Assembly: GCF_015752205.1 (NCBI RefSeq)
Contig: NZ_JADOVG010000020.1
Location: 1-64,000 of the forward strand
Source: Polaromonas sp. CG_9.7
Lineage (GTDB): Bacteria; Pseudomonadota; Gammaproteobacteria; Burkholderiales; Burkholderiaceae_C
Length of the DNA stretch: 64,000 bases
Direction of reading: 5' to 3'
The notes below the pieces were generated by a model. That model made no database searches and had not been told where the DNA came from. It saw nothing but the letters and a program-made list of their open reading frames with translations. The position numbers were made by a program, and so were the translations under genes. Positions 1 through 64,000 of this stretch are shown piece by piece (the first letter of the stretch is position 1; every line of letters begins with the position of its first letter).

Positions 1-631
1 AGTTGATTCGTTCAGAATTGTCGCCAGCGGTCAGCAGGAGTTGGGCAGCCGACTCCTTTCCAATCGAGTTGCACGCCAGAAGATTTGGGGCCAGCAGACC
101 TGAAGTGGCACCGCTATGGGCCCAATGCTGGGGTCAACACGTTGAAAGAGTTCTTGTGTACTGTTGACCGTGATGAGCACGAATGCTTTTTTTGCTGACC
201 GAGTCGTGGGCTGGCGCAATAGCAGTTCCATGCGAACAGACTTTGTTTTCTGCACGGGCACATTGGAGCAGGCCTTGTATGACCGCCAGCCTGAGCGCGC
301 CGGCGCGCTGATTCACCATAACGACAGGGGTTCGAAATACGTGTCCATTCGGTACAGCGAGCGGCTTGCAGAAGCAGGCATTGTGCCCTCTATGGGCAGC
401 AAAGGCGACAGTCATGACAACGCTTTGGCTGAAACCAGCAACGGCCTGAACAAGACCGTATTAATTCACCTTAGGGCGCCTTGGAAAACCAAGCAATCAC
501 TGGAACTTGCCACGCTTGATTGGGTGTCCTGGTTTAATCATCACCGACTACTGGAGCCTATCGGATACATTCCCCCTGCCAAAGCTTAAGAAAACTACTC
601 TCAGCAATTAGCCTGTCAGGCCGTCATGTAG
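1..631 (+). pseudogene. IS3-family transposase OrfB remnant (decayed)
   Basis: The readable part (164-589) is the C-terminal half of an IS3-family DDE transposase: the segment VVGWRNSSSMRTDF, then IHHNDRGSKYVS, then DNALAET. The Asp of HND and the Glu of ALAET are 35 residues apart, the D(35)E spacing typical of IS3 OrfB. The usual ending FNHHRLLEPIGYIPP follows. A TAA at 587-589 interrupts the frame, but the normal C-terminus (ENYSQQLACQAV) continues in frame to a TAG at 629-631, so this is a nonsense mutation. Upstream of 164 the reading frame breaks down and the first catalytic Asp region cannot be read cleanly. The element also runs off the window edge. No intact transposase could be made from it. 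Confidence 0.85.
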
Positions 632-663
632 GTCTGAATTACCCCAACGGGCCTTCACGAAAC

Positions 664-770
664 TGAACTGACCCCCAGAAGTTGGACAAACTTCAAAGGG
701 GTTTATGAGGAAGTACAAAACGGAGTTCAAGCTTCAGGTCGTTAATAGCTTTTTGGCCGGTGAAACCGCT
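664..770 (+). mobile_element. IS3-family left end with orfA stub
   Basis: At 664-691 there is a typical IS3-family terminal sequence (TGAACTGACCCCCAGAAGTT and onward). It is followed at 705 by an ATG opening MRKYKTEFKLQVVNSFLAGE, which is the normal N-terminus of an IS3 OrfA helix-turn-helix protein. Identity with OrfA stops after about 20 residues, near 765-770. From there the open frame is only the antisense of ppx. The element is therefore truncated, and its cut end lies within a few bases of the ppx stop codon. No matching right terminal repeat was seen for the upstream fragment, so the two IS pieces may come from different insertions. Confidence 0.75.
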
Positions 771-774
771 CCAA

Positions 775-2280
775 TCAACATTGCAATCCGGAAACGAGCA
801 GTGACCAGGGTGTTTTTTGCCACGCCAGAACTTCTTCCTGGAGCAAATACGCAGATTGAGGAAAAGCTTGAACCCAACCTGCGCGGCACGTCAGGCAAAA
901 GCGTCGACCTGGCTCGTCATCCCATTTGAGTTGCAGTCCCTTGAGATCTGGATCTCGCCTGGCATGGCACAAAATCACCGCCAGGCGCAAGCAAAGCAAT
1001 TGCTGGACGAACAGCCTGTCATCGAAATCAGCTTCCAGCTTGCGCAACTTACCCCGGTGGCCAAGCACCAAAAGGCTCAGGCGGTGCATTTCATGCACTG
1101 CAAAGCCTGGTGCATCGGCGTTATCAAGAATGTATGCGCCGTGCTTGTGGTAATAATTGTGCGAAATCTGGCAGCCAACTTCATGCAGTTGCGCCGCCCA
1201 GCCCAAGTTGCGCTGGGCATGCTGTAAGTGGACATCAGGCATGCCAGTACTCGCCAGTTTGAACAGGTGCAACGCCACCTTGCTCAAGCGCGCCGACTGC
1301 ACAGTGTCAGTGCTAAAGTTGTGGGCCAGCCTCTGCACACTCGTGCTGCGCACATCCGCAACGCCTTCATCACGGTCAACCAGGTCATAAAGCACACCAT
1401 GACGCAGTGCACCTTGCGCAGCTACCATCTGGTCAATGTCCAGCAGGTCGAACACTGCCCTGAGTACACTGATTCCACCGCCTATGACGGGCCGTCGGTC
1501 TTCCTTCATGCCTTCAAGTTTCAGACGTTCGGCTGTTTGTGCCTTGATCAAGCGATCCAGCAGCCAATCGAGGCCTGCGCGCGTTACGACACCGGGCGGC
1601 CAGCCTGCAGCAGTGAGCATCTCGCAGACCGCGTTTATTGTTCCAGACGAACCATATGCCGTATCCCAAGCGCCTGAATGGTATGTGTTTATGGTTTCAT
1701 CAAGTACCGCCTTGGCGGCAATTTGAGCCTGTTCGAAGGCGCTTGCAGTGAACTGGCCTTCAGGGAAATAGCGCATCGACCAGGCCACACTGCCTACTTG
1801 ATATGACTCCAGGATATGGGCTTGCAGGCCCTGACCAAGAATCATTTCGGTCGAGCGTCCGCCAATATCGATCACCATGCGGCGCTCGTCTGACTGGGAC
1901 AGCAAATGTGCGACACCTTGATAAATTAACCGGGCTTCCTCGCGGCCAGCAATCACGTCGATTGGAAAACCAAGCAGTTTCTGGCCGCGTTTGATGAAGT
2001 CGTCGCGGTTGACGGCTTCGCGCAGCGTCTGCGTGGCTACTGCGCGGACCTGATCTTTTTCGAATCCTGCCAGGCGCTCACCAAACCGAGCCAGGCAGTC
2101 CCAGCCACGTTGCATGGCGTCTTGTGACAGCCTTCGCTCGGCGTCCAGTCCGTTGCCCTGGCGCACAGTTTCCTTGAGGTATTCAATGCGATGGATACGG
2201 CCATGGTCTAACCTGCCGATTTCAAGGCGAAAGCTGTTGGACCCCAAGTCCACAGCGGCAAGCAGTGTTCCGTTTTGCAT
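775..2280 (-). CDS. ppx: exopolyphosphatase (Ppx/GppA family)
   Basis: Cytoplasmic enzyme that releases orthophosphate from polyphosphate chains. The N-terminus carries the actin-like ATPase-fold phosphate loop AAVDLGSNSFRLEIGRL. A second loop, VIDIGGRSTEMILG, and the GSSGTINAV segment follow. The C-terminal third, including HEVGCQISHNYYHKHGAYIL, is the HD-like domain of long Ppx proteins. Translation most likely starts at the ATG at 2280 (MQNGTLLAAVD, 501 aa), because the 21 codons of upstream open frame to 2343 are not family-like. It is divergent from the pst operon, a common setting for polyphosphate genes, but no ppk is present in the window. The stop codon lies against an IS3 remnant. 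The last residues (LLVSGLQC) may have been rewritten by that junction, although the TPW motif just before them is intact. Confidence 0.93.
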   Translation of the reverse strand: MQNGTLLAAVDLGSNSFRLEIGRLDHGRIHRIEYLKETVRQGNGLDAERRLSQDAMQRGWDCLARFGERLAGFEKDQVRAVATQTLREAVNRDDFIKRGQKLLGFPIDVIAGREEARLIYQGVAHLLSQSDERRMVIDIGGRSTEMILGQGLQAHILESYQVGSVAWSMRYFPEGQFTASAFEQAQIAAKAVLDETINTYHSGAWDTAYGSSGTINAVCEMLTAAGWPPGVVTRAGLDWLLDRLIKAQTAERLKLEGMKEDRRPVIGGGISVLRAVFDLLDIDQMVAAQGALRHGVLYDLVDRDEGVADVRSTSVQRLAHNFSTDTVQSARLSKVALHLFKLASTGMPDVHLQHAQRNLGWAAQLHEVGCQISHNYYHKHGAYILDNADAPGFAVHEMHRLSLLVLGHRGKLRKLEADFDDRLFVQQLLCLRLAVILCHARRDPDLKGLQLKWDDEPGRRFCLTCRAGWVQAFPQSAYLLQEEVLAWQKTPWSLLVSGLQC

Positions 2281-2488
2281 GTTCAGGTTTTTTGATGAAA
2301 AGTCAGCATAGCATTCAGGCGACGGCCATTTTTGCTCCGTCACGCGGGCATGAAGCGGGTTGTCTGCCGATCAGGGGGCCATCCGGTGTCAGGATGCGTC
2401 GCATGGCTGCAACCCATTGGCACCGCTTGATGATGCAAGACGGCAGGGGCATGATGATGTCTCAGTGATTGGGAATGCGTATTTATTT

Positions 2489-2545
2489 GCTATAAATTAA
2501 GTAGCTTAAAGTGTAATTCCATTAAGCGCTTAGCCCATAAATCAT
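2489..2545 (+). repeat. AT-rich ~60-bp repeat, intergenic copy
   Basis: Begins GCTATAAATTAAGTAGCT and ends near AAGCGCTTAGCCCATAAAT. It matches the copy at 45344-45404 in the layout GCTAT, then TAGCT, then GCGC, then an AT-rich end. Confidence 0.6.
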
Positions 2546-2777
2546 GATAAAAAGGTGTGTCTAAAACCGCCTCTGCCTGCTACGACTGTTCGTAGTCGTT
2601 AGACAAGCATGATGCCATTTGGTCGCCACAATGTCGTGTGTCTGCGTCAGCGCTTTACCGCACGTCACAAAGTTATTCGTCTTGAATATTAATAGCGCAG
2701 CTCGACTGCGTGACTTGTCACTGCGGTTTTACATCATTGCCATGAAGCAGGGCAGCCAAAAGTTTAGGCAGAATTCA

Positions 2778-2804
2778 TGACCGCGCGATGACAAAAATTT
2801 GACA
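2778..2804 (-). promoter_or_regulatory. leftward PhoB-type half-sites
   Basis: On the minus strand TGTCA-type half-sites occur at 2800-2804 and 2789-2793, with a third, GGTCA, at 2778-2782. They are exactly 11 bp apart, the helical spacing of Pho boxes. A possible -10 element (TAAACT on the minus strand) lies at 2761-2766, 11 bp beyond the last half-site. This geometry would drive a leftward transcript toward ppx. Confidence 0.55.
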
Positions 2805-2854
2805 ATTTCAAGATACGTATTTGTTGCGCCAACGCGCGCAAGGCGACTGCACGG

Positions 2855-2886
2855 CTGTCACAAATTTGTCACACAAGGCTTTTAAA
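2855..2886 (+). promoter_or_regulatory. Pho box and promoter of pstS
   Basis: CTGTCACAAATTTGTCAC at 2855-2872 contains two TGTCA half-sites 11 bp apart, very close to the classical PhoB box. A -10-like TTTAAA at 2881-2886 follows at the expected distance. In Pho-regulated promoters the box replaces the -35 element, so pstS should be switched on by phosphorylated PhoB during phosphate limitation. Confidence 0.85.
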
Positions 2887-2924
2887 GTGAAGACATCTTT
2901 CTTACCAACTGCAAAGGTGTTCTG

Positions 2925-3968
2925 ATGAAATCGACTTTCAAAGCTTCCGTGACCCTGACCATGGGCGCCGCCCTGATGTCATTTGCTGCATTTTCAGCCG
3001 CACAGAATGTGACCGGTGCAGGCGCTACCTTCCCGGCGCCCCTGTACTCCAAGTGGGCTGCCGATTACAACAAGGCCACCAATATCAAGATCAATTACCA
3101 GTCAGTCGGTTCGGGCGCTGGAATTCGACAGATCGAGGCCAAGACTGTGGATTTTGGTGCGTCGGACATGCCGTTGAAGGACGAAGAACTGGCCAGCAAA
3201 GGCCTTATGCAATTTCCTACCGTGATTGGCGGCGTGGTTCCCGTGGTGAACATCAAGGGCATTGCGCCTGGCCAGCTGAAATTGACTGGTCAGGTGCTGG
3301 GCGACATCTACCTGGGCAAGATCACCCAATGGAACGATCCGGCCCTGAAGGCGCTGAACCCGGGCCTGGCTTTGCCTGACGCGGCCATTGCACCGGTGCG
3401 ACGCGCCGACGGTTCTGGTACCAGTTTTATCTTCACCAACTACCTGAGCAAGGTCAATTCCGAGTGGAAGTCCAAGGTGGGCGAGGGCACGGCGGTCAAC
3501 TGGCCTGTCGGTGCCGGTGGCAAGGGCAACGAGGGCGTTGCCGCTTTCGTTGGCCGTTTGCCGAACTCGATTGGCTACCTGGAATATGCCTACATCAAGC
3601 AAAACAAGCTGACGTATGCACTGATGAAAAATGCAGACGGCAATTTTGTGTCACCCGATGATGGCTCGTTCAAGGCCGCCGCCGCGGGTGCCCAGTGGGC
3701 CAAGAGCTTTTACCAGATCCTGACCGAGCAGCCTGGCAAGGACGCTTGGCCCCTGACCGGCGCCACGTTCATCTTGATGCACAAGGCGCAGGACAAGCCG
3801 GAGCAAGCCGCCTCGTCGCTGAAGTTTTTTGAATGGGCCTATAAAAATGGCGACCAGACCGCTGCCGCGCTTGACTATGTGCCAATGCCTGACAGTGTGA
3901 AAAGCGTTATTGCAAAATCCTGGGCCGAGGTGAAGGACACGTCTGGCAAAGCCATTGCCTATAAATAA
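2925..3968 (+). CDS. pstS: phosphate ABC transporter, periplasmic binding protein
   Basis: Captures orthophosphate in the periplasm and delivers it to PstCAB. The first 26 residues are a signal peptide (positive start, hydrophobic core, FSAA cleavage region), leaving a mature N-terminus [15 protein letters not shown], the hallmark of PstS. The phosphate-contacting segments [19 protein letters not shown] and [16 protein letters not shown] are intact. The length of 347 aa is normal. It is the first gene of the pst-pho operon, directly behind a Pho box. An A10 run lies in the 48-bp gap before pstC. Confidence 0.97.
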
Positions 3969-4016
3969 GTAAAAAAAAAACGGTTTCGCGCCTTTACCAA
4001 TACAGGGGTTTATTTC

Positions 4017-5048
4017 GTGTCCTCTACACTTCCGGCACACCGGGCCACTTTGGAGTTTCCGGCAACAGCAACCGGACGCGCCATGACCAATCCTCCCCCT
4101 GTCAGACCTTTAAAGCGAAGCCCGCTGCCCGACAAAATTTTTGGCTGGGCAGCGCTGGGCGCCGCATTGATCACGCTTGCTTTGTTGTTTGCCATTCTGT
4201 TGTCACTGGTCATTGGCGCCTGGCCGGCCATCAGCAAGTATGGCCTTGGTTTTCTGACCAGCAGCGTCTGGGACCCGGTTAAAAACGAGTACGGCGGGCT
4301 GGTGATGATCTATGGCACGCTGGCCACATCCTTCATTGCGCTGTTCATTGCAGTGCCGGTGAGCTTTGGCATTGCACTGTTCCTGACCGAGCTGTCGCCG
4401 GCCTGGCTCAAGCGTCCGCTGGGAACGGCCATCGAACTGCTGGCTGCCGTCCCCTCAATTGTCTACGGCATGTGGGGGCTGCTGGTGTTTGGCCCGATCC
4501 TGGCGACGTATGTGCAGCAGCCGCTGCAAGCCATGTTCAGCGACGTGCCTTACCTGGGCGCCCTGTTTTCAGGTCCGCCGGTTGGCATTGGCATTTTGTC
4601 TGCCGGCATCATCCTGGCGATCATGATCATCCCGTTTATCGCGTCGGTGATGCGTGACGTGTTTGAGGTCACTCCGGTGCTGCTCAAGGAATCAGCTTAT
4701 GGCCTGGGCGCCACGACTTGGGAAGTGGTGTCCAAGGTCGTGCTTCCCTACACCAAGGCTGGCGTGATGGGCGGCATCATGCTGGGGCTTGGCCGTGCAT
4801 TGGGCGAAACCATGGCGGTGACGTTTGTCATCGGCAACTTCAACCAGCTCGATTCCCTGAGCCTGTTCCAGGCAGCCAACAGCATCACGTCGGCGCTGGC
4901 CAACGAGTTCGCCGAGGCCGGCGAAGGCCTGCACCAGGCGTCATTGATCTATCTGGGGCTGGTGTTGTTCTTCATCACTTTCGTGGTGCTGTCGCTGTCC
5001 AAGCTGCTGCTGTCGCAGTTACAGAAAAATGAAGGAGTCAAGACATGA
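4017..5048 (+). CDS. pstC: phosphate ABC transporter, permease PstC
   Basis: Inner-membrane permease subunit forming the phosphate channel with PstA. About six hydrophobic helices are visible, beginning with [18 protein letters not shown]. The EAA-type loop that contacts PstB reads [22 protein letters not shown]. The annotated GTG start at 4017 has an AGGGG Shine-Dalgarno 9 bases upstream. An ATG at 4083 would give a protein 22 residues shorter, and the choice is not settled. The stop overlaps pstA by 4 bases (ATGA), indicating translational coupling. Confidence 0.95.
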
Positions 5049-5917
5049 GCGCCGTCATGCAAAACCCTGCGCAGGCCGCGCGCCTGGCGCGGTTTGCCCA
5101 GCGCAAGCGCGTCAATCAGGTTGCGCTGGTGCTGTCGTTCGGGGCCATGTGCTTTGGCCTGTTCTGGCTGTTCTGGATACTGTGGGAAACCGTCAGGCTG
5201 GGTATCGGCGGCATCACGTTGGCCACCTTTACCCAGATGACGCCGGCGCCGAACGAGGAAGGTGGAATTGCCAATGCGATTTACGGCTCGTTTTTGATGG
5301 TGATGCTTTCGACCTTTGTCGGCACACCGATTGGCATCATGGCTGGCATCTACCTGGCCGAGTACAACACCAAGGGCTGGCTTGCGTCGGTGACGCGCTT
5401 TGTCAACGATATTTTGCTATCGGCGCCATCCATCGTCATCGGCCTGTTTGTCTATACGGTTGTAGTGTCGCGCTTTCATTCATTTTCAGGCTGGGCTGGC
5501 GTCATCGCGCTGGCACTGATCGTGATTCCGGTGGTGATCCGTACCACCGAGAACATGCTGCAGCTGATTCCACCGGGGCTGCGTGAAGCCGCCTACGCGC
5601 TGGGCGCGCCGAAGTGGAAAGTGATCACCCAGATCACCTTGCGTGCGGCCCGGGCTGGCGTGGTCACCGGCATCCTGTTGGCCGTGGCGCGCATTGCCGG
5701 TGAAACCGCCCCCTTGCTGTTCACCGCGCTGAGCAACCAGTTCTGGACCTCGAACCTGAGCGAGCCGATGGCCAGCCTGCCGGTGACGATCTTCAAGTTC
5801 GCGATGAGCCCGTATGAAAACTGGCAAAAACTGGCCTGGGCCGGTGTGTTCATCATCACTATGGCGGTGTTGGGCTTGAATATCCTTGCGCGCGTCCTGA
5901 CGCGCAAAAAAGACTGA
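5045..5917 (+). CDS. pstA: phosphate ABC transporter, permease PstA
   Basis: Second permease subunit of the Pst channel. Several strongly hydrophobic helices are seen, with the cytoplasmic EAA loop [20 protein letters not shown] in the expected place and the family segment [17 protein letters not shown]-like near residue 220. At 290 aa it matches the usual family size. The ATG overlaps the pstC stop, and 25 to 55 bases separate it from pstB depending on the pstB start. Confidence 0.96.
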
Positions 5918-5942
5918 TTGTCCGGCCAACCCCGGCCCGGCG

Positions 5943-6752
5943 TTGAACAAGCTCTCCAAGACTAGGCAAATGATGGAAACCCTGAACGCAATCCGCGAAA
6001 AATCAAAAATTTCAGTCAAGAACCTGAATTTTTACTATGGCAAATTTCATGCCCTGAAGAACATCAACCTGGAAATCCCCGAGCACAAGGTCACCGCCTT
6101 CATCGGTCCTTCGGGCTGCGGCAAATCGACGCTTCTGAGGGTTTTAAACCGGATGTACGCGCTTTACCCGGAGCAGCGCGCGCAGGGCGAAGTGCTGCTG
6201 GACGGCACCAACCTGCTCAGCTCCAAAGAGGACGTGGCACTGCTGCGGGCCAAGGTCGGTATGGTGTTCCAGAAACCCACGCCCTTCCCGATGTCGATCT
6301 ACGACAACATCGCCTTTGGCGTAAAGCTGTTTGAAAGCCTCAACTCGTCCGACATGGACGAACGGGTCGAATGGGCCTTGCGCAAGGCAGCGCTGTGGAA
6401 TGAGGTCAAGGACAAGCTCAACCAGAGCGGCTCCAGTCTGTCGGGCGGACAGCAGCAGCGGTTGTGCATTGCCCGGGGCATTGCCATCAAGCCCGAAGTG
6501 CTGCTGCTCGACGAGCCGTGTTCGGCACTGGACCCGATTTCCACCGCCAAGATCGAAGAGTTGATTTCCGAACTTAAAAACGACTACACCGTGGTCATCG
6601 TGACGCACAACATGCAGCAGGCGGCGCGCTGCAGCGACTACACCGCCTATATGTACCTGGGCGACCTGGTGGAATTCGGCGTTACCGAAGACATTTTCTT
6701 CAAGCCAAAGCGTCAGGAAACCGAAGACTACATCACCGGCCGTTTCGGCTGA
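5943..6752 (+). CDS. pstB: phosphate ABC transporter, ATPase PstB
   Basis: ATP-hydrolysing subunit that powers phosphate import. Walker A (GPSGCGKST), the Q-loop, the signature [15 protein letters not shown] and Walker B ([12 protein letters not shown]) are all present, followed by the His switch VTHNMQQA. The longest frame starts with TTG at 5943. Two tandem ATGs at 5970 and 5973 ([19 protein letters not shown]) fit the family better and would give about 260 aa, close to the 257 aa of E. coli PstB. I regard 5970 as the likelier start. Confidence 0.96.
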
Positions 6753-6774
6753 ACACACGCACAGGAACTGCATC

Positions 6775-7479
6775 ATGGTTGACAAACATTTATCCACCCA
6801 GTTCGACAGCGAACTCAACGCCGTCTCATCCCGCGTAATGGAACTCGGCGGGTTGGTGGAATCGCAGCTACGGCTGGCGATTCATGCGCTGTCCCAGTAC
6901 AGCGCCGAATGCGCCAACCAGGTCATCGAGACCGAGCTTCGCGTGAACAGCATGGAACTCGACATCGACCGCGAGCTGTCTTCGATCATCGCCCGGCGCC
7001 AGCCAACGGCGCGCGACTTGCGCCTGCTGATCGCGATTTCCAAAACCACTGCCAACCTGGAGCGTGCCGGAGACGAAGCCACCAAAATCGCGCGCATGGT
7101 CAAGTCCATCATGCAGAACGGCGCGTCGCGCACGCTCCCGTCGTCGGATTTGAGAGTCGCTGCTGACCTGGCTTCGGGTCTGCTGCGCAAGGCACTGGAT
7201 GCCTTTGCCCGACTGGACACGACGGCGGCGGTGTCCATCTTGAAGGAAGACGACCTGATCGATGCCGAGTTCGATGGTTTCGTACGCAAGCTCATCACCT
7301 ACATGATGGAAGACCCGCGTACTATTTCGGCCAGCCTGGACCTGTTGTTCATTGCCAAAGCCATTGAGCGCGTGGGCGACCATGCCAAGAACATCGCAGA
7401 ATTCATCATCTACATCGTCAAGGGTGCCGATGTGCGGCACAGCCCGATGGAGCAGGTCGAGTCAGTCGTCAAGTCCTGA
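6775..7479 (+). CDS. phoU: phosphate signalling protein PhoU
   Basis: Cytoplasmic helical-bundle protein that links Pst transport activity to the PhoR kinase and restrains the Pho regulon when phosphate is plentiful. Two PhoU repeats are visible: residues about 15-105, with RRQPTARDLRLLIAISKTTANLERAGDEA, and about 120-210, with the parallel segment LDLLFIAKAIERVGDHAKNIAE. The E/D-x-x-x-D metal-binding signatures occur in both (ERAGDEATK and ERVGDHAKN). It sits between pstB and phoB, and the phoB ATG follows after 6 bases. Confidence 0.97.
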   Translation: MVDKHLSTQFDSELNAVSSRVMELGGLVESQLRLAIHALSQYSAECANQVIETELRVNSMELDIDRELSSIIARRQPTARDLRLLIAISKTTANLERAGDEATKIARMVKSIMQNGASRTLPSSDLRVAADLASGLLRKALDAFARLDTTAAVSILKEDDLIDAEFDGFVRKLITYMMEDPRTISASLDLLFIAKAIERVGDHAKNIAEFIIYIVKGADVRHSPMEQVESVVKS

Positions 7480-7485
7480 GCCACC

Positions 7486-8211
7486 ATGAAGCACCTGCCC
7501 CGCGTATTGATCGTCGAGGACGAACCTGCCATTGCCGAACTCATCCAGGTCAATCTGAAGCATGGCGGTTTCATACCGGTACTGGCCTACGACAGTGTGG
7601 CCGCGCAGCGGGAACTCGACGCCGAATTGCCCGACGTGATCCTGCTCGACTGGATGCTGCCTGGCCAGAGCGGCCTGAGCCTGGCGCGTCACTGGCGCAA
7701 GCAGGAGCGCACCAAAAGCATTCCTATCCTGATGCTGACCGCGCGCGGCGATGAACCCGACAAGGTTGCCGGGCTGGACGCCGGCGCCGACGACTACATC
7801 ACCAAGCCCTTTTCAACGCAGGAACTGCTGGCCCGCATCCGCGCCGTGCTGCGCCGGCGTGCGCCCGAAGCACCAGGCGACCGGGTGACCGTGGGAGCGT
7901 TGGTGCTTGACGCTGCCACGCACCGCATCGCCTGGCAAAGCCAGGAGCTCAAGCTGGGGCCGACTGAGTTCAAGCTGCTGCACCACCTGATGAAACATCC
8001 GGAGCGGGTTCACAGCCGCGCCAGCCTGCTTGACAAGGTTTGGGGCGACCATGTGTTTATCGAGGAACGCACGGTTGATGTCCATGTCAAGCGCCTGCGT
8101 GAAGCGTTGGGACAGGCTGGCGCCATGGTGGAAACCGTCCGGGGGGCGGGCTACCGGCTGACCGGTAGCATGGCCAAACCTTCTGCTGCTCTGGCATCCC
8201 CGGAGTCATGA
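7486..8211 (+). CDS. phoB: phosphate regulon response regulator PhoB
   Basis: OmpR-family transcription activator that binds Pho boxes such as the one at 2855. The receiver domain holds the acidic pair VEDE near residue 10, the phospho-acceptor Asp55 (VILLDWMLPG) and the Lys of ITKPF. The C-terminal winged helix contains GPTEFKLLHHLMKHPERV and ends with VETVRGAGYRL. The stop overlaps the phoR start by 4 bases. Confidence 0.96.
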   Translation: MKHLPRVLIVEDEPAIAELIQVNLKHGGFIPVLAYDSVAAQRELDAELPDVILLDWMLPGQSGLSLARHWRKQERTKSIPILMLTARGDEPDKVAGLDAGADDYITKPFSTQELLARIRAVLRRRAPEAPGDRVTVGALVLDAATHRIAWQSQELKLGPTEFKLLHHLMKHPERVHSRASLLDKVWGDHVFIEERTVDVHVKRLREALGQAGAMVETVRGAGYRLTGSMAKPSAALASPES

Positions 8212-9554
8212 TCGGCCGCTGGATTGTCTGGATGGTTTTTGCGCTGGCGGGCGGGACACTGGGCTGGTGGCTGGCGTCGCGCGAAGGTCTGGCCTGGGGA
8301 TTGCTGCTGGGCGCTGCTGTCTGGCAATTTATGGACAGTTTTTATGCCCGGCGACTGTTGAACTGGCTTCGCTCTGAGCAAAGCAACGAAATGCCAGTGC
8401 TGATGGCCGGTCCCCAGCCGCGACTGCCCGGTGTTTGGGGCGAGTCGGCCGACCGGGTACGCCGCCTGCTGAAAAACCGCCACCAACAATACCGCGAAAG
8501 CCAGGCCCGTCTGGATGAATTCCTGGCGGCCCTGCAGGCGTCGCCCAATGGCGTGGTGTTGCTGGACGCCGAAGGGCGCATCGAATGGTGTAACCAGACG
8601 GCGGCTCAGCATTTCGGTTTTGATGCCCGGCGCGATCTCCAGCAGCATATTGCCAACCTGGTGCGCGACCCGGCTTTCAGTGCCTACATGACGGCTGCCA
8701 GTTTCGCGCATGAAGTACAGTTTCCGGGAAACTTCAACACCGCCGGCCGGCCGGTCAGGCTGTCGGTGCATGTGCATCCTTATGGCAAGAACAAGAAACT
8801 GCTGGTGTCGCGCGACATTACCGCGCTTGAGCAGGCCGAAGCCATGCGGCGCGATTTCGTTGCCAATGTGTCGCATGAAATCCGCACACCGCTGACGGTG
8901 GTAGCCGGTTTCATCGAGACGCTGCAAAACCTGCCACTTAAAAAACCCGAGCGTGACCGTTGCCTGGCGCTGATGGCCCAACAGTCGCAACGCATGCAGA
9001 CTTTGGTAGATGATTTGCTGACACTGTCGCGGCTGGAGGGTAGTCCGCTGCCTGGTACCCATGAATGGACCGCTGCCCACTTGTTGTTTTCGCAGTGCGA
9101 GCAGGAAGCCCGGGCGCTGTCCAGTGTGATGTCGCCGCAGGGGCATCAAATGGTGTTCGATGTCGGTCCAGCTTGCGACCTTGCAGGCATCGGGCGCGAA
9201 CTCGGCAGCGCCTTGTCGAATCTTGTAAACAATGCCGTTCGCTACACGCCTGAGGCCGGTTTGATCCGCGTCACCTGGACGCTGCTGCCGGATGGACGCG
9301 GCAGCTTTTGCGTCAGGGATTCAGGACCGGGTATTGCCGCTGAACACCTGCCGCGGCTGACTGAACGGTTTTACCGCATTGACCGCAGCCGTTCACGAGA
9401 GACTGGCGGAACTGGCTTGGGGCTGGCCATTGTCAAGCACGTAGCGCAGCGGCATGGGGCTGAACTGCAAATCGAGAGCCAGGTGGGGCAGGGTTCACGC
9501 TTTTGCATCATTTTTCCTGCAGCCCGGGTGCGTCGGCATCTTCAGCCAGTCTGA
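8208..9554 (+). CDS. phoR: phosphate regulon sensor histidine kinase PhoR
   Basis: Membrane-bound kinase that phosphorylates PhoB. Two short N-terminal transmembrane helices (residues about 1-45) lead into a linker and a PAS domain (about 105-200, NGVVLLDAEGRIEWCN). The dimerisation domain has its phospho-acceptor at His223 (VSHEIRTPLTVV). The ATPase domain has the N box NLVNNAVRYTPEAG, the G1 box DSGPGI and the G2 box GGTGLGLAIVKH. It has no large periplasmic domain, as usual for PhoR. Its last 13 bases overlap the convergent MATE gene. Confidence 0.95.
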   Translation: MIGRWIVWMVFALAGGTLGWWLASREGLAWGLLLGAAVWQFMDSFYARRLLNWLRSEQSNEMPVLMAGPQPRLPGVWGESADRVRRLLKNRHQQYRESQARLDEFLAALQASPNGVVLLDAEGRIEWCNQTAAQHFGFDARRDLQQHIANLVRDPAFSAYMTAASFAHEVQFPGNFNTAGRPVRLSVHVHPYGKNKKLLVSRDITALEQAEAMRRDFVANVSHEIRTPLTVVAGFIETLQNLPLKKPERDRCLALMAQQSQRMQTLVDDLLTLSRLEGSPLPGTHEWTAAHLLFSQCEQEARALSSVMSPQGHQMVFDVGPACDLAGIGRELGSALSNLVNNAVRYTPEAGLIRVTWTLLPDGRGSFCVRDSGPGIAAEHLPRLTERFYRIDRSRSRETGGTGLGLAIVKHVAQRHGAELQIESQVGQGSRFCIIFPAARVRRHLQPV

Positions 9555-10909
9555 AGTCTGTCTGGGTAGCTTTGCTGGCTGCGGCTTACCGCCTGCATCA
9601 GAATGCCCAGCAATGCCATGGCCACCAGACCAATGGCCACGGTGCTGGCAACCCAGAAACTGCTTGCGGCCTGTGTGGCCGGGTGCCCGGCCAGACCCAC
9701 GTAAGCCAATTGGTAGCCGCCATACAGGCCGAGTCCCCAGAGGAGCAGCCCGTATAGCGCCAATGGTGCAATGGTGATGCGGTAGCAACGCAGCAAAAAG
9801 GCACACAGCGCTTGCAAGGCATCGGCGACATGGTAAAGCGCCACCCACGGCAATAACACGGATGCCAGGGCCACGACTGCAGGACTTGCTGAATACCAAC
9901 TGGCCAGCGTGGGTGTTGCTATGTAAACAGTAGCTGAAAACGCAAGCGCAACAAGCGCTGTAAGCATAAAACCTATATAAACTGCATGTCTTGCCTGGTC
10001 TGGACGGTCCGCGCCCAGCCAGAAGGAAACGCGGGCGCTGCAGGCCACCGCTATGGACAGCGGCATCATGTACAGCACGGTAGCCACGCTGGCCGCAATC
10101 TGGTGGCTGGCTGACGCAACAGTACCCAAGCGGGCGATAAACAGAGCCATCAGGGTGAACGAAGTGACTTCCACCAGATAGGCCAGACCCCCGGGCAGGC
10201 CGAGCCGCAGAAAGGCGCCGAGTTGTCGCCAGTCGGGTCGTTCCATGCGCTGCCAGAGCTGGAACGGTTGGTAGATATCTTGTGTGCGCAGCATCACCAC
10301 GGCAAGCACCAGCAGCACGTAGTTGACAACCAGGGTTGCCCAGGCGCAGCCGACCACTCCCATGGCCTCGACGCCAGCGCCGCCCGAGACCCACCAGATT
10401 GACAATGGAATCTTGATTGCCAGCGCGCTAATCTGCAGCCACGTCACCAAGCGCGGCTTGCCTAGTGACTGGTTGAACGTGGCGTAGAGCTTGAATAGGA
10501 GCGAAGGCGCGAAGGCAAAGGCCAGCACGCCCAAGTAGCGCTGGACTTCGTCCAGCATCGCCACCGGCACCTCAGCCCAGCGCAGCAGCGGTCCTGGAAA
10601 CAGAAGGGCGGTCATGCCTATAAGGCTGATGACGCCACACAGATAGACGCTTTGGCGCAATGAAGGGCCAACGGCCGCAGGCCGCCGCGACCCCAGCATT
10701 TCAGCCCATATGGGGAGCAGCGCCTGCACAATCCCCATCAAGCCGACATACACACTGATGTAAATTGCCGAGCCGACAGAAAGGGCAGCCAACGCTGCTT
10801 CGCTGTGTCGCCCGGCAATCAAGGTGTCGGCAACGCCAAAGGCCATCACCGCCAACTGGCCGACCAGGATGGTTCCTGCATGGCGGCCGATGCGCCGCAT
10901 CTCACTCAT
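9542..10909 (-). CDS. MATE-family efflux or flippase protein
   Basis: Inner-membrane transporter of the MatE/NorM type, 455 aa with about 12 hydrophobic helices in two halves. The first opens with GTILVGQLAVMAFGVADTLIAGR, with the Asp and Ala pattern usual in NorM. The second has ASASHQIAASVATVLYMMPLSIAVACSARVSFWLGA, which is diagnostic of the family. The substrate cannot be read from sequence. Its start overlaps the upstream glycosyltransferase stop by 4 bases (ATGA), so the pair is translationally coupled. One stretch (9918-9982, encoding ALAFSATVYIAT and neighbours) is made from an AT-rich repeat also found elsewhere in the window. Confidence 0.9.
   Translation of the reverse strand: MSEMRRIGRHAGTILVGQLAVMAFGVADTLIAGRHSEAALAALSVGSAIYISVYVGLMGIVQALLPIWAEMLGSRRPAAVGPSLRQSVYLCGVISLIGMTALLFPGPLLRWAEVPVAMLDEVQRYLGVLAFAFAPSLLFKLYATFNQSLGKPRLVTWLQISALAIKIPLSIWWVSGGAGVEAMGVVGCAWATLVVNYVLLVLAVVMLRTQDIYQPFQLWQRMERPDWRQLGAFLRLGLPGGLAYLVEVTSFTLMALFIARLGTVASASHQIAASVATVLYMMPLSIAVACSARVSFWLGADRPDQARHAVYIGFMLTALVALAFSATVYIATPTLASWYSASPAVVALASVLLPWVALYHVADALQALCAFLLRCYRITIAPLALYGLLLWGLGLYGGYQLAYVGLAGHPATQAASSFWVASTVAIGLVAMALLGILMQAVSRSQQSYPDRLQTG
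9918..9982 (+). repeat. AT-rich ~60-bp repeat inside the MATE gene
   Basis: Reads GCTATGTAAACAGTAGCTG and onward, and ends AAACCTATATAAAC. It shares its layout with the copies at 2489 and 45344. On the coding strand it is in the same orientation and frame as the copies in addB, hrpA, yejF and truB. Confidence 0.6.
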
Positions 10910-12672
10910 GGGCTGCGCGGGACAGCCGCTGTTGCAGGGGCTGCCCCGACGCTGACGCGCTTGTACACCAGCATGTTTTCGGTCTTGTCGGTTGGTTTGC
11001 GCACCGTCGCCTGGAACGCCCAGTCGGGCAAGTTGACGGCGCTGCCCAGACGCGCCTGGGCGTTGACGTCCACCACCAGGTAAGGGCAGCTTGCTTGCGG
11101 CGTTGCCTGGCGCAGTTCAAGCTTGCCGTGGTATTGCAGGGCCGCCGCTTGGGCGCTTTCGACGCCGAAAATTTCAACACACTCATTTTTGTCGACCAGG
11201 CTGGCCACTTGCCGCGACAGCGGCGCAAAGCTGCGCGCATAGTCCAGCAAGGGCATCCAGAGGGTCATCAGCAATAGCCAGCACAGGGTAGTACCGCCGG
11301 CAGGCAGCACGAGCGATTTCCAGATGGCGGCCCGATGCGCGCCGGTGCGCCAGCGCACCAGCCAGGCCCAGGCCAGTGTGGCCGCTACCGCGCTGACAAA
11401 TGCCAGCAGCGAAAAGCTCGGCTCAAAGCCTGGCGCCAGTTTGACGACATTTGCCGCCGGTTGCCGGGGAAAGCCGGTCTGCATGGCAATCCAGATCACC
11501 CAGATGGCAATCGCACACGTAGTGAAAAACAGCAATGTGAACCAGTCGATCAGCGAAGCCACACTGCGCTGGAGTGTCGGAAGGGCAAAAGCGGCCAGCG
11601 CTGCCAGCGGCGGCAGGCTCAACAGCAGGCTGCGGTCTGAAGCATCAGTGGTGAACGCCGACACCACAGCCATGCCGGCAAACCACATCGGCAGTGCCAC
11701 ATGGCGGCTGGTGAGTTGCCGGCGCCAGCGCCACAGAGTCCACAAGGCCAGCGGTCCGGCGGGCCAGGTAAACCACAGCAGCAGGCGTCCCAGGCTTTCC
11801 CAGTCGCTCCAGGTGGACTGGCTGTTGGAGCCTGGCAGTTCGATCCGCCAGCGCCACAGATTCAATCCGGAGCTCATCAGCAAAACGGCCACTGTGATGC
11901 CGGCGATCAGCAGCACCCAGTGCCAGGACTGCTGGTCGCTCGCGGCGTCCGAATGCGATGAAGGATTCCATCGCTTGTGCGACCATTCAACCAGCGTGCC
12001 ACCCACGCCCAGTAGCAGGGCCAGCGTAGGCGCACCACTCAAGGCCAAGCCTGCCAGGCCGATCAGCAGGCCCAGCGCCGGACCGGCAAGCCGTGTGGCG
12101 CGGCGGTACGGGCTGGCGGCCATGGCGTAGAACGCCAGCGACGTAAACCCCAATTGCGCCAGGGCAGGTGTGGTTTCGTGTGAAAACTGCGCCAGGCCCA
12201 GGCAGGCAATCAACGCCAGCACACCACCGTCGGCAATCGCCCTTGCATAGTCCACTGGATTGGCTTCGCCGCCAAAGGCAAACGCCACGGGTTGCGCCTG
12301 CGGGCTTTTGGCCAGGTAATACACCGCATACCAACTGGTCAGCAGTGTCAACGCCAGCAGGAGCATGTAGGGAATGCGCACCGCCATGGCAGGATCAAGA
12401 AAAGGCTGCAGTTTGATGGCCAGCGCGCCAAGCCAGTAAGGCAGCAATGCATCAAAGCCGGTGAACTGGCCGAGAAGTTGTGGTTGCAACCAGTTGGCGG
12501 CCGAAGAGGCGAGTTCGCGCATCACGCCAAAGGCTGTGATGTCCTCGTTTTTCCACGGGCTGCGTCCAAGGAACCCCGGAAGGATGTAGGCCGCGCAGAA
12601 CAGCAGCAGTGCCCGCCGCGGCAGGCGCCGCACGGCAGACTGGGCAATGATGGCAGGAGAAGGTTTGTTCAA
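10906..12672 (-). CDS. GT-C membrane glycosyltransferase-like protein (PMT/ArnT type)
   Basis: A 588-aa protein with at least ten hydrophobic segments and a C-terminal soluble part. The N-terminus AAYILPGFLGRSPWKNEDITAFGVM resembles the first periplasmic loop of ArnT/PMT-type enzymes, with an acidic pair (ED) where the catalytic Asp/Glu sits. The segment GFDALLPYWLGALAIKL matches the usual PPLYYWLGAL-like motif. Such enzymes transfer a sugar from a polyprenyl-phosphate donor to lipid A or proteins on the periplasmic side. Donor and acceptor are unknown here. Its 4-base overlap with the MATE gene suggests joint function, possibly in a lipid-linked sugar pathway. This is inference. Confidence 0.72.
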   Translation of the reverse strand: MNKPSPAIIAQSAVRRLPRRALLLFCAAYILPGFLGRSPWKNEDITAFGVMRELASSAANWLQPQLLGQFTGFDALLPYWLGALAIKLQPFLDPAMAVRIPYMLLLALTLLTSWYAVYYLAKSPQAQPVAFAFGGEANPVDYARAIADGGVLALIACLGLAQFSHETTPALAQLGFTSLAFYAMAASPYRRATRLAGPALGLLIGLAGLALSGAPTLALLLGVGGTLVEWSHKRWNPSSHSDAASDQQSWHWVLLIAGITVAVLLMSSGLNLWRWRIELPGSNSQSTWSDWESLGRLLLWFTWPAGPLALWTLWRWRRQLTSRHVALPMWFAGMAVVSAFTTDASDRSLLLSLPPLAALAAFALPTLQRSVASLIDWFTLLFFTTCAIAIWVIWIAMQTGFPRQPAANVVKLAPGFEPSFSLLAFVSAVAATLAWAWLVRWRTGAHRAAIWKSLVLPAGGTTLCWLLLMTLWMPLLDYARSFAPLSRQVASLVDKNECVEIFGVESAQAAALQYHGKLELRQATPQASCPYLVVDVNAQARLGSAVNLPDWAFQATVRKPTDKTENMLVYKRVSVGAAPATAAVPRSP

Positions 12673-12744
12673 AACAGCTTGACGATGGAGCTAGACGGTG
12701 GAAAAGGGCCGAATTCAACGCGGCCGAAGCAGGAAATTTAGCCG

Positions 12745-12779
12745 AAAAAAAAGCAGCCTGAACCTCAGGCTGCTTTTTT
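12745..12779. terminator. bidirectional rho-independent terminator
   Basis: A perfect 11-bp stem (AAGCAGCCTGA at 12751-12761 with TCAGGCTGCTT at 12765-12775, loop ACC) has A's on the left and T's on the right. It can therefore stop rpmE2 transcription leftward and also rightward readthrough. Confidence 0.9.
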
Positions 12780-12804
12780 GCTGGCGGGCAGTAGCTGGAG
12801 CAGC

Positions 12805-13098
12805 TTACTCGGCAGCGGCTGTTGCAGCTTCGGGAGCGGTTTCCTTGGCGGCAGTTTTGCCGAAACGGTTGCGGAAACGCTCGACACGGCCACCCATGTT
12901 GTCCACGGATTTTTGCGTGCCGGTGTAAAACGGATGCGATTCGCTGGACGTGTCAAGCTTGTACAGCGGCAACTCGCGGCCGTCTTCCATTTTCACCATT
13001 TCTTTGGTGCTGGCGCATGAGCGGGTCACGAACTTGAAGTTGTTGGACATGTCCAGGAAGCAAACTTCGCGGTAATTGGGGTGAATGCCTGTTTTCAT
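12805..13098 (-). CDS. rpmE2: 50S ribosomal protein L31 type B
   Basis: Large-subunit ribosomal protein. The start [20 protein letters not shown] is the standard N-terminus of type B L31, so translation begins at 13098 and not at the upstream in-frame codon at 13149. The CxxC zinc ligands of type A L31 are absent, as expected for this zinc-independent paralogue. At 97 aa it is about 10 residues longer than many homologues because of an Ala/Glu-rich tail. It lies downstream of rho on the same strand, and a strong terminator follows. Confidence 0.96.
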
Positions 13099-13191
13099 GA
13101 TTTTTCCTTTTTCATTGTTTTGGTAGCCACCCGGACCAGTTCCAGGCACTTTCCATGAAGCCCATTATTATCACATTAAATGGCAACAGAG

Positions 13192-14454
13192 TCAGCCGCC
13201 CCGGCGCATCATGTCGAAGAACTCATGGTTGTTTTTCGTGGCTTTCATGTTTTTCAGCATGAGTTCCATCGATTCGATCTCGTCCATGTTGTACATGAAC
13301 TGGCGCAGGATGCGTGATTTTTGCAGGATTTCAGGCGCCAGCAGCAACTCTTCCTTGCGGGTGCCGCTGCGGTTGAGGTTGAGCGCCGGGAACACGCGCT
13401 TTTCATACAGGCGGCGGTCCAGGTGGATCTCGCAGTTGCCGGTGCCCTTGAATTCTTCAAAGATCACTTCATCCATGCGGCTGCCGGTATCGATCAGCGC
13501 GGTGCCGATGATGGTCAGGCTGCCGCCTTCCTCGATCTTGCGGGCGGCGCCAAAAAAGCGCTTGGGGCGCTGCAGTGCATTGGCATCGACGCCCCCGCTC
13601 AGCACCTTGCCCGAGGAGGGCAGCACGTTGTTGTAGGCACGCGCCAGACGGGTGATGGAGTCAAGCAAAATCACCACGTCCTTGCCGAGTTCGACCAGGC
13701 GCTTGGCGCGCTCAATCACCATTTCGGCCACATGCACGTGGCGCGCGGCGGGCTCGTCAAACGTTGATGAAATCACTTCGGCGCGCACGCTGCGCTGCAT
13801 TTCGGTCACTTCTTCCGGGCGTTCGTCCACCAGCAGCACCATCATGACCACTTCGGGGTAGTTGGCGACGATGGCGTGGGCGATGTTTTGCATCATCACG
13901 GTCTTGCCGGACTTGGGCGGCGCCACCAGCAGGGCGCGCTGGCCTTTGCCGATGGGCGCGATGATGTCGATGATGCGGCTTGTCAGGTTTTCTTCGGCCT
14001 TGATGTCGCGCTCAAGCTTGAACTGCTCGCGCGGGAACAGCGGCGTCAGGTTCTCGAACATGACCTTGTGCTTGTTGTCCTCGGGCAGGCCGTCATTGAT
14101 CTTGTCGAGCTTGTTCAGCGCAAAGTAGCGCTCGCCGTCTTTCGGCGTGCGCACTTCGCCTTCGATCATGTCGCCGGTGTGCAGGTTGAAGCGGCGAATC
14201 TGGCTCGGGCTGATATAGATGTCATCGGTGGACGCGGTGTAGCTCGAATCGGGCGCACGCAAGAATCCAAAACCGTCGGGAAGCACTTCCAGCACACCAT
14301 CTGCGACGATGGTTTCACCAGTTTTCGAGCGCTTTTTGATGATGGCGAACATCAATTCCTGCTTGCGCATACGGCCGACGTTTTCGATCTCAAGGGCTTC
14401 GGCCTGCTTGAGGACTTCAGACACGTGCAGCGCCTTGAGTTCGTTTAAGTGCAT
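13192..14454 (-). CDS. rho: transcription termination factor Rho
   Basis: Hexameric RNA-dependent ATPase that releases RNA polymerase at rut sites. The start [15 protein letters not shown] at 14454 is the conserved N-terminus. About 58 codons of upstream open frame are not Rho-like. The RNA-binding cold-shock domain includes [18 protein letters not shown]. Walker A is [10 protein letters not shown] and the Walker B region is [17 protein letters not shown]. The R-loop/Q-loop segment [14 protein letters not shown] follows, giving 420 aa. The 267-bp gap to trxA contains the rho leader, in which I recognise no defined structure. Confidence 0.97.
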
Positions 14455-14674
14455 GGGGGTGACTCCTCGCGGAGTTGATTTGGAAAAACGGGGGAGGTTT
14501 GAAAAGAAGCAGCTTCTTGACAAGAAGGCTGACAAACCGGGAACTCGAACCCGCTGGCAGCAACCGGCGGGTGAATAAAACTGATTATGACAGGAAATTT
14601 TTGCGCTGATGCCTGGGTTTGCCAACAACGTCAGCAGACAAGGGCAAATGGGATGATAAGAAAGAGTGCCTCAT

Positions 14675-14715
14675 AAAACCGCTGGAGAAAGCCGTCAGGC
14701 CTTTTCCAGCGGTGA
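14675..14715 (-). terminator. trxA terminator
   Basis: On the minus strand, CCGCTGGA pairs with TCCAGCGG around an imperfect inner stem, and TTTTAT follows. It lies just past the trxA stop at 14722. Confidence 0.7.
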
Positions 14716-14721
14716 GAAAGA

Positions 14722-15054
14722 TCAGGCCAGTTGCTGGTCGATGAAGGCGGTCAGTTGCGACTTGCTCAGCGCGCCGACCTTGGTGGCGGCCAGTTCGCCG
14801 TCCTTGAAGATCATCAGCGTCGGGATGCCGCGAATGCCGAACTTGGCAGGAATCTCGCGGTTCTCGTCCACATTCATCTTGGCAATCTTCAATTTGCCTT
14901 CGTAACCTGTAGCCACGTCGTCAAGAATCGGGGCGATCATTTTGCAGGGACCGCACCACTCGGCCCAGTAGTCAACCAGCACGGGGGTGGTGGACTTGAG
15001 CACATCGGCGTCAAAGGTGGCATCGGTGGTATGTTTGATCAGTTCATTGGCCAT
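14722..15054 (-). CDS. trxA: thioredoxin
   Basis: Cytoplasmic dithiol-disulfide reductant. The redox site WCGPC is at residues 33-37 within [20 protein letters not shown], and the cis-Pro loop reads [10 protein letters not shown]. At 110 aa it has the normal size. MANELIKHT at 15054 is the family start. The 25 upstream codons of open frame are ignored. It is divergent from addB and stands immediately upstream of rho, an order common in proteobacteria. Confidence 0.97.
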
Positions 15055-15222
15055 GATGGCTCCTTGGGTCTGGTTACGATAGGAAAGAGTAGAAAACGTT
15101 GCGTTTATTGTGGCAGAAACAAGGGCCAAGGGCGCTGTCCAGCCACTATCGCACCGATAGACTGCCGCTGCGGGGCCGCAGGCGGCTCTTTCGTCGATTG
15201 AAAAAACCCGGTTTCCTCTTTT

Positions 15223-17757
15223 ATGACTACTTCACCTTCCCTTTCCGAGCGCTGCTGGTGTCAAGCCATCCAAGGACTGGCCGAGATCATAGCGTCGCGC
15301 GGCCTGCATCCTTCCGAGGTTGTTGTGCTGCTCCCTTATGCCCAGTTGATTCAGCAGGCGCGCCAGACCTGGGCTGAAAACGCTGGCGACACGTTTTTCG
15401 TGCCTCGCTTTGAAACCACCATGAACTGGGCCAGCGGCCTGGGCGGCACGCTGGGCATGTTCACGCCATCGGGTTTTGATCTGCGGATGGATGTGTCGGT
15501 TGACATGCTGACCGCCACATCGCTGCTCGGTCAGGCAGGGCTGGAGGCGCAACAGGATGCGCTTGCCGGCCGGCTGGTCGAGTCCGCCTGGAGCCTGAGC
15601 CGCGTGGCCGCCAGCGTGCTGCCCGCCGAACGCCAGGCCTGGAGCGCGTCGCTTTCCGAGGCCCTGGGCGTTGGGCTGGACTCGCCGGTGCTGGCGCTGG
15701 AAGCAGCCGTCGGGCGCATTGCGCTGGCCTGGGTGGCGGCTTCGAGTTACGCATCAGACAGGCTTTTCCAGGCCGCGCCGGCCCTGCTGGTGGTGGTCGA
15801 GGGTTTCCAGGCCGAGCCGGTGACCGAAGCGCTGCGGCTGCATTTTGGCGAGCGTGCATTGTCAATTGCGCTGTGCCTGCCCGAAGACGAACCCGAGGCC
15901 TCGGGCGCGCCGCTGCCCGCACTGCATGCGGCGCTTGACGCCGAAGACGAGGCATGTCGCGCCACGGCCTGCGTCCTGGCGCACCTGGCGCAAGGCCGCT
16001 GCCCGGTGGCGCTGATCGCCCAGGACCGGCAGTTGACCCGCCGCGTGGCCGCAATGCTGTCCGAGCGCGGCATATTCATGCGCGATGAAACCGGCTGGAA
16101 GCTGTCCACCTCGCGTGCTGCAGCCGGTCTGATGGTGCTGCTGCGCGCCTTGCCCTGGGACGTGTCCACCGACGCCGTGCTCGACTGGCTGAAAAATGCG
16201 CCGGCCTTTGCCCCTGCCACTGTCACGCAGGCGGAAGCCGAGGTGCGCAAGTTCGGTGCGCGCGCCTGGCGCGACCTGCCGACGGCGCCGATGGAGGCGC
16301 TGGCCATTGCCCAGCCTTTGGTGCGGGAGGTAAACCGGCAGCGCGATGCACTGGCTCGCCCCCGCTTGTTGGCCGCCTGGCTGCGCGACCTGCGCGGCGC
16401 GCTGCAATTGGCTGGCCAGTGGGACCTGCTGGCGCGCGATGAGGCCGGCCAGCGGGTGCTGGAAACGCTGCGCCTGCACGAAGGCGCCGACACCGAGTTT
16501 GCCGACGCCCCGGTGATGAAGCTCAGGGAATTCACCAGCTGGGTCAACCAAGCGCTCGAAGCGCAAACATTTTCTCCCGAGCACCCAACGCACGAGCAGG
16601 TCGTGATTTTGCCACTGGCGCAACTGCTGGGCCGCTCGATGCAGGCGGTTGTACTGCCCGGCTGCGACGAGGTTCGCCTGCCGGTGTCGCCCGACCCGCC
16701 AGGCCAGTGGACACCCAGCCAGCGCGAACTGCTTGGCCTGCCGTCACGCGATGCGCTGGCCCGTGTGTCGCGCCGTGCCTGGGCTTATGCCTTGCAGCTG
16801 CCGCATGTGGACCTGCTGTGGCGGCGCAGCGAAGCCGGCGAGCACCTGATGCCCAGCGGTTTCGTGCAGGAACTGCTGCTTGGTCGCCGGCTTGTGTCTG
16901 ACCTGGCAGACGACCCGCGCAGCCTGCGTGCCGTGCCAGTCTGCCCGACGCCCCGGCCGCAGCCCACCGGCGAGGCGCTGCCCGTTACGCGGCTGTCGGC
17001 CAGCAGCTATGGCGATTTGCGCGCCTGTCCCTACCGTTTCTTTGCGCTGCGCCAGTTGGGCCTGCATGAATCGGACGAACTGGAAAGCGAGTTGGGCAAG
17101 CGCGATTTCGGCAACTGGCTGCACAGCCTGCTTTGCATCTTTCATGAAGCATTAAAAGAGGCTCCTGCGCACGACCAGCTTACACGAATAGCTATGATTA
17201 ATGTAGCGGCGGAGCAAGCCAGGAAAAAGCTGGGCCTGAGCAGCAGCGAGTTTTTGCCATTTGCCGCCGCCTGGGTGCCGGTGCGCGATGGCTACCTGGC
17301 GTGGCTGGCCGCACACGAGGCCACCGGTGCCTGCTTCGACAGTGCCGAGCAGTGGCGCGAGATGCCTCTGGGCGAACTGACGCTGATCGGCCAGATCGAC
17401 CGCATCGACCAGCCGGCAGGTGGCGGGCTGCTGCTGATCGACTACAAGACCGAGCCGCGCACCACCACCGCCGAGCGAATCAAGCATGGCATGGAAGACA
17501 CGCAGCTGGCTTTTTATGCGGCCTTGACCGACGACGACACGCTGGCCGCCAGCTATGTCAACCTGGGTGAAAAGGAGCCGACCCGCACCTACGACCAGCC
17601 CGATATCGTCGAGTTGCGCGATGCACTGATCGACGGCATTCTGAGCGATATGGCCCGCATTGCCGAGGGCGCGTCGCTGCCAGCGCTTGGGGAAGGCAAG
17701 GCCTGCGACTATTGTTCGGCACGCGGCCTGTGCCGAAAAGACTTTTGGAGTGAGTAA
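15223..17757 (+). CDS. addB: AddB-like nuclease subunit, PD-(D/E)XK family
   Basis: Likely partner of the AddA-type helicase downstream, in processing double-strand DNA ends for recombination. The N-terminal two thirds resemble an inactive helicase-like scaffold without a Walker A motif. The C-terminal nuclease has the motif GQIDRIDQ followed by [13 protein letters not shown]. Cysteines in [13 protein letters not shown] and in [15 protein letters not shown] (C-x2-C-x5-C) match the four-cysteine iron-sulfur arrangement of AddB nucleases. At 844 aa it is shorter than Bacillus AddB but like proteobacterial ones. An AT-rich repeat is embedded at 17149-17206. Naming as addB is by architecture and context. 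Confidence 0.82.
17149..17206 (-). repeat. AT-rich ~60-bp repeat inside addB
   Basis: Coding-strand order is GCATTAAAAGAGGCTCCTGC, then AGCTTACACG, then ATAGCTATGATTAATG. The reverse complement matches the intergenic copy at 45344-45404 almost position by position. It encodes [20 protein letters not shown]. Confidence 0.65.
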
Positions 17758-17950
17758 GGCCCCCACGCTCCCCACTTCATGTGGTTCGCTGCCCCCCGAG
17801 GGGGCCGCCCCGCCTGCGGCCTGGCAGAGCCAGTTCCGCTGCGGGAACTTGCATGGACGGGGAGGATGACGCTCCCACGCTTGTCCTTTCGCATATTGCG
17901 CTGCGCCTGCAGCCCGGCGAAGCCGGTTCTGCGGCCCCCGGCTGGTTCGG
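17755..17950 (+). repeat. GC-rich palindromic repeat between addB and addA
   Basis: Contains GCCCCCACGCTCCCCACTT, the palindrome TGCCCCCCGAGGGGGC, and later CTGCGCCTGCAGCCCGGCGA. The same blocks occur inverted at 49246-49338 inside yejE. It looks like a REP-type element. Apart from the start of addA nothing else is seen in this 275-base gap. Confidence 0.75.
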
Positions 17951-18032
17951 ATACTGTATGACCCACGCTTTGTGACCCGCGTTTTGTTTTTCCGTTTGAT
18001 GCATGCTTTCCAATGACCAAGAGAGACCTTTC

Positions 18033-21000
18033 ATGACCGCCGCCTACGAATGCAACGGCCAGCCCGTTTCCGCCGATGCCTTTTACGCCATTGCCTGCGA
18101 TCCGCGCCGCAGTGTGGCGGTCGAGGCTTGCGCGGGTGCGGGCAAGACCTGGATGCTGGTCTCGCGCATCGTGCGGGCGCTGCTCGATGGCGCGAACGCC
18201 TCGGACCATGCCGACGGCACGCCGCGCGAGGCGGTGCGGCCACATGAAATCCTGGCCATCACTTTCACCAGGAAGGCGGCTGGCGAGATGCGCGAGCGGC
18301 TGGATGAATGGCTGAAAAAGTTCACCCATGCCGACGACGAAACCCTGCGCCAGGAACTGGTGATGCGCGGCGTTTCAAGCCAAAAAAGTTTGCAATCCAA
18401 TGCCGACATGCGCCGGCAGCTGTCAAACTTGTACCGCTCCATGCTCGCCAATGGCCGTTCGGTGCAGATACGCACCTTTCATGGCTGGTTTGCTGCATTG
18501 CTGCGCAGCGCGCCGGTAGCCGTGCTGCACCAACTGGGCATGCCGGTGAATTACCAGTTGCTAGAAGACGATGCGCCTGCCCGGGCGCTGGTATGGCGCC
18601 GCTTTTATGCGGCGATGGCCGGCAATCCACCGCTGCAGGCTGACTTCGAGGCGCTGGTGCTGGGCCACGGCCGCTTTCAGGCCCACAAGGCGCTGCACAC
18701 CGCACTGGACAAGCGGACCGAGTTCGTGCTGGCCGATGAAAAATGCGTGGTCGATGCGTCGGTACAGCCGTTTGCGCTGCAGTTTCCAGAGTTCGCCGAA
18801 CTCGCCACGCCGCAGGACTGCCTGGCGCCTGCCGGTCGGGGCCACGCCTTGCTGGTCCATGCCGCCACAGCTCTGGGACGCGCCAGCGCGCCGTCGTTTT
18901 CCGCCAAGGGCGCCGAACTGGAGCAGGCCTTGAGCCGACTGGACCTGCCCGGCATCTTCAGCGCGCTGCTGACCGACAAGGGAACGCCGCGCAAGTTCGG
19001 CGAAAAAATCAACGGCATCGACACGGTGCGCCAGGCTCAGGACCTGGTGCTGCGGGTGCAGGCTGCCTGCCAGCAGCACGAGGCGTGGGTGCATCAGCAG
19101 CGCATGGCCCGGCTCAGCCGCTTGTTGATTGCACAGTACAACCAGCTCAAGCGCGAGCAGGGCTGGGTGGACATGAACGATGTCGAGCGCGCTGCGCTGG
19201 TCATGCTGGGCGACCCGGTGCTGGCCGGTTGGGTGCAGGAGCGGCTGGATGCGCGCATCAAGCACCTGATGATCGACGAGTTCCAGGACACCAACCCGCT
19301 GCAGTGGCAGGCGTTGTCGGCCTGGCTGAGCGGCTACGGCGGCGCGGGCTCGGCCCCCAGCGTGTTTCTGGTCGGTGACCCGAAGCAGAGCATCTACCGC
19401 TTTCGCCGCGCCGAGCCGCAGGTGTTTCGTGCCGCGCAGGTTTTCGTGGTCGAGGGGCTGGGCGGTGACTTGCTCAGTTGTGACCACACCCGGCGCAATG
19501 CGCTGGCGGTGATCGAGACAGTCAATGCGGTGATGGGCCATGCGCGCACGGCGGACGGCTACGACGGTTTTCGCGACCACAGCACCGATTCGACGAAAGC
19601 CGGTGCCACCGGCTGCCTGCCGGCGATTCCCCGGCTGGGGGCGAATGCCGATGCCAGCATGCCGCCCGGCGAAGGCTGGCGCGACAGCTTGACGACGCCG
19701 CGCGAATTGCCCGAAGAAACACTGCGAACGCTGGAGGCGCGCCAGGCCGCCGCCTGGATTTCCCGGCAGATTGCCAGTGGCCTGGCACCGTCGGATGTGA
19801 TGGTGCTGTCGCGCAAGCGGGCCGGCCTGCTGCCGGTGCAGGAGGCCTTGCGGGCACTGCATATTCCCGCGCAGATAGGCGAGAAAACCGACCTGATCGA
19901 CTGCTGCGAAGTACTGGACATGGTGGCGCTGCTCGACGCACTGGTGTCGCCGCAAAACGATTTGTCGCTGGCCAGAGCCTTGCGTTCGCCGCTGTTCGGC
20001 CTGCTCGATGCCAGCCTGGTGAAGATCGCGCTGCTGCAGCGCGAGCACAAGCTGCCGTGGCACGATTTGCTGCAAAAAACAGAGCTGCTGGCGCCTGAGC
20101 TGCAAGGGCTGTCGGCCAAATTGTCGCGCTGGAAGGGCTGGCTGGACAGCCTGCCGCCGCACGATGCGCTGCAAGGCATCTACGACGATGGCGATGTGCT
20201 GGCACGTTTTGCCGCAGCAGCCCCCGCCGCCCGGCGCCTGTCGGTGCTGGCCAACCTGCGCGCGCTGCTGGCCGTGGCGCTGGGTCGCGATGGCGGCCGC
20301 TTTGCCACCCCCTACGGCCTGGTGCGCGCGCTCAAGGCGGGCGGCCTGCTGGCGCCGGTAGCGGCCAACGACGCTGCGGTGCGTCTGTTGACCATCCACG
20401 GCGCCAAGGGGCTGGAAGCCGAAGCGGTGCTGCTGCTGGACACCGACACGGCCGAGCGCAACGCCGACAGCATGGGCGTGCTGATCGACTGGCCAGGCGA
20501 AGCCACCGAGCCGCACAAGCTGGTGTTCCTGGTCAGTGAAGCCAAGCCGCCGGCCTGCGCGCAGGACACGCTGGCCATCGAACAGGCGGCCCGCAAGCGC
20601 GAGGAGCTCAATGCCCTGTATGTCGCCATGACGCGCGCCCGCCACACGCTGGTCATCTCGTCGATCACGCCGCACCGCACGACCACCGACAGCTGGTGGC
20701 AGCGGCTGCAGGGCCTGCTGCCGCCGCTGGCCGCGCCTAGCCCCGCCGGCGAGTCCGCCAGCCAGGACACGCCCGGCGTGTTTTACCTGGCCGAGCTGGC
20801 GGTATTGCCCGACACACCGTTACCCAAGCCGCTGCCGGAAACACCGGCGGACGAAGACCCGGCGATTGCCCGCATCGGCAAGGCCATGCACCGCCTGCTG
20901 GAGTGGGGCGGTCCGACGTCGGCCGAGCATGTCGGCGCGGTGGCGCGCGAGTTCCGGCTCAGTCCGGCGCAGTCGGCCGAGGCGTCTGTCTTGGCCCAGC

Positions 21001-21305
21001 GCATCATCCAGGGCGACGGGGCCTGGGCCTGGCAAGAGGACATTCTGGCCTGGCAGGGCAATGAAGTGGACCTGGTGTTCCAGGGCCAGGCCTTGCGGCT
21101 CGACCGCCTGGTCCAGCGCAAGGACGCCGGCCATGAAGGCCAGTGGTGGGTGCTGGACTACAAGTCAGCGCCAAAGCCCGAACTGCAACCCGAGTTGCTC
21201 ATCAAAATGCGGATCTACCGTGCCGCCGTGCAGCGAATCTACCCGGGCGCACCGGTGAAAGTGGCCTTCCTCACAGGGCAAGGAACTGTTGTGGCGCTTG
21301 ACTGA
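18033..21305 (+). CDS. addA: AddA-like UvrD/Rep helicase-nuclease
   Basis: Superfamily 1A helicase with a C-terminal nuclease, which would resect double-strand ends together with AddB. Walker A is ACAGAGKTW near residues 32-40. Motif Ia is EILAITFTRKAAGEMRERL. The DExx box is HLMIDEFQDTNPLQW, motif III is VFLVGDPKQSIYRFRRAEP, and motif V is LLTIHGAKGLEAEAV. The nuclease domain near the C-terminus has RLDRLVQ and WWVLDYKSAPKP. The start at 18033 has AAGAGAG just upstream. An in-frame ATG at 18003 is less likely. Both subunits keep nuclease motifs, the AddAB rather than RecBCD arrangement. Confidence 0.88.
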   Translation: MTAAYECNGQPVSADAFYAIACDPRRSVAVEACAGAGKTWMLVSRIVRALLDGANASDHADGTPREAVRPHEILAITFTRKAAGEMRERLDEWLKKFTHADDETLRQELVMRGVSSQKSLQSNADMRRQLSNLYRSMLANGRSVQIRTFHGWFAALLRSAPVAVLHQLGMPVNYQLLEDDAPARALVWRRFYAAMAGNPPLQADFEALVLGHGRFQAHKALHTALDKRTEFVLADEKCVVDASVQPFALQFPEFAELATPQDCLAPAGRGHALLVHAATALGRASAPSFSAKGAELEQALSRLDLPGIFSALLTDKGTPRKFGEKINGIDTVRQAQDLVLRVQAACQQHEAWVHQQRMARLSRLLIAQYNQLKREQGWVDMNDVERAALVMLGDPVLAGWVQERLDARIKHLMIDEFQDTNPLQWQALSAWLSGYGGAGSAPSVFLVGDPKQSIYRFRRAEPQVFRAAQVFVVEGLGGDLLSCDHTRRNALAVIETVNAVMGHARTADGYDGFRDHSTDSTKAGATGCLPAIPRLGANADASMPPGEGWRDSLTTPRELPEETLRTLEARQAAAWISRQIASGLAPSDVMVLSRKRAGLLPVQEALRALHIPAQIGEKTDLIDCCEVLDMVALLDALVSPQNDLSLARALRSPLFGLLDASLVKIALLQREHKLPWHDLLQKTELLAPELQGLSAKLSRWKGWLDSLPPHDALQGIYDDGDVLARFAAAAPAARRLSVLANLRALLAVALGRDGGRFATPYGLVRALKAGGLLAPVAANDAAVRLLTIHGAKGLEAEAVLLLDTDTAERNADSMGVLIDWPGEATEPHKLVFLVSEAKPPACAQDTLAIEQAARKREELNALYVAMTRARHTLVISSITPHRTTTDSWWQRLQGLLPPLAAPSPAGESASQDTPGVFYLAELAVLPDTPLPKPLPETPADEDPAIARIGKAMHRLLEWGGPTSAEHVGAVAREFRLSPAQSAEASVLAQRIIQGDGAWAWQEDILAWQGNEVDLVFQGQALRLDRLVQRKDAGHEGQWWVLDYKSAPKPELQPELLIKMRIYRAAVQRIYPGAPVKVAFLTGQGTVVALD

Positions 21306-21312
21306 TCACAAA

Positions 21313-21340
21313 ACAGCAGCGCTGGATGCAGCGTTGCTGT
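21313..21340 (+). terminator. hairpin after addA (possible terminator)
   Basis: A 12-bp stem with one G-T pair (ACAGCAGCGCTG at 21313-21324 with CAGCGTTGCTGT at 21329-21340). Only a weak T-rich tail follows, so termination is uncertain. Confidence 0.4.
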
Positions 21341-21399
21341 TGATTTCATGTTGCAACCCAGGCTGGCCAGGCCGGCTTATTTTTGAAAGTACCGGATTT

Positions 21400-22032
21400 A
21401 TGTACAAATCGCTTGCTGTTTCGCTGGCGCTGCTGGCCTCGACCACTCTGGCGCTGGCCCAGATGCCTGCGCCTTCAAACCCTTCGGTGCGGTTGCGCGC
21501 CACGATCCAGACGGTCGAGGCCGGCAGCCTGACGGTCAAGGATCGCAGCGGCGAAGTCATCACCCTCGCGCGTCCTGCCGACATGGGTGTGTCCGAGGTG
21601 TTTGCGATCACCCTGGCCGATATCAAGCCCGGCAGCTATATCGGCACCGCCGCCATGCCGCAGGCCGATGGCAGCCAGCGGGCGCTCGAAGTGCTGGTGT
21701 TTCCCGAAGCAGCGCGCGGCACCGGAGAAGGCCACTTTGCGTGGGACCTCCAACCCGAAAGCACGATGACCAACGCCACCGTCGCAGACCTGGTCGAAGC
21801 GCCTTCCAGTGTTCCGGGCGGCAAAATGCTCAAGCTTAAATACAAGGACGGCGAAAAAACCGTCATCGTGCCATCTGGCACGCCGGTGGTCAGCTTCAAG
21901 CCAGCCAAGGACGATGAAAAAGCGCTGCTGGTGCCGGGGGCCAGAGTGTTGATCACCGCGCAGGAAAAAGAAGGCAAGCCGACAGCGCTGCGCGTGATCG
22001 TCGGCCGCAACGGGTTTGCGCCACCGATGTAA
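21400..22032 (+). CDS. predicted periplasmic protein of unknown function
   Basis: I do not recognise this family with confidence. The first 20 residues form a signal peptide (MYKSLAVSLALLASTTLALA). The mature part of about 190 aa is rich in short beta-like segments, such as RLRATIQTVEAGSLTVKDRSG and TVIVPSGTPVVSFKPA, resembling the small OB-like folds of DUF5666-type proteins. That resemblance is tentative. Translation should start at 21400, because the 37 upstream codons would bury the signal peptide. It stands 94 bases after addA and need not be functionally related. Confidence 0.7.
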   Translation: MYKSLAVSLALLASTTLALAQMPAPSNPSVRLRATIQTVEAGSLTVKDRSGEVITLARPADMGVSEVFAITLADIKPGSYIGTAAMPQADGSQRALEVLVFPEAARGTGEGHFAWDLQPESTMTNATVADLVEAPSSVPGGKMLKLKYKDGEKTVIVPSGTPVVSFKPAKDDEKALLVPGARVLITAQEKEGKPTALRVIVGRNGFAPPM

Positions 22033-22208
22033 CTGCAATAATCACTGTCCTCGCAAGCCGGCCTGAAGTCCGCTCCGCACATGAATTCCAGGCTATTGCA
22101 CGGCCAGCCCAATATTGGCGGGCGTTGCCGGCTATTGATTACAGGGCACAGCTTGCCTGCTTGCCGGTTTTAACTTTTAATTGCACACAGGGTGCAGACG
22201 GATTTTTT

Positions 22209-23585
22209 TTGAACACTACAAGCTCTCCTGTCCAACCGCTACGCATAGCCGTCATTGGCGGCGGTCCCGCCGGCCTGATGGCAGCCGAAACGCTGGCCAT
22301 CGCCGGCCCGGCGGTTTGCGTACAGGTGTATGACGCCATGCCGTCGGTTGGCCGCAAGTTTCTGCTGGCCGGCAAGGGCGGGCTGAACCTGACGCACTCC
22401 GAACCCGCAGAGATTTTCCTCAAGCGCTACGGCGAGCACAGCTTGCCGCTGCAGACGCTGATGGCCGCTTTTGGACCGGCCGAACTGCGCGCCTGGACCG
22501 AAGCGCTGGGCATCGAAACCTTTGTCGGCAGTTCGGGGCTGGTGTTTCCCAAAGACATGAAGGCCGCGCCGATGCTGCGCGCCTGGCTGCACCGTCTGCG
22601 CCAGTCAGGCGTGAAGTTTTCCATGCGCCATCGCTGGCTGGGCTGGGCCGACGACGGCGCCTTGAAGTTTTCAACGCCCACTGGCGAATTGCTGGTGCAG
22701 GCCGATGCCGTGGTGCTGGCGCTTGGCGGTGGCAGCTGGAAACGCCTGGGTTCGGACGGCGCCTGGGTGCCCTGGCTGGCCGAGCGCGGCGTGGCGGTGG
22801 CGCCGCTGCAGCCGTCGAACTGCGGCTTTTACGTGACGGCCCGCCCTGCGCTGGAGGCTGCCGGTCACGGCGAAACCCGGCGAGATTTTCTGCGGGAACT
22901 GGTCGGCCAGGCGCCGCAGCCGCAACCGGGCTGGAGCGAACACTTTGCCAGCCGCTTTGCCGGCCAGCCCTTCAAGTCGGTGGCGATCCGCTTCACCGAC
23001 TCGCAAGGCCGCGCCTTCAGCCGCAAGGGCGAATTCGTCGCCACGGCTACTGGCATTGAAGGCAGCCTGGTGTACGCCGCCTCCAGTCTGCTGAGGGAAG
23101 AAATCGAAGCCCGAGGCAGCGCCACCTTGTTTCTCGATCTGCTGCCCGACAAGACGCCCGAACAGGTGCTGGTCGAAGTGCGTCATCCGCGCGGCTCTCG
23201 CTCGCTGTCGAGTCACCTGAAAAGCCGCCTGAATCTGGACGGCATCAAGGCCGGCATGCTTTACGAACTGCTGGGCAAGGAAGCCATGGCTGACCCGGTG
23301 ACGCTGGCTGCCGGCATCAAGGCGCTGCCGCTGAAGCTGGTGGCGGTGCGTCCGATTGACGAAGCCATCAGCAGCGCCGGCGGCGTCCGGTTTGCGGGGC
23401 TGGATGCGAACCTGCAAATCGCCGTGCCCGCCGACCTCACGCCCCCGCTGTTTTGCGCTGGCGAAATGCTCGACTGGGAAGCGCCCACTGGTGGTTACCT
23501 GATGACGGCTTGCTTTGCCACCGGCCGTGCGGCCGGGCAGGGTGTTCTGCGGCATTTCGGCCAAGCGCTGCCGAACGGCGCCTGA
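22209..23585 (+). CDS. HI0933-type FAD-dependent oxidoreductase
   Basis: Flavoprotein of the HI0933/YhiN family, about 458 aa. The dinucleotide-binding fold is at the N-terminus (RIAVIGGGPAGLMAAETLAIAG). The family signature GRKFLLAGKGGLNLTHSEP follows, then AVVLALGGGSWKRLGSDGAW. The C-terminal FAD contact is LFCAGEMLDWEAPTGGYLMTACFATGRAAG. The substrate is unknown for the family. The start is uncertain: no ATG lies near. The TTG at 22209 has a GGA about 9 bases upstream and gives a family-like N-terminus, while another TTG at 22125 would add 28 unrelated residues. Confidence 0.88.
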   Translation: MNTTSSPVQPLRIAVIGGGPAGLMAAETLAIAGPAVCVQVYDAMPSVGRKFLLAGKGGLNLTHSEPAEIFLKRYGEHSLPLQTLMAAFGPAELRAWTEALGIETFVGSSGLVFPKDMKAAPMLRAWLHRLRQSGVKFSMRHRWLGWADDGALKFSTPTGELLVQADAVVLALGGGSWKRLGSDGAWVPWLAERGVAVAPLQPSNCGFYVTARPALEAAGHGETRRDFLRELVGQAPQPQPGWSEHFASRFAGQPFKSVAIRFTDSQGRAFSRKGEFVATATGIEGSLVYAASSLLREEIEARGSATLFLDLLPDKTPEQVLVEVRHPRGSRSLSSHLKSRLNLDGIKAGMLYELLGKEAMADPVTLAAGIKALPLKLVAVRPIDEAISSAGGVRFAGLDANLQIAVPADLTPPLFCAGEMLDWEAPTGGYLMTACFATGRAAGQGVLRHFGQALPNGA

Positions 23586-23739
23586 ACGGCTGGCGCCTTA
23601 GGTGCAGCAAAACTTGTTTGACTGGTTCTCACGCTTGCAGGATATTCAAGGTTTTGCTGTCACTGCCCGGTGCCCTTAAAGCAGCTGGGATTCACTTTTG
23701 TCACCGCGGACCTGATCTGCAATCCATGACCCTGGGGCA

Positions 23740-23785
23740 GAAGGCATGGTTCCCGGGTCGAGCCCGGGATGACAAAAAAGGTGAG
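23740..23785. repeat. palindromic intergenic repeat
   Basis: CCCGGGTCGAGCCCGGGA followed by TGACAAAAAAG resembles the widespread proteobacterial REP-like sequence built on CCCGGGCTCGACCCGGG. It lies between two convergent genes and may act as a weak terminator. Confidence 0.5.
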
Positions 23786-23814
23786 AAACAGCATGAATTC
23801 CTTGATTTCCACCT

Positions 23815-24519
23815 TCAGGCCTTGACGGGTGGCGCATGTTCCGCTTCCGGTGCGCCCAGATGGGTCGCGAACCACTCAACCGCCAGTTTGACCACGGCTT
23901 CCAGTGTCCCTTTTTCTTCAAACAAATGGGTGCTGCCTTCAACGATCGACATGCGCTTTTCTCCGCGCAGGTGCGTCAGGGAATCCTCGTTGAACTGCAT
24001 GACGCCCTGGTCGGCGCTGTCGGCGATTAACAGCGTTGGCGCGGTGACGGCCGCCAACGCCACCGGGCCGGCCAGGTCGGGCCGCCCGTCAAGCAACACC
24101 ACGGCGGCAACCTGCCGGCCCAGCCGGGCAGCGGCAATGATGGCGGCGGCACTGCCGGTGCTGTCGCCGAAGTAGCCCAGCGGCAACTTCGCCAGTTCGG
24201 GTTGCGCCGTGGCCCAAAGCGTGGCATCCTGCAGGCGCCCGGTGAGCAAGGCAATGTCAAAGCGGTGTTGGCGGGTGTGAACGTCGATTTGCTCTTCTTG
24301 CGCTGTCAACACGTCAAACAGCAGCGTGGCAATGCCGGCCTGCTGCAATTGTTCGGCTACCAGCCGGTTGCGCGCGCTGTGCCGGCCGCTGCCGCTGCCA
24401 TGGACAAACAGCACCAGCCCGATGGCGCCGTCCGGCACCGTCAGATCGCCGTAAAGCCTGGTGTCGCCGCAGGGAATGCGGACTTCGAGCGCAGCAGAAA
24501 CATGAAGAGGAATTTTCAT
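23815..24519 (-). CDS. dienelactone hydrolase-like alpha/beta hydrolase
   Basis: Cytoplasmic alpha/beta-hydrolase of 234 aa. The oxyanion region is VLFVHGSGSGRHSARN, and the nucleophile elbow is GYFGDSTGSAAA, a Gly-Asp-Ser-Thr-Gly version of GxSxG. The acid is probably the Asp of LLIADSADQGV and the base the His of VEGSTHLFEE. In some bacteria this domain is fused to a phosphoribosyltransferase, but here it stands alone. A strong Shine-Dalgarno (GGAGG) precedes the ATG. The substrate is unknown. Confidence 0.87.
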   Translation of the reverse strand: MKIPLHVSAALEVRIPCGDTRLYGDLTVPDGAIGLVLFVHGSGSGRHSARNRLVAEQLQQAGIATLLFDVLTAQEEQIDVHTRQHRFDIALLTGRLQDATLWATAQPELAKLPLGYFGDSTGSAAAIIAAARLGRQVAAVVLLDGRPDLAGPVALAAVTAPTLLIADSADQGVMQFNEDSLTHLRGEKRMSIVEGSTHLFEEKGTLEAVVKLAVEWFATHLGAPEAEHAPPVKA

Positions 24520-24667
24520 GGAGGCCCTCCATCAAAAGCAAAGCACCAGCCTACAAGAAACCGGCGCGTCGTGGCATCAGACTTTGCCATTTTTCTTGTC
24601 ATCCAGCACACGCAGGCAGATTTTTAAGTAAAAACCACTGCTTGTGCATGCCCAGCAAGCGCTGAAT

Positions 24668-24695
24668 GCTATAAAAATAGCACCATATCAATACA
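24668..24695 (+). repeat. partial AT-rich repeat
   Basis: GCTATAAAAATAGCACCATA resembles the left end of the ~60-bp AT-rich repeat. Only a fragment is present, in the 236-base gap between the hydrolase and argA. Nothing else is seen in that gap. Confidence 0.35.
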
Positions 24696-24755
24696 TTAGA
24701 TCGCTTCGCGGTTTGCCGGGCTGCTCACCCCACACGGCGGTGTAATCGCTCTTGA

Positions 24756-26105
24756 TCAACTCAGTTTCTTTACCAGCACCAGGCTCTTGCGGTCCCAGTT
24801 GTATTTGCGCTTGCGGGCGTCGGGCAGCCAGTCGGGCTCCATCTGCACGAAGCCGCGCTTGATGAACCAGTGCATGGTGCGCGTGGTCAGCACAAAAATG
24901 CTTTGCAGGCCGGCGGCTTTGGCGCGCTGCTCGATGCGTTTGAGGATTTTCTCGCCGTCGCCCTGACCCTGGCTTTGCGGCGACACCGTGAGGGCCGCCA
25001 TCTCGGCGGTCCTGGCCTCGGGGTAGGGGTATAGCGCTGCGCAGGCAAAGATCACGCCGTCATGCTCGACGATGGTGTAGTGGTCAGCGTCGCGTTCGAT
25101 CTCGGTGCGGCTGCGCTTGACCAGCGTGCCGTCTTTTTCAAACGGCTCGATCAACTGCAAAATGCCGCCTACGTCGTCGGCGGTGGCTTCACGCAGCTCT
25201 TCGAGCTTTTCATCGACCACCATGGTGCCAATGCCGTCGTGCACATAGATTTCCAGCAACAGTGCGCCATCGACCGCGAACGGGATGATGTGGCTGCGCT
25301 CGACGCCCGCCTTGCAGGCCTTAACGCAGTGCTGCAGGTAAAACGCCGTGTCGCTAGGGCGCTGGGCGGCCGGCACCTGGGCCAGCAGACTTTCGGCGGC
25401 GGCCAGTGGCAGTTCGGTGTCGATCGGGTTGTCTTCGCTCAGGGGCTCGTCCGGATTGCTGCGGATTCCGGGGATTTCGGTGACAAAAATCAGCTTGTCG
25501 GCCTGCAGCGCAATCGACACGCTGGTCGCCACTTCTTCCATGGTCAGGTTGAAGGCTTCGCCGGTCGGCGAGAAACCGAAAGGCGACAGCAGCACCATCG
25601 CGCCAAAATCCAGCGTGCGGGAAATGCCGGCCACATCAACCTTGCGCACCAGCCCTGAATGCTGGAAATCCACGCCATCGACAATGCCGACCGGCCGGGC
25701 GGTGATGAAGTTGCCCGAGATCACGCGAACCGTCGAGCCGGCCATGGGCGTGTTGGGCAGGCCCTGGCTGAAGGCGGCCTCGATTTCATATCGCAGCTGG
25801 CCGGCCGCTTCCTGCGCGCAGTCGAGCGCCACGCCGTCGGTGATGCGCATGCCGTGCGAGTATTTCGCCTCGTGGCCCTTGGCGCTGAGCTGCTCATTGA
25901 CCTGCGGCCGAAAGCCATGCACCAATACCACCTTCACGCCCATGCTCTGGATCATGGCCAGGTCTTGCGCCAGGTGCGGCAGCTTGCCGGCCGCAATCGC
26001 CTCGCCGCAGACGCCGACCACGAAAGTCTGGTTGCGAAACTTGTGGATGTAGGGCGCCACCGAGCGGAACCAGGGGACAAAGGTGAAGTTGAATACCGTG
26101 GACAT
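24756..26105 (-). CDS. argA: amino-acid N-acetyltransferase (N-acetylglutamate synthase)
   Basis: First step of arginine synthesis: acetyl-CoA plus glutamate to N-acetylglutamate. The N-terminal amino-acid-kinase domain (residues about 1-290) contains VKVVLVHGFRPQVNEQL and VRVISGNFITARPVG. The C-terminal GNAT acetyltransferase domain contains LTVSPQSQGQGDGEKILKRI, the acetyl-CoA loop. At 449 aa it has the classical ArgA size and order. The start MSTVFNFTFVPWFRSVAPYI at 26105 is the family N-terminus. It is divergent from hrpA. Confidence 0.96.
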   Translation of the reverse strand: MSTVFNFTFVPWFRSVAPYIHKFRNQTFVVGVCGEAIAAGKLPHLAQDLAMIQSMGVKVVLVHGFRPQVNEQLSAKGHEAKYSHGMRITDGVALDCAQEAAGQLRYEIEAAFSQGLPNTPMAGSTVRVISGNFITARPVGIVDGVDFQHSGLVRKVDVAGISRTLDFGAMVLLSPFGFSPTGEAFNLTMEEVATSVSIALQADKLIFVTEIPGIRSNPDEPLSEDNPIDTELPLAAAESLLAQVPAAQRPSDTAFYLQHCVKACKAGVERSHIIPFAVDGALLLEIYVHDGIGTMVVDEKLEELREATADDVGGILQLIEPFEKDGTLVKRSRTEIERDADHYTIVEHDGVIFACAALYPYPEARTAEMAALTVSPQSQGQGDGEKILKRIEQRAKAAGLQSIFVLTTRTMHWFIKRGFVQMEPDWLPDARKRKYNWDRKSLVLVKKLS

Positions 26106-26297
26106 GGCGCGCTTTCGGGTTCGGGCATGGGCCGGTGAAACGCCAGGCAACACGCAAAGTCGACTGTCGCTGCATTTCACCGCAAACAAAAAAATAAGCA
26201 GTCAGTGTAAAGGCGTGCCCGGCGTCGACAGGCGCACCGGCGCCTGAAAGCCCGTCAGGCCAGTCCTGAGCGGGCAGAACGCCGATAATCAGCAGCT

Positions 26298-29200
26298 TTG
26301 ACTGCTGGGTTCTCCTTGGCTTCCTCTGCTTCCTCTGCTTCCTCTGCTTCCACCTTGTCTCCTCTGGCCATCACCTTTCCCGAGTCGCTGCCGGTTTCCA
26401 GCCGGCGCGACGACATTGCCGCAGCGCTCACGGCGCACCAGGTCATCATCGTCTGCGGTGAAACCGGTTCGGGCAAAACCACGCAACTGCCCAAGATCGC
26501 CCTGGCGCTGGGGCGCGGCAAGCTCAACTACCCACCCGGCCAGGGCAAGCTGATTGGCCACACGCAGCCGCGCCGCATTGCCGCTTCCAGCGTGGCCAAG
26601 CGCATCGCCGAAGAATTGCAGACGACGCTGGGCGACGTGGTCGGCTACAAGGTGCGTTTTCAGGACCGGCTGAGCCGCGATGCGTCGGTCAAGCTGATGA
26701 CCGACGGCATCTTGCTGGCCGAAACGCAAACCGATCCGCTGCTGCGCGCCTACGACACCATCATCATTGACGAGGCCCACGAGCGCAGCCTGAATATCGA
26801 TTTTTTGCTGGGCTACCTTCGCCAGTTGCTGCCGCGCCGCCCGGATCTGAAGGTCATCATCACCTCGGCGACCATCGACGCCCAGCGGTTTGCCGATTAT
26901 TTTGCGTCCAGCCAAGGGCCCGCGCCCGTCATCATGGTGTCGGGCCGGATGTTTCCGGTCGAGCAACGCTACCGGCCGTTCGAAGAGTCGCGCGAGCATG
27001 ACCTGAATGATGCAATTGCCGATGCGGTCGATGAACTCTGGATGAGTCCGCACAGCGCTGGCGACATCCTTATTTTTCTGCCCGGCGAACGCGAAATCCG
27101 CGAAGCCGCTGACCATTTGCGCAAGCACCTGGCGCACCAGCCCCTGACGCGCAATGCCGAGGTGTTGCCGTTGTTTGCGCGACTTTCCCAAGCCGAGCAG
27201 GACAAAATTTTTGATGGCCACAGCGGCCGGCGCATCGTGCTGGCGACCAATGTGGCGGAAACGTCGCTGACGGTTCCAGGCATCAGATATGTCATTGACG
27301 CCGGCACGGCGAGGGTCAAGCGCTACAGTTTCAGGAACAAGGTCGAGCAGTTGATGGTCGAGCCGATCAGCCAGTCGGCCGCCAACCAGCGCGCCGGGCG
27401 CTGCGGCCGGGTGGCTGACGGCATCTGCATCCGGCTGTACGATGAAGCCGATTTTCTCGGCCGGCCGCGCTTTACCGATCCCGAGATTTTGCGCAGTTCG
27501 CTGGCCTCGGTGATCTTGCGCATGAAGTCGCTGCATCTGGGAACGATTGAGAGCTTTGCCTTCATTGAGCCGCCCCAGGGCCGCGCGATTGCCGACGGCT
27601 ACCAGTTGCTGGCCGAACTCGGCGCGGTGAACGACGACAACGAACTCACGCCCGTTGGCTGGACGCTGGCCAAGCTGCCACTGGACCCGCGTGTCGGCCG
27701 CATGATCCTGGAGGCGAAAGACCGGCAGGCGCTCGACGAGGTGCTGGTGATTGCCAGTGCCCTGAGTGTGCAGGACGTGCGCGACCGTCCGATGGACAAG
27801 CAGACACAGGCCGACCAGGCGCATGCCAAGTTCGACGACGAAAAAAGCGAATTTGTCGGCTTTTTGAAATTGTGGAAATGGCTGGGCGACTCACGCGGCG
27901 GCCATGACGCGGTGCACAAGCTGACGAACCGCCAGTACGAAGGCCTGCTGCGCGAGAATTTTGTCAACATTCGACGCGTGCGCGAGTGGCGCGACATCCA
28001 TTCGCAATTGTTGGCAGTGGTCAAGGAGCAGGGCTGGCATCTCAACACGCAGCCGGCAAGCTACGACCAACTGCATTTGTCACTGCTGTGCGGCTTGCTG
28101 GGCAATATCGGCCTGAAAAGCGAAGAAGACGACTGGTACCTGGGCGCGCGCGGCATCCGCTTTTATCGCCACCCCGGCGCACGGCTCAGCAAAAAGCCGG
28201 GCCGCTGGATCGTCGCCGCCGAGCTGGTCGAAACCACGCGTCTGTTTGGCCGGGGCATTGCCAATATTGACCCGCAGTGGATTGAGCAAGTCGGCGGGCA
28301 TTTGCTGAAAAAGCAGTTGCTCGATCCGCACTGGGAGAAAAAAGCCGCGCAGGTCACGGCGCTGGAACGTGCCACGCTCTACGGCTTGGTGGCCTACAAC
28401 GGGCGGCGCGTCAACTTTGGCCGCATTGATCCGGTCTCGTCGCGAGAAATCTTCATCCGCGAAGCGCTGGTGGCTGGCAATTGGGACACCCGGCTGCCTT
28501 TTCTGGCGGCCAACGACAAGATGATCAGGCATGTCCAGGAGCTGGAGCACAAGGCGCGCCGGCAGGACGTGCTGGTCGATGACGAGCTGATCTACGCGTT
28601 TTACGACCAGCAGTTGCCGGCCGATATCTGCTCAGGCGCCGGCTTTGAGAGCTGGTTCAAGGCCGAGGTCAAAAAGCAGCCCCAATTGCTGCTCTTGACA
28701 CAAGACGAGCTGATGCGCCATGAGGCGGCCGGGATCACCACGCAGGCGTTTCCCAAGACGTTGCGGCTGGGCGGCGTCGATTGCATGGCAACCTATTTGC
28801 ACGAGCCCGGCGACGCGCGCGATGGCGTGACCGTCGAGGTGCCGATTTTTGCGCTGAACCAGGTCAACGAGGAACGCTGCGAATGGCTGGTACCCGGCAT
28901 GTTGAAAGACAAGATCCAGGCGCTGATCAAGACCTTGCACCAGCGCCCGCGCTCGCGCCTGGTGCCGCTGCCCGACACCGCCGCGCGGATGGCGCAGGAA
29001 CTGCTCGCAGCAGAGAAATTCGGCGCGCTTTCGCTGACCGAGGCGGTGCTGAAATGGGTGCGCGACGCGACCTCGCTCGACATCAAGCGGGCCGACCTGA
29101 AGCTCGACATGCTGGCGCCGCACCTGTTCATGAACTTCCGCGTGGTCGACGAACACGGCCGCCAGCTGGGTGCAGGCCGCAACCTGGCAGCGCTCAAGGG

Positions 29201-30263
29201 CGAGCTGGGCTCGCAGGCGCGGGGAGCGTTTCAGGCCCTGGCGGGGCTGAAAAACCTGGGCCGGGCGATACCCGCTGCGCTTAATGTGACTCCGGCCAGT
29301 GCCTCGGACCGAAATAAAGCATTAAATAAGCCTCTAGCGCAGGCAGGACGGGCGCAAGCAGCTCCTGAAAAGATAGTGGCCAAGGCTGCTGAGCGCTACA
29401 CCAGCTGGACGTTTGGCGAGCTGCCTGAACTGATGGAAATCGGCAAGGGCGCGCAGACGCTGATTGGGTTTCCGGCGTTGATCGACTTGGGCGATGCGGT
29501 GACGATCGAGGTGTTCGATGAGCCCGATACAGCAGCCATCAAGCACCGCGCAGGCCTGAGGCGGTTGTTCTCGCTGCAGATCAGGGATGCGCTGAAATAC
29601 CTGGAAAAAAATCTTCCCGACCTGCAGAAAACCGCAACGTCGTACATGCTGGTCGGCCGCGCTGCCGACAACTCGGGCGGCGGCACGGTGGACGAGTTGC
29701 GCCAGCAGATCATCGAGGTCGCACTGGACCGGGCGTTCTTGCTCGATCCGCTGCCGACGAACGAGGCCGACTTCAAAAAGCGAATCGATGACGGACGTGG
29801 ACGCCTGACGCTGATTGCCAGCGAAGTGGCGCGCCTGGCGTCCAGCGTCCTGATCGAGTTTGCCGCGGCGCAGCGAAAGATCAAGGACACCAAAAACGCC
29901 ACCGATGCTGCGGCCGATGCGGCCCAGCAACTGCAGCGCCTGGTGCCCAAGCGTTTCCTGACGACCACGCCTTACGCGCAGCTCCAGCACTTTGCGCGTT
30001 ATCTGAAAGCCATCACCCTGCGTCTGGAAAAATGGCGCGCCGACCCGGCCAGAGACGCCGCCCGGCTGGCCGAATTGCGCCCGCACGAACAGCGCTACTG
30101 GCGGCTGCTCGCCGAGCGCAAGGGTGCGGTTGACCCGCGCATGCAGGAATACCGATGGTTGCTCGAGGAACTGCGGGTGAGCTTTTTTGCGCAGGAACTG
30201 CGCACGCCACAGCCGGTCAGCATCAAGCGGCTGGACAAACTCTGGGCGCAACTCAACAGCTGA
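26298..30263 (+). CDS. hrpA: ATP-dependent RNA helicase HrpA
   Basis: Large DEAH-box helicase, implicated in E. coli in RNA processing and ribosome rescue. Walker A is GETGSGKTTQ (residues about 54-63), the DEAH box is TIIIDEAHERSLNIDF, motif III is TSATID, and motif VI is QRAGRCGRV. Winged-helix, ratchet and long C-terminal DUF3418 regions follow, with the family ending PQPVSIKRLDKLWAQL. No ATG exists at the 5' end. TTG at 26298 or TTG at 26355 may be the start. The stretch between them is a 9-bp tandem repeat encoding Ala-Ser-Ser units. An AT-rich repeat is embedded at 29317-29378. Confidence 0.93.
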   Translation: MTAGFSLASSASSASSASTLSPLAITFPESLPVSSRRDDIAAALTAHQVIIVCGETGSGKTTQLPKIALALGRGKLNYPPGQGKLIGHTQPRRIAASSVAKRIAEELQTTLGDVVGYKVRFQDRLSRDASVKLMTDGILLAETQTDPLLRAYDTIIIDEAHERSLNIDFLLGYLRQLLPRRPDLKVIITSATIDAQRFADYFASSQGPAPVIMVSGRMFPVEQRYRPFEESREHDLNDAIADAVDELWMSPHSAGDILIFLPGEREIREAADHLRKHLAHQPLTRNAEVLPLFARLSQAEQDKIFDGHSGRRIVLATNVAETSLTVPGIRYVIDAGTARVKRYSFRNKVEQLMVEPISQSAANQRAGRCGRVADGICIRLYDEADFLGRPRFTDPEILRSSLASVILRMKSLHLGTIESFAFIEPPQGRAIADGYQLLAELGAVNDDNELTPVGWTLAKLPLDPRVGRMILEAKDRQALDEVLVIASALSVQDVRDRPMDKQTQADQAHAKFDDEKSEFVGFLKLWKWLGDSRGGHDAVHKLTNRQYEGLLRENFVNIRRVREWRDIHSQLLAVVKEQGWHLNTQPASYDQLHLSLLCGLLGNIGLKSEEDDWYLGARGIRFYRHPGARLSKKPGRWIVAAELVETTRLFGRGIANIDPQWIEQVGGHLLKKQLLDPHWEKKAAQVTALERATLYGLVAYNGRRVNFGRIDPVSSREIFIREALVAGNWDTRLPFLAANDKMIRHVQELEHKARRQDVLVDDELIYAFYDQQLPADICSGAGFESWFKAEVKKQPQLLLLTQDELMRHEAAGITTQAFPKTLRLGGVDCMATYLHEPGDARDGVTVEVPIFALNQVNEERCEWLVPGMLKDKIQALIKTLHQRPRSRLVPLPDTAARMAQELLAAEKFGALSLTEAVLKWVRDATSLDIKRADLKLDMLAPHLFMNFRVVDEHGRQLGAGRNLAALKGELGSQARGAFQALAGLKNLGRAIPAALNVTPASASDRNKALNKPLAQAGRAQAAPEKIVAKAAERYTSWTFGELPELMEIGKGAQTLIGFPALIDLGDAVTIEVFDEPDTAAIKHRAGLRRLFSLQIRDALKYLEKNLPDLQKTATSYMLVGRAADNSGGGTVDELRQQIIEVALDRAFLLDPLPTNEADFKKRIDDGRGRLTLIASEVARLASSVLIEFAAAQRKIKDTKNATDAAADAAQQLQRLVPKRFLTTTPYAQLQHFARYLKAITLRLEKWRADPARDAARLAELRPHEQRYWRLLAERKGAVDPRMQEYRWLLEELRVSFFAQELRTPQPVSIKRLDKLWAQLNS
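26318..26352 (+). repeat. 9-bp tandem repeat at the hrpA 5' end
   Basis: CTTCCTCTG-type units repeat about four times in frame, coding Ala-Ser-Ser repeats. As the unit is a multiple of three, copy-number change would lengthen or shorten the protein without a frameshift. Confidence 0.8.
29317..29378 (-). repeat. AT-rich ~60-bp repeat inside hrpA
   Basis: Coding-strand order is AAGCATTAAATAAGCC, then AGCGCAGGCAGGACGGGCGC, then AAGCAGCTCCTGAAAAGATA. It encodes LAQAGRAQAAPEKIVA, which lines up with the repeat peptides in truB and yejF. Confidence 0.65.
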
Positions 30264-30273
30264 CGCCGACAAT

Positions 30274-30308
30274 AAAAAAAGGACCTTGCCAGGCAAGGTC
30301 CTTTTTTC
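30274..30308. terminator. hrpA / DUF3309 bidirectional terminator
   Basis: GGACCTTG pairs with CAAGGTCC, flanked by an A run on the left and a T run on the right. It sits between the hrpA stop and the convergent small gene. Confidence 0.9.
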
Positions 30309-30326
30309 AGGGAAACGGGGCAGGAA

Positions 30327-30485
30327 CTAGATCCGGCCCATCAACAGCAGCACGATCAGAATGATCACCACCAGTCCGATGCCGCCGCTGGGGCCGTAAC
30401 CCCAGTTGCGACTGTGGCCCCAGCTGGGCAATGCGCCGACCAAAATCAGGATCAAAACGATCAGCAAGATAAGCGACAGGGACAT
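30327..30485 (-). CDS. small membrane protein, DUF3309 family
   Basis: A 52-residue protein starting MSLSLILLIVLILILVGALP, then a short loop SWGHSRNWGYGPSGGIG, then a second helix LVVIILIVLLLMGRI. This two-helix pattern with the central WGYGPSGG segment is typical of DUF3309, a family of unknown function. The start at 30485 has AAGGAG about 7 bases upstream on the minus strand. An upstream in-frame codon at 30539 is rejected. Confidence 0.85.
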   Translation of the reverse strand: MSLSLILLIVLILILVGALPSWGHSRNWGYGPSGGIGLVVIILIVLLLMGRI

Positions 30486-30574
30486 GAAAACTCCTTTTTG
30501 TATGTGCCTGTATTCTTGCCCTGCGCTTGCTCGCATCAAGCAGGAAAGTGGCTGATACAGGCGTCAGGAGGCGC

Positions 30575-31774
30575 CTACAGTCGGGCTAGGCGCTCCAGCG
30601 CCAGGTGCAGGGTTTCGTCTTTCTTGGCAAAGCAAAAGCGCACGACACGCTGGTCAAACCCGTCGCCGTAAAACGCCGACAGGGGAATTGCCGCCACGCC
30701 GATGTCGCTCGCCAGCCAGTGGCAAAAATCATTCTCGCCCAGGTCGCTGACCTCTGAAATATCGACGCACTGGAAAAAGCTGCCTTCACTGGGCAGCAGC
30801 TTGAAGCGCGTGTTTTCCAGACCGCTGCGGAATAAATCGCGTTTTCGCTGGTAAAAAGCCGGCAGTTCCAGGTAAGGCTGGTCGTTGGCCATGTACGTGG
30901 CCAGGCCATGCTGCACCGGCGTGTTGACGGTGAACACATTGAACTGGTGCACCTTGCGGAACTCTGCCATCAGGCTGGCGGGCGCCGCGACATAGCCTAT
31001 CTTCCAGCCTGTGACATGGTAGGTCTTGCCAAAGCTGCTGACGATAAAGGCGCGCGCCGCCAATCCTGCAAAACGTGCGGCGCTCTGGTGAAGGTGGCCC
31101 AGGTAGGCGTCGAACACCATGTGCTCATAAACCTCGTCGCTGATCAGCAAGACATCAGTGGGGGCCAGGAGGTCCTGAAGCTGCAGCATTTCGGCCTCGG
31201 TCCAGACCGTGGCGCTCGGGTTGTGTGGCGAATTGACGATGATGGCGCGCGTGCGGGTGCTGAAGGCTGCCTTGATCTTGTCAAAATCCGGACGAAACGT
31301 TCCGGGCGTCAACGGCACGCGGACGACGGTGCCTCCGGCCAGTTCGATGTTCGGTACATAGCTGTCGTAACACGGCTCCAGCACGATGACCTCGTCGCCC
31401 GGATGCACGATGGCCAGAATGATGGTGAGGATGGCCTGGGTGGCGCCCGCCGTGATGGTGATCTCGCTGCCCGCGTCATAGTTGCGGTCGTACAGCGCCG
31501 CCAGCTTGGCCGCAACGGCTTCGCGCAGCGCCAGGATGCCGGCCATGGGCGGGTATTGGTTCAAGCCGCGCTGCATGGCGCCGGTGACGGCTTCGACCAG
31601 TTGTGGGTCGCAGTCGAAATCCGGAAACCCCTGGCCCAGATTGACCGCGCCTTTTTCAGCGGCCAGCGCCGACATGACGGTGAAAATCGTGGTGCCCACC
31701 CTTGGCAGACGGCTGTCAATCGCTGGTGTTCGCGGCATGCTGGCGTGTGAATGAATCGGTGAATTCGGCGTCAT
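30575..31774 (-). CDS. PLP-dependent aminotransferase, methionine aminotransferase (YbdL) type
   Basis: Class I/II aminotransferase of 399 aa. Landmarks are the N-terminal substrate loop AVNLGQGFPDFDC, the PLP-binding segment NSPHNPSATVW, the Asp-Tyr pair in LLISDEVYEHMVF, the Schiff-base Lys in SSFGKTYHVTGWKIGY, and the carboxylate-binding Arg near VVRFCFAK. YbdL prefers methionine and aromatic amino acids. The start is the ATG at 31774, two bases past the cysB stop, so the two genes are probably co-transcribed, which fits a sulfur amino-acid role. Kynurenine aminotransferase-like activity is an alternative. Confidence 0.9.
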   Translation of the reverse strand: MTPNSPIHSHASMPRTPAIDSRLPRVGTTIFTVMSALAAEKGAVNLGQGFPDFDCDPQLVEAVTGAMQRGLNQYPPMAGILALREAVAAKLAALYDRNYDAGSEITITAGATQAILTIILAIVHPGDEVIVLEPCYDSYVPNIELAGGTVVRVPLTPGTFRPDFDKIKAAFSTRTRAIIVNSPHNPSATVWTEAEMLQLQDLLAPTDVLLISDEVYEHMVFDAYLGHLHQSAARFAGLAARAFIVSSFGKTYHVTGWKIGYVAAPASLMAEFRKVHQFNVFTVNTPVQHGLATYMANDQPYLELPAFYQRKRDLFRSGLENTRFKLLPSEGSFFQCVDISEVSDLGENDFCHWLASDIGVAAIPLSAFYGDGFDQRVVRFCFAKKDETLHLALERLARL

Positions 31775-31776
31775 GT

Positions 31777-32721
31777 TCAAACCTCGTCGTCGTTGAGGCG
31801 ACCTGCCATGGCCCTGGCCACCAGGTCGCGGTTGAGCTTGCCGCTGAGCAGTTCAGTGAACTTGTAGACAAAATTGCGCAAATAGGCGCTGCGCTTGAAG
31901 GCCACGCGGGCCACATTGACACCGAACAGATGCCCTGCCGGCAATGCAATCAGGTCGGCATTGGTGCCGTCATCCCTGACAGCCATTTCCGCCACGATGC
32001 CCACGCCGAGCCCCAGCCGTACATAGGTCTTGATCACATCGGAGTCGATTGCTTCCAGTGCAATACGCGGATGCAGGTGCCGGGCGGCAAAAGCCAGGTC
32101 GATCTTGGTGCGGCCGGTGAACGACGGGTGGTAGGTGATCAGCGGTTCCTGTGCAAGGTCTTCCAGCGTGATGTGTTCCTTGCGCGCCAGCGGATGGTCT
32201 TTAGGCATCACCAGCATGTGCTGCCATTCGTAGCAGGGCAGCGTCACCAGGTCGTCGTATTGTGTCAATGATTCAGTGGCAATGCCAATTTCGGCGACTT
32301 CTTCAAGCACCATGCGCGCCACCTGGTCGGGCGAGCCCTGGTGCAGGCTGACATTGACTTTGGGAAAGGCCTCGCGCAACCGGGCCACTGGCTGCGGCAA
32401 TACATAACGGGCCTGCGTATGGGTGGTGGCAATCGACAGCGTTCCACTGTCCTGCGCCGAAAACTGCTCGCCGATGCGCCGCAGGTTGCCGACTTCCCGC
32501 ATGATCAGCTCAATGCTTTTGAGCACATGTTCGCCGGGCTCTGTCACGCGTTTGAGCCGCTTGCCGTGGCGCGCGAAGATTTCCACGCCCAGTTCCTCCT
32601 CCAGCTCAATGATGGCCTTTGAAACACCGGGTTGCGAGGTGTGCAGTGCACGCGCGGTCTCGGTCAGGTTCAGGTTGCGACGGACAGCTTCCTGGACAAA
32701 GCGGAATTGGTGCAGATTCAT
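31777..32721 (-). CDS. cysB: CysB/Cbl-type LysR regulator
   Basis: LysR-family activator of sulfate assimilation genes, responding to N-acetylserine-type inducers. The N-terminal helix-turn-helix is MNLHQFRFVQEAVRRNLNLT to SQPGVSKAIIELEEELG, typical of CysB and Cbl. The effector domain retains the TTHTQARYVLP and YHPSFTGRTKID segments that line the CysB ligand pocket. At 314 aa it is slightly shorter than E. coli CysB (324). It is flanked by an aminotransferase and a CbiX-like gene on the same strand. Cbl is the main alternative name. Confidence 0.92.
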   Translation of the reverse strand: MNLHQFRFVQEAVRRNLNLTETARALHTSQPGVSKAIIELEEELGVEIFARHGKRLKRVTEPGEHVLKSIELIMREVGNLRRIGEQFSAQDSGTLSIATTHTQARYVLPQPVARLREAFPKVNVSLHQGSPDQVARMVLEEVAEIGIATESLTQYDDLVTLPCYEWQHMLVMPKDHPLARKEHITLEDLAQEPLITYHPSFTGRTKIDLAFAARHLHPRIALEAIDSDVIKTYVRLGLGVGIVAEMAVRDDGTNADLIALPAGHLFGVNVARVAFKRSAYLRNFVYKFTELLSGKLNRDLVARAMAGRLNDDEV

Positions 32722-32784
32722 ATGAAATTAATACTTGTTTTTGATTTTATGGTGCGTGAAATTTACTAAGACAAGCGGGGCGAA

Positions 32785-33201
32785 TCAAGCGTTTTTCGCC
32801 TCCTCAAGTGCTGCGCTTGCGCCGTCGGCCAGGGCAATGTCCGCCATCAATGCGGTCATCTGCGCATATTCCCCAGCCGCTGGCAGCAGTTCAATGGCGA
32901 TATCGGGATGCGCGGATTTGAGTTGTTCGATGAGCAGCGGCAGGTCTTCACGCGCATGCTTGCCCACACCCAGAAACAGCGGAAAAACTCTCAACTGGCG
33001 TGCTCCTGCGGCGACCAGCAAATCGGCTGCTTGCGTCAGGGACGGCTCGCAAATTTCTAGGTAAGCGCAGCGCACCAGAGTACCGGGCTGCCTCTCGCTG
33101 ATCTGCGCGGCAACCGCTTCGATCGGCAAGCGCCACAGCGGATCGCGCGAACCGTGGGCAAACAGGACAATGCCGCATGGCGCGGGTAGGGTAATGGTCA
33201 T
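32785..33201 (-). CDS. cbiX: CbiX-like sirohydrochlorin chelatase
   Basis: A 138-aa single-domain chelatase of the short CbiX/SirB type, which inserts a metal into sirohydrochlorin for siroheme or cobalamin. The catalytic-His loop is GIVLFAHGSRDPLW, and the second metal-site region is RVFPLFLGVGKHAREDLP with another His. Beside cysB a role in siroheme for sulfite reductase is attractive but inferred. The gap to cysB is 63 bases. Confidence 0.87.
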   Translation of the reverse strand: MTITLPAPCGIVLFAHGSRDPLWRLPIEAVAAQISERQPGTLVRCAYLEICEPSLTQAADLLVAAGARQLRVFPLFLGVGKHAREDLPLLIEQLKSAHPDIAIELLPAAGEYAQMTALMADIALADGASAALEEAKNA

Positions 33202-33236
33202 AGGTCGTTGGAAAAGTGAAAATAACTAACTCGATG

Positions 33237-34370
33237 TCATCGCCTGAGCACCAGCCAGCCGAAGGCACCCATGGAAATGGCCATGTAGATCAGCCCCGGG
33301 GTGGCCGCTGCCAGCCAGGGCTGCCAGTTGCGCAGGTTGCCGATGTAGCCGAACACATTGTTGAGCAGAAAAAAGCTGATGCCGATCATGACGCCGGCAA
33401 ATACGTAAGCAGTGATGCCCCCGGAGCGGAAATGCAGGTAGGCAAAGGGCAGGGCCAGCATCACCATGACCAGGCAGCTGAGCGGATAAAACACCTTGCG
33501 CCAGAACTCGATTTCGTAACGCTGGGATGTCTGGCCGTTGGCTTCCAGATGGCGGATGTAATTGAACAGGTCGATCGTGGCCATCCCGTCGGGCCTCAGC
33601 AGCGCGACAGACACCATTTCGGTACTGATTTCTGTAGGCCAGCGAAAACTGGCAACAGTGGTGCGATTCACCCGGGCTTGCTCAGGAACTGCGTTTGCAC
33701 CACTGGACACGGCGAACTCTGTCCGCATGGCATTGCTCAGCAGCCAAGCGGTGCCTGATGAGAACGCCGCTTTGGGTGCTTCGGTGGTCGAGACGATCAG
33801 TCCTTTGTTGTCGAACTCGTATACACGCACGCCACGCATCTCGTTGTCCGGTGACAACTCGCTGACGTTCACGATGAAGCTGCTGCTGGCCTGCTTTTCC
33901 TTTAGCCAGGCGCCCGTCTGTCCGACCGTGATCTTGCTCTGGTAACGCGCCTTGAGCAACTGCGCCGCTCGCTCGCTGGCGGGTGAGATGTAGTCGCCCA
34001 CGACAAAGCTCAGCGCGACGAAAATGGCGCCAAGCCACAACAGTAATTTGAGCGCCCGCCATGGGCCAAGGCCACTGGTGCGCAAGATGGTGTATTCCGA
34101 GCTTTGGGCCAGTCGTGCCATGACGAAAATACTGCCAATCAGCACTGAAATGGGCAGAAGTTCATAAAGGTGGTTGGGAATCAGGAGGGTGACATACAAC
34201 AGGGCATGCCTAATCTGGTAGGTGCTGTCACCCGCCAGCCCGTTGTTTTTCCCCAGATACTGCAGTTCGTCAACCAGGTCGAAGAAAAAGAACAGGGCCA
34301 GAAAACCCATGGCCACCAAGGCTATCGATGTCAGGACTTCGCGGTAGATGAGGCGGCGTATGGTCTTCAT
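33237..34370 (-). CDS. lptG: LPS export permease LptG
   Basis: Inner-membrane half of the LptB2FG extractor that lifts lipopolysaccharide out of the membrane. It is of the YjgP/YjgQ family, with three N-terminal helices including IYREVLTSIALVAMGFLALFFF, a large periplasmic beta-jellyroll part (residues about 130-280), and three C-terminal helices. The conserved coupling segment is ARLAQSSEYTILRTSGLGPWRALKLLL. The start at 34370 overlaps the lptF stop by 4 bases. A longer open frame to 34691 is only antisense-like extension. Confidence 0.95.
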   Translation of the reverse strand: MKTIRRLIYREVLTSIALVAMGFLALFFFFDLVDELQYLGKNNGLAGDSTYQIRHALLYVTLLIPNHLYELLPISVLIGSIFVMARLAQSSEYTILRTSGLGPWRALKLLLWLGAIFVALSFVVGDYISPASERAAQLLKARYQSKITVGQTGAWLKEKQASSSFIVNVSELSPDNEMRGVRVYEFDNKGLIVSTTEAPKAAFSSGTAWLLSNAMRTEFAVSSGANAVPEQARVNRTTVASFRWPTEISTEMVSVALLRPDGMATIDLFNYIRHLEANGQTSQRYEIEFWRKVFYPLSCLVMVMLALPFAYLHFRSGGITAYVFAGVMIGISFFLLNNVFGYIGNLRNWQPWLAAATPGLIYMAISMGAFGWLVLRR

Positions 34371-35488
34371 GCCCGGCCTCCGGCTTGGACTGGAGACGCC
34401 GCAACGCGTGCGCGGAGCCTGCGCCCGAAGTGCCAGTTCATGTGCCGCTTGGCCAGCCATGCCAGTGACAACAGAAGAACTCCGCCATGCAGGGCCAGCA
34501 AAAGAGGGCCAAAGCCGATCAGTCCGACAAAGATCCAGTTTTGTCCCAGATTGACCAGGTTGTTGTAAACCACAAAAGCCAGCACGACAAAAATCATGTT
34601 GATGCTGCGCCCGCCACGCGGGTTGACGTTGGACAGTGCCAGGGCAACGATCACCAGATTGATGGCGGAAAGTGCCAGGCCCAGTCGCCATGCTAACTCG
34701 CCCAGATTGCTGCGCGTCGGGTCCTTGATCAGTGCACGGCTGGACATCAGCTTGGCTTCTGGCAGCGTTTCGCCCAGCAGTCCGGAATCACCGGTCTTGA
34801 CGCCATATTCCTTGAAGTCACTGATTTTGAGCGCTGAACTGCCAATGTCATTCTCAAGTCGCTGGCCATTGGAAAGCATCAGGAACTGCGCATCGCCACG
34901 GGTTTCAATGCGGCCGGACTGCGCGGTGGTAATAGAGGTTTTTCCCTTTTCGGTGGCGGCAATGAAAACATTGTTACTGGCCTGCTCGCCGGCCAGGTCA
35001 CGGTCAATGAAAAACACCCGGTTGCCATTGGAGGACTCCTGAAAAACGCCGGGTGTGATGCGGTCCAGATCGCCGCGCTGCTGGTAGCGGCTTTGCATGT
35101 CCTTGGTTTGCTGGTTGGTCCACGGCCAGACAAAAACCGCCATCAGGCTGATGACGATCAGCACCGGCCATGAAAAGTGAAAAAGGGGCCGCAAAAAGCC
35201 GGCCAGTCCTTGGCCGCTGGTGAACCACACGACCATTTCGCTGTCGCGGTACATACGGCTCAAGGTGCTTACCAAAGCGATGAACAGCGCAAGCGTCAAG
35301 ATGGTCGGCAGGCGGCCCAAACCTGAATATGCCATGTAAAGCATCACATCCTGTGGGCTGATGGAGCCGCGCGACGCTTGGCCCAGGGTGCGTATCAGCA
35401 CGATGGTCATGACGATGGTGACCAGCACCACCAGCGTGGCACCAAAACTGCGCGCCAGTTCCTTGCGTATTGAAGATTGGAATAACAT
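34367..35488 (-). CDS. lptF: LPS export permease LptF
   Basis: Partner permease of LptG, 373 aa. The N-terminus LFQSSIRKELARSFGATLVVLVTIVMTIVLIRTLG and the coupling segment LALFIALVSTLSRMYRDSEMVVWFTSGQGLAGFLRP are diagnostic of LptF. The C-terminal helices end in a basic tail. It is translated first and coupled to lptG by ATGA. It is divergent from pepA, with only 66 bases between the start codons, the usual proteobacterial arrangement. Confidence 0.95.
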   Translation of the reverse strand: MLFQSSIRKELARSFGATLVVLVTIVMTIVLIRTLGQASRGSISPQDVMLYMAYSGLGRLPTILTLALFIALVSTLSRMYRDSEMVVWFTSGQGLAGFLRPLFHFSWPVLIVISLMAVFVWPWTNQQTKDMQSRYQQRGDLDRITPGVFQESSNGNRVFFIDRDLAGEQASNNVFIAATEKGKTSITTAQSGRIETRGDAQFLMLSNGQRLENDIGSSALKISDFKEYGVKTGDSGLLGETLPEAKLMSSRALIKDPTRSNLGELAWRLGLALSAINLVIVALALSNVNPRGGRSINMIFVVLAFVVYNNLVNLGQNWIFVGLIGFGPLLLALHGGVLLLSLAWLAKRHMNWHFGRRLRARVAASPVQAGGRA

Positions 35489-35554
35489 TGACTGAATGGC
35501 TGCCTTGCTAGGCTGTATTTTGTGTAAGCTGGTTTATCTACCTAACCCTGAATT

Positions 35555-37075
35555 ATGGACTTTGAACTTAAAACCCTTAACCGCGCCCTTGCCTGCTGTG
35601 AAAAAACCGATGCGCTGATTGTGCTTGTCCCTGAAGGCCTTGCGGTCGGAGGCGACGCCTTGTCCGTCCTTGCCGCACTGGCCATCAATTCAGGCGATCT
35701 GGAATCCAAGCCAGGCAAGCTGCTGAATGTCTACCGCACGCCCGGCATTGAGGCTACGCGGGTGGTGCTGGTGGGCGCAGGCGATGCCAGCGAAAAAAAC
35801 GTCCGTACCGCTGTCAATGCCGCCATAGGCGTGTTGAAGACCAGCAATGCCCAACGCGCCGTTCTTTTCCTCGGCTTGCTGGGCAATGTCCAGCCCGAGA
35901 CGGTACGAGCTGCCGTCGTCGCGTGTGCCGACGCCAGCTATGCATACACCACGACAAAGTCCAAGCCCGTGGCGGCAAAACTGCAGAAGCTGGCAGTTGC
36001 TGTCGACAGTCTTGCCCTTGTTCAGGCAGGTTTTGACAAGGCCATCGCACTGGTCAAGGGTATCGAGCTGGCCAAGGAATGGGCCAACCGGCCTGCCAAC
36101 CATTCCACGCCGATTTTGCTTGCGGGCGCTGCCAAGGAGCTTGGCAAGCTGAAACGCATCAAGACTGAAATCCTGGGCCACAAGGAAGTCGAAAAGCTCG
36201 GCATGGGCGCATTTCTGGCAGTGGCGCAGGGCACGGCCGAACCGCTGCGCTTCATCGTGCTGCGTTATGACGGCGGCTCCAAGGACGAAGCGCCCATCGT
36301 GCTGATTGGCAAGGGCATCACCTTTGACACCGGCGGCATCTCGATCAAGCCGGCCGCCGAAATGGACGAAATGAAATTCGACATGTGCGGCGCTGCCAGC
36401 GTGCTGGGTACATTCCGGGCCCTGGCCGAACTGCAGCCGGCCCTCAACGTGGTGGGGCTCATTCCGGCCTGTGAAAACATGCCCAGCGACAGGGCTGTCA
36501 AGCCCGGAGACGTGGTGACCAGCATGAGCGGACAAACCATTGAAATCCTCAACACCGATGCCGAAGGACGGCTGGTGTTATGCGATGCCTTGACCTATGC
36601 AGCGCGCTTCAAGCCCAAAGCCGTGGTGGACATTGCCACGCTGACGGGCGCCTGCGTGGTGGCACTCGGCGGCGTGCGCAGCGGGCTTTTTTCAAGCAAT
36701 GAGCCACTGGCCGAATCGCTGGCCCGGGCTGGTGACACGTCGCTCGACCTGTGCTGGCGCATGCCGCTGGATGACGATTACGCCGATGGCCTGAAAACCA
36801 ATTTTGCCGACGTCGCCAATGTGGCCGGGCGTGCCGGCGGCGCGGTGACAGCTGCCAAGTTTTTACAGCGATTTGCAGCTGACTTTGCCTGGGCGCACCT
36901 GGACATTGCCGGCACCGGCTGGAAAAGCGGCCAAGCAAAAGGCGCCACCGGGCGTCCCGTGCCGCTGCTGCTGGACTTTCTGCTGGCACAGGCAACGCCC
37001 GTCGCCACGTCGCCTGCTGCGTCCAAGGCAAAGGTGGCTAAAGCACGCGCAACCGTTGCCAAAACCAGGGCATGA
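35555..37075 (+). CDS. pepA: leucyl aminopeptidase
   Basis: Cytosolic M17 metallopeptidase that removes N-terminal residues from peptides. The catalytic domain carries the bimetal ligands in GKGITFDTGGISIKPAAEMDEM and the signature NTDAEGRLVLCDAL. The N-terminal macro-like domain (residues about 1-170) is intact. At 506 aa it is a normal length with a slightly longer Ala/Lys-rich tail. In E. coli PepA also binds DNA, but nothing here tests that. Its stop overlaps holC by 4 bases. Confidence 0.97.
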   Translation: MDFELKTLNRALACCEKTDALIVLVPEGLAVGGDALSVLAALAINSGDLESKPGKLLNVYRTPGIEATRVVLVGAGDASEKNVRTAVNAAIGVLKTSNAQRAVLFLGLLGNVQPETVRAAVVACADASYAYTTTKSKPVAAKLQKLAVAVDSLALVQAGFDKAIALVKGIELAKEWANRPANHSTPILLAGAAKELGKLKRIKTEILGHKEVEKLGMGAFLAVAQGTAEPLRFIVLRYDGGSKDEAPIVLIGKGITFDTGGISIKPAAEMDEMKFDMCGAASVLGTFRALAELQPALNVVGLIPACENMPSDRAVKPGDVVTSMSGQTIEILNTDAEGRLVLCDALTYAARFKPKAVVDIATLTGACVVALGGVRSGLFSSNEPLAESLARAGDTSLDLCWRMPLDDDYADGLKTNFADVANVAGRAGGAVTAAKFLQRFAADFAWAHLDIAGTGWKSGQAKGATGRPVPLLLDFLLAQATPVATSPAASKAKVAKARATVAKTRA

Positions 37076-37512
37076 CCGACATTGCTTTTCATTTCAACAC
37101 GGCCGACAAGCTGACCTATGGCTGTCGGCTGTTGCGCAAAATCTATCTGAGCGGCATGAAAGTCGCTGTTACGGCGGAACCAGCCGTGCTGGACGAACTC
37201 GATACGCTGCTGTGGACTTTTTCTGGGGCTGATTTCTTACCCCATTGCACGCCGGCGGCATCGCCCGCCACGCTGGCGCTCACCCCGGTCGTGCTGGCGG
37301 CTTCGCCAGCTGGTTATTTTCGACAGGGCATTTTGATAAACCTGGGTAATGAACTTCCTGCCGGATTTGAGGGATATGAACGGTTGATCGAAGTAATTTC
37401 TCTATCACCGGAAGATGTACAGGCGGGGCGCAGCCGTTGGAAACATTACGCAGCACGCGGCTATGCACTGAAAAGACACGACCTAGCCCACCGGGCAACG
37501 CGCGCGTCATGA
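37072..37512 (+). CDS. holC: DNA polymerase III chi subunit
   Basis: Clamp-loader accessory protein that ties the replisome to single-strand-binding protein. The N-terminus MTDIAFHFNTADKLTYGCRL and the segment WTFSGADFLPHC are family hallmarks. At 146 aa it matches E. coli HolC. The C-terminal part YAARGYALKRHD is also conserved. It is coupled to pepA upstream and to a small gene downstream by ATGA overlaps. Confidence 0.94.
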   Translation: MTDIAFHFNTADKLTYGCRLLRKIYLSGMKVAVTAEPAVLDELDTLLWTFSGADFLPHCTPAASPATLALTPVVLAASPAGYFRQGILINLGNELPAGFEGYERLIEVISLSPEDVQAGRSRWKHYAARGYALKRHDLAHRATRAS

Positions 37513-37853
37513 CACGTTTTCACGTGCCGTCCACGAACGTGCCCACGCTGACGGACATCGTGCATCCCGAAGTCGTCCCTTCTACTCTTTCCGGCACAAC
37601 AAACGATGAAAGCGCAGAGGCCAAAATTGCCGCTGCAACAAACCTGCAAGCGCTGATGGTTCAGCGGGTTGTGGGGCATGCCAGCGGGGTGCTGGAGAAG
37701 CGCTTGCCTGAATTCACCGAGCAACTGATCCGCGCGCATGTCCAAGTCCTGATGCCTCTGTTGATCGTTGAAATTGAACGGGTCGTGCGAGAGTCGGTTA
37801 GCCAGGCATTTGAGCAAGAGGTGGCTGTGTCTCATGGGCAGAAAGAAACTTAG
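37509..37853 (+). CDS. small DUF2486-like protein
   Basis: A 114-aa protein whose ATG overlaps the holC stop (ATGA). The N-terminus FHVPSTNVPTLTDIVHPE resembles the start of DUF2486 proteins, known from beside holC in Burkholderiales and of unknown function. The C-terminal half is predicted helical (LQALMVQRVVGHASGVLEKR, then VQVLMPLLIVEIERVV), possibly amphipathic or dimerising. No catalytic motif is visible. The family assignment is tentative. Confidence 0.7.
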   Translation: MTRFHVPSTNVPTLTDIVHPEVVPSTLSGTTNDESAEAKIAAATNLQALMVQRVVGHASGVLEKRLPEFTEQLIRAHVQVLMPLLIVEIERVVRESVSQAFEQEVAVSHGQKET

Positions 37854-37891
37854 AAATCTATGTCGTCGCGGACCTTGCATGTATAAATTTC

Positions 37892-37927
37892 TTACATAAA
37901 AGTTACATAAAAGTTACAAAAAGTTAG
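37892..37927 (+). promoter_or_regulatory. 11-bp-phased TTACA direct repeats
   Basis: TTACA occurs at 37892, 37903 and 37914, exactly 11 bp apart, and a TTAG follows at 37924. Such phasing is typical of binding sites for OmpR/PhoB-type regulators. They lie about 135-170 bp before the next gene. Confidence 0.5.
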
Positions 37928-38060
37928 GGTAAACCCTCTAATCAATCAGAACCTAGGGACGTTGCTATGGTGCAGGCCTAGAAATTGCGTTATGTTCTGC
38001 CCAGTTGAGTAAAAAAATGTTCTCAACATTCACAGGTAATTTTCTAACCGGAGTTTTTTT

Positions 38061-39191
38061 ATGCAAATGAAATTGAAATTGACAGCGTTGGCAGCACTTG
38101 CGATGGTGGGCGGCTTGGCTTCAGCTCAGGATGCTGTCGTGAAAATTGGCCATGTGGCGCCGATGTCCGGTTCACAGGCGCATTATGGAAAAGACAATGA
38201 AAACGGCGCACGCATGGCTGTTGAAGAGTTGAATACCCAGAACATTGTCATTGGCGGCAAGAAAATCAAGTTTGAGCTGGTGGCGGAAGACGATGCTGCT
38301 GATCCAAAACAGGGCACAGCAGCTGCACAAAAACTGTGCGACTCCAAGGTTGCCGGCGTGGTTGGACACCTGAATTCGGGCACGACGATTCCTGCATCCA
38401 AGGTCTACAACGATTGCGGTATCCCGATGGTGACGGGTGCAGCTACCAACCCCAGCCTCACCAAGCCAGGTTACAAGACAACCTTTCGAATTATTGCGAA
38501 CGACAACGCCCTGGGTGCGGGTCTGGCCTTTTATGCAGCCGACGCGCTGAAACTGAAAAAAGTTGCCATCATTGACGACCGTACGGCCTACGGCCAAGGC
38601 GTTGCCGAAGTGTTCAAGAAGACCGCCTTGGCCAAGGGCATGACCGTGGTCGACGAGCAGTTCACCACCGACAAGGCAACCGACTTCATGGCTATCCTGA
38701 CGGCTGTGAAATCCAAGAATCCGGATGCTATCTTCTTTGGCGGAATGGACCCACAGGGTGGTCCGATGTTGCGTCAGATGGAACAATTGGGCATGAGCAA
38801 TGTCAAGTATTTCGGCGGCGACGGTATCTGTACGGCAGAACTGGCTCGTTTGGCTGCAGGCGCAAAAACCATCGGCAATGTGGTATGCGCTGAAGGCGGT
38901 GCGTCCTTGGCGAAAATGCCTGGTGGCGAAGCCTGGAAAAAGCGTTATGACGCTAAATATCCCAACCAGTTTCAGGTCTACAGTCCATACACTTATGACG
39001 CAACCTTCTTGCTGGTCGATGCTATGAAGCGTGCCGACTCAACCGATCCCAAGGTTTACACGGCCGAGCTGATCAAGTCGAATTTCAAAGGTGTCACGAC
39101 TACCATCGGCTTCGAGCCAAACGGTGAGTTGAAGAACCCTGCCATCACCTTGTACGTCTACAAAGACGGCAAGAAATCGGCGCTGAACTGA
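38061..39191 (+). CDS. branched-chain amino-acid-type periplasmic binding protein
   Basis: Substrate-binding protein of the LivJ/LivK (Peripla_BP_6) type, 376 aa. The first 22 residues are a signal peptide, and the mature start QDAVVKIGHVAPMSGSQAHY is typical. The ligand-contact segments GHLNSGTTIPAS, GAATNPSLTKPG and DDRTAYGQGVAEVF are intact. A CGGAG Shine-Dalgarno precedes the ATG. No livHMGF permease or ATPase genes are adjacent, so it serves a transporter encoded elsewhere. A terminator follows. Confidence 0.9.
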   Translation: MQMKLKLTALAALAMVGGLASAQDAVVKIGHVAPMSGSQAHYGKDNENGARMAVEELNTQNIVIGGKKIKFELVAEDDAADPKQGTAAAQKLCDSKVAGVVGHLNSGTTIPASKVYNDCGIPMVTGAATNPSLTKPGYKTTFRIIANDNALGAGLAFYAADALKLKKVAIIDDRTAYGQGVAEVFKKTALAKGMTVVDEQFTTDKATDFMAILTAVKSKNPDAIFFGGMDPQGGPMLRQMEQLGMSNVKYFGGDGICTAELARLAAGAKTIGNVVCAEGGASLAKMPGGEAWKKRYDAKYPNQFQVYSPYTYDATFLLVDAMKRADSTDPKVYTAELIKSNFKGVTTTIGFEPNGELKNPAITLYVYKDGKKSALN

Positions 39192-39252
39192 CTTTTGTTC
39201 TGGCCTCCGGTGGCCAGTTGACCAGGATGAGGCAATAGTTCCGCCTTTCCAA

Positions 39253-39285
39253 CGCCTTGTGCAATATTTTGCGCAAGGCGTTTTC
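39253..39285 (+). terminator. terminator after the binding-protein gene
   Basis: A 10-bp stem (CGCCTTGTGC with GCGCAAGGCG, one G-T pair), loop AATATTTT, then TTTTC. Confidence 0.85.
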
Positions 39286-39720
39286 AATTGCCTTTCTGCA
39301 TATTTCACACTGTCATATGGATAGCTCTTTCTGATCACGTAAGTATCAGAAAAAAAATAATCAAAGATCGTAGACAGCCGCTTAACAAGGCGCCAGCTTT
39401 TCCCCATCAAAATGAAAGCTATTTCAAGCGCAGACCGTACCGTTATCAGAATCGCGAAATTTTAAGTGACAGGCAAGGCCAGCTTATTTCCCAAGCCGTC
39501 GTCACCAGTCCTTTTTGTCGAGTTCACTGGACCGAATTCCTAAAAAATGGCTCCTCGCTAACGTATATTACCGCTGATAAAAACCAAATTAAAAAGACTG
39601 ATCCTGCTTGCTGTATATGCTCTAGTAGCTATTAATTAGATAGCAAAAAATGTTGAATTTATTGTGCCGAAATTTGGCGGCGCAGCTTGAAGCGTGAGCA
39701 GTTCAAGAATGGACAGGCAA
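39286..39720. other. 435-base AT-rich gap without a convincing gene
   Basis: An open frame of 115 codons exists at 39288-39635, but it has no Shine-Dalgarno, no recognisable domain and an odd composition, so I do not call it. The right part contains a partial AT-rich repeat at 39612-39644. The region is markedly richer in A and T than its surroundings. Confidence 0.6.
39612..39644 (-). repeat. partial AT-rich repeat
   Basis: GTATATGCTCTAGTAGCTAT followed by TAATTAGATAGC matches the GCTATT..ATAGC end of the ~60-bp repeat family. Confidence 0.4.
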
Positions 39721-39721
39721 G

Positions 39722-39752
39722 AAAAAACCCCAAGTAATTCAATTACTTGGGG
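39722..39752 (-). terminator. tRNA-Ser terminator
   Basis: A 12-bp perfect stem (CCCCAAGTAATT with AATTACTTGGGG) lies directly past the tRNA. On the minus strand a run of six T's follows. Confidence 0.9.
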
Positions 39753-39760
39753 CTGAATCG

Positions 39761-39850
39761 TGGCGGAAGAGGCGGGATTCGAACCCGCGGTAGGTATAAC
39801 CCTACGCACGCTTTCCAGGCGTGTGACTTAAACCGCTCATCCACCCTTCC
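39761..39850 (-). tRNA. tRNA-Ser (anticodon GGA)
   Basis: On the minus strand GGAAGGG pairs with CTCTTCC to form the acceptor stem (one G-T pair), followed by discriminator G and an encoded CCA. The anticodon arm is CACGC-CTGGAAA-GCGTG, anticodon GGA. The long variable arm GTAGGGTTATACCTAC and the T arm GCGGGTTCGAATCCCGC are typical of a class II serine tRNA. It reads UCC and UCU codons. Confidence 0.97.
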
Positions 39851-39915
39851 GCGAAGCTCTAAATTATAGCAGTCGCCCGGAGCGGCTTTGCCGGTCAGGT
39901 GCAGGAAATTGCCGG

Positions 39916-40290
39916 TTAATGCACCGTCCCTTGAAAGCGGTGCTTTTCGAGTTGCGCCATGGTCACGAACTGAAGTGCATTTGCATGCGTGGCATCCAGG
40001 ATCACAGGCGGTGCCACACCGGCCTCCAGCGCTTCGCGCCAGCGCAGGGCGCACAAGCACCAGCGGTCCCCCGGGTTCAAGCCGGAAAAACGGTACTGGT
40101 GCATGGGCGTGACCAGGTCGTTGCCTGCAGCCTTCGAAAAATCCAGGAATTGCGCCGTCACCCGGACGCAGATCAGGTGCGAGCCGTGGTCGCTGGCGTC
40201 GGTGTTGCAGCAGCCGTCGCGTAAGTATCCAGTCAGCGGATCGTAAGAGCACGAAGCGAGTTCAGTGCCCAGAACGTTTTTTGCTTTCAT
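39916..40290 (-). CDS. DUF2237 family protein
   Basis: A 124-aa soluble protein starting MKAKNVLGTELASCSYDPLT. The motifs TGYLRDGCCNTDASDHGSH and LNPGDRWCLCALRWREALEAG are the conserved core of DUF2237, which is rich in Cys, Asp and His and has no established function. The catalytic or metal role implied by these residues is inference. The start at 40290 follows GGGAAACAACG, a weak Shine-Dalgarno. It lies 39 bases after the stomatin gene on the same strand. Confidence 0.88.
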   Translation of the reverse strand: MKAKNVLGTELASCSYDPLTGYLRDGCCNTDASDHGSHLICVRVTAQFLDFSKAAGNDLVTPMHQYRFSGLNPGDRWCLCALRWREALEAGVAPPVILDATHANALQFVTMAQLEKHRFQGTVH

Positions 40291-40329
40291 CGTTGTTTCC
40301 CTTTCCAAAAAAACCTGGCCAGACAGCAC

Positions 40330-41241
40330 TCAGGCCTGGCTGGACTGCACCATTTTCATGGCTGAGGTGATCAGCGTAGAAACTTCGGTCATATTGCTGG
40401 GAACGATCAGCGTGGTGGTTGCATCGCTGGCGACCTGCGAATACGCCGCGACTGCTTTTTCTGCCACTTTCAACTGCACAGCCAGCTCGCCGCCGGGTTG
40501 ACGAATCGCAAGGGCAACGAGTTCGATGGCCCTGGCATTGGCTTCTGCTACAGCAAGGATGGCTGATGCCTCGCCTTGTGCGTTGTTGATGGCGGCCTGT
40601 TTTTCACCTTCAGAGCGGGCAATGAAAGCTTCGCGTTCGCCGGTTGCAATGTTGATCTGCTCCTGCTTTCGGCCTTCGGATGCGGCAATCAGTGCGCGTT
40701 TTTCACGTTCCGCCGTGATTTGCGACTGCATGGCGTGCAGAATTTCCTTGGGTGGCGTCAGGTCCTTGATCTCGTAGCGCAGCACTTTTACGCCCCAGTT
40801 CAATGCTGCCTCGTCAATCGCCGCGACTACCTGCGCATTGATGATGTTGCGTTCCTCGAAAGTCTTGTCCAGCTCCAGCTTGCCGATGACCGAGCGCAGC
40901 GAGGTCTGGGCCAGTTGGGTCACGGCCACAAGGTAGTTGGACGAGCCATAGCTGGCCCGCATGGCATCGGTCACTTGGAAATACAGGATACCGTCCACTT
41001 GCAACTGCGTGTTGTCGCGGGTGATGCAGACCTGACTGGGCACATCAAGCGGGATTTCCTTCAAGCTGTGCTTGTAGGCCACGCGGTCAACGAAAGGAAT
41101 CAGAAAGTTCAGGCCAGGCGGCAAGATACTAAGGTATTTACCCAAACGTTCGACGACCCAGGCATTTTGCTGCGGCACCACTTTGATGCTCTGCACGACA
41201 AAGATGCCCGCCAGGATGAGAAAGACAATTGCAATTTCCAT
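40330..41241 (-). CDS. qmcA: stomatin-like SPFH protein (QmcA/paraslipin)
   Basis: Membrane-anchored SPFH (Band 7) scaffold protein, 303 aa. One N-terminal helix (residues 1-22, MEIAIVFLILAGIFVVQSIK) is followed by VVPQQNAWVVERLGKYLSIL, the Band 7 opening, and GVKVLRYEIKDLTPPKEIL. The C-terminal coiled-coil part is Ala/Glu-rich (EREKRALIAASEGRKQ, then GEASAILAVAEANARAI). Such proteins form membrane microdomains and work with NfeD partners. The gene directly upstream on this strand encodes one. Confidence 0.94.
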   Translation of the reverse strand: MEIAIVFLILAGIFVVQSIKVVPQQNAWVVERLGKYLSILPPGLNFLIPFVDRVAYKHSLKEIPLDVPSQVCITRDNTQLQVDGILYFQVTDAMRASYGSSNYLVAVTQLAQTSLRSVIGKLELDKTFEERNIINAQVVAAIDEAALNWGVKVLRYEIKDLTPPKEILHAMQSQITAEREKRALIAASEGRKQEQINIATGEREAFIARSEGEKQAAINNAQGEASAILAVAEANARAIELVALAIRQPGGELAVQLKVAEKAVAAYSQVASDATTTLIVPSNMTEVSTLITSAMKMVQSSQA

Positions 41242-41314
41242 GAAATACCCTTTACTTTGAATTCAGGTGAGGGGCCTTCCGTGGGTGGCCCTGGATCCGA
41301 CCCATATGCTTTTT

Positions 41315-41743
41315 TTACAGTGGTTCGATAACCAGGCGATTGCCGCGCATTTCCTTGATGCGGAAGTTTCCCGGGCTTGATGGCTCTCCGGGATCAGCAG
41401 CAATGGCAGTCCACTGTGCTCCGCGGAAATGCACAATGGCCGTGCCGTCTGCATTCCACCGCACCACGTGAACCGTTTCACCAATGTCCAGGTTAACGTC
41501 CTGATTGAACCTGGCCGCCAGGGGGGCAGGGCCCTGACGGCGGCTCCAACGCCATGCTGCCACAGCGCCGCCGCCAATGGCGCCCGCTATCAGCATCTGG
41601 CCTGTCAAGGCAATGCCCAGCGTTGCCGCCAGCGCACCAGCCACCAGTCCGGCGGCAAGCATCAGAAGATAAAACGTGCCTGTCATAAGTTCCACGGCGA
41701 CCGCTGCGCCTGCCAACAGCCACCAGATGCCTGCTTCGCCCAT
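41315..41743 (-). CDS. NfeD-like membrane protein
   Basis: A short NfeD family protein of 142 aa. Two or three N-terminal hydrophobic helices (WWLLAGAAVAVELMTGTFYL, then AAGLVAGALAATLGIA) are followed by a cytosolic or periplasmic OB-fold domain (DIGETVHVVRWNADGTAIVHFRGAQWTAI). The Ser protease domain of long NfeD is absent. Its pairing with a downstream stomatin gene is the standard arrangement, which supports a joint role in membrane organisation. Confidence 0.9.
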   Translation of the reverse strand: MGEAGIWWLLAGAAVAVELMTGTFYLLMLAAGLVAGALAATLGIALTGQMLIAGAIGGGAVAAWRWSRRQGPAPLAARFNQDVNLDIGETVHVVRWNADGTAIVHFRGAQWTAIAADPGEPSSPGNFRIKEMRGNRLVIEPL

Positions 41744-42054
41744 GATGTTTCCTTTTTATCAGTTGTTCTCTCTATTTTGAGCCAGATCAACGCGGTGCAA
41801 CCTGAAGGACACAATACATCCTTACACTTCGCAGTCTGAAAAAAGTCTTTTCATCTTGGAAAATTGACCACTCAAGAGATAAGCGAAAATTCAGCTTCTG
41901 CATGCACAAGGAATTGCGCGGCTTTCATTGCTTGCCCGTGTGCGCTTCGTGCTTTTCTCATCCAACCGTTCAGGCTCAACCTGTCTATGCCTTTTGAACG
42001 TTTATTTTCATGCCCTCCGACAGGTTCAGGGCACCCTCAACCGCTGCATACGCC
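41744..42054. other. gap between nfeD and the decarboxylase gene
   Basis: A divergent 311-base gap. Apart from a repeat fragment at 42010-42033 (GCCCTCCGACAGGTTCAGGG) I see no gene, and no promoter I can define. Confidence 0.5.
42010..42033. repeat. short CGACAGG-type repeat
   Basis: GCCCTCCGACAGGTTCAGGG resembles the repeat at 57786-57860 (CCCTTTGACAGGTTCGGGGG). It occupies the place where the decarboxylase ribosome site would be expected. Confidence 0.5.
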
Positions 42055-44343
42055 ATGAAATTTCGCTTTCCGATTGTCATCATTGACGAGGACTTCCGTT
42101 CCGAAAACACTTCTGGCCTGGGCATCCGTGCGCTTGCCCAGGCCATTGAAACCGAGGGCTTCGAGGTACTCGGTGTGACCGGCTACGGCGATCTGTCGCA
42201 GTTTGCGCAGCAGCAAAGCCGTGCCAGTGCGTTTATCTTGTCGATTGACGATGAAGAATTCACGCCCGGTCCCGACCTGGACCCTGCCGTGCTGGACCTG
42301 CGCAAGTTTATTGCCGAAGTGCGCCGTAAAAACCTGGACGTACCCATTTACGTCTATGGTGAAACCAAGACCTCGCGGCACATTCCGAACGACATCTTGC
42401 GCGAACTGCACGGCTTTATCCACATGTTCGAGGACACGCCCGAGTTCGTGGCGCGCCACATCATCCGCGAAGCCAAGAGCTACCTGGAAGGCGTGCAGCC
42501 GCCGTTTTTCAAGGCGCTGCTGGACTATGCCGAAGACGGATCATATTCGTGGCATTGCCCTGGCCATTCCGGCGGCGTGGCGTTCCTGAAAAGCCCGGTT
42601 GGCCAGATGTACCACCAGTTCTACGGCGAAAACATGCTGCGTTCGGACGTTTGCAATGCGGTCGAGGAACTGGGCCAGTTGCTGGACCACAACGGCGCCA
42701 TTGGTGCCAGCGAGCGCAATGCGGCACGCATCTTCAATGCCGACCACTGCTTTTTCGTGACCAATGGCACTTCGACGTCGAACAAGATGGTCTGGCACCA
42801 CACGGTGGCACCGGGCGATGTGGTGGTGGTGGACCGCAACTGCCACAAGTCGATTCTGCACGCCATCATCATGACCGGTTCAATCCCGGTGTTTTTGAAG
42901 CCAACGCGCAACCATTTCGGCATCATTGGTCCGATCCCGCAAAGCGAATTCGAGCCTGACGCGATTCGCGCCAAGATTGCGGCCAACCCCTTGCTCAAGG
43001 GCGTGGACGCGGCCACCGTCAAGCCGCGCGTGTTGACGCTGACGCAATCGACCTATGACGGCGTTCTCTACAACACCGAGACCATCAAGAGCATGATCGA
43101 CGGCTACATCGACAACCTGCATTTTGACGAAGCCTGGCTGCCGCACGCTGCATTTCATCCGTTCTATGGCACCTACCATTCGATGGGCAAGAACCGCATT
43201 CGGCCGAAAAATGCTGTGGTGTACGCGACCCAGTCGATCCACAAGTTGCTGGCCGGTATCAGCCAGGCCAGCCATGTGCTGGTGCAGGACTCGCAAAACG
43301 TCAAGCTCGACAGGCACCTTTTCAACGAGGCTTACCTGATGCACACCTCGACGTCGCCGCAGTACAGCATCATCGCCAGTTGCGACGTCGCAGCCGCCAT
43401 GATGGAGCCGCCCGGCGGCACCGCGCTGGTCGAGGAAAGCATTGCCGAGGCGCTGGACTTTCGCCGCGCCATGCGCAAGATCGCCGAAGAATATGGCAGC
43501 GACTGGTGGTTCAAGGTCTGGGGACCGGACAAACTGGTCGAAGAAGGCATTGGCGAGGCGAAGGACTGGATCATCAAGGGCGAGTCGCGCAGCGCCAAGA
43601 CGGCCAAAAATGGCGCCAACAACTGGCACGGCTTTGGCCAGATGGCCACCGGCTTCAACATGCTGGACCCAATCAAGTCGACCATCGTCACGCCTGGCCT
43701 GGACCTGAACGGCAAGTTTTCCAAGACCGGCATTCCGGCCAGCATCGTCACCAAGTTTTTGGCCGAGCACGGCGTGATTGTGGAAAAGACCGGCCTCTAC
43801 AGCTTTTTCATCCTGTTCACCATCGGCATCACCAAGGGCCGCTGGAACACGCTGCTGACCGCGCTGCAGCAGTTCAAGGACGATTACGACAAGAACCAGC
43901 CGATGTGGCGCATCCTGCCCGAGTTCTGCCAAAAGTTTCCCAAGTACGAGCGCATGGGGCTGGCAGACCTGTGTCAGCATATTCACACCCTGTATGCCAA
44001 GTACGACATTGCCCGCCTGACAACCGATGTGTACCTGAGCGACCTGGCGCCCGCCATGAAACCGAGCGATGCCTATGCGCACATAGCCCACCGCACGACG
44101 GACCGAGTTGAAATTGACCACCTGGAAGGCCGCATTACCGTTGGTCTGGTGACGCCTTACCCGCCGGGCATTCCGCTGTTGATTCCGGGCGAGGTATTCA
44201 ACAAAAAAATCGTTGACTACCTGAAGTTTTCTCGCGAATTCAATGCGCAGTGCCCCGGTTTCGAGACCGATATCCATGGCCTGGTCGAGCAAACCGATGC
44301 CAAGGGCAAGGTCCGTTACTACGCCGACTGCGTCAAGTTGTAG
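42055..44343 (+). CDS. Orn/Lys/Arg decarboxylase
   Basis: PLP-dependent fold-type I decarboxylase of basic amino acids, 762 aa, producing a polyamine or cadaverine/agmatine. The N-terminal flavodoxin-like wing domain starts MKFRFPIVIIDEDFRSENTS. The PLP Lys lies in TQSIHKLLAGISQASHVLV, and the catalytic-core segments WHCPGHSGGVAFLKSP and FFVTNGTSTSNKMVWHHTV are intact. The C-terminal domain includes YPPGIPLLIPGE. Substrate choice among lysine, ornithine and arginine cannot be decided by eye. The start at 42055 is by homology. An ATG at 42010 would add 15 residues derived from a repeat. Confidence 0.93.
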   Translation: MKFRFPIVIIDEDFRSENTSGLGIRALAQAIETEGFEVLGVTGYGDLSQFAQQQSRASAFILSIDDEEFTPGPDLDPAVLDLRKFIAEVRRKNLDVPIYVYGETKTSRHIPNDILRELHGFIHMFEDTPEFVARHIIREAKSYLEGVQPPFFKALLDYAEDGSYSWHCPGHSGGVAFLKSPVGQMYHQFYGENMLRSDVCNAVEELGQLLDHNGAIGASERNAARIFNADHCFFVTNGTSTSNKMVWHHTVAPGDVVVVDRNCHKSILHAIIMTGSIPVFLKPTRNHFGIIGPIPQSEFEPDAIRAKIAANPLLKGVDAATVKPRVLTLTQSTYDGVLYNTETIKSMIDGYIDNLHFDEAWLPHAAFHPFYGTYHSMGKNRIRPKNAVVYATQSIHKLLAGISQASHVLVQDSQNVKLDRHLFNEAYLMHTSTSPQYSIIASCDVAAAMMEPPGGTALVEESIAEALDFRRAMRKIAEEYGSDWWFKVWGPDKLVEEGIGEAKDWIIKGESRSAKTAKNGANNWHGFGQMATGFNMLDPIKSTIVTPGLDLNGKFSKTGIPASIVTKFLAEHGVIVEKTGLYSFFILFTIGITKGRWNTLLTALQQFKDDYDKNQPMWRILPEFCQKFPKYERMGLADLCQHIHTLYAKYDIARLTTDVYLSDLAPAMKPSDAYAHIAHRTTDRVEIDHLEGRITVGLVTPYPPGIPLLIPGEVFNKKIVDYLKFSREFNAQCPGFETDIHGLVEQTDAKGKVRYYADCVKL

Positions 44344-44430
44344 TTAGGAGTGGCCCGCCAGATGCGCGGGTCAGGGGGGAAAGGTCGGTCCAGCGATGGC
44401 GCCAGCCTTTTTGTTGCGCGCCGGTTTTTC

Positions 44431-45327
44431 TTAATCTTCTCGAACCCGCATGAAGCTGGCAAAGCGCGGAATGCCGCTGTCATTGAGACCCCGAAAACGG
44501 TAGGTTATGCGTGCGCCGATGGCAGGCGGATTTTGCCGCTGGGCATCGCTGAAACCAGTGCCCAGCTTGAAGCGCTGCGCAGGTTTGTTGCCAGTCGCCG
44601 GAATTTCCACCAGCAATGCGCCCAGCTTGCCGGCATGTTTGCCTTGACCAGAAAGATGGGCCACGACACGTGCTTCGCTGTCTTCGTGGGTCTTGAGCTT
44701 GAGCAGGTCGTCGCTGCGCATCCCCTTGTAAAGCGAGGTGCCACGGTGCAGCATCAAGCCTTCGCCGCCATTTTTAACCGTTTTGTCCAGCAGCGCGCGA
44801 AGTGCCTGCGGGCTGGCCACTTTGGACTGTGCGACTGCCTGCACCCAGAGTTGGTCAATCCGGCTCACAACGCCGTGAAGGACCGGAATCCGTTCGGTGA
44901 AGGTGCCGGTTTGCGCGGGGAGGTCGAACACCATGAAACGCAGCTTGTGCCAGGCGGCGTCCTGGGGTGTTTGCTGGCGCACGGTGGAAACGGCTCTGGC
45001 GAACTGCCCATGCCCTGCCCAGAGTTCGCCATCCATGGGCTCTTTTGGCCAGCCGGCTGTGAACCAGGCCGGGGCAGCCACATGTTCACCGCCCCGTGTC
45101 CAGAGGGCCTGGCCGTCCCAGTAGCCACGAACACCGTCATATTTTTCACTGACCCAGTAATCGGCCAGGACCGTGCCGTCGCGATACACATTGGCCAGCA
45201 TCAATGACGGCGCCGGTGAATGCACTGCCAAAACCGGGGTGGTTTGGGCAGGGGCCGCCGCAGGATACAGGAGCGACGCGGCAAGGGCCAGACTGATCAA
45301 GGACAGAAGGAAACGCCGCTGCATCAT
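44431..45327 (-). CDS. periplasmic ATP-dependent DNA ligase (LigE type)
   Basis: Small ATP-dependent DNA ligase of 298 aa with a signal peptide (residues 1-27, cleavage after APA). Motif I is SEKYDGVRGYW with the adenylated Lys62. The conserved EPMDGELW (motif III region), GGEGLMLHR (motif IV) and LLKLKTHEDSEARV (motif V) are present. The C-terminal OB domain ends in YRFRGLNDSGIPRF. It lacks BRCT or other extra domains. Secreted ligases of this type are proposed to work on incoming or extracellular DNA. The gene stands alone between fabI and the convergent decarboxylase. Confidence 0.9.
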   Translation of the reverse strand: MMQRRFLLSLISLALAASLLYPAAAPAQTTPVLAVHSPAPSLMLANVYRDGTVLADYWVSEKYDGVRGYWDGQALWTRGGEHVAAPAWFTAGWPKEPMDGELWAGHGQFARAVSTVRQQTPQDAAWHKLRFMVFDLPAQTGTFTERIPVLHGVVSRIDQLWVQAVAQSKVASPQALRALLDKTVKNGGEGLMLHRGTSLYKGMRSDDLLKLKTHEDSEARVVAHLSGQGKHAGKLGALLVEIPATGNKPAQRFKLGTGFSDAQRQNPPAIGARITYRFRGLNDSGIPRFASFMRVRED

Positions 45328-45343
45328 GAACCGTTTGATGAAT

Positions 45344-45404
45344 GCTATGTATTAAATAGCTGTAAGCGCAGGCTGGACGTGCGCAAAAGGTCTATTTTAT
45401 ATAA
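45344..45404 (+). repeat. AT-rich ~60-bp repeat, intergenic copy
   Basis: Reads GCTATGTATTAAATAGCTGT, then AAGCGCAGGCTGGACGTGCG, and ends AGGTCTATTTTATATAAA. It abuts the fabI stop codon. It is the cleanest intergenic reference copy for the family. Confidence 0.65.
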
Positions 45405-45406
45405 AT

Positions 45407-46204
45407 TCAGGCCACCGACTCGCTGTCGCGGCTGGCGCCTGCCGTGGCGTTAAAGCCGCAGTCCACATAGGTGATCTCGGCAGTCATGCCTGACGCCAGA
45501 TCGCTCAGCAGGAACGCGGCCACATTGCCTACATCGTCGATCGTGACATTTCGGCGCATTGGCGAAGCCGCTGCCACCATGCCCAGCAACTTGCCAAAGT
45601 CCTTGATGCCGCTGGCCGCCAGGGTCTTGATCGGGCCGGCACTCAGGCCGTTGACGCGCATGTCCCGAGGGCCGAGCGATTCAGCCAGGTAACGCACTGA
45701 TGCTTCCAGGCTGGCCTTTGCCAGGCCCATGGTGTTGTAGTGCGGAATGATCCGGTCTGCGCCCAGGTAGGTCAGCGTCAGCACAGCCGATTTCGGGTTC
45801 AGGTAGGGCAGAGCCGCCTTGGTCATGGCTGGAAAGCTGTAGGCGCTGATGTCATGCGCAATGCGGTAGTTCTCGCGCGACAGGCCGTCAAGGAAGTCGC
45901 CGGCAATCGCTTCGCGCGGCGCATAGCCGATGCTGTGCACAAAGCCGTCAAAGGTCGGCCAGGTCTTGGTCAGGTCGGCAAAAAGTTTGTCGATCTGCTC
46001 GTCTGAGCCAACATCGCAGTCAAAGATCAGGGTGGAGTCAAAATCGGCCGCAAATTCGGTGATGCGGTCCTTGAAACGCTCGCCCACGTAACTGAACGCC
46101 AGTTCGGCGCCCTGTGCGTGGCAGGCCTTGGCAATGCCATAGGCGATAGACCGGGTGGACAGCACGCCCGTGATCAACAGTTTTTTGCCAGCGAGAAAAC
46201 CCAT
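45407..46204 (-). CDS. fabI: enoyl-[acyl-carrier-protein] reductase (NADH)
   Basis: Last step of each fatty-acid elongation cycle. A short-chain-dehydrogenase-like FabI of 265 aa. The N-terminal nucleotide site is KKLLITGVLSTRSIAYGIA, with the FabI-specific segment HSIGYAPREAIAGDF. The catalytic Tyr and Lys, six residues between them, lie in IPHYNTMGLAKASLEASVRY. The C-terminus YVDCGFNATAGAS is conserved. A repeat abuts its 3' end. Confidence 0.96.
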   Translation of the reverse strand: MGFLAGKKLLITGVLSTRSIAYGIAKACHAQGAELAFSYVGERFKDRITEFAADFDSTLIFDCDVGSDEQIDKLFADLTKTWPTFDGFVHSIGYAPREAIAGDFLDGLSRENYRIAHDISAYSFPAMTKAALPYLNPKSAVLTLTYLGADRIIPHYNTMGLAKASLEASVRYLAESLGPRDMRVNGLSAGPIKTLAASGIKDFGKLLGMVAAASPMRRNVTIDDVGNVAAFLLSDLASGMTAEITYVDCGFNATAGASRDSESVA

Positions 46205-46316
46205 TTTTATGCTCCAGTGTGTGCGTGTGGTTCGGCCACAGTTTTGCGCAGGCTGGCGTTTGGCGCCTGCGCAGGCTGCAAAAAATTGGCCGACTTAAGT
46301 AGTGCAGAATTGTCGC

Positions 46317-48143
46317 ATGCGGGATTTGATTTATTTACGGGCCTTGGTTCTGGTCTGCGTGGCTGGCCTTGCCCCGCAAAGCCGGGCCGCCCATGCCTAT
46401 GCGCAGTTTGGCGACATCAAGTACCCGGCAGGTTTCACGCACTTCGATTACGTGAACCCGGCAGCGCCCAAAGGCGGCGAAATCCGCATGGTGCCGCCGA
46501 CCCGTCCAACCAATTTCGACAAGTTCAACCCCTTCACTCTGCGCGGGACAGCACCCTATGGACTTGGCATATTGCTAATCGAAAGCCTGCTGACGGGAAA
46601 TTCGGAAGAACCAACCACCGCCTACGGACTGCTGGCTGATGACGTTGCGGTCGCGCCCGACAAACTCTCGGTGACGTTCCGCCTGAATGGCAAGGCGCGT
46701 TTTCATAATGGCGCACCGGTGCTGGCGGCCGATGTGCTGCATTCCTTCACCCAACTGACCAGCAAGCTGGCCGCACCGCAGTACCGCACGATTTATGCAC
46801 AAGTGAAGGGCGTCACTGTCGTGTCCGACCGGGTGGTGCGGTTTGATTTCCTGACGCCCAATCCGGAACTGCCGCTGGTGGTGGGCGGCATGCCAGTGTT
46901 CAGCCGCGACTGGGGAAAGGTCGATGGCCAGGCCAAGCCGTTCGACAAGATCGTGTCCGACATTCCCATCGGCTCGGGCCCTTACAAGATCGCCAACCCC
47001 GCCATGGGCCGTGACATCACCTATGTGCGCGACCCGGCTTACTGGGGCGCCGACTTGCCCAGCCGCAAGGGTCAGTTCAACTTCGACCGCATCAGCTTCA
47101 AGATATACCTTGACGAAACCTCGCGTTTCGAGGGGCTGAAGGCTGGAGAATTCGATTTCCTGCGCGAATTCATCTCGCGCAACTGGGCACGGCAGTACAC
47201 CGGCAAGGCGTTCACGTCAGGCGAGTTGGTCAAGCGTGCCTTTGAAAACCGCAACCCCGGCGATTTCCAGGGCTATGTGTTCAACCTGCGAAACCCAAAG
47301 TTCCAGGATGTCCGGGTGCGGCGTGCCATTGGACTGGCGATGGATTTCGAGTGGATGAACCGGCAAATGTTCTATGGCCTGTACAAGCGCGTCAACGGTT
47401 ATTTTCCCAACAGCGAGTTTCATGCTGAAGGCCTGCCCAAGCCTGATGAACTGGCCCTGCTGGAGCCCTTGCGCGCCCAACTCAAGCCTGGCGTCTTCGG
47501 CTTGGTTCCGGTTTCGCCGACGACCACGCCACCGGGCAGCCTGAGGGAAAACCTTCGCCAGGCGCAGGCGCTGCTGCGCGAGGCGGGCTGGACCTACCGC
47601 GATGGCGCGCTGCGCAATGCACAGGGTGAGGCTTTCACCATGGAATTTTTGAACGACCAGCCTTCGCTGGTGCGCATCGTCGGGCCGTTCCAGAAGGCGC
47701 TGGAAAAGCTCGGCATCACCATGACCTACCGCATCGTCGATTTCTCCCTGGGCAAGCAGAAGATGGATGCGTTTGACTTTGAGATCAGCACGCTGCGCCT
47801 GCCCGGCAGTACCGCGCCCGGCGGGGAATTGCTGGAATTGTTTGGCTCGAAGGCGGCCAGCACGCCGGGTTCTTCCAATGTTTGGGGCATTGCCGATCCG
47901 GCAGTTGATGCGCTGCTGCAAAAGGTCGTGACTGCCAGTACGCGTCCTGAATTGGGTGCGGCAATGCGGGCGCTGGACCGGGTGCTGACACATGGTTATT
48001 ATTCGGTTCCACAGTATTACGGCGATGCTTTTTTAATCGGCTACCGGCCTCAGCGCTTCGTGTTGCCCGACTCGGTTCCGCCGTATTACCAGCCCGACAC
48101 CTGGGCCATGAGTGCCTGGTGGGCATCCCCATCCAACAAGTAG
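46317..48143 (+). CDS. yejA: oligopeptide/microcin C-type binding protein YejA
   Basis: Periplasmic solute-binding protein of family 5, 608 aa. The signal peptide covers about residues 1-27 (RDLIYLRALVLVCVAGLAPQ). The YejA-specific opening AYAQFGDIKYPAGFTHFDYV follows, then GTAPYGLGILLIESLL and the family-5 signature VTFRLNGKARFHNGAPVLAA. The start at the ATG at 46317 is preferred over a GTG at 46302. It is the first gene of a complete yejABEF set, 15 bases ahead of yejB. Confidence 0.93.
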   Translation: MRDLIYLRALVLVCVAGLAPQSRAAHAYAQFGDIKYPAGFTHFDYVNPAAPKGGEIRMVPPTRPTNFDKFNPFTLRGTAPYGLGILLIESLLTGNSEEPTTAYGLLADDVAVAPDKLSVTFRLNGKARFHNGAPVLAADVLHSFTQLTSKLAAPQYRTIYAQVKGVTVVSDRVVRFDFLTPNPELPLVVGGMPVFSRDWGKVDGQAKPFDKIVSDIPIGSGPYKIANPAMGRDITYVRDPAYWGADLPSRKGQFNFDRISFKIYLDETSRFEGLKAGEFDFLREFISRNWARQYTGKAFTSGELVKRAFENRNPGDFQGYVFNLRNPKFQDVRVRRAIGLAMDFEWMNRQMFYGLYKRVNGYFPNSEFHAEGLPKPDELALLEPLRAQLKPGVFGLVPVSPTTTPPGSLRENLRQAQALLREAGWTYRDGALRNAQGEAFTMEFLNDQPSLVRIVGPFQKALEKLGITMTYRIVDFSLGKQKMDAFDFEISTLRLPGSTAPGGELLELFGSKAASTPGSSNVWGIADPAVDALLQKVVTASTRPELGAAMRALDRVLTHGYYSVPQYYGDAFLIGYRPQRFVLPDSVPPYYQPDTWAMSAWWASPSNK

Positions 48144-48158
48144 GAAGCTAAACCTCCA

Positions 48159-49193
48159 ATGGCCAGCTACATCTTCAAGCGCCTGCTGCTGATGATTCCA
48201 ACTTTATTCGGGGTTCTGTTGCTGACCTTCGCCATGGTGCAGTTCGTGCCGGGCGGGCCGGTTGAGCAGATGGTTGCGCAACTGCAGGGCCGCGATTCGG
48301 GCGGTGAACGCGCTGTCAGCACCGGGGCTGGCTACCGGGGCCGGCAAGGCGTCGATGCCGAGCGCATCGAGGAGATCAAGGCGCTGTATGGATTTGACAA
48401 GCCGGTGCTTGAGCGCTTTGTTCAGATGCTGGGCCGCTTTGCCCGGTTTGACCTGGGAAACAGCTTTTACCAGCACAAGGATGTCTGGCAACTGGTCAAG
48501 GAAAAGCTGCCGGTGTCGGTAAGCCTGGGGCTGTGGACCTTTTTCCTGAGCTATTTGATTGCTGTTCCTCTGGGCGTCGCCAAGGCGGTGAGGGCAGGCA
48601 GCCGCTTCGACTTCTTGACCACGCTGGTGGTGCTGGTTGGCTATGCGATTCCAGGTTTCGTGCTGGGCGTGGCGCTGCTGGTGGTGTTTGGCGGACAACT
48701 GCAGTGGTTCCCCCTGCGCGGGCTGACTTCGGCCAATTGGGAAACACTTAGCTGGGGCGCCCGCATCACGGATTACCTGTGGCACATCACGCTGCCGGTC
48801 ACGGCCATGGTGCTGGGCAGCTTTGCCGTGACAGCGGTGCTGACCAAGAATTCGTTCCTGGAGGAAATCCGCAAGCAGTATGTGCTGACGGCCAGGGCCA
48901 AGGGGCTGAGTGAACGCCAGGTGCTGTGGAAGCATGTGTTTCGCAACGCACTGATTCCCATCATCACCGGCTTTCCAGCCGCGTTCATCGGTGCCTTTTT
49001 TACCGGCTCATTGCTGATCGAAACCCTGTTTTCACTTGATGGGCTTGGCCTTCTCAGCTATGAAAGTGTTATCCGGCGCGACTATCCCGTGGTGCTGGGC
49101 ACGCTGTATTTGTTTACCCTGATTGGCCTGGTGACCAAGCTGATCAGCGACCTTTGCTATGTGTGGGTGGACCCTCGTGTCAAATTCGACTGA
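48159..49193 (+). CDS. yejB: ABC transporter permease YejB
   Basis: Inner-membrane permease of the DppB/OppB class, 344 aa with six helices. The opening MASYIFKRLLLMIPTLFGVL is typical. The EAA loop is TARAKGLSERQVLWKHVFRNALIPI. The long periplasmic loop between helices 1 and 2 (residues about 30-100) is the YejB-type extension. Its stop is followed one base later by the yejE ATG. Confidence 0.95.
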   Translation: MASYIFKRLLLMIPTLFGVLLLTFAMVQFVPGGPVEQMVAQLQGRDSGGERAVSTGAGYRGRQGVDAERIEEIKALYGFDKPVLERFVQMLGRFARFDLGNSFYQHKDVWQLVKEKLPVSVSLGLWTFFLSYLIAVPLGVAKAVRAGSRFDFLTTLVVLVGYAIPGFVLGVALLVVFGGQLQWFPLRGLTSANWETLSWGARITDYLWHITLPVTAMVLGSFAVTAVLTKNSFLEEIRKQYVLTARAKGLSERQVLWKHVFRNALIPIITGFPAAFIGAFFTGSLLIETLFSLDGLGLLSYESVIRRDYPVVLGTLYLFTLIGLVTKLISDLCYVWVDPRVKFD

Positions 49194-49194
49194 C

Positions 49195-50355
49195 ATGGCC
49201 AGTACTTCCCATTCCAATACTGCGGTGGATCCCGCTTTAACCCAGCAGGGACCGCGGAACCGGCACAGCCGGGCCTCAGGCGCAGCAGCCCCCTCGGGGG
49301 GCAGCGAAGCACACGCAGTGGGGAGCGTGGGGGCAATATCGCCATCGCGCCGCGCCTGGCAACGCTTTCGGCGCAACCGACTGGGCTACTGGAGCCTGCT
49401 GCTGTTTTGCATGCTGGTGGTGCTCAGCCTGTTTGCCGAAGTCCTGTCCAACGACAAGCCGCTGGTGGTGCGCTATGAGGGAACGCTGTATTTTCCGATC
49501 GTCAAGGACTATTCCGAAAAAACCTTCAAGGGCGATTTTGAGACGCCAGCCGATTATCTTGACCCTTTCATCCGTGACAAGTTGACACAGAGCGGCAACT
49601 GGGCGATCTACCCACCCAATCCCTATGGGCCGCGCACCATCAATTACTTCGCCAAGGAGCCGAATCCTTCGGCACCGTCGCGCGACAACCTGTTCGGCAC
49701 CGACGACCGGGGGCGAGACCTCCTGGCGCAATTGATCTACGGCTTTCGGCTCAGCGTGCTGTTCGGCTTGGCGTTGACGTTTATTGGTGTGGTGATGGGC
49801 GTGATGGCAGGCGCGATTCAAGGCTATGCCGGAGGCAAGACCGACTTGGTCGGCCAGCGCTTTATGGAAATCTGGGGCTCCATGCCCGAGCTTTACCTGC
49901 TGATTATTTTTAGCGCCATCTTCGCGCCCAGCGTGGGGTTGCTGCTGCTACTGCTCAGCCTGTTTGGCTGGATGGGGCTGTCAGACTATGTGCGCGCCGA
50001 GTTTCTGCGCAATCGCCAGATGGACTATGTGCGGGCGGCCAAAGCGCTGGGCGTAAGTAATCTACAGATTATGAGGCGACACATATTGCCAAACAGCCTG
50101 ACGCCCGTGGTGACGTTTCTGCCGTTTCGCATGAGTGCGGCCATTTTGGCGCTGACCTCGCTGGATTTTTTGGGGCTGGGCGTGCCTCCCGGAACGCCGT
50201 CGCTGGGCGAACTGCTGAGCCAGGGCAAGGCCAACATTGACGCCTGGTGGATTTCGCTGTCGACCTTTGCCGTACTGGTCATCACCTTGCTGCTGCTGAC
50301 ATTCATGGGCGACGCGTTGCGCGATGCCCTGGACCCCAGAAAGGTGGACCAATGA
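49195..50355 (+). CDS. yejE: ABC transporter permease YejE, repeat-extended N-terminus
   Basis: Second permease (DppC/OppC class), 386 aa. The family-like protein begins near residue 50 (SRRAWQRFRRNRLGYWSLLLF). The body contains DNLFGTDDRGRDLLAQLIYG and the EAA loop RAAKALGVSNLQIMRRHILP. The first 49 residues have no counterpart in E. coli YejE. About residues 18-48 are encoded by a GC-rich repeat that is intergenic at 17755. No nearer family-like start codon with a good ribosome site was seen. The stop overlaps yejF by 4 bases. Confidence 0.92.
   Translation: MASTSHSNTAVDPALTQQGPRNRHSRASGAAAPSGGSEAHAVGSVGAISPSRRAWQRFRRNRLGYWSLLLFCMLVVLSLFAEVLSNDKPLVVRYEGTLYFPIVKDYSEKTFKGDFETPADYLDPFIRDKLTQSGNWAIYPPNPYGPRTINYFAKEPNPSAPSRDNLFGTDDRGRDLLAQLIYGFRLSVLFGLALTFIGVVMGVMAGAIQGYAGGKTDLVGQRFMEIWGSMPELYLLIIFSAIFAPSVGLLLLLLSLFGWMGLSDYVRAEFLRNRQMDYVRAAKALGVSNLQIMRRHILPNSLTPVVTFLPFRMSAAILALTSLDFLGLGVPPGTPSLGELLSQGKANIDAWWISLSTFAVLVITLLLLTFMGDALRDALDPRKVDQ
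49246..49338 (-). repeat. GC-rich palindromic repeat within the yejE coding start
   Basis: The reverse complement reads GCCCCCACGCTCCCCACTGC, then TTCGCTGCCCCCCGAGGGGG, then CTGCGCCTGAGGCCCGGCTG. It is the same blocks, in the same order, as 17755-17950. It is translated as QGPRNRHSRASGAAAPSGGS and onward. Confidence 0.85.
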
Positions 50356-51956
50356 GCCTGCCGCTGCTGGACGTCAAGGGGCTTCGCGTGTCATTTGGTG
50401 GCAAAGAGGTGGTGCGCGGCATCGACTTTTCCATCGCGTCCGGAGAAAAACTGGCGCTGGTTGGCGAGTCGGGTTCGGGCAAGACGGTAACAGCGCTCAG
50501 CCTGCTGCGGCTGGTTCAGGATGCGGCGATCAGCGGAAAAGCGGTCTTTGAAGCGCCCGGCGGCCAGGGTGATTTGCTGTCCATGCCAGAGCGGGCGCTG
50601 CTGGGGATTCGTGGCAGGGACATCGCCATGATTTTTCAGGAACCGATGACCGCGTTGAACCCGCTGTTCACCGTGGGTGAGCAAATTGCCGAGGTTTTGC
50701 AGTTAAAAGAGGGTGTTACGCAAGCTGCATCTGCACAGGCTGCTATTGAACTGTTAGCAAGCACCGGTATTCCAGAGCCTGAGCGGCGGGCCAGGTCTTT
50801 TCCGCATCAGTTGTCCGGCGGTCAGCGCCAACGCGCCATGATCGCCATGGCATTGGCTTGCCGTCCCAAACTTCTTTTGGCTGATGAGCCGACGACCGCG
50901 CTGGATGTCACCCTGCGCGGCCAGATTCTGGACCTGCTCGGTGATTTACAGCGGAAAAACGGCATGGCCGTGCTGCTGATCACCCACGACCTGAATCTGG
51001 TGCGACGGTTTGCCGACCGGGTGGCGGTCATGGAAAACGGCCACATCGTCGAGCAGGGCAAGGTTCTCGATGTGTTTGCCCGACCGCAACATGCCTACAC
51101 CCGCAAGCTGATCGACAGCAAACCCGTGCGCGATGTCAATGAAGGCCGTCCGAAAGCCGAGCAGCTCCCGCCGATCATGCGGGCCAGCCAGTTGCGCGTT
51201 GCCTATCCGGTGGCGGTTCCCGGTATCCGGGGCTGGTTCAAGAGCGGCGAGTTTGTCGCCGTCAAGGAGGCAAGCTTTGTCATTGCACCAGGAAAAACGC
51301 TCGGTATTGTGGGCGAGTCGGGTTCTGGCAAGTCCACGCTGGCGCTGGCCTGTCTGGGGTTGCTAAAGTTTTCTGGCCAGTTGCAGGCGGCGGGGCAGTC
51401 GTGGAGCCGGCAGGCTGCCGGCAATAAAGCCATTCGCAAGGTGGTGCAGGTGGTATTTCAGGACCCGTTTTCCTCGCTGTCGCCGCGCATGACGGTTGAG
51501 GCGATCGTCGAAGAAGGCTTGCTGGTGCACGAGCCTTTGCTGAGCCAGGTCGAAAGACGAAAGCGTGTTGAACAATCGCTGGCCGATGTGGGCATGGACG
51601 AAGCGCAGTTTTCGGGGCTGCTGCGGCGCTATCCGCATGAATTCTCGGGAGGGCAGCGCCAGCGGCTGGCCATTGCCAGAGTGCTGATCATCAATCCCGG
51701 CCTGCTGGTGCTGGATGAACCTACCAGCGCGCTGGATGTGACGATTCAAAAACAGGTGCTGGGGTTGCTTCAGCGGCTGCAGCGGGAGCGCGGCCTGAGC
51801 TACCTTTTAATTACACACGACATCGACGTGATTCGCGCCATGGCCCACGATGTCATGGTCATGAAAGACGGGGAAATCGTTGAATCGGGTACTGTGCAGT
51901 CGGTGCTGGACCGGCCGCAGCATCCTTACACAAAAATTCTGGTGGCACAGGGTTGA
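50352..51956 (+). CDS. yejF: ABC transporter ATPase YejF (fused double ATPase)
   Basis: Two ABC ATPase domains in one chain of 534 aa. The first has Walker A GESGSGKTVT, signature QLSGGQRQRAMIAMAL and Walker B LLLADEPTTALDV. The second has GESGSGKSTL, FSGGQRQRLAIARVL and LLVLDEPTSALDV. It energises import through YejB and YejE. The start at 50352 (MSLPLLDVKGLRVSF) overlaps the yejE stop. A stretch with unusual AT-rich codons at 50700-50759 corresponds to the ~60-bp repeat family, yet the protein keeps the same length as E. coli YejF there. Confidence 0.95.
   Translation: MSLPLLDVKGLRVSFGGKEVVRGIDFSIASGEKLALVGESGSGKTVTALSLLRLVQDAAISGKAVFEAPGGQGDLLSMPERALLGIRGRDIAMIFQEPMTALNPLFTVGEQIAEVLQLKEGVTQAASAQAAIELLASTGIPEPERRARSFPHQLSGGQRQRAMIAMALACRPKLLLADEPTTALDVTLRGQILDLLGDLQRKNGMAVLLITHDLNLVRRFADRVAVMENGHIVEQGKVLDVFARPQHAYTRKLIDSKPVRDVNEGRPKAEQLPPIMRASQLRVAYPVAVPGIRGWFKSGEFVAVKEASFVIAPGKTLGIVGESGSGKSTLALACLGLLKFSGQLQAAGQSWSRQAAGNKAIRKVVQVVFQDPFSSLSPRMTVEAIVEEGLLVHEPLLSQVERRKRVEQSLADVGMDEAQFSGLLRRYPHEFSGGQRQRLAIARVLIINPGLLVLDEPTSALDVTIQKQVLGLLQRLQRERGLSYLLITHDIDVIRAMAHDVMVMKDGEIVESGTVQSVLDRPQHPYTKILVAQG
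50700..50759 (-). repeat. AT-rich ~60-bp repeat inside yejF
   Basis: Coding-strand order is AGTTAAAAGAGGGTGTTACG, then CAAGCTGCATCTGCACAGGC, then TGCTATTGAACTGTTAGC. It encodes LKEGVTQAASAQAAIELLAS. Codon use (TTA, AAA, GTT, ATT) departs sharply from the rest of the gene. Confidence 0.55.
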
Positions 51957-52016
51957 CACTTGGCCCGGGGAGCGAAAATTTTCTGAGTTTTGAAGGGGGA
52001 GAAGGTACAAAGTTGG

Positions 52017-52052
52017 TTGCATCACAGCGTCCTTTGCGCTAGAATACGCACT
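52017..52052 (+). promoter_or_regulatory. sigma-70 promoter of the rimP-nusA-infB operon
   Basis: TTGCAT (52017-52022) and TAGAAT (52040-52045) are separated by 17 bp, so transcription should start near 52052. Confidence 0.75.
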
Positions 52053-52062
52053 TCACACGACC

Positions 52063-52094
52063 AAATGGGCGGGTTTTTACCGCCCATTTTTTTT
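52063..52094 (+). terminator. leader terminator/attenuator before rimP
   Basis: AAATGGGCG (52063-52071) pairs with CGCCCATTT (52081-52089), and a run of eight T's follows. It lies only about 10-40 bases past the inferred start site and before rimP, so readthrough must be allowed for the operon to be expressed. Confidence 0.8.
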
Positions 52095-52159
52095 GGGCGT
52101 TTGTTTTTGCACAGGGCAGACGAGCAGCTGGCAAATCGCTAAAAGGAACGAAAGACTGA

Positions 52160-52768
52160 ATGGCTTTGCAAGAGACGATTGAGCAAACGGTAACGGGGCT
52201 GGGCTACGAACTGGTAGAGATCGAGCGAACCAGCGGCGGCTTGCTGCGTGTCACGATTGACATGCCTTACCTTGCCGGAACGCCGGCCGAGGCCGTGCAG
52301 TTCATCAACGCCGAAGACTGCGAGAAGGTGACCCGCCAATTGCAATTCGTGCTTGAAGTCGAAGGCGCAGAGTATTCGCGCCTTGAAGTCAGTTCCCCCG
52401 GCATCGACCGGCCGCTGCGCAATGAAAAAGATTTTGACCGTTTTGTGGGGGAGTTGATCGACATTACCCTCAAAGCACCGATTGGCGTGGCTGCAAGTGC
52501 GGGTTCGACCGTTTCGGCCACCCGCAAGAAATTCCGCGGAACGCTCGAACAGGCTGAGCCTGTTGGCGCCCAACCGTCATGGCAAATCGTCTGGAGCGAT
52601 GAGCCTGCCGTGAAGCCTGGGCAGAAGGTCAGCAAGAAACGAATTCCTGCACCCCTTCAGGCGCTGGGGTTCACGCTGGATGAAATCCAGCAGGCGCGTT
52701 TGGCGCCCGTGGTTGATTTCAAGGGCCGCAGACCCAAACCTGTTGACGATACATCCATAAAAATATAA
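52160..52768 (+). CDS. rimP: ribosome maturation factor RimP
   Basis: Helps assemble the 30S subunit. The N-terminal domain opens [20 protein letters not shown] with [11 protein letters not shown], and the family motif is [21 protein letters not shown], the RimP signature. At 202 aa it is longer than E. coli RimP (about 150) because of extra residues in the C-terminal SH3-like part (about 110-160), common in Burkholderiales. It is the first gene of the nusA-infB operon, followed by nusA after 22 bases. Confidence 0.94.
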
Positions 52769-52790
52769 TTTAGAAAGGCAGGCTTGTGAA

Positions 52791-54311
52791 ATGAATCGCG
52801 AACTGTTGATGCTGGTTGATGCCATCTCGCGTGAAAAAAACGTTGAGCGCGACGTGGTGTTCGGTGCTGTCGAGCTTGCGCTCGCTTCGGCGACCAAGAA
52901 AGTTTATGCCGATGGCGTGGATATCCGTGTCGTGGTGGATCGCGACAGCGGGACGTACGAAACCTTCCGTCGCTGGCTGGTCGTTGCCGACGAGGCTGGC
53001 CTGCAAAACCCCGAAGCCGAAGAGTTGGTGACTGATGCGCGCGACGAAATCGCCGACATCGAAGAGGGTGACTACATTGAGAAGCCGGTGGAAAGCCTGC
53101 CGATTGGCCGTATTGGTGCGCAAGCGGCCAAGCAGGTTATTTTGCAGAAAATCCGCGATGCCGAGCGTGAAATGCTGCTCAATGACTTCATGTCACGCGG
53201 CGACAAGATATTTGTCGGCACTGTCAAACGCATGGACAAGGGCGACCTGATCGTCGAGTCCGGCCGGGTTGAGGGCCGTCTGCGCCGCAGCGACATGATT
53301 CCGAAGGAAAACCTGCGCACCGGTGACCGTGTGCGCGCCATGATCATGGAAGTCGACACCACGCTGCGTGGCGCGCCCATCATCCTGTCGCGAACCTCGC
53401 CCGAATACATGATCGAGCTGTTCCGCCAGGAAGTGCCTGAAATTGAGCAGGGTTTGCTCGAAATCAAGACCTGCGCCCGTGACCCGGGTTCACGCGCCAA
53501 GATTGCCGTGCTGTCGCATGACAAGCGCGTCGATCCCATTGGAACCTGCGTCGGCGTTCGCGGAACCCGTGTCAATGGCGTGACCAATGAACTGGCTGGC
53601 GAGCGCGTTGACATCGTGCTGTGGAGCGAAGACCCTGCCCAGTTTGTGATTGGTGCGCTGGCGCCTGCCAACGTGTCGTCGATCGTGGTCGATGAAGAGC
53701 GTCATGCCATGGATGTGGTGGTGGATGAAGAAAATCTTGCAATCGCCATCGGCCGTGGGGGCCAGAACGTTCGCCTGGCGTCCGAGTTGACCGGCTGGAA
53801 GATCAACATCATGGATGCCAACGAGTCGGCCCAGAAGCAAGCCAGTGAAACCGACAGCAGTCGCAAGCTGTTCATGGCCAAGCTAGATGTCGACGAAGAA
53901 ATCGCCGATATCCTGATTGCCGAAGGTTTTACCAGTCTGGAAGAGGTGGCTTATGTGCCACTACAAGAAATGCTCGAGATTGAGTCTTTCGACGAAGACA
54001 CCGTCAATGAGTTGCGCACGCGCGCCAAAGATGCACTGTTGACGATGGAAATCGCCCAGGAAGAAAATGCCGGCGGTGTTTCGCAAAATCTGCGGGACGT
54101 CGAAGGCTTGACGCCCGAGCTGATTGCCAAATTAACCGAAGCGGGTGTTGCCACCCGTGACGACCTGGCCGATCTGGCCGTGGATGAGCTTACCGATATA
54201 ACCGGCCAGTCTGCGGACGAGGCCAAAGCCCTGATCATGACTGCACGCGCCCATTGGTTTACCGATGACGCTGGCGACGCTGCTGCGCCCGCAGCAGCCC
54301 AAGAGCAATGA
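52791..54311 (+). CDS. nusA: transcription elongation/termination factor NusA
   Basis: RNA polymerase-binding factor for pausing, termination and antitermination. The N-terminal domain starts [20 protein letters not shown]. The S1 domain lies near residues 135-200, two KH domains near 230-350 ([20 protein letters not shown] and [20 protein letters not shown]), and the C-terminal acidic repeats near 370-500. The full 506 aa are intact. In the E. coli operon NusA feeds back on leader termination, relevant to the hairpin at 52063. Confidence 0.97.
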
Positions 54312-54339
54312 TCATGGAGGCCAGTCAGGAAAACCAAAT

Positions 54340-57330
54340 ATGTCCAGTACCACTACCGTCGCTGAATTCGCAGCTGAATTGAATAAATCTCCCGCTACCC
54401 TGATCGAGCAATTGACCAGCGCAGGCGTTGCAAAATCGCAGGCCAGCGATCCCTTGTCGGAATCCGACAAGCAAAAGCTGCTCGGCTACTTGCATGCCAG
54501 CCATGGCACTGTCGCGGCCGATCGAAAAAAGATCACCTTGATGAAGAAGTCGACTTCGGAAATCAAACAAGCCGATTCCACGGGCAAGGCCCGCACCATC
54601 CCCGTTCAAACCATCAAGAAGCGCACCTTCATCAGACGTGAAGACGAAGCCGACCTGCCAGTTGAAAACGCCCAATCAAGCATGTCTGCAAATGCTCCGC
54701 AGATTCAGGCTGCCGAAGATGCCGAGCTGGTTCGCCGTGAAGACGAGGCTAACCGTAATGCCGAGCTATGGCGCCTTCAGGAAGAAGAACTGACGGAAAA
54801 GCGCCGTGTCCGCGATGAGCAGGCCGCGCAAGACGCAGCTCGCGAACAGGAACGCGAAGCCGCTGCACAGAAAGCTCAAGCCGAGGCGCAAGCCCAGCAG
54901 GCTCAGGCGCAAGCGGCGGCCCAAGCCGCTGCTGCTGCCGAAGCGGCAAAAAAGCCCAAGCCGACCATTGGCAAAATATTCAAGCCGGCGCCCGTTGCTC
55001 CGGTTGCTCCAACTGTTACCGAGGAAGCACCAAAGACCGTGGACACTGCCGCAGCAGAAAAAATCAGCAAGGCTGCCGAGGCTGCAAGCGCCAAGGCTGC
55101 TGAAGCCGCAACCCTCCAGGCGGCTGCCAAAGCCAAGGCCACTGCCGAATTCCAGGCGGATGCGGCCAAGGCCGTGGATCTGCAGGAACGCCGCCGCAAG
55201 GCCGAAGCAGAAGCTGCTGGCATTCGCGCCATGCTGTCTGCGCCCAAACGTGTGCTGGTTCCCCATGTCGACCCCAAGGTCGCGATGAAGGGAACGCTGC
55301 ACAAGCCGGTGGTTGCCCCGGGTGCTGCCAAGCCTGCTGCTACGGGTGCGGCGGGTGCACCAGCTGCGCCAGGCGCCGCCGGCAAGAAGGAAGTCAAGTC
55401 AGAAAATTTGTCTTCGACTTGGAAAGACGACGCGGCCAAGAAAAAAGGTATTCCGAGCCGTGGCGCTCCGGTGGTACCGGGTCGCGGCAATTTCCGTCCT
55501 GGTGCGCGCGGCCGCCGCAGTGGTGGACGCGAGGTGCGTCCGGAATCGAATTTTGTCGCTCCGACCGAATTCAAGGTGATCGAGGTCCATGTGCCCGAAA
55601 CCATCACCGTGGGTGAACTGGCGCACAAGATGAGCGTGAAGTCGTCCGAGGTCATCAAGCATTTGATGAAGCTGGGCCAGATGGTCACCATCAACCAGCC
55701 GCTGGACCAGGACACCGCCATGATCGTGGTGGAAGAAATGGGCCACAAGGCTCTTACGGCAGCGCTGGACGATCCGGAAGCCTTCACCGACGACGACGTG
55801 CAGGGCCAGCAGTCCGAGGCACTTCCGCGCGCACCGGTGGTCACCGTCATGGGTCACGTTGACCATGGCAAGACCTCGCTGCTCGACTACATCCGGCGCG
55901 CCAAGGTGGCCTCCGGTGAAGCCGGCGGCATTACCCAACATATCGGTGCCTATCATGTCCAAACACCGCGCGGTATGGTGTCCTTCCTGGATACCCCGGG
56001 CCACGAGGCGTTCACCGCCATGCGTGCCCGTGGCGCGCAGGCTACCGACATCGTGATTTTGGTGGTTGCAGCGGACGACGGTGTGATGCCGCAGACCAAG
56101 GAAGCCATCAAGCACGCCCGTGCCGCTGGTGTTCCGATCGTTGTGGCAATCAACAAGATTGACAAGCCTGGCATCAACATGGAACGCGTCAAGGGTGAGC
56201 TGGTCACCGAAGGCGTCGTCCCCGAAGAGTTTGGCGGCGACTCACCGTTTGTGCCAGTCTCGGCGCATACCGGTGCAGGTATCGATGAACTGCTCGAACA
56301 GGTGCTGCTGCAGGCTGAAGTGCTTGAGCTCAAGGCATCGGTGGACTCCCTGGCCAAGGGCCTGGTGATCGAAGCGCGTCTCGACAAGGGCCGTGGTCCG
56401 GTTGCCACCGTGCTGGTCCAGTCCGGAACCCTGAAGGCGGGCGACGTGGTGCTGGCGGGCTCGACCTATGGCCGCGTGCGCGCCATGCTCGACGAAAACG
56501 GCAAGCCGATCAAGACCGCTGGTCCTTCGATTCCCGTCGAAATCCAGGGCCTGACGGAAGTGCCGCAAGCCGGCGACGACTTCATGGTCATGACCGACGA
56601 ACGCCGTGTGCGCGAAATCGCCACCTACCGTGCTGGCAAGTTCCGCAACACCAAGCTGGCCAAACAGCAGGCGTCCAAGCTGGAGAACATGTTCTCCGAC
56701 ATCAACGCTGGCGAAGTCAAGTTGCTGCCCATCATCATCAAGGCTGATGTGCAGGGTTCGCAGGAAGCGCTGGCGCAGTCGCTGCTCAAGCTGTCGACTG
56801 ACGAGGTCAAGGTGCAGCTGGTGTACTCGGGTGTTGGTGGTATTTCCGAATCCGACGTCAACCTGGCGATTGCTTCGAAAGCGGTTCTGATCGGGTTCAA
56901 TACCCGGGCCGATGCCCAGGCGCGCAAGCAGGCCGAGAACAACGGCGTTGACATTCGCTACTACCAGATCATTTATGACGCGGTGGACGAGCTCAAGGCT
57001 GCCATGTCCGGCATGCTGACACCTGACAAGAAGGAAGAAATCATCGGTAATGCCGAGATTCGCAACATCTTCAAGGTCAGCAAGATCGGCTCGATTGCCG
57101 GCTGTATGGTCACCGCTGGTGTGGTTCGCCGCACCGCCAGGTTGCGCTTGCTGCGCCAGAACGTGGTCATCTTCACCGGTGAACTCGACTCGCTCAAGCG
57201 CTTCAAGGACGATGCCAAGGAAGTCAAGGAAGGCTTCGAGTGCGGCTTGAACCTGAAGAACTACAACGACATCGAAGTCGGCGACATCCTGGAGTTCTTC
57301 GAAATCAAGGAAGTGGCCCGGACCTTGTAA
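54340..57330 (+). CDS. infB: translation initiation factor IF-2
   Basis: GTPase that brings initiator tRNA to the ribosome, 996 aa. An IF-2 N-terminal domain (residues about 1-55, [20 protein letters not shown]) precedes a long Ala/Glu/Lys-rich linker (about 130-330). A second IF2_N domain lies near 410. The G domain begins about residue 505 with GHVDHGKT, then DTPGHEAF and NKIDKPG. The start at 54340 has AGGAAAACC upstream. In-frame codons back to 54265 overlap nusA and are not family-like. Confidence 0.97.
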
Positions 57331-57338
57331 GCACATGA

Positions 57339-57368
57339 CCATTCGCCAGCCCAAAGGCTGGCGAATGG
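57339..57368 (+). other. perfect hairpin between infB and rbfA
   Basis: A 13-bp perfect stem (CCATTCGCCAGCC with GGCTGGCGAATGG, loop CAAA) without a T run. It is more likely an mRNA processing or stability element than a terminator. Confidence 0.7.
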
Positions 57369-57408
57369 CCTGCTCGAAACAAGGACTGCAACTTCAGATT
57401 CCCAATAC

Positions 57409-57774
57409 ATGCGTAAAAAATCATCTACCCCCAACCGCAGCTTTCGCGTAGCCGACCAGATCCAGCGTGATTTGACGGAACTGATCGCGCGCGAGTTGAA
57501 GGACCCGCGCGTCGGCATGGTGACGGTCCAGTCAGTCGAGGTCACGCCCGACTATGCCCATGCCAAGATTTATTTCAGTGTGCTGGTCGGCGACCCGAAG
57601 GAGTGCGAAATCGCACTCAACCAAGCGGCAGGTTTCCTGCGCAACGGCTTGTTCAAGCGCTTGATGACCCACACCGTGCCGACGCTGCATTTCCATTACG
57701 ACCAGACGACTGAACGTGCGGCCGACCTGAACGCCTTGATTGCCAAGGCGGTTTCCTCCCGCGCCCAGGACTAA
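57409..57774 (+). CDS. rbfA: ribosome-binding factor A
   Basis: Small KH-like protein for 16S rRNA 5'-end maturation and cold adaptation, 121 aa. The opening [40 protein letters not shown] and the end [19 protein letters not shown] are diagnostic. Gene order infB-rbfA-truB is conserved. The spacer to truB is filled by a repeat. Confidence 0.96.
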
Positions 57775-57785
57775 CTCTGCGCCGT

Positions 57786-57860
57786 TCCCCTTTGACAGGT
57801 TCGGGGGCAACGGTGCCACCGAGCGTTCGGGCCAGACCGTACGCCGAGCCTGTCAAAGCT
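57786..57860. repeat. inverted repeat in the rbfA-truB spacer
   Basis: CCCCTTTGACAGGTTCGGGG on the left and GCCGAGCCTGTCAAAGCT on the right form a long-range inverted pair. It ends two bases before the truB ATG, leaving no clear Shine-Dalgarno. A related fragment lies at 42010. Confidence 0.75.
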
Positions 57861-57861
57861 T

Positions 57862-58902
57862 ATGACGCAAACAACTTCTACCCGCCAGAAAATCCAGCGA
57901 CGTCCCGTACACGGCGTGTTGCTGCTCGACAAGCCGCTGGGCCTGTCGAGCAACCAGGCGCTGCAAAAGGCCAAGTGGCTGCTGCGTGCGGAAAAAGCCG
58001 GCCACACCGGAACGCTTGACCCGCTGGCCACTGGCGTGCTGCCGCTGTGTTTTGGCGCGGCCACCAAGTTCAGCCAGATGCAGCTTGAGGCTGATAAAAC
58101 CTATGAAGCCGTGCTGCTGCTGGGCCAGAAAACCAGCACGGCGGATGCCGAAGGCGAAGTGATTGAAACCCGTCCTGTTCCTGTGATCACGCCCGAACTG
58201 CTGGAAACAATCACCAGGCGTTTTACGGGGCCACTGGCGCAGGTGCCGCCGATGTATTCGGCGCTGAAGAAAGATGGCAAGGCGTTGTATGAATATGCCC
58301 GCAAAGGCATCGAGGTCGAGCGGGAAGCCCGTCACATCACGATTTTCAAGCTAAATATGGCGCTTGCGCATGACCCACGGGCACAAGCAGCTATTAAAAT
58401 AATAGTGAGCTGCAGCAAGGGAACGTATATTCGCACGCTCGGTGAAGACATTGGCGAGGCCATTGGTTGCGGTGCCCACCTGGGTTCGCTGCGCCGGATC
58501 GAGACCGGCGGTTTTGTGGCTGCGCAATGCGTGACACTGGCTGCGCTCGAAGCGATGAACGAAGCCGAACGTGATGCCTGTTTGTTGCCCCCGCAGTCGC
58601 TGGTAGCGGATTACCCTTTTGTCACACTGGACGCCGACAATGCCGGACGTTTCCTGAGCGGCCTGCGTCGCCGGGGTCAGTGGGGTGCCGATGCACCACT
58701 CGTGCAGGTGTATGGCAACGAGCCGGCTGCATTTCTGGGTTCTGCCCATATTTGTGCCGATGAGCTGATTCCCCAGCGTTTGCTGAGTCCGGTTGAAGTT
58801 CAGGACATCCTGCAATCATCCGGTCGCACTTATGAAGTTTTAACGCCAGTTTCCGTGGCCCTAGCCTCCGAACCCACGGAAGCCGGCTTTTTTCAACATT
58901 AA
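57862..58902 (+). CDS. truB: tRNA pseudouridine(55) synthase
   Basis: Modifies U55 in the T loop of tRNAs. The catalytic Asp53 is in HTGTLDPLATGVLPL after LLDKPLGLSS. The motifs ADKTYEAVLLLG, VPPMYSALKKDGKALYEYAR and CSKGTYIRTLGEDIG are intact, followed by a PUA-like C-terminus. At 346 aa it is slightly longer than E. coli TruB (314). The segment LAHDPRAQAAIKIIVS just before CSKGTY is encoded by the AT-rich repeat and is about four residues longer than in E. coli. Confidence 0.95.
   Translation: MTQTTSTRQKIQRRPVHGVLLLDKPLGLSSNQALQKAKWLLRAEKAGHTGTLDPLATGVLPLCFGAATKFSQMQLEADKTYEAVLLLGQKTSTADAEGEVIETRPVPVITPELLETITRRFTGPLAQVPPMYSALKKDGKALYEYARKGIEVEREARHITIFKLNMALAHDPRAQAAIKIIVSCSKGTYIRTLGEDIGEAIGCGAHLGSLRRIETGGFVAAQCVTLAALEAMNEAERDACLLPPQSLVADYPFVTLDADNAGRFLSGLRRRGQWGADAPLVQVYGNEPAAFLGSAHICADELIPQRLLSPVEVQDILQSSGRTYEVLTPVSVALASEPTEAGFFQH
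58349..58406 (-). repeat. AT-rich ~60-bp repeat inside truB
   Basis: Coding-strand order is AGCTAAATATGGCGCTTGCG, then CATGACCCACGGGCACAAGC, then AGCTATTAAAATAATAGT. The reverse complement aligns with the intergenic copies at 45344 and 2489. Confidence 0.7.
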
Positions 58903-58937
58903 TTTAATTACCGTTTCAAGTTCCCAGAAAGTCCACC

Positions 58938-60761
<1,824 letters not shown>

Positions 60762-60818
60762 GTAAAAACGGCTTTGGCCGTTGAATAAAACTGGCTTAAG
60801 CGCCTGTAAAAGCTGTTC

Positions 60819-60847
60819 AAGGCCACTGCATGCAGTGGCCTTTTTAC
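60819..60847 (+). terminator. typA terminator
   Basis: AAGGCCACTGCA pairs with TGCAGTGGCCTT as a perfect stem that runs into a T run. The rest of the gap to 61070 shows nothing further. Confidence 0.85.
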
Positions 60848-61070
60848 TGTTCTCACTGACACACTTGATAAAGCCAATCTCTTGGCGTGTGGCGGTGTGG
60901 TGATCTTGATTACGATTGCGCTGATGCAACCGCCCGATGAATCAAGGCCGGTGATGTCTTATGGGTGGTGTTTGCGTTGACACGGTGCCGCGTTCCAGTG
61001 CGCTGACAGGCGATTCGCTGGTCATTTGCGCACTGGTGGTGAATAAATAGATTAAATGGAAACAGAAAGC

Positions 61071-62204
61071 ATGACAACAGAAACTAACAAAATCGATGCA
61101 GCCGGCGATGTGCTGGCCGAACGTCAAGGCAATGCCGGGCTGATCACATTGAACCGGCCCAAGGCGCTCAATGCCCTGTCGCTGTCCATGGTTCGTGACC
61201 TGTTCAATATCTTGCGTGCCTGGCAAGACGATCCTGACGTGCATCTGGTCGCGATTCGAGGCACCAACAAAACGGGCCGTCCCGGAACACCGGAAAGCCT
61301 GTTTGGCGGGTTTTGTGCTGGCGGTGACATCCGGTTTTTTCATCAGGCAGCGCTGGCTGGCGAAGCCGCGCTGGATGAGTTTTTTACCGAGGAATATCAA
61401 CTCAACCATCTGATCCAGACCTATTCCAAGCCCTATATCGCCTTCATGGACGGTGTGGTGATGGGCGGCGGCATGGGTATCAGCCAAGGTGCGCGGGTAC
61501 GTATCGTTACCGAGCGCACCAAAATGGCCATGCCTGAGACCAATATCGGCCTGTTCCCGGACGTGGGCGGCGGCTATTTCCTGAGCCGTTGTCCGGGCCA
61601 CGTGGGCGAATACCTGGCACTGACCGGCGAAGTCATAGGGGCCGAGGAAGCCATCGACTATGGACTGGCAGATGTGAAACTTGATGCGGCTGCCTTGCCG
61701 ACGCTGTGGGTCGAACTGGGCACCACGCTGTGGGCGTCAGTGGCGCAAGCTGATCAATGGATTACATCAAAATTTATATCTGAAAGTAGCCGTCCAGTCT
61801 GCGTAACGGGTCATATTGATCAATTTTTCTCGTTGCTGCGCATCAAGCATATTGTCGATGCGCTTGAAAAAGCCAAGGACGACCGCTGGGCTGCCCGGAT
61901 CGCCGGGGTACTGCGCAAGCGCTCGCCGTTGATGTTGCATGTCACGCTCGAGCAGATTCGCCGTGCCCGCAGCATGACGCTGGCCGATGACTTGCGCATG
62001 GAGCGCGACATGGTGCATCAGTGCTTTTACCTGCGCCCCGGGGTAGAAAGCGAAACTGTCGAGGGTATCCGCGCACTGGCGGTGGACAAGGACTACATGC
62101 CGAAATGGAAGCCGGCGCGCATCGAGGACGTGAAGCCAGGCATGGCTGATGCCTTTTTCGTCAGTCCTTGGAGTGCGCAAACGCATCCTTTAGGAAACCT
62201 GTAG
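61071..62204 (+). CDS. enoyl-CoA hydratase/3-hydroxyisobutyryl-CoA hydrolase family protein
   Basis: Crotonase-fold protein of 377 aa. The segment GFCAGGDIRFFHQAAL forms the first oxyanion hole, and GVVMGGGMGISQGARVRIVT the second. PETNIGLFPDVGGGYFLSR carries the acidic catalytic residues. The C-terminal ECH_2-like part (residues about 220-370) is typical of 3-hydroxyisobutyryl-CoA hydrolases of valine degradation, so this function is favoured over a simple hydratase. Starts at 61071 and 61056 are both possible. A repeat-like AT-rich stretch lies at 61761-61820. Confidence 0.87.
   Translation: MTTETNKIDAAGDVLAERQGNAGLITLNRPKALNALSLSMVRDLFNILRAWQDDPDVHLVAIRGTNKTGRPGTPESLFGGFCAGGDIRFFHQAALAGEAALDEFFTEEYQLNHLIQTYSKPYIAFMDGVVMGGGMGISQGARVRIVTERTKMAMPETNIGLFPDVGGGYFLSRCPGHVGEYLALTGEVIGAEEAIDYGLADVKLDAAALPTLWVELGTTLWASVAQADQWITSKFISESSRPVCVTGHIDQFFSLLRIKHIVDALEKAKDDRWAARIAGVLRKRSPLMLHVTLEQIRRARSMTLADDLRMERDMVHQCFYLRPGVESETVEGIRALAVDKDYMPKWKPARIEDVKPGMADAFFVSPWSAQTHPLGNL
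61761..61820 (+). repeat. possible degenerate AT-rich repeat in the crotonase gene
   Basis: AATTTATATCTGAAAGTAGC, then CGTAACGGGTCATATTGAT. It shows AT-rich codons and the AGTAGC and GGTC..ATATT blocks of the family, but the opposite orientation to the gene. Similarity is weaker than for the other copies. Confidence 0.35.
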
Positions 62205-62315
62205 AAGAATCGATTGGCAGGGCATCTCAGCTGTCACTTGCCAATCTTCACGACGAATGTTATCTACATAAAAAGTTATTAACAAAATAATTTCATCAAA
62301 CCACTAAGTAAAGAA

Positions 62316-62341
62316 GAACAACGAACGATTATTCGTTGTCG
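62316..62341 (-). terminator. hairpin past smpB
   Basis: ACAACGAA (62318-62325) pairs with TTCGTTGT (62332-62339). On the minus strand a T-rich tract with interspersed C's follows, so termination is only plausible. Confidence 0.45.
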
Positions 62342-62389
62342 ATCTAATCGGACAAATCTCAAATTTTTTCGAATTCGCACACGATATGT

Positions 62390-62947
62390 TTATCGGTTCC
62401 TTGACTTCATGGCCCGGTCAACTTCGCGCTTGCCTTCGCGGTCCTTGATAGTGTCGCGCTTGTCATGCTCGGCCTTGCCTTTGGCCAGGCCAATCTCGCA
62501 CTTCACCCTGCCGGCCTTCCAGTGCATGTTGAGCGGCACCAGCGTGAAACCCTTTTGTTCGATCTTGCCAATCAAACGGCGAATTTCTTCCTTGTGCATC
62601 AGAAGCTTCTTGGTACGTACAGAGTCGGGCCGGATATGGGTCGATGCAGTGCCCAGCGGGTTGATCTGGCAGCCAATGATGAACAACTCGCCGCCCCGGA
62701 TCACCACATAGCCGTCGGTGAGCTGGACTTTGCCCTCGCGCACCGACTTGACTTCCCAGCCTTCCAGCACCATGCCGGCTTCGAACCGCTCTTCAATGTG
62801 GTAGTTGAAGGTAGCCTTCTTGTTGTCGGCAATGCGCACTGCAGCGGCAGCGGCCTTGGGTGAAAGATTTGCTGCCGATTTGCCCACCGGTTTGCCCGAA
62901 GAGGAGACAGCTGGTTTTTTGGAGGAATTTGCTTCTTTGGTGGCCAT
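62390..62947 (-). CDS. smpB: SsrA-binding protein SmpB
   Basis: Binds tmRNA and brings it to stalled ribosomes. The body [40 protein letters not shown] and the tail [20 protein letters not shown] are family hallmarks. The protein has 185 aa because about 38 residues rich in Ser, Lys and Ala precede the conserved core. E. coli SmpB has about 160. It is divergent from ratA. No ssrA gene was seen in the window. Confidence 0.95.
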
Positions 62948-62992
62948 GACTAAGATATTGGAGCAGAGGGGCGAAGCAGCACTTGTGGCTCA

Positions 62993-63019
62993 TACAATTG
63001 CCCCCAGCCTTAGATTGTA
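62993..63019. promoter_or_regulatory. facing -10 elements between smpB and ratA
   Basis: TACAAT at 62993-62998 (plus) and TACAAT on the minus strand at 63014-63019 form a symmetric pair. They could serve ratA and smpB respectively. No good -35 element was found for either. Confidence 0.4.
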
Positions 63020-63465
63020 TGAAAACCGTTCACAAGTCCGTTCTTATCTGGTACAGCCCCGCTGAAATGTTTGCGCTGGTCACCGATGTTGCCAGCTATC
63101 CGCAGTTTTTGCCTTGGTGCGACCGTGCCTCGGTGGAAGAGGAGACTGCTCAGGGCATGGTAGCCAAGGTGGGCATATCCATTGCTGGCATCCGGCAAAG
63201 TTTCACCACACACAATACACATACGCTTGACCAGAAGGTCATTCTCAAGCTGGTCAAAGGTCCATTTTCCAAATTGGAAGGTGAGTGGAACTTTTTACCT
63301 TTAGGCGATGGCAGCCAGCGTGCATGCAAGGTTGAGTTTGCCATGAGCTATGACTTCGATAACGGAACGCTGGCGGCGCTGGTCGGGCCGGTGTTTGACA
63401 AGATCGCTGGCAGTCTGGTAGATGCATTTGTGAAGCGAGCGTCTCAGGTCTATGGCGACGCTTGA
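63019..63465 (+). CDS. ratA: RatA/Coq10-type START-domain protein
   Basis: A 148-aa polyketide-cyclase/START-fold protein. The opening MKTVHKSVLIWYSPAEMFAL, the signature VASYPQFLPWCDRASVEEE, and LVKGPFSKLEGEWNFLPL are typical of the RatA/COQ10 family. In E. coli RatA was described as binding 50S subunits, while mitochondrial Coq10 binds ubiquinone. Which role applies cannot be read here. The location, divergent from smpB and followed by rnfH, matches the enteric neighbourhood. Confidence 0.92.
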   Translation: MKTVHKSVLIWYSPAEMFALVTDVASYPQFLPWCDRASVEEETAQGMVAKVGISIAGIRQSFTTHNTHTLDQKVILKLVKGPFSKLEGEWNFLPLGDGSQRACKVEFAMSYDFDNGTLAALVGPVFDKIAGSLVDAFVKRASQVYGDA

Positions 63466-63814
63466 GGCATCTAAAAAGGCCTTGCGGATGAACATAACAC
63501 TGGTTTACTCACCCGCACCGCGGCAAGTCAGGGAGTGGGTGCTTGAGTTAGAGCTTGGCACAACCGTAATTCAAGCACTTTTGGCTTGCAGCATCTTTAA
63601 AGAATATCCGGAACTTGCCAACAAGCCGACAACAGGCATCTGGGGGCGAAAAATCCGGCTCAACCAACCTTTGGCAGACAAGGACCGGATAGAAATCTAC
63701 CGACCCTTGCGTGTTGATCCGAAAACCGCGAGGCGTGAGCGCTTTGACCGTCAGGGCGTTAAAAGCGCGGGGTTATTCACCCAAAAGCGGCTTGGCGCAA
63801 AAGCCGGCTATTGA
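63452..63814 (+). CDS. rnfH: RnfH/RatB family ubiquitin-like-fold protein
   Basis: Small beta-grasp protein of the UPF0125 family. The core is ITLVYSPAPRQVREWVLELE, then KPTTGIWGRKIRLNQPLADKDRIEIYRPLRVDPKTARRERF cut at the usual place. The function is not established. The ATG at 63452 overlaps the end of ratA by 14 bases. A second ATG at 63488 (MNITLVYS) would start right at the domain, has AAAGG upstream, and is a serious alternative. Confidence 0.88.
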   Translation: MATLEASKKALRMNITLVYSPAPRQVREWVLELELGTTVIQALLACSIFKEYPELANKPTTGIWGRKIRLNQPLADKDRIEIYRPLRVDPKTARRERFDRQGVKSAGLFTQKRLGAKAGY

Positions 63815-63835
63815 ATCGGTAAGCGTGCCTGCAGG

Positions 63836-64000
63836 TTATTTCACGCAATCGCTTTCTGCAATCGACTGCAATCGCTTGGTTTCCGCTGACCGTGCGGCGT
63901 CATCCATGTATTCGCGCTCTCCTTTTGTATTGGTCGTGGCGATACGAATGCCTGAATTGAGGGAAGCCTGGGCTTTTTTTGCGCGTTCACAATTGTCCGC
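63836..64000 (-). CDS. C-terminus of a DUF4124-like periplasmic protein (partial)
   Basis: The last 54 codons of a leftward gene that begins beyond the window. The reading ends ERAKKAQASLNSGIRIATTN, then GEREYMDDAARSAETKRLQS and the final ESDCVK. The two Cys and the RIA-x-x-N-x-x-GE-x-x-x-MDD pattern match the C-terminal region of DUF4124-containing proteins, often found next to ratA-rnfH in Burkholderiales. The function is unknown. Confidence 0.75.
   Translation of the reverse strand, partial: ADNCERAKKAQASLNSGIRIATTNTKGEREYMDDAARSAETKRLQSIAESDCVK

What the first reader, a model, noticed from the sequence alone, without database searches (positions are those of the whole stretch)
52017..52159. 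Promoter followed at once by a leader terminator in the rimP-nusA-infB operon
A TTGCAT-N17-TAGAAT promoter is followed within about 10 bases of the inferred start by a strong stem with eight T's. Everything downstream must read through it. In E. coli the operon is known to be autoregulated by NusA, and this leader is a natural place for such control.
Basis: partly seen in the sequence, partly recalled or inferred. Interest (0 to 1): 0.5.

Follow-up and report, generated by a model that had tools for sequence, protein, structure and literature searches.

The report
Conserved rimP-leader terminator in Burkholderiales
Just after its promoter, the operon for the transcription factor NusA carries a short RNA stop signal that has been kept almost letter for letter in related bacteria, and it is very probably a brake by which NusA limits its own production, a kind of control already described in other bacteria.

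Summary
In this Polaromonas window a -10 (TAGAAT, 52040-52045) is followed about 11 nt after the inferred start by a GC-rich stem with eight T (52063-52094), then by rimP-nusA-infB. Promoter and terminator form one module: in 79 of 79 assessable Comamonadaceae loci a TA[C/G/T]AAT lies at nearly fixed spacing (25 nt in 70 of 79) from the same GGGC...GCCC-T hairpin. All 119 family genomes with a RimP match have the hairpin upstream of rimP (68 read directly; 51 by model hit), as do all 22 representatives of other families of the order. A strong model hit occurs once in each of 157 genomes. This is the 'rimP-leader' of Naville & Gautheret 2010, for which NusA feedback was proposed; B. subtilis NusA autoregulation by leader attenuation is reported, as is a rimP leader ending 31 nt after its start in S. 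agalactiae. So it is a known kind in new members; Rfam's rimP model did not reach its cut-off here. A pairing that would bracket the T run is not established.

The parts
52017..52022 (+). weak -35 (TTGCAT)
   Evidence: read directly; 3 of 6 of the consensus; weak conservation in relatives
52040..52045 (+). -10 hexamer TAGAAT
   Evidence: TA[C/G/T]AAT 24-27 nt before GGGC in 79 of 79 assessable loci; 27 nt here
52050..52054 (+). inferred transcription start (about 52052)
   Evidence: inference: about 7 nt after the -10; not mapped
52057..52065 (+). conserved ACGACCAAA just before the stem core
   Evidence: 1.74 bits per position on average over -10..-1 in 79 loci; alignment A1
52063..52089 (+). 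terminator stem-loop with the rimP-leader signature GGGC...GCCC (52067-52070 / 52082-52085)
   Evidence: GGGC/GCCC pairs unchanged in 53 of 53 rows and U-A/C-G exchange at the pair below
52087..52094 (+). T8 tract, expected 3' end of the terminated leader RNA (about 38-43 nt long)
   Evidence: 1.81 bits per position on average over +20..+29, T run and GG; end point inferred
52095..52107 (+). moderately conserved GGGCGTTTGTTTT after the T run; could pair with CGACC (52058-52062, one mismatch) or with the 3' arm of the stem in read-through RNA
   Evidence: pairing tests weak or inconclusive
52160..52768 (+). rimP, first gene of the operon
   Evidence: NCBIfam NF011235 344.6 bits, cut-off 297
52791..54311 (+). 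nusA, likely regulator of its own leader
   Evidence: TIGR01953 387.7 bits, cut-off 253.4
54340..57330 (+). infB (IF-2)
   Evidence: TIGR00487 860.5 bits (run from 54337); ATG at 54340, the mechanical ORF begins at 54265

Best explanation
The element is the Burkholderiales form of the rimP-leader attenuator. RNA polymerase starts near 52052, makes about 11 nt of RNA, then a GGGC...GCCC hairpin followed by eight U. A share of polymerases stops near 52094 and releases a leader RNA of about 40 nt; the rest read on into rimP-nusA-infB. NusA bound to the young elongation complex stabilises the hairpin and the pause and so raises the stopped share; when NusA is scarce more polymerases pass and more NusA is made. 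Shown here: the module, its position, its conservation, one strong copy per genome, the operon. Inferred: start site, termination in vivo, dependence on NusA. With only about 11 nt before the stem in this window, the nascent RNA has little to form a competing antiterminator with, so control most likely acts through the polymerase and its bound factors and not through a riboswitch, leader peptide or alternative fold.
For: Promoter and hairpin conserved as a block with nearly fixed spacing and unconserved flanks. 119 of 119 family genomes with a RimP match: 68 read directly (67 with GGGC/GCCC, one with a G-U), 51 by a model hit 19-179 nt upstream of the RimP domain on the same strand. 22 of 22 representatives of other families of the order. 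Compensatory exchange below the stem: C-G 24, U-A 23 of 53; apical closing pair A-U in 33 and U-A in 9 of 68. One match at E 1e-6 in each of 157 genomes. T run to rimP as little as 33-38 nt in several loci. Precedents (passages read): rimP-leader class with NusA proposed (PMC2965389); B. subtilis NusA autoregulated by NusA-stimulated termination in its leader (review PMC12288461); S. agalactiae rimP operon terminates 31 nt after its start, negative NusA feedback suggested (PMC4448216); E. coli t1 and t2 upstream of rimP, transcripts rise when NusA termination is reduced (PMC6511841).
Against: No transcript data for a Burkholderiales rimP leader was seen in the passages read. A -13.8 kcal/mol hairpin with U8 looks like a strong, factor-independent terminator, which leaves less room for NusA regulation. 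Promoter proximity is not universal: a -10-like site (at least 5 of 6) lies within 60 nt of the stem in 50 of 68 family representatives (11 of 68 in a control window) but only 13 of 22 order representatives (control 6 of 22). Whole-structure covariation measures are mixed: 25 double-change cells against 9.9 in shuffles, 23 of them from one pair, and fewer pair types than shuffles (6 against 7.5). In E. coli the rimP fusion fell, not rose, in a Rho mutant (PMC7815308, one passage), so other layers exist.
Confidence: 0.72

Rival explanations
1. A real leader terminator that sets a fixed ratio or responds to another input (cold, NusG, (p)ppGpp, RimP or IF-2), with NusA having no specific role.
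For: The hairpin is strong (-13.8 kcal/mol without the T run); cold induction of the operon is documented in E. coli (PMC6511841, passages). Nothing here tests NusA.
Against: NusA is encoded in the operon and its feedback on this leader is reported in B. subtilis, supported by mutants in E. coli and suggested in S. agalactiae.
Confidence: 0.2
2. The hairpin is simply the 3' terminator of the upstream ABC transporter operon; rimP has another promoter.
For: The upstream gene points the same way and ends at 51956.
Against: A -10 conserved at nearly fixed spacing lies between that gene and the hairpin; the upstream coding end differs between genera while the module stays (read by eye); several loci have only 33-38 nt between T run and rimP.
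Confidence: 0.04
3. The hairpin mainly protects the 5' end of the mRNA or makes a stable small RNA (ProQ/Hfq ligand) and termination is secondary.
For: The rimP leader is named among ProQ-associated RNAs derived from attenuators (PMC5391140, one passage); conserved bases around the stem exceed what termination needs.
Against: The T run is among the most conserved parts; the element was found only upstream of rimP wherever the position of a strong hit was checked.
Confidence: 0.04

Closest known systems
rimP-leader attenuator (Naville & Gautheret 2010, PMC2965389; passages read)
   Same: Upstream of rimP-nusA-infB; GGGc(...)gCCC stem with U stretch; no visible antiterminator; short distance to rimP.
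   Different: Many Burkholderiales members carry an extra 3-bp cap with a bulge and a mostly 4-nt loop and strongly conserved flanking bases; in Comamonadaceae the promoter sits at nearly fixed spacing. Whether the original list held Betaproteobacteria could not be read (supplement not available).
Rfam RF01770 (gammaproteobacterial rimP leader)
   Same: Same gene position; E. coli L172 scores 102 bits and carries a GGGC...GCCC-T7 hairpin next to rimP.
   Different: No match over the cut-off in the window, in 17 other Burkholderiales loci scanned, or in 61 genomes; no tandem upstream terminator/antiterminator in this window.
B. subtilis NusA autoregulation by leader attenuation (stated in review PMC12288461; primary paper Mondal 2016 not held, not read)
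   Same: NusA-stimulated intrinsic termination in the leader of its own gene.
   Different: Another phylum; NusA effect not tested in Burkholderiales.
S. agalactiae gbs0413-gbs0418 leader (PMC4448216; passages read)
   Same: Termination at an intrinsic terminator 31 nt after the start; about 40 nt predicted here.
   Different: Firmicutes; there shown by RNA-seq, here only predicted.

Membership tests
rimP-leader (Naville & Gautheret 2010) | lies in the 5' UTR of rimP-nusA-infB | tested here: met
   79 of 79 assessable named loci; 119 of 119 family genomes with RimP
rimP-leader (Naville & Gautheret 2010) | stem with GGGc(...)gCCC | tested here: met
   window 52067-52070/52082-52085; 67 of 68 family representatives exact, 1 with G-U
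rimP-leader (Naville & Gautheret 2010) | U stretch directly after the stem | tested here: met
   T8 at 52087-52094; T6-T9 in 68 of 68
rimP-leader (Naville & Gautheret 2010) | no visible antiterminator | tested here: met
   only about 11 nt precede the stem in the window (start inferred); longer leaders in relatives were not examined for one
rimP-leader (Naville & Gautheret 2010) | 4-130 nt from terminator to gene start | tested here: met
   65 nt in the window; up to 176 nt in some Acidovorax-type relatives
rimP-leader (Naville & Gautheret 2010) | terminates transcription in vivo and responds to NusA | not testable with these tools
   needs term-seq and NusA titration
Rfam RF01770 rimP | covariance-model score over 47 bits | tested here: not met
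   no hit in window; 0 of 61 genomes over the cut-off, stricter filters; one sub-threshold hit, 36.1 bits in G051, 0.63 Mb from its rimP

The most novel reading that the evidence does not exclude
The module is a promoter-proximal sensor of NusA loading: because the terminator lies 24-27 nt from the -10 in Comamonadaceae, the polymerase reaches it within about 40 nt, when NusA has only begun to replace sigma, so termination there reports the free NusA concentration. The conserved capped, bulged hairpin (GGGC-GGA-UUCA-UCC-A-GCCC in many genera; GGGC-G-GGU-NNNN-ACC-GCCC in Comamonadaceae) would be read in a sequence-specific way by NusA or another operon product.
Probability: 0.13. Interest if true: 0.55.

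Novelty: new member of a known kind. Interest (0 to 1): 0.3.

Why it matters
NusA is a general transcription factor, and how cells hold its level is a basic homeostasis question. A compact promoter-terminator module, found in every assessable locus examined in this order, gives a clean system for testing leader attenuation by NusA outside E. coli and B. subtilis, and shows that the Rfam rimP model does not cover the betaproteobacterial sequences scanned here. The unusually fixed stem and loop sequences predict a specific recognition that can be tested by simple mutation.

Tried and rejected
Outer helix bracketing the T run (CGACC with GG-N-CG, in many Comamonadaceae ACGACCAAA with TTTGGTCG): four of its five pairs almost never vary and the middle pair is not formed in 33 of 53 rows; CGGCC/GGCCG occurs in 2. 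Permuting downstream flanks among species gave, for two measures, p 0.07 and 0.012 (14 Comamonadaceae-type), 0.0025 and 0.21 (49 others of the family), 0.67 and 0.29 (26 remaining, a mixed class: the 22 order representatives plus 4 family ones with a T run under 7), 0.0005 and 0.0195 (all 89 together, where kinship adds to the signal). Nine further comparisons gave p 0.0065 to 0.85, one under 0.05, and no clear excess of enclosing folds. I treat the helix as not established.

A downstream fold in which the 3' arm pairs with GGGCG (52095-52099): present in the scan, but transcribed after the termination decision, so it cannot be an antiterminator.

Riboswitch, T-box, ribosomal-protein leader: no Rfam hit at gathering scores in the window except a tRNA, nor in 18 other loci except E. 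coli rimP and a tRNA.

boxA-like sequence after the terminator: looked at by eye only; no consistent boxA, dropped.

Bidirectional terminator: on the minus strand only TTT follows the stem.

Extra copies: weaker second hits at E 4e-5 to 0.01 in some genomes, and weak hits in nine other-family genomes, lie elsewhere, except G053 next to its rimP; I did not inspect them.

L059 lacked the hairpin only because its contig ends 102 nt upstream of rimP; L020 and L049 have a GCTC variant. One of 120 family genomes (G153) gave no RimP match; two of 24 other-family genomes (G041, G042) gave none.

The 68 family representatives are the 30 loci returned plus 38 upstream regions fetched (34 without a listed R1 hit, 4 with weak ones); a few share a genus, and L203 and L205 carry the same leader. 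The other 51 of 119 were not read in this set; one search checks the positions of their model hits. The 79 named loci are related (many Polaromonas) and not independent.

Papers looked into without a result for this question: PMC8060035 (passages); PMC7272453 (passages: nusA/nusB mRNAs change in a meningococcal proQ mutant).

Full report
What is there. The window lies in a Polaromonas genome: the nearest named NusA relatives are Polaromonas (99 and 98% identity). The genes that follow are rimP, nusA, infB, rbfA, truB and typA; an ABC ATPase closest to YejF lies upstream. The hairpin is far more stable than shuffles of the same sequence (z -5.9) and has the most pairs of the terminator-like sites in 4 kb. 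The promoter is not called by a consensus scan, because its -35 is poor.

Is it more than chance. I collected 80 named loci by NusA. In 79 the upstream region is present, and all 79 carry the module; the 80th contig ends too early. Anchored on GGGC, conservation is 0.05-0.15 bits per position from -90 to -51 and 0.2-0.35 from -50 to -31. It is 0.99 from -30 to -21 (the -10 hexamer), 0.80 from -20 to -11, 1.4-1.8 from -10 to +29, 0.82 from +30 to +39, 0.41 from +40 to +49 and 0.08 from +50 to +59. The -10 is TACAAT 60, TAGAAT 12, TATAAT 7, starting at -25 in 70 of 79; a control window upstream reaches the same match in 1 of 79. These loci are related to each other, so the counts are not independent events. 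The GGGC...GCCC-T5 pattern itself gives 26 rows in the 4.15-Mb genome.

How far it reaches. A covariance model R1 of 53 sequences finds 43 of 61 relatives at E 0.01, including 34 of the 37 same-genus genomes (own genome counted); the other three are the ones without a RimP match. The nine remaining genomes have weak hits that, except in G053, are not at rimP. R1 finds 157 of 300 genomes of the family at E 1e-6, each with exactly one match. The family members without a hit that I could check are not without the element but have a diverged form. Of 119 family genomes with a RimP match, 68 were read directly: 67 have GGGC/GCCC and one GGGC/GCTC. The other 51 have an R1 hit upstream of RimP on the same strand (60 of 60 listed hits in these genomes lie 19-179 nt from the RimP domain match). 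A frequent form has the cap GGA-UUCA-UCC and a bulged A, identical in 16 of 68. All 22 genomes of other families in the order with a RimP match also have the hairpin; 21 have at least five T, one (L152) four. E. coli has a GGGC...GCCC-T7 hairpin next to rimP.

Structure evidence. The core pairs never vary, so they say little by themselves. The pair below the core is C-G in 24 and U-A in 23 of 53 rows. The apical closing pair, by a fixed pattern, is A-U in 33, U-A in 9, G-U in 3 and unpaired in 7 of 68, and 16 have another shape. Over the whole structure double changes exceed shuffles (25 against 9.9 cells, 23 from one pair) while the number of pair types does not (6 against 7.5). A longer helix that would enclose the T run is not supported firmly.

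Mechanism. Only about 11 nt of RNA precede the stem if the start is 7 nt after the -10. That speaks against a classical upstream antiterminator or leader-peptide control in this window, and points to factors on the polymerase. In several loci only 33-38 nt lie between the T run and rimP, so a second promoter hardly fits. The spacing is not general: a -10-like site lies within 60 nt of the stem in 50 of 68 family representatives (control window 11 of 68) and in 13 of 22 of the order (control 6 of 22). The homologous leader was described as the most ubiquitous attenuator, with NusA as the best candidate (PMC2965389, passages read). A review states that B. subtilis NusA is autoregulated by NusA-stimulated termination in its leader (PMC12288461, passages). 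In S. agalactiae the rimP operon terminates 31 nt after its start and NusA feedback is suggested (PMC4448216, passages). In E. coli two terminators precede rimP and transcripts rise when NusA termination is reduced (PMC6511841, passages). The rimP leader is named among ProQ-associated attenuator RNAs (PMC5391140, one passage). Against a simple picture, an E. coli rimP fusion fell in a Rho mutant (PMC7815308, one passage).

What is known and what is not. The phrase 'rimP leader' was searched in the held papers and found in three. Further searches listed no paper whose title or opening abstract concerns the rimP leader of a betaproteobacterium; two searches listed 25 of 40 and 25 of 105 papers. 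In PMC5688073 (B. cenocepacia, 82 short 5'UTR transcripts; passages) the main text does not mention nusA and its tables were not readable here. I therefore call it a new member of a known kind, with moderate-to-low interest. The nearly fixed spacing in Comamonadaceae and the near-invariant hairpin sequence are the parts that go beyond the published description I could read.

Noticed in passing
window 52095-52107 and family loci L173-L240: About 14 nt after the T run are moderately conserved across the family (G-C/G-T-Y-G-A-N-C-G-N-T-T-T), although they cannot be part of a terminated transcript. Pairing does not clearly explain this.
   Followed up: partly
L173-L240 (family representatives outside the Comamonadaceae type): The hairpin cap GGA-UUCA-UCC with a bulged A before GCCC is letter-for-letter identical in 16 of 68 genomes, unusual for a terminator loop.
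   Followed up: partly
L067, L073, L077, L084, L099 (Acidovorax-type loci): Between the leader hairpin and rimP lies an extra similar stretch (GGAGCTCGAAGCTGTCGG...GGGTTATCGGGTTTTTT) that may be a second terminator-like element.
   Followed up: no
G051, locus L111: One sub-threshold RF01770 match (36.1 bits) far from that genome's rimP.
   Followed up: no
window 54265-54340: The longest infB reading frame overlaps the end of nusA; the likely infB start is the ATG at 54340.
   Followed up: partly
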